Below, piece after piece: positions 1 through 12,315 of a DNA stretch of 12,315 bases. Origin of the DNA: an uncultured Dietzia sp. (GTDB taxonomy: Bacteria > Actinomycetota > Actinomycetes > Mycobacteriales > Mycobacteriaceae); NCBI GenBank assembly GCA_946570335.1, contig CAMNYG010000013.1, forward strand, positions 1-12,315, given 5' to 3'. Position numbers and translations under genes: made by a program. Each line of letters opens with the position of its first letter. Position 1 is the first letter of the stretch. Under the pieces are notes generated by a model. The model made no database searches and was not told the DNA's origin. It saw only the letters and a program-made list of their open reading frames with translations.

Positions 1-653
1 GACAGTCCCCTGCCCCTGTCCGGCGAGGTCAGGGCCCGCAGGGCGTCCCACGGGCGGAAGTCGTCGCCCGCCCGCACCGAGGCGGCGAGCGCGACTCCCG
101 AACCCGCCAGACGAACGAGGTCGCCCCCGACGAGGTCGTCGACGAGCGGACGCAGGAGGATCACGGTGCCGACCGCGGCCAGTGCCGACAGATCCACGTC
201 GCTGATCTCCGAGTAGCCGATCAGGACCGGGACACAGCGGGCGACAGCCGGGCCGCCCAGCTCGTCGGCGAGGCGGGACAGCTCAGCGGCGAGACCCGCA
301 GGCGACGTTCCGGGCTCGAGAACCACACGTTCACCGGCTCGGATCCGGTCGGCCACGGCGTCGAGCCCGTGAGCGCCGGGCAGTCCGGCCGGCACCACAC
401 CCTGCGATGCCGCGGTGGCCGATACCGCGGTGACGGCGGTGTCGGCCGAATCCACCCCGCCGACGACGCACTCGACGAACGCGGGCGCAACCCAGTCACC
501 CGCGAGGTCGACATGGTGGGAGTCGGGGAAGAGTGCGGGACCCGGGGTATCGGAGCCGACCCAGACGACGAGGCCGTTCTCGTACGCCAGCGCGGTGGCG
601 TCTCGCGAGGCTGGGGTGAGGACACGGCCTCCGGTGGCGAGAGTTGCAGGCAT
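1..653 (-). CDS. Amidohydrolase-like protein lacking metal ligands (partial, C-terminus beyond left edge)
   Basis: An open frame of 217 codons starts at ATG 653 and leaves the window without a stop. Residues 1-65 resemble the small N-terminal beta-sandwich of metal-dependent amidohydrolases: a GGRVLTP opening, an ENGLVVWVG turn, then AGDWVAPAFVE where the family normally has a PGFVD-x-HxH metal site. Both histidines of that site are missing (residues 61-65 read ECVVG), and H95 is the only histidine after residue 47, so a normal one- or two-metal centre looks impossible in the visible part. Near the edge, FRPWDALRAL (199-208) resembles the segment after the last barrel strand in YtcJ-like amidohydrolases, so the barrel is much shorter than usual. 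The gene is divergent from the cobG remnant, separated by 73 bp. The family call is by pattern and moderately sure; enzymatic activity is doubtful. Confidence 0.6.
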   Translation of the reverse strand, partial: MPATLATGGRVLTPASRDATALAYENGLVVWVGSDTPGPALFPDSHHVDLAGDWVAPAFVECVVGGVDSADTAVTAVSATAASQGVVPAGLPGAHGLDAVADRIRAGERVVLEPGTSPAGLAAELSRLADELGGPAVARCVPVLIGYSEISDVDLSALAAVGTVILLRPLVDDLVGGDLVRLAGSGVALAASVRAGDDFRPWDALRALTSPDRGRGL

Positions 654-659
654 GCTCCG

Positions 660-665
660 AGTATC
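660..665 (-). promoter_or_regulatory. Possible -10 element for the amidohydrolase-like gene
   Basis: On the minus strand GATACT lies 6 nt before ATG 653. It keeps the A at position 2 and T at position 6 of the actinobacterial TANNNT consensus but not the first T. Transcription would begin almost at the start codon, giving a leaderless mRNA. No clear -35 is visible. This is weak evidence on its own; it is supported mainly by the same arrangement at other starts in the window. Confidence 0.25.
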
Positions 666-712
666 CCCGAGTGCGACCGGTCCCATGGAACCCGACCACC
701 CGGAGGGCTGAT

Positions 713-718
713 TAGGCT
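713..718 (+). promoter_or_regulatory. -10 element of a likely leaderless promoter for the cobG remnant
   Basis: TAGGCT fits the TANNNT -10 consensus and ends 8 nt before ATG 727. The predicted transcription start is about 724-727, at or within a few bases of the start codon. No Shine-Dalgarno sequence lies at a useful distance, which agrees with leaderless translation. No convincing -35 hexamer is seen around 690-695. Confidence 0.4.
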
Positions 719-726
719 TCTCACCC

Positions 727-1701
727 ATGACGGACCACGACCACCCCGCCGGCGACGATGACAGCTCCCCCGGGAACTCTTCCGGCGATCTGGAAGGAAC
801 TGGTGGCCGCGCCCGACTGGGGTTCCCCGGTGGCCGACTGCGACCCGCAGACTGGACGGCGTTGGCGCAGCTCGCCGCCGAGCATTCCGGTCACCTGCAG
901 CTGTCCTACGGGGGAGTCGTGCAGATCCCCGGGGCACAGGACGAGAACAGCCTCCGGGAACGCGCGCAGGCTGCCGGCCTCACCTCGCGGCTCGTGCACG
1001 AAACGGGCCGCACCATCCTCGCCTCTCCCCTGGCCGGACGACTGCCCGGCCGGAACGACCTGGGGGATCTGCCCGAGCGGCTCGACGCCGCCCTCGACGC
1101 GCACCAGGACGCATCGTCGCTGGCCGCACCCGTCGTGTTCGGGTTCGACGACGGCTCCGGGGACGTGCTCGCACACGGGCCCGACCTGGCGGCGGAGGCC
1201 GGCCCGGAGGACGGGATGGCCCGAATCCACGCAGGGGGACACGACACCGGACTCCGGACCTCGATCGCCGACGTGGTGTCCGTCCTCGTCGATGCCGTGG
1301 CGGGGCTGAGCCGCGCCGCGGAACGGCCCGCGACGGTGAACTCGTCCAGCGTGATGCACGACCTCGTCGTCACACTCTCCGACCACCCGCTGACCACCCG
1401 CACCGACCTCACCGCCTCCGGCGCGCCCACCGGGCGCGACGAGGTGCCACCGGTGGGGTGGGTCGACACCCTCGACGGGCTCGTCACCCTCCTGGCGGTC
1501 GTGGCCGACGGGGTGGTCCCCGCCCGACTCGCCGAGTTCCTCGGCGCCATCGAGCGGCCCAGCACCATCTCGGCCGACCGCGTGATCGGCCTCCACGGAC
1601 TCACTGAGGGGATGGCGGAGCAGGTCGTGCGGGTACTCGCCCCGATGGGATTGGTGTTCGACGCGACCTCCCCCTGGGTCCGGAGGCACCCCGAGACCTG
1701 A
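727..1701 (+). CDS. cobG: Truncated, cysteine-free CobG-like protein (precorrin-3B synthase remnant)
   Basis: 324 residues. It resembles CobG, a siroheme and [4Fe-4S] enzyme of the aerobic cobalamin pathway that converts precorrin-3A to precorrin-3B. Recognisable parts are the ferredoxin-like half-domain (about 29-85), the ASPLAGR segment (99-105), the VFGFDDGSGDV stretch (137-147) and the second ferredoxin-like half-domain (about 241-319, PPVGWV to SPWVRR). In CobG the SPW motif is followed by the ACTGxPGC segment that supplies iron-sulfur ligands. Here the protein ends six residues after SPW, and it contains no cysteine anywhere. The usual arginine of the first half-domain is also missing (LSYGGVVQ, 59-66). 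Ordinary CobG catalysis is therefore unlikely. It faces the CobM-CobK fusion, without cobH or cobIJ between them. Homology is fairly sure; function is unknown. Confidence 0.72.
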   Translation: MTDHDHPAGDDDSSPGNSSGDLEGTGGRARLGFPGGRLRPADWTALAQLAAEHSGHLQLSYGGVVQIPGAQDENSLRERAQAAGLTSRLVHETGRTILASPLAGRLPGRNDLGDLPERLDAALDAHQDASSLAAPVVFGFDDGSGDVLAHGPDLAAEAGPEDGMARIHAGGHDTGLRTSIADVVSVLVDAVAGLSRAAERPATVNSSSVMHDLVVTLSDHPLTTRTDLTASGAPTGRDEVPPVGWVDTLDGLVTLLAVVADGVVPARLAEFLGAIERPSTISADRVIGLHGLTEGMAEQVVRVLAPMGLVFDATSPWVRRHPET

Positions 1702-1749
1702 ACCGTGGCCGGCCCGGGCTCACACCGTCGGCAGCCTTGCGGCCACGGT
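1702..1749. terminator. 10-bp inverted repeat between convergent genes, candidate bidirectional terminator
   Basis: ACCGTGGCCG at 1702-1711 and its exact reverse complement at 1740-1749 could form a perfect 10-bp GC-rich stem with a 28-nt loop. It starts directly after the stop codon of the cobG remnant and lies 30 bp from the stop of the convergent CobM-CobK gene, so it could end transcripts from both sides. There is no T-run on either strand, and the loop is longer than is typical. Confidence 0.45.
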
Positions 1750-1779
1750 GCGGCCGGGCAGGTTCGACCGACACCGGGG

Positions 1780-3033
1780 TCACCGTGAGCCGAACCGACT
1801 GACCAACCAGCGGGCCGCATCCGGCACGGTGTACACGGTCTCCGGTCTCGTCTCTACTTCTGTGGCGAAATGCTGTGGTCGGTCGACCATCACCACGGGG
1901 ATGTGCAGTGCACGGGCCGCCTCGAGCTTCGCGGCCGTGGACTCCCCGCCGCTGTCGCGGGTCACCAGCACATCGATGCGGTGACGGGCCATGAGAGTCC
2001 GCTCGGCATCGACGCCGAACGGGCCCCGGTCCAGAACCAGCAGGTATCGCTGCGGGAGGGGGCCGGGTGGCGGCTCGGAACACCTGATCAGGTATGAACC
2101 GCGCTCATCTCCGGCGAAGGCGGAGGCACCGTGCTTGCCCACCGTGAGCATCGGCCGACGGAAGCGCTGTCGAACCACCGCCACCGCGGTCTGCAGGTCC
2201 GGGACACGAATCCACTCGTCCCCGGCCGTTTCCTGCCATTCGGGGCGCTCCAGTCGCAGAAGAGGCACGCCGGTCGCAGCGGCGGAGTGGGCCGCGTCGA
2301 CGGAGATCTTCCGGGCGAACGGGTCGGTCGCATCTATCAGTGCGTTCACCGAGTTCTCCCGGAGCCAGCGAGCGAGTTCGGAGGCCCCACCGAACTCGCC
2401 GATCCGGACCTCGCCCCGGGGTAGCCGTGGCCTGGCGATCTTGCCCGCCAACGAGGTCACCACGTCCAGGCCGGCGGTGACCAACAGGTCCGCGAGCCGG
2501 CGGGCCTCGCCGGTACCACCCAGAACGAGGATCAGTCCCGGGTCTCCGGGCGTCGGTGACGCACCGGCTCGGTCCGCCACACCGTCCTCCCCCCGGCCGT
2601 CGACCTGCGTATCGGACCCGCTCATGAGGCTTGGCGATGTCGTGTGAGCCGGGTGCGGGATGCCGGGGACGAGTTCCCAGGTGATCCCGCTCGCGTCGAA
2701 GACCTCCGTGAGCGTCGGGGTCTCGTCATGCTGGAGCGGGTCGCCGGCGAACAGGTGGACCACCCTGTCCCCCCTGCTGAGTGCGGCGCGGATCTCGTCG
2801 AGGATCTGGCCGGTCGACAGTGAGGCGGTGTCCACGACCCGTGCCGTGGGCGGGCACAGCGCCAGCGCCTCGGACGGCTCTTCCGCACGGGCGTGGAGAC
2901 ACGTACCGCTCATCGCGATGAGGCGCGAGGCCCGGACGGTGAGCAGATCGACGGGGCCTGGGCCGACGCCCACCAGGTGTACGGCGACCGGTGCGTCCCT
3001 GGGCATGCCGTCCGGGATCGTGGCGCCGCTCAC
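1780..3033 (-). CDS. cobK: Fusion of a half-length CobM-type methyltransferase domain and a CobK-type precorrin-6A reductase
   Basis: 417 residues from GTG 3033, whose GTGA overlaps the stop of the upstream reductase; ATG 3006 is an alternative giving 408 residues. Residues 18-126 match the N-terminal half of CobM (precorrin-4 C11-methyltransferase): VHLVGVGPG at 18-26, LTVRASR, CPPTARVVDTA at 60-70, GDPL at 97-100, VPGIPH at 122-127. The C-terminal half, which completes the SAM and substrate site, is absent. A Gly/Asp/Ser-rich linker (128-166) leads into a complete CobK-like reductase (167-417) that would use NADPH to reduce precorrin-6A: LGGTGEARRL, SLAGK, GEFGG, SGGESTAAKL. Two motifs depart from CobK: DATHPF reads DATDPF (234-239) and KNSGG reads RDSGG (359-363). 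In M. tuberculosis cobM directly precedes cobK, so an in-frame deletion explains the fusion. A separate CobK start at ATG 2625 is possible but has no ribosome-binding site. Confidence 0.75.
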   Translation of the reverse strand: MSGATIPDGMPRDAPVAVHLVGVGPGPVDLLTVRASRLIAMSGTCLHARAEEPSEALALCPPTARVVDTASLSTGQILDEIRAALSRGDRVVHLFAGDPLQHDETPTLTEVFDASGITWELVPGIPHPAHTTSPSLMSGSDTQVDGRGEDGVADRAGASPTPGDPGLILVLGGTGEARRLADLLVTAGLDVVTSLAGKIARPRLPRGEVRIGEFGGASELARWLRENSVNALIDATDPFARKISVDAAHSAAATGVPLLRLERPEWQETAGDEWIRVPDLQTAVAVVRQRFRRPMLTVGKHGASAFAGDERGSYLIRCSEPPPGPLPQRYLLVLDRGPFGVDAERTLMARHRIDVLVTRDSGGESTAAKLEAARALHIPVVMVDRPQHFATEVETRPETVYTVPDAARWLVSRFGSR

Positions 3034-3806
3034 CGGGGCATCCGTCGCCAGATCGGCTGCGGGACGAGCCGGGCGACGGCGAACATCACCCGCAACTGCC
3101 ACGGAATCCACACGACCCCGGACCGGCGGGCCACGACACGGTCCACCACCGCGGCGGCCACCTGTTCCGGAGTCGACGAGAACGGTGCCGGATCCATGCC
3201 GGCGGTCATCCGGCCGATCACGAACCCGGGCCGCGGGATGATGAGTGTGACGCCGGTGCCGTGCAGGGCATCCGCCATTCCGGATGCGAAACCGTCCAGG
3301 CCTGCCTTGGCCGAACCGTAGACGTAATTGGCCCGCCGGACGCGTTGCCCGGCGACGGAGGAGAACGCCACGAGTACACCGCTGCGCCGAGACTTCATCC
3401 GTTCCGCGAGGACGGTCAGTAGCGCTGCCTGGGCCACGAAGTCGGTGTGCAGGATCTGTGCGGCGGCGTCGGCGTCACGCTCTGCGACCTCCTGGTCCCC
3501 GAGAATCCCGAACGCGAGCACCGCGATGTCGACGGGACCCACCCGGGATTCGATCTCGTCCACGACCCCGGCGTGGGAGGACAGGTCGTCGGCGTCGAAG
3601 TCCACGGTCTCGACTGCGGTCGCACCCGCGGTCCACAGCGGCGCGACCGGTGACGAGTCCCCTCCGGGCCTGGACGCCAGGACGATGGTGCGGCCGGGTG
3701 CGAGGCGGCGCGCCACGGCCAGGCCTATCTCACTGCGGCCGCCGAACACGACGACCACCTCACCACCGGGCCGCTGCCGGTCAGACGACGATGCAGGTGT
3801 GGGCAT
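3030..3806 (-). CDS. DprE2-like short-chain dehydrogenase/reductase
   Basis: 258 residues from ATG 3806, with GGGAG 9 nt upstream (3816-3820). The Rossmann dinucleotide site reads FGGRSEIG (21-28), and AFG (98-100) replaces the usual NAG. The catalytic serine lies at 149-150, and Tyr163 and Lys167 form the YxxxK pair (YGSAK). PRPGFV (191-196) is the loop after the active site. The GGxSEIG signature and the tryptophan-rich, partly hydrophobic C-terminus (WIPWQLRV to PQPIWRRMPR) are typical of mycobacterial relatives of DprE2, the keto-reductase that finishes decaprenylphosphoryl-arabinose synthesis for the cell wall. From memory it corresponds to Rv2073c, whose own substrate is not established. 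It is divergent from the split-barrel gene and shares a 4-nt overlap with the downstream CobM-CobK fusion, so the two are probably cotranscribed and translationally coupled. In M. tuberculosis cobL would follow; it is missing here. Confidence 0.85.
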   Translation of the reverse strand: MPTPASSSDRQRPGGEVVVVFGGRSEIGLAVARRLAPGRTIVLASRPGGDSSPVAPLWTAGATAVETVDFDADDLSSHAGVVDEIESRVGPVDIAVLAFGILGDQEVAERDADAAAQILHTDFVAQAALLTVLAERMKSRRSGVLVAFSSVAGQRVRRANYVYGSAKAGLDGFASGMADALHGTGVTLIIPRPGFVIGRMTAGMDPAPFSSTPEQVAAAVVDRVVARRSGVVWIPWQLRVMFAVARLVPQPIWRRMPR

Positions 3807-3869
3807 GCGCTCAGTCTCCCACGCGTCCACTCGCCCACGGGCTCCGTGGGCCACCCCGGGCGGCTGTGG

Positions 3870-3875
3870 CAGGCT
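3870..3875 (+). promoter_or_regulatory. Possible -10 element for the split-barrel oxidoreductase gene
   Basis: CAGGCT lies 7 nt before ATG 3883, one base from the TAGGCT seen before the cobG remnant and at nearly the same distance. No Shine-Dalgarno sequence is visible before the ATG, so a leaderless mRNA starting at about 3882 is the simplest reading. The first base departs from TANNNT, so confidence is low. Confidence 0.3.
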
Positions 3876-3882
3876 CGGCCAC

Positions 3883-4296
3883 ATGGCACGCACCCTGGCA
3901 GAGATCTCCGACGAGGCGCACGAGTTCCTGTCGACCTATCACCTGGGCACGCTCACCACCCTGCGCACGGACGGCTCCCCGCACGTCGTGGCCGTGGGCT
4001 TCACCGTGGACCTCGACAGCGGGCTCGCGCGCGTCATCACGACGAAGGGCTCCCAGAAGGCGCGCAACGCCGCGCGAGGCGGCCGCGCCGCGGTCTCCCA
4101 CGTCGACGGCGGACGCTGGCTAACCTTCGAAGGGCCCGCCCGGTTGCTCACCGACGCCCCCGCGGTCCGGGAGGCCGAGCGACGGTACGCGCTGCGCTAC
4201 CGGGAGCCGCGTCCGAATCCCGAGCGCGTCGTGGTGGCGATCGAGGTGGACCGGGTTCTCGGCTCCGCCCGGATGTTCACCGGCGTCCGGGGGTGA
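3883..4296 (+). CDS. F420/flavin-type split-barrel oxidoreductase, Rv2074-like (possible F420H2-dependent biliverdin reductase)
   Basis: 137 residues, the same length I recall for M. tuberculosis Rv2074. It is a small pyridoxamine-5'-phosphate-oxidase-like split barrel. Visible family segments are FLSTYHLGTLTTLR (15-28), SPHVVAVGFTVD (32-43), ARVITTKGSQKARNA (49-63, the likely cofactor-phosphate-binding region), GRWLTFEG (77-84) and YREPRPNPERVVV (106-118). Rv2074 has been reported to reduce biliverdin to bilirubin with reduced F420, so the same role is plausible here, acting as a cytoplasmic dimer; the substrate cannot be confirmed by reading. ATG 3883 is chosen because family similarity begins there, although the frame stays open further upstream. 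It is divergent from the DprE2-like reductase (76-bp spacer), the same arrangement as Rv2073c/Rv2074, and converges on the peptidase gene across a strong hairpin. Confidence 0.87.
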   Translation: MARTLAEISDEAHEFLSTYHLGTLTTLRTDGSPHVVAVGFTVDLDSGLARVITTKGSQKARNAARGGRAAVSHVDGGRWLTFEGPARLLTDAPAVREAERRYALRYREPRPNPERVVVAIEVDRVLGSARMFTGVRG

Positions 4297-4309
4297 CCGG
4301 TGGTGGATC

Positions 4310-4351
4310 CCGCTTGCGGCGGGCCCACCGAGACCGTCCCGTCGCAAGCGG
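4310..4351. terminator. 14-bp hairpin between convergent genes, bidirectional terminator
   Basis: The arm CCGCTTGCGGCGGG (4310-4323) pairs along its whole length with CCCGTCGCAAGCGG (4338-4351) if one G-U wobble is allowed (4319 with 4342), leaving a 14-nt loop. It begins 13 bp after the stop of the split-barrel gene and ends 21 bp before the stop of the convergent peptidase gene, so it can serve both. There is no T-tract, as is common for actinobacterial terminators. Confidence 0.7.
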
Positions 4352-4372
4352 CCAGTGGCGCCGGGTGAGCAC

Positions 4373-5479
4373 TCAGAGAACGCGCAGTCCACGCTCGCCG
4401 TTGTTGAGATCCCGCCGGCCGTCCGCTGTCACCGCGACGATGTCCTCCAGCCGCGCGCCCCACTGGCCGTCGCGGTAGATTCCCGGTTCGACGGAGAACG
4501 TCATCCCCTCCGCGAGGACCGTGTCCGCGCCGGGGGCGACGAACGGCGGCTCGTGCAGACCGAGGCCGATCCCGTGGCCGGTGCGGTGGATGAACCGCTC
4601 GCCCAGTCCCGCGGCGGCCAGATGCTCTCTGGCGGCGGCGTCGATCTCGCCGATCGCCACCCCGGGCCGTACGGCCTCACGTGCCAGCCTCTGTGCTTCC
4701 TGCAGCACGGCGTACTCCTCGGCCACCTGACCCGACGGCTCGCCCATCGAGTAGGTGCGTGTGCAGTCCGAGTGATAGCCACTGGCCAGCGGTCCCCCGA
4801 TGTCGACCACCACGACGTCTCCGGACCGCACCACCCGGTCGGAGACCCCGTGATGCGGATCGGCGCCGTGTGGTCCGGAGCCGACGATCACGAACTCGGC
4901 GTGGGTGAGCCCCTCGGCTTCGATGGCGGCCGTGATGAGCTCGCCGACCTCGGCCTCTGTCCGTCCCACCTGAAGGAACTCGCCCATCCGCGCGTGCACG
5001 GCATCGATGCGCCGGGCGGCCTCGGCGAGCTCGTCCACCTCGCTGGGGGTCTTGACGGCCCGCACGTGATCGATCACGTCCGAGGCCAGGACCACCTCGC
5101 CGTCGACGCCCAGTTGGAGCGGCACCAGATGCAGTGCCGGCATGGCCGTCGACACGGCCACCCGACCGGACACCTTTCCTCCGACCAGTGCGACCGCATC
5201 GGTGCCGTCCTCCCACGGGAGCACGGTCGAGCCCACCAGTTCGGCGGCACCGCGCACCGTCTCGGTGAGCTCGAGGGACGGCAGGACCAGAAGTGGCGTG
5301 TCACCGTCCGCGGGGATGATCAACACGGTGAGCCGCTCGTGGGAGTCCAGCCGCTGACCGGTCAGGTACGCCATGTCCTCACCGGAGTAGACCACGACAT
5401 GGTCGATCCCCAGCTCCCGTGCGCGGGCACGGATGGCGTTCAGGCGGTGTGGATGAAGGTCCGGTGCGTCGCTGGTCAT
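4373..5479 (-). CDS. pepE: M24-family Xaa-Pro dipeptidase/aminopeptidase (PepE-like)
   Basis: 368 residues from ATG 5479; the mycobacterial PepE (Rv2089c) is of similar size. Residues 1-135 form the N-terminal creatinase-like domain; about 145-368 is the pita-bread catalytic domain. All five metal ligands are in place: Asp226 (VVVDIGG), Asp238 (HSDCTRT), His302 (TGHGIG), Glu331 (SVEPGIY) and Glu345 (RLEDIV). The substrate-site histidines are present in DPHHG (207-211) and GLHEPP (307-312). It should be an active cytoplasmic di-metal peptidase that cleaves peptide bonds involving proline. The frame remains open far upstream, but similarity and a -10 element place the start at 5479. GGGAG ends only 2 nt before the ATG, too close for a normal ribosome-binding site. 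The gene is divergent from the 5'-3' exonuclease gene. Confidence 0.92.
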   Translation of the reverse strand: MTSDAPDLHPHRLNAIRARARELGIDHVVVYSGEDMAYLTGQRLDSHERLTVLIIPADGDTPLLVLPSLELTETVRGAAELVGSTVLPWEDGTDAVALVGGKVSGRVAVSTAMPALHLVPLQLGVDGEVVLASDVIDHVRAVKTPSEVDELAEAARRIDAVHARMGEFLQVGRTEAEVGELITAAIEAEGLTHAEFVIVGSGPHGADPHHGVSDRVVRSGDVVVVDIGGPLASGYHSDCTRTYSMGEPSGQVAEEYAVLQEAQRLAREAVRPGVAIGEIDAAAREHLAAAGLGERFIHRTGHGIGLGLHEPPFVAPGADTVLAEGMTFSVEPGIYRDGQWGARLEDIVAVTADGRRDLNNGERGLRVL

Positions 5480-5486
5480 GACTCCC

Positions 5487-5492
5487 ACAGTA
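5487..5492 (-). promoter_or_regulatory. -10 element of a likely leaderless promoter for pepE
   Basis: On the minus strand TACTGT matches TANNNT exactly and sits 7 nt before ATG 5479, so transcription should begin at or next to the start codon. No -35 consensus is recognised upstream. It lies back to back with the exonuclease promoter about 35 bp away. Confidence 0.42.
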
Positions 5493-5527
5493 GGCCGACC
5501 GGCTCCCCGCCCGCCCCCGTCGGCGGT

Positions 5528-5533
5528 TAGCCT
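5528..5533 (+). promoter_or_regulatory. -10 element for the 5'-3' exonuclease gene
   Basis: TAGCCT fits TANNNT. The expected transcription start is about 5540, which coincides with an in-frame GTG and lies 30 nt upstream of the preferred ATG 5570. The mRNA would thus have a short leader carrying the AGGAGG ribosome-binding site, or be read leaderless from the GTG. Confidence 0.38.
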
Positions 5534-5559
5534 GGCGGGGTGGTCCCGACCAGCTCTGC

Positions 5560-5565
5560 AGGAGG
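5560..5565 (+). promoter_or_regulatory. Strong Shine-Dalgarno site that fixes the exonuclease start
   Basis: AGGAGG lies 4 nt before ATG 5570. It favours 5570 over the upstream in-frame GTG at 5540. It is one of the few strong ribosome-binding sites in the window. Confidence 0.6.
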
Positions 5566-5569
5566 CGCG

Positions 5570-6499
5570 ATGTCCCAGGGTCCGTTGATGGTTCTCGACA
5601 GCGCCGGACTGTGGTTCCGCGCGTTCCATTCCGTCCCGGAGAAGATCACCGGCCCCGACGGCTCCCCGGCGAACGCGGTACGGGGCTTCTGCGACATGGT
5701 GGCGGTGCTCGTGGAGGAGTATTCGCCGAGCGGTCTGGTGGCCGCACTGGATCGTCAGTGGCGGCCGGACTGGCGTGTGGAGCTGCTGCCGTCCTACAAG
5801 GCTCATCGTGTCGGTGAGGACGGCGAGGAGGACGCCCCCGCCTCGTTGGCGCCGCAGGTCGAATCGATCCGCGCCGTCCTCTCCGCGGCGGGCATCACAC
5901 AGGCCTGGGCCGAGGACGCGGAGGCAGACGATGTGCTGGCTGCTCTCGCCGCACGTGATCGCGAAGTGCTGGTCGTCACGGGTGATCGTGACCTGTTCCA
6001 GCTCGCGTCCCGGACCACCACCGTCGTCTATGTGGGCGCGGGGATGAAGAAGCGACTGGCGTACACCCCGGACGTGGTGGCCGAGCGCTTCGATCTGCCG
6101 GCGAACGACGACGCCCGGGTCTATGCGGACTACGCGGTGCTCGTGGGCGATGCCTCGGACGGGCTGCCCGGAGTGGCTGGTGTCGGTGCCAAGACGGCTG
6201 CCACCCTGCTGCGGGAGTACGGGGACCTCGACGGGATCCTGGCGGCTGCCGGAGACCCGGGATCGGCGCTGACCGCGCGCCAACGCACCGCGATCACGGC
6301 GGGTGCCGACTACCTCGCGGCCGCACAGGGCGTCGTGCGACTGGGCGGACGGGCGTTCGAGCTCGAGTTCAGCGGCGATCTCGACGGCAGGCGTGGCGAG
6401 GTCGATCTCGACCGGCTCGAGGCGATCGGAGAGGCCACCGCCCAGTCCCGTGCGATCGGAAGGCTTGTCGAGGCCACCGCGGGCCTGGATCCCGCGTAA
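5570..6499 (+). CDS. 5'-3' exonuclease (FEN/PIN family, Rv2090-like)
   Basis: 309 residues from ATG 5570. It is a stand-alone relative of the 5'-nuclease domain of DNA polymerase I, expected to remove 5' flaps or RNA primers during replication and repair with divalent metal ions. Visible acidic and basic motifs are Asp10 (VLDSAG), Asp61 (ALDRQWRPDWR), the arch segment SYKAHR (75-80), Glu118/Asp120/Asp121 (EADDVL), Asp139/Asp141 (GDRDLFQL) and Asp194/Asp197 (GDASDGLPG). The helix-three-turn-helix DNA-binding motif is GVAGVGAKTAATLL (201-214). All the main metal ligands of the family appear to be present. ATG 5570 is preferred because the SQGPLMVLD opening matches mycobacterial homologues and AGGAGG precedes it; GTG 5540 would add 10 residues. 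It is divergent from pepE and ends 19 bp from the convergent helicase gene. Confidence 0.9.
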   Translation: MSQGPLMVLDSAGLWFRAFHSVPEKITGPDGSPANAVRGFCDMVAVLVEEYSPSGLVAALDRQWRPDWRVELLPSYKAHRVGEDGEEDAPASLAPQVESIRAVLSAAGITQAWAEDAEADDVLAALAARDREVLVVTGDRDLFQLASRTTTVVYVGAGMKKRLAYTPDVVAERFDLPANDDARVYADYAVLVGDASDGLPGVAGVGAKTAATLLREYGDLDGILAAAGDPGSALTARQRTAITAGADYLAAAQGVVRLGGRAFELEFSGDLDGRRGEVDLDRLEAIGEATAQSRAIGRLVEATAGLDPA

Positions 6500-6518
6500 C
6501 ACCCCGGTCGGTGGCGGG

Positions 6519-9170
6519 TCAGACCATGTGGTCGAGGACCACCCCGCGTCGGAGCGAGCCGACGGCCGACCGTGCAGTACGAGCGAGATCCGGCTCGGCG
6601 ACCTGGCCGACCTGCGCGAGCACGTCCACCACCAGCCGTGCGGACCGGACGAAGTCGCCGGCGGTCAGCTCCACGCCCTCCTGCCATGAGGCGACCAGGA
6701 TCGATGACAGTGCGCCTCCGGAGACCCAGTGATGGAGGACCGGGGCGAGACCGGCGTCCAGATCCGGGGTGGTGGGCAGCCGGTGCGAGCGTTCGATCTC
6801 GGCGACATCCGAGGCGACGCGCTCGGTGTCCGCCAGAGCGTTGCGCAGCGTCTCGTCGGACGGTTCGCGAACGGCGGATTCGGTCCGCGGGTGCGCCACG
6901 ATCGTGGCGATCACAGCGGCGAGACCGGCCTGGTCGAGCCCCCGCCAGACACCGCGCCGCAGACACTCGGCCACGAAGAGGTCCTGCTCGGTGTGGACAC
7001 CGCCCAGGAGGCGGCCGGCATCGGTGGCGCGGAGGGCGCCCTCGATCTCCTCGAGGTAACCGAGCTGTTCGAGCAGTGAGACGATACGACGGAATCGACG
7101 GGCCAGAGAGTCCGAATCGGCGTCGACCTCGGCGCTCATCGAGACGACGTCCGCGTCGGCCTTCGACCAGCGCTCGTGCAGGCGGGCGAGCTTGTCGATT
7201 CGCGGATCGTCATGAAGCGGATGGCGACGGAGTTCGCGCCGGGCCGCCGCGATCCGCGGATCCTTGCGTACCGGCTTGCCTCCGGAGTTCTTCATACGGG
7301 CCTTGGCCTTGCCCCGCAGGCGCTCCATGCGCTGGACGAGTGCGCGTTTGGCGCGGCCGTCGAGCTTGCGGCGGCCCTTGGGCAGGTCCACCCGCCCCAC
7401 CGGGACCGGCGGCGCCGCGAAGTCGTGTTGTCTCAGCCACCCGGTCCAGCCGGTGTCGGTGAGGCACAGCAGAGCCGGGTCGGATCGGATGTCGGTGCGC
7501 ACCTGGAGGACGGTCGCGACCATCCCGAAACGCTTGCGGCCCACGGTGATCACCGAGCCGGCGGTCTGCTTGAGCATGGCCGACCGGACTGCGGACAGCC
7601 GGTCCTCGCGCGTACTCTGCTCGGCCCTGCGCTCGAGACGGCTCAGATCCGCCCGCACGGCCATGTAGGAATCGAGTTCCTCGTCTCCCCCGGCCTCGAG
7701 CAGGGTCGCGCGCATGCGATCGCGTTCGCCGGCGCGACGCTCGATCGCCCGCGAGCGGGACACCAGGGTCCGGTCGGTCTGGAACTGGGCGAACGAGCGG
7801 CCGATGAGCGAGGTGGCCTCTTCCACGCCGAGCTGCTCGACCAGGTTCACCGCCATCGAATAGTCCGGGGTGAAAGCACTGTGCAGCGGGAAGCGTGGCG
7901 TGTCCACGAGCGCGGACAGTGCCTCCACGTCCAGATCGGGCTGGTCCAGGATGACCGCTGTGCCCTTCGTGTCGATACCGCGGCGCCCGGCCCGGCCGGT
8001 GATCTGCGAATACTCGGCCGAGGTGAGCATGGCGTGGGTATCGCCGTTGAACTTGGTGGTCTTCTCCAATACGACCGCGCGGGCTGGCATGTGTATGCCC
8101 AGCGCGAGGGTCTCGGTGGCGAAGACCACCTTGATCAGTCCGGCCGAGAACAGTTCCTCCACCACGGTGCGGAACAGCGGGAGCATGCCGGCGTGATGGG
8201 CAGCGACGCCGCTGATCAGGCTGGCCCGGAACGCAGAGTAGTCCAGGGCGTCGAGATCGTGCTGAGGGACCTGTGCGCAGGCGGAGTCCACGTGCGAGGC
8301 GATCCGTCTGGACTCCTCGCTCGTGGTGAGACGCAGGCGGGCGCGGCGCATCTGGGCCACCGCCCCGTCGCAGCCGGCCCGGGAGAACACGAAGTAGATG
8401 GCGGGCAGGAGGCGCTCGTCGTCGAGCTTCTCGATCACATCCTGGCGGCGGGCCCACTGGGCGCGTTGGCGCGAGGCGACCCGCTCGTCGTGAAAGCCGG
8501 CGCGAGTGCGGCGACGCTGGTCCGCCGCCGCTCGGACGGGGATCAGATCCCCGTCCGTGTAGAGCATGTGTGCCAGCGGCACGGGCCGGTGGTCGGAGAG
8601 CACGACCGCGGTGTCCCCTCGGATCTCTGTGATCCAGTCGCCCAATTCGTCTGTGTTGCTCAGGGTGGCGGACAGACCGACGAGACGGACCGCGGGATCG
8701 AGAGTGAGGATGATCTCCTCCCACACGACTCCACGGGACCGGTCCCCCAGGTAGTGGATCTCATCCATCACCACACAGTCGAGATCATGGAGAGCCGACG
8801 AGCCGCCGTAGATCATGTTCCGCAGTACCTCGGTGGTCATCACCACGATGGGCGCGTCCGCGTCGATCGAGTGATCACCTGTGAGCAGGCCGACGTTCTC
8901 GGGTCCGAACCGCTGACGGAACTGACGGAACTTCTGATTGGACAACGCCTTGACGGGCGTGGTGTAGAAGCAGCGTCCACCACCGGCGAGCGCCCGGTAC
9001 GCCGCGTATTCACCGACCAGGGTCTTTCCTGACCCCGTGGGTGCGGAGACGAGCAGATTCCGACCGGCGTCCAGTGCGGCGAACGACTCGAGCTGGAACG
9101 GGTCCGGAGTGAAGCCCTCTCCGGACAGGAAGGACTCGAGGAGGCCGGCGGCGTCAGGTGATGTCGTCAT
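6519..9170 (-). CDS. helY: HelY/Ski2-like superfamily 2 DEAD/DEAH-box helicase
   Basis: 883 residues from ATG 9170, close to the roughly 900 of M. tuberculosis HelY. Helicase motifs occur in order: a Q-like motif FQLES (25-29), Walker A APTGSGKT (43-50), TPVKALSNQK (71-80), DEIH (136-139), SATLSN (167-172), ATETLALGIHMPAR (351-364) and QITGRAGRRG (389-398). The last 180 or so residues look like the DSHCT domain of the Mtr4/Ski2 family, with an insert of basic and coiled character before it. It should be an ATP-dependent RNA or DNA helicase in the cytoplasm; its exact substrate in actinobacteria is not settled. The frame stays open upstream inside tatC, but family similarity begins at MTTSP. 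The start overlaps the end of tatC by 17 nt, and no clear Shine-Dalgarno is seen, so translational coupling to tatC is likely. Confidence 0.9.
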   Translation of the reverse strand: MTTSPDAAGLLESFLSGEGFTPDPFQLESFAALDAGRNLLVSAPTGSGKTLVGEYAAYRALAGGGRCFYTTPVKALSNQKFRQFRQRFGPENVGLLTGDHSIDADAPIVVMTTEVLRNMIYGGSSALHDLDCVVMDEIHYLGDRSRGVVWEEIILTLDPAVRLVGLSATLSNTDELGDWITEIRGDTAVVLSDHRPVPLAHMLYTDGDLIPVRAAADQRRRTRAGFHDERVASRQRAQWARRQDVIEKLDDERLLPAIYFVFSRAGCDGAVAQMRRARLRLTTSEESRRIASHVDSACAQVPQHDLDALDYSAFRASLISGVAAHHAGMLPLFRTVVEELFSAGLIKVVFATETLALGIHMPARAVVLEKTTKFNGDTHAMLTSAEYSQITGRAGRRGIDTKGTAVILDQPDLDVEALSALVDTPRFPLHSAFTPDYSMAVNLVEQLGVEEATSLIGRSFAQFQTDRTLVSRSRAIERRAGERDRMRATLLEAGGDEELDSYMAVRADLSRLERRAEQSTREDRLSAVRSAMLKQTAGSVITVGRKRFGMVATVLQVRTDIRSDPALLCLTDTGWTGWLRQHDFAAPPVPVGRVDLPKGRRKLDGRAKRALVQRMERLRGKAKARMKNSGGKPVRKDPRIAAARRELRRHPLHDDPRIDKLARLHERWSKADADVVSMSAEVDADSDSLARRFRRIVSLLEQLGYLEEIEGALRATDAGRLLGGVHTEQDLFVAECLRRGVWRGLDQAGLAAVIATIVAHPRTESAVREPSDETLRNALADTERVASDVAEIERSHRLPTTPDLDAGLAPVLHHWVSGGALSSILVASWQEGVELTAGDFVRSARLVVDVLAQVGQVAEPDLARTARSAVGSLRRGVVLDHMV

Positions 9171-10224
9171 ACAGGGAGCCACCGACGGGCGGGGCCTGCA
9201 GCGGTCGGGAGTCGTCGGCCGCGCCGGTGACGGGGGCGGGTGGAGCGATAGGGGCCGGACGGCCCGGGGGCGAGGATCCGTCGAGACCCCCAGAGGTTTC
9301 GAGCCCGCCGGCGGGCTCGACCGGAGACGCGGAATCATCGTCCACGTCGAGCCAGTCGGCACGCGACTTCTTCTTCCGCTTGTCATGGACGCGCGCGAAC
9401 TGGATCGACATCTCGACGAGAACGCAGACCGCGACCGCGAGTGCGAGCATCGAGAACGGATCCTGCCCGGGCGAGGCCACAGCGGCGAACACGAAGATGC
9501 CCATGATGATCCCTCGTCGGGATCTACTGAGCGCCTCGTAGCTCAGTACACCGGCCACGTTGAGCATCGCGATCAGAAGCGGAATCTCGAAGCTCACCCC
9601 GAAGATGAGGATGAGCTGGATGAGGAAGGTGAAATACTGCGTGCCGGACAGAGCCGTGGTCTGGACGTTGTCGCCGATCGAGAGGAGGAACTCGAGGGCG
9701 TGGACGATCACCACGTATGCCAGGACCGCACCGCCGATGAACAGAAAAGCGGCGAGGACGGTGAACACGATCCCGTAACGCTTCTCGTTCTTGTGCAGCC
9801 CGGGGGTGATGAACGCCCACAACTGAAACAGCCAGACAGGGCTGGAAAGCACGACTCCCGCCGTCGCCGCCACCTTGAGTCGGAGCATGAACTGCTCGAA
9901 CGGGCCGGTGGCCAGCAGTCTGCACTCGTCGCCGTCTCCGAGCTGAAGGCGGGCACCGGGCGGGATGTCACAGTACGGACCGGTGAGGATCTCGCCTAGT
10001 GACGGGACCCCGAAGAAACCCGATCCATACCACCAGAAGCCGAACCCCGTGAAGAGCACGATGGCGGCGACGGCGACGAGCAGCCTCCTGCGCAGTTCGT
10101 AGATGTGCTCGATGAGCGGCATCGTGCCATCCGGATTGCGAGGCCTGCGGCGACGTCTTGACAGCCGACCACCGGCGCCCCCCTTCCGGGAGGCGCCGGT
10201 GGCCGGCATAGCGGAATCAGTCAT
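9154..10224 (-). CDS. tatC: Sec-independent (Tat) protein translocase subunit TatC
   Basis: 356 residues with six expected membrane helices (about 45-66, 115-137, 153-175, 197-222, 235-250, 255-273). TatC binds the twin-arginine signal peptide. The receptor signatures are clear: HIYELR (40-45, Glu43), GPFEQF (107-112, Glu110) and SSPVWLFQLWAFITPGL (127-143). FGVSFEIPLL (208-217, Glu213) and SPGQDPFS (251-258) are also conserved. A basic arginine-rich N-terminus (about 13-30) precedes helix 1. The cytoplasmic C-terminal tail (about 280-356) begins with a lysine-rich patch and continues as a Pro/Gly/Asp-rich stretch ending YDDIT, making this longer than the roughly 308 residues I recall for M. 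tuberculosis TatC. It follows tatA by 12 nt and overlaps the helicase start by 17 nt. ATG 10224 is used; ATG 10209 is possible. Confidence 0.95.
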   Translation of the reverse strand: MTDSAMPATGASRKGGAGGRLSRRRRRPRNPDGTMPLIEHIYELRRRLLVAVAAIVLFTGFGFWWYGSGFFGVPSLGEILTGPYCDIPPGARLQLGDGDECRLLATGPFEQFMLRLKVAATAGVVLSSPVWLFQLWAFITPGLHKNEKRYGIVFTVLAAFLFIGGAVLAYVVIVHALEFLLSIGDNVQTTALSGTQYFTFLIQLILIFGVSFEIPLLIAMLNVAGVLSYEALSRSRRGIIMGIFVFAAVASPGQDPFSMLALAVAVCVLVEMSIQFARVHDKRKKKSRADWLDVDDDSASPVEPAGGLETSGGLDGSSPPGRPAPIAPPAPVTGAADDSRPLQAPPVGGSLYDDIT

Positions 10225-10236
10225 CGACGAATGTGC

Positions 10237-10605
10237 CTACTGCACCTGTCCGCCGTTGTACGGCGCGGTCGGATCGCTGTACGGCTGTCCCTGGGGCGGC
10301 TGCGGCTGTCCCGGTGCCGGATGGGGCTGCGGCTGTGCGACGGGGGGCTGCTGCGGGGCCGGCTGCTGGTACTGCTGCGCCTGCGGCTGTGCGTACTGGG
10401 CGGTGTTCGGCTGCGCCTGGGTGATGGCCTGGGGCTGATCCTGCTCGGCAGGCGTCCCGTCGTTCTGCATCTCCTTCATCTCGGACTTGAAGATGCGCAT
10501 CGACCGACCGAGGCCACGCGCGGCGTCCGGGAGCTTCTTCGAACCGAACAGCAGGAGCACCACCGCGAGGACGATGAGCCAGTGCCAGATGCTCAACGCA
10601 CCCAT
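10237..10605 (-). CDS. tatA: Sec-independent (Tat) protein translocase subunit TatA with long Gln/Pro-rich tail
   Basis: 122 residues. TatA multimerises to open the path for folded proteins across the membrane. One short transmembrane helix (about 5-20), the FGSKKLPD hinge (20-27) and an amphipathic helix (about 28-46, [19 protein letters not shown]) are textbook TatA. From about residue 50 the protein becomes a low-complexity Gln/Pro/Ala tail with repeated QPQ and AQPQ units, longer than in M. tuberculosis TatA (about 83 residues in total). The tail is expected to be disordered and cytoplasmic. The start is well fixed: GGAGG stands 5 nt before ATG 10605. A 108-bp gap separates it from pafC, long enough for its own promoter. 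tatC follows after 12 nt. No tatB is in the window. Confidence 0.95.
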
Positions 10606-10610
10606 GTCAA

Positions 10611-10615
10611 CCTCC
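10611..10615 (-). promoter_or_regulatory. Shine-Dalgarno site of tatA
   Basis: On the minus strand GGAGG is 5 nt before ATG 10605, a good ribosome-binding site. Together with the upstream leader it indicates that tatA is translated from a leadered mRNA, unlike most other transcript heads in this window. Confidence 0.6.
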
Positions 10616-10635
10616 GTTTGTCTGACAACGTTTCC

Positions 10636-10641
10636 ATGCTA
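10636..10641 (-). promoter_or_regulatory. Candidate -10 element for an internal tatA-tatC-helY promoter
   Basis: On the minus strand TAGCAT fits TANNNT and lies 30 nt before ATG 10605, predicting a start at about 10629 and a leader of about 24 nt that includes the GGAGG site. No good -35 is seen 17-19 bp further upstream. The palindrome TTGTC-T-GACAA (10618-10628) lies just downstream, at the predicted transcript start. Confidence 0.35.
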
Positions 10642-10713
10642 ACGCATCCCGGACGGAGACCGACACCGCTGTGCCTGCAATTAGCACCTATGACCTGCGC
10701 GTTTACCGAGATT

Positions 10714-11694
10714 TCACGTCGTGGTGGCCGACTGTTCTCCCCATGTGGGGGCGTCTTCTCCGGTGTAGACGGCCAGGCCCACCGCGGCGCGCCCGGCGAT
10801 CTCCTCCGCGAGCTCCGGATCAGCCGGGGTCACCACGTCGGCATGGCCCAGCAGGAAGCGCAGGAGCCACGCACGGTCGTGGTAGGCGATCTCGACATCC
10901 AGATCGCCGTCCGGCCGACGCGCGACGGAGTGGAAACCGAACTCGTCGAGGAACCAGGCAGCGGTCGCGGGGACGAGCGCCTTCTCCAAGCGGCGCTCCC
11001 CCTCGCCTTCGTCGGACGGCTCGGGGCCCAAGGCGCGGCGCGGCCCCATGTCCTCCACACGGCTCATCCGGTCGGTGCGGAACGTACGCCACTGGCCCGA
11101 ACCGCGGTCCACCCCGTGGAGATAGGAACGGCCGTCCGCCACCGAGAGTCGGGCGGGATCCACCACTCGGATCGTGGAGGTGTCCGAGCTCGCGGAGTGA
11201 TACACGAACCGCAGGGCGCGACCCGCCTGCACGCTTGTACGGACCACATCGGCGTCGGAGTCCGAGTTCGTCGAGCGCGCGCCCACATCCGCGCGGGCGG
11301 TCTCCGAGCCGGCGGCGGTCCGCAGTGTCGTCAGCAGATCCCGCAGTGCGGCCTGGTCCACCACCTCGGGCCGGTCGAGGAACACCGCCAGCCCGGTTTC
11401 GAGCGTCACCGCTTCCGCGGCGGTCAGACGCACCGGACGATCGATACCCGCGGTGAACGTCACCTCGACCATCTCCGCGTCGTCCAGGTCCTCGGAGGAG
11501 AACCCCAGGTCGATGAGATCGCCGGGACCGTAGCCGGGCAGGCCGCACGACCACAGCTGCCACAGTGCGGCACGAAGCTGCTTGTCGGTCATCCCCAGAT
11601 CCCGGGCGGCGTCGGACACCCGGACGGCGCCACGACTGTGGAAATACGGCACCACGCTGAGAAGCGTGGCCAGTGGGACGGATCGGCGGGTCAT
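10714..11694 (-). CDS. pafC: PafC, WYL-domain transcriptional activator of the DNA-damage response
   Basis: 326 residues. An N-terminal winged-helix region (about 5-60, RRSVPLATLLSVVPYF then VSDAARDLGMTDKQLRAALWQL) is followed by a middle region and a WYL domain (about 150-225). The namesake triplet reads SYL here (190-192, GRSYLHGVDR) rather than WYL, while the arginines of the domain (TFRTDRMSRV, 204-213) remain. In mycobacteria PafB and PafC act as a heterodimer that turns on the LexA-independent DNA-damage regulon. The ATG overlaps the pafB stop (ATGA, 11691-11694), so the two are translationally coupled and made in step. The C-terminal part (about 235-326) is the usual PafC extension. 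The assignment as PafC rests on order after pafB, length and position just before tatA; it is secure. Confidence 0.92.
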   Translation of the reverse strand: MTRRSVPLATLLSVVPYFHSRGAVRVSDAARDLGMTDKQLRAALWQLWSCGLPGYGPGDLIDLGFSSEDLDDAEMVEVTFTAGIDRPVRLTAAEAVTLETGLAVFLDRPEVVDQAALRDLLTTLRTAAGSETARADVGARSTNSDSDADVVRTSVQAGRALRFVYHSASSDTSTIRVVDPARLSVADGRSYLHGVDRGSGQWRTFRTDRMSRVEDMGPRRALGPEPSDEGEGERRLEKALVPATAAWFLDEFGFHSVARRPDGDLDVEIAYHDRAWLLRFLLGHADVVTPADPELAEEIAGRAAVGLAVYTGEDAPTWGEQSATTT

Positions 11695-12315
11695 CGGACG
11701 GCCTCCTCTGCGGCGGTGAGGATCGACACGACCCGGACCCGGAGTTCCGCCGGACGCAGGGCCACGGCGTCGGCGCCCTGGGCGGCGACCAGTGAGGAGA
11801 GCTCGGCCAGGGGCGCGGTCACCTCGAGGTCTGATCCGGCCCTGTCGAAGCGGTTGGCCGGAACCTCCGAGCCGGACATGGCGCGCAGTTCCGCGGCCCG
11901 CCCGTCGGCGGCCCAGATCGTGGCGTGCACGATCGGGTTGAGGCGCGCGACCGCGTCGTCGAGGAGAGCGAGAACCTTGTCAGTGGGTGGCACCGGGACC
12001 GACCGCTGGCCGCGTCCCACCCGGATGTCGGACATGCGGATGAGCCGGAACGTCCGGGGCTCTCCCCTGTCGAGGTCATGGCCCACCAGATACCAGTGAC
12101 CATGACGCGTGCCCGTCCACCACGGTTCGACACGGCGGGAGGTGGCCTCGCTGGCCCCTGCGGAGGTGTGCGAGAACAGCACCACGGATCCTTCGGCCAC
12201 CGCCTCGGCGATCGCCGCCGCCGTCGCCAGTTCGGCAGGGTCCTCGACCGAGACCGTCGTCCCCACGTCGCGGACCGGGTCGATCCCGGCGGCCGTGAGC
12301 TTGGCCAGGGCGCCG
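11691..12315 (-). CDS. pafB: PafB, WYL-domain transcriptional activator (partial, N-terminus beyond right edge)
   Basis: The last 207 residues before the stop at 11691 are present; the frame stays open to the right edge, so the N-terminal helix-turn-helix is outside. GALAKLTAAGI at the edge belongs to the region between the winged helix and the WYL domain. The WYL domain is intact: HWYLVGHDLDRG contains the WYL triplet, and the following FRLIRMSDI carries the conserved arginines. In mycobacteria WYL domains of PafBC sense DNA damage, reportedly by binding single-stranded DNA. Full-length PafB is about 330 residues, so about 60% is visible. A GTG at 12266 lies inside the domain and is not the true start. 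It is the first of the five visible co-directional genes (pafB, pafC, tatA, tatC, helY). Confidence 0.9.
   Translation of the reverse strand, partial: GALAKLTAAGIDPVRDVGTTVSVEDPAELATAAAIAEAVAEGSVVLFSHTSAGASEATSRRVEPWWTGTRHGHWYLVGHDLDRGEPRTFRLIRMSDIRVGRGQRSVPVPPTDKVLALLDDAVARLNPIVHATIWAADGRAAELRAMSGSEVPANRFDRAGSDLEVTAPLAELSSLVAAQGADAVALRPAELRVRVVSILTAAEEAVR

Follow-up and report, generated by a model that had tools for sequence, protein, structure and literature searches.

Truncated CobG and CobM-CobK proteins at a collapsed cobalamin locus in Dietzia as candidate pseudoenzymes under purifying selection

A cobalamin (B12) biosynthesis locus that has been cut down to two incomplete genes raises the question of whether its remnants are simple leftovers or proteins that are maintained for another purpose. 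This question was addressed for a 12,315-nucleotide stretch of DNA from an uncultured Dietzia species (the window), which carries a truncated CobG (CobG') and a fusion of half a CobM to CobK (CobM'-CobK; Table 1). The best explanation overall, with a probability of about 0.6, is that both are pseudoenzymes kept by purifying selection. The original prediction, that they are pseudo-enzymes kept for another job, fits the dN/dS values, the recurrence of the truncations and the rarity of intact copies, but its accompanying claims that the fusion arose by collapse and that the pathway was lost did not hold.

The native locus and its collapse

The gene order in M. tuberculosis, which we take to be cobG-cobH-cobIJ / cobK-cobM-cobL-Rv2073c-Rv2074, has a counterpart in two Dietzia genomes, G007 and G022, which retain cobG-cobH-cobIJ / cobM-cobK-cobL. 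Against these intact loci, three genes (cobH, cobIJ and cobL) are absent from the window, CobG is short of its end and CobM of its second half, which bears out the proposed collapse. The fused frame had been regarded as a product of this collapse; the CobM-CobK fusion is already present at full length in G007 and G022, and is therefore older. The further flanking genes are presumably an exonuclease, helY, tatC/A and pafC/B, as identified by reading the translations.

Table 1. Positions of the remnants and associated features in the window
Feature	Position	Strand	Basis or remark
-10-like hexamer TANNNT	713..718	+	8 nt before the CobG' ATG; putative leaderless start
CobG', cysteine-free truncated CobG-like candidate pseudoenzyme, 324 aa	727..1701	+	
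Second ferredoxin-like half-domain of CobG', VGW...FDATSPW	1453..1677	+	Most constrained part of CobG'
Spacer separating the convergent stop codons of CobG' and CobM'-CobK	1702..1779	.	Junction comparison; site of the cobG end, cobH and cobIJ in intact loci L071 and L072
CobM'-CobK fusion, candidate pseudoenzyme, 417 aa	1780..3033	-	GTG start 3033-3031
CobK domain, complete fold	1783..2541	-	
CobK Lys196 to Arg	1957..1959	-	
CobK His73 to Asp (DATHPF to DATDPF)	2323..2325	-	
Low-confidence linker in place of the missing CobM domain II	2542..2649	-	pLDDT (< 50 over residues 129-152 of the 409-aa CobM'-CobK construct)
CobM', N-terminal domain alone	2650..2994	-	
GTGA overlap of CobM'-CobK start and SDR stop	3030..3033	-	Sequence and relatives
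SDR, DprE2-like; start codon provisional	3030..3893	-	HMM (NF053786, 249.5 bits, just under the cut-off of 250); upstream partner in presumed operon
F420-dependent PPOX-class reductase	3883..4296	+	TIGR03618, 94.2 bits (cut-off 79.05)

Intact copies are not the norm in Dietzia (CobG in 4/18, CobM-CobK in 2/18), and repeated truncation was seen among relatives, both as expected in the original prediction. The Fe-S tail is missing from 14 of the 18 Dietzia CobG copies, and CobG is cut at the same point of the same locus in other genera; the cut falls just past the second half-domain in 72/120 homologues among the matches listed. Because CobG' persists in other genera without CobM'-CobK, the two remnants need not act together. 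The CobG truncation has at least two origins, and probably three, a claim worded in this way because the CobG and flanking-gene trees conflict. A single truncation in Dietzia was rejected by the flanking-gene tree (p-AU 6.5e-6) but not by the CobG tree, whose bootstrap trees show DzT as a single clade in 34% of cases, and G001 is placed with G000, the window genome, and G006 in the CobG tree but with G003 in the flanking tree. Recombination could reconcile the two. The flanking tree also places the intact G007 among remnant species (81/94, with the long G007 and G022 branches in play); if this placement is right, CobM-CobK would have collapsed more than once, or G007 would have regained an intact copy.

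Selection on the remnants

Across 13-15 Dietzia species, omega was 0.066 for CobK, 0.102 for CobM', 0.156 for the N-part of CobG' and, in 13 truncated taxa, 0.019 for its C-part. The comparison genes gave 0.061 (SDR), 0.056 (exonuclease) and 0.045 (PPOX). In this genus-wide analysis single branch lengths were left as they were under the omega = 1 null, which inflates its 2dlnL. Genus-wide values of 0.019-0.156 are far below 1 for both genes, in agreement with the original expectation and without the omega near 1 of a pseudogene. The C-part of CobG' was similarly constrained in group A (0.015, 10 taxa) and group B (0.017, 3 taxa), and in genus g26 (7 taxa) omega was 0.144 for CobG' and 0.049 for its C-part. 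Pairwise NG86 estimates pointed in the same direction, with normal pS, at ratios above the model values (CobM' 0.23-0.59, CobG' N-part 0.23-0.72, CobK 0.08-0.32). All remnant parts are thus under purifying selection at the protein level, CobK as strongly as its neighbours.

Plain decay, with the leftovers open only because stop codons are rare at high GC, is strongly disfavoured by these values, and very improbable. The open frames had themselves been offered as evidence of retention; at this GC an open frame is weak evidence, as the many long antisense ORFs in the window show how cheap openness is, and it is at the codon level that retention was seen. All 14 Dietzia CobG' frames are open, and CobM'-CobK is open through both domains in 15/16 remnants, against the frequent stops and frameshifts of decaying genes. 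The single frameshift (1/16) lies in the CobM'-CobK linker of D. massiliensis (G010); the apparent stop in G011 was rejected as a sign of decay, being located before the start codon, with CobM' open up to the contig end. Decay would fit the two linker frameshifts, the other being in G093 of genus g13, where the two CobG' halves are in different frames, and the relaxed N-part of CobG' on the terminal branch of the window genome. Omega on that branch was 0.715, indistinguishable from neutral (2dlnL 2.8).

Constraint on the DNA or on an antisense product, rather than on the proteins, would agree with the antisense ORFs that overlap both genes. The synonymous sites argue otherwise: pS of the second half-domain of CobG' resembles that of the flanking genes, and in the most conserved 75 codons, over five middle-distance pairs, pS was 0.34-0.41 and pN 0.03-0.09 (flanking-gene pS 0.27-0.56). 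There was also no Rfam match in the window. This explanation is disfavoured, and its probability is minimal.

Altered proteins and the B12 pathway

CobG' matches TIGR02435 (E 1.1e-21) at 77.2 bits, under the cut-off of 234.8. It terminates just ahead of the iron-sulphur segment and contains no cysteine at all, so the C-terminal Fe-S cysteines are missing. C14, N64 and N96 are gone from 64/64 aligned truncated homologues; N64 (SRGN loop) and N96 (VRN) are each present in at least 90% of 20 intact CobG. The AF2 models of CobG' and CobM'-CobK have domains predicted with confidence, and that of CobG' has a siroheme-reductase-like fold. A PDB search with the window CobG' sequence alone gave no match at E 10; with profile A2, nitrite and sulfite reductases were retrieved.

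The CobM' part matches positions 1-110 of the 247 of TIGR01465 (65 bits, cut-off 259.65), and its predicted model has domain I only, and not both domains of CobM; with domain II missing, it is only half of a catalytic unit. Domain II is still present, although degenerate, in G012, G013 and G016. The CobK part scores above the cut-offs of NF005968 (287 bits, cut-off 231) and TIGR00715 (143, cut-off 129.85) and has the 4x7g fold. In PMC4663756, His73 of CobK packs on the nicotinamide, and a role is described for Lys196. Asp replaces His73 in 14/16 CobK remnants including the window, the two that still have His73 being G014 and G015. Position 196 is Arg in 16/16 remnants and Lys in all 21 other CobK rows; this change preserves the charge, and so does not prove a loss of activity. 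Gln137 is lost in 11/16 remnants, and the FGG of the NADPH 2'-phosphate loop is kept in 13/16. Most other basic tetrapyrrole-binding positions are retained, which makes tetrapyrrole binding by the CobK remnant a compatible prediction; the site is not completely preserved, as Lys206 is absent from 5/16 remnants. In the window each of the five conserved basic positions still carries a basic residue, Lys at 136 and 206 and Arg at 153, 173 and 196, the last of them a substitution for Lys.

The complete CobK fold, its FGG loop and the proximity of an F420 reductase, whose broad class we take to include the M. tuberculosis biliverdin reductase Rv2074, would also suit catalysts of a changed reaction, such as an NADPH reductase of another tetrapyrrole, rather than binders. 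With His73, Arg34, Gln137 and Lys196 all altered in the window, no domain II in CobM' and no metal-binding cysteines in CobG', retention as a catalyst is considered quite unlikely.

The loss of the B12 pathway that had been suggested was contradicted: of the 15 good Dietzia genomes, 14 have cobH and 14 have cobN, and apart from G007 and G022 these genes lie away from the native locus. Over all 23 Dietzia, cobH was found outside the native locus in 15, and most Dietzia other than G007 and G022 have a second cob cluster elsewhere in the genome. The window assembly (64.6% complete) contains a piece of cobN. Among seven loci scanned, cobalamin riboswitches were found solely in the three from second clusters, including the one Dietzia second cluster scanned. 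Riboswitch control of the native locus was rejected, as the window, L071, L079 and L159 gave no hit above the gathering score; the intact native locus of G007 (L071) also lacks one, so the window is not special in this respect.

The remnants might still serve B12 synthesis, CobK' being a functional reductase or CobG' completing a split CobG together with CobG2, the CobG of the second cluster, which in 12/12 Dietzia read has neither the Fe-S cysteines nor the last stretch of the second half-domain. That missing stretch is conserved in CobG', and in genomes of at least 90% completeness CobG2 occurs in 0/4 with intact native CobG and 10/11 with CobG'. No CobZ match over the cut-off, as a replacement of CobG, was found in the 23 genomes (weaker matches occur in all 23, and likewise in 11/14 control genomes). 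However, G015 (99% complete) has both remnants although cobH, cobN and CobG2 all gave no match there, and in this genome, whose loss of B12 genes is undated, branch omega was 0.012 for the CobG' C-part and 0.073 for CobK. In addition, G037 has the CobG2 type and no CobG' match, a CobG with Fe-S cysteines stands alongside CobG' in 8/8 g26 and g13 genomes examined, and the Fe-S cysteines are on neither Dietzia piece. G015, G037 and the other genera reduced CobG' as half of CobG2 to a rival explanation, and a continued role in B12 synthesis is regarded as unlikely.

Proposed functions and comparison with known systems

Retention as pseudoenzymes probably means a new job for the leftovers, which may be binding of a tetrapyrrole or a partner. 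The ancestral Dietzia locus would have held the precorrin genes in an M. tuberculosis-like order, as G007 and G022 still do; in most other Dietzia, which carry a second cob cluster elsewhere, the native genes were cut down. CobG lost its Fe-S end together with many conserved polar and Cys residues and retained its folded reductase core, most of all the second ferredoxin-like half-domain. CobM is left without domain II, the part needed to complete the methyltransferase, and CobK still has its fold, the loop for the NADPH 2'-phosphate and the majority of its basic tetrapyrrole contacts. The GTGA start/stop overlap in the window is one structural hint that CobM'-CobK may act with the SDR reductase, as had been proposed, the two perhaps being produced together through translational coupling. 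The ligand of CobM'-CobK would be an anionic tetrapyrrole, perhaps together with NADPH, and normal precorrin-6A reduction would not take place. CobG' would be translated from a leaderless transcript: TANNNT lies 6-9 nt upstream of its start in 18/18 Dietzia loci read (the G022 start is uncertain), and at 7-9 nt before only 2 of the 217 ATGs of the window, the CobG' ATG among them. Its second half-domain would let it act without catalysis, as a scaffold or binding protein.

A more tentative proposal, somewhat less than evenly likely, is that the first ~317 residues of Mycobacteriales CobG, and mainly the second ferredoxin-like half-domain of 75 residues, carry an additional non-catalytic function that the collapse exposed. 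If so, this B12-independent moonlighting role would already be present in intact CobG, and once another cluster made B12 the Fe-S end and active-site residues would be discarded and the same fragment kept.

Pseudoenzymes as such are known; a B12 enzyme that has shed conserved residues of catalytic type, was truncated at one shared position in two or more lineages and has a C-part omega of 0.015-0.05 is unusual, and would tie a tetrapyrrole-enzyme fold to a function beyond the known ones. A search by title and abstract start in the open-licence literature returned no paper on truncated CobG or altered CobK. In public records, proteins of this kind are entered as precorrin-3B synthase or cobalt-precorrin-6A reductase, names that can mislead the prediction of B12 producers. 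A natural test series runs from D. aurantiaca and NCCP-2495, where CobG is intact, through the collapsed species to G015, which has neither cobH nor cobN.

The window shares its flanks with the M. tuberculosis cob locus, whose gene set is also that of G007 and G022, but is reduced to CobG' and CobM'-CobK. CobG' has the NIR/SIR fold and the locus of CobG (precorrin-3B synthase, TIGR02435) and keeps 52/88 positions conserved in intact CobG; it differs in lacking the Fe-S segment, the Cys-Pro-Gly start motif, N64 and N96, and in scoring below the equivalog cut-off. CobM' shares the N-terminal domain and GxGPG loop of CobM/CbiF (precorrin-4 C11-methyltransferase; PDB 3ndc, 1cbf) without domain II. 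Compared with CobK (precorrin-6A reductase; PDB 4x7g, 5c4n; PMC4663756), the CobK of the window is joined to half a CobM and carries His73 to Asp, Lys196 to Arg, Arg34 to Lys and Gln137 to His.

The reduced locus in Dietzia

The window, from an assembly of 2.1 Mb and 64.6% completeness, carries two remnant genes, for a truncated CobG-like protein (CobG') and a fusion protein (CobM'-CobK). The latter starts with GTG at 3033, and this codon and the stop of the neighbouring SDR gene overlap as GTGA. A protein record of matching length (P0121, 417 aa) exists for CobM'-CobK, and the nearest named record found was Candidatus Dietzia intestinigallinarum, with 89% over the CobM-CobK protein.

Remnant genes in the window
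Gene	Position	Strand	Product
CobG' (CobG-like protein)	727-1701	+	324 aa, 0 cysteines
CobM'-CobK	1783-3033	-	417 aa: CobM domain I, linker and CobK; convergent to CobG'

Relatives of both genes were present in all 15 Dietzia genomes at least 90% complete. The full locus persists in G007 and in G022 (D. timorensis), where cobG, cobH and cobIJ converge on a cobM-cobK fusion, cobL and SDR. These loci contain cobH, cobIJ, cobL, the CobG end and the second CobM half, all of which the original prediction had listed as missing from the window; its two open frames of 324 and 417 codons were likewise borne out. Its reading of the fused frame as a product of the collapse was not: because the full loci already have the cobM-cobK fusion, the fusion is older than the collapse.

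Locus states were counted in 18 Dietzia genomes with a readable native (ancestral) locus, leaving out five others (78-87% complete) from which no complete native locus was recovered. Native CobG was truncated in 14 and intact in four (G003 D. aurantiaca, G007, G021 and G022), and CobM-CobK was reduced to a remnant in 16/18; intact copies were thus not the norm. CobM was almost full-length yet degenerate in three genomes (G012, G013, G016), and the other remnants keep domain I. In the D. massiliensis locus as assembled (L086, G010), the CobM'-CobK linker is frameshifted, and each domain is open separately. Truncated or altered proteins are named precorrin-3B synthase or cobalt-precorrin-6A reductase in public records (P0003, P0007, P0074, P0155, P0169).

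A TANNNT hexamer lies 6-9 nt ahead of the CobG or CobG' start in 18/18 Dietzia loci read, the G022 start being uncertain. Only 2 of the 217 window ATGs, that of CobG' among them, have it at 7-9 nt. This position suggests a leaderless CobG' transcript.

Cobalamin genes elsewhere in the genomes

The genus as a whole has not lost these genes. Among the 15 good Dietzia genomes, cobH and cobN were each found in 14, and G015 (99% complete) had neither. Across 23 Dietzia genomes, cobH lay outside the native locus in 15, within it in two (G007, G022) and gave no match in six, five of these at most 85% complete. The second sets include cobIJ, cobL, cobM, cobK and cobN; that of G009 has BluB-, CobO- and CobQ-like genes, identified by reading translations without HMMs. 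Cobalamin riboswitches were detected in three of seven scanned loci, all second-cluster (L091, L092, L176), and in none of the four native loci scanned (window, L071, L079, L159). As the intact native L071 also lacks one, this absence does not set the remnants apart. Adjoining the second-cluster cobK2, L092 3669-3725 matched the Mycobacterium sRNA Ms_IGR-8 (Rfam), barely above the gathering score.

The second-cluster CobG2 (L061-L070, L060, L132) lacked the Fe-S cysteines in 12/12 genomes read and ends in VTPWRGVLxV (VTPWRGVVVV in G006). In these genomes an intact-CobG query gave no additional CobG, and no CobZ was found above cut-off. A CobG2-type protein without Fe-S is also the sole CobG match of G037, from another genus (L170, 7352-8281).

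Recurrence of the truncation and selection

Truncation of CobG recurred outside Dietzia, in two other genera (g26, seven genomes including Rhodococcus sp. CH91, G100; g13, four genomes) and in G067, where the protein stops 2 to ~20 residues after RVLAP[ML]G..FDA.SP. SDR was present on 11 of the 12 fetched stretches, and no cobH, cobIJ, cobM, cobK or cobL match was found on them. All eight of these genomes examined have a second CobG elsewhere with Fe-S cysteines. Among the best 120 of 146 CobG homologues, 72 were truncated, 46 intact and two neither, and all 72 end 11-24 residues past RVLAP.G. The reverse truncation was seen in L171 (G115, 7156-7824), where a CobG of 223 aa has lost an internal segment and kept the Fe-S tail.

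In the CobG tree the truncated non-Dietzia clade stood apart from Dietzia (98/94), with long branches on some of its rows; by itself this tree permits one Dietzia origin (34% of bootstrap trees). The flanking-gene tree rejected a single clade of truncated Dietzia species (p-AU 6.5e-6) and placed the intact-locus G007 among remnant species (81/94). Seven genomes have 9 bp between SPW and the CobK stop; this distance is 102-103 bp for G000 (the window's genome) and G006, and 119 bp for G001. From the two trees and the differing junctions, we infer that CobG was truncated at least twice, and probably three times. The flanking-gene branch of G022 (L072, L106) was very long, at 4.57 changes per column, and G022 may not belong to the same genus as the other Dietzia.

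The remnants are under selection. With our own GY94-F3x4 likelihood, which reproduced IQ-TREE likelihoods, omega was 0.066 for CobK and 0.102 for CobM' (15 remnants), and 0.156 for the N-part and 0.019 for the C-part (the second ferredoxin-like half-domain) of 13 truncated CobG'; flanking genes gave 0.061 (SDR), 0.056 (exo) and 0.045 (PPOX). Omega=1 was rejected for all parts (2dlnL at least 560, the null keeping single branch lengths without re-fitting), in line with the predicted retention. The C-part gave 0.015 in group A (10 taxa) and 0.017 in group B (three taxa), the two groups of Dietzia with truncated CobG. Since its pS is normal, the constraint on the C-part acts on the protein. On the window's own branch omega was 0.054 (CobK), 0.134 (CobM'), 0.035 (C-part) and 0.715 (N-part), the last indistinguishable from 1. 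The G015 branch gave 0.073 for CobK and 0.012 for the C-part. NG86 pairwise ratios (CobK 0.08-0.32, CobM' 0.23-0.59, N-part 0.23-0.72, C-part 0.05-0.23) exceeded the likelihood omegas, in the same direction.

Altered residues and the proposed role

Across 20 intact CobG sequences, 88 positions reach at least 90% conservation. Of these, 52 are retained by at least 80% of the 64 truncated sequences, and 36 fall below that level; none of the 64 has Cys14, Asn64, Asn96 or Cys323. Selection, truncation and loss of residues are thus demonstrated; the folds of the remnants are confidently predicted by modelling. Most likely (roughly 85%), the two genes encode retained pseudoenzymes; the fuller statement, adding ligand and partner roles, is somewhat favoured. 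CobG' would probably bind a partner or ligand through its conserved half-domain, and CobM'-CobK is probably produced jointly with SDR. Tentatively, CobM'-CobK is proposed to have kept the ability to bind an anionic tetrapyrrole, either alone or together with NADPH.

In R. capsulatus CobK, according to PMC4663756, five basic residues (Lys136, Arg153, Arg173, Lys196, Lys206) hold the tetrapyrrole and His73 packs on the nicotinamide. All 21 comparison CobK rows (two native intact, 11 second-cluster, eight outside) had Arg34, His73, Gln137, Arg153, Arg173, Lys196 and Lys206, His73 being built into the search pattern for the 11 second-cluster rows. Among 120 listed homologues, the 73/196 pair was Asp/Arg in 66, His/Lys in 40 and His/Arg in six; in the remaining eight the pattern missed at least one of the two sites. 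At position 73, 14 of the 16 Dietzia remnants have Asp, and G014 and G015 have His. Lys196 is replaced by Arg in all 16 and Gln137 is altered in 11; of the tetrapyrrole site, the remnants keep Lys or Arg at position 136 (16/16), Arg153 (16/16), Arg173 (15/16) and Lys206 (11/16).
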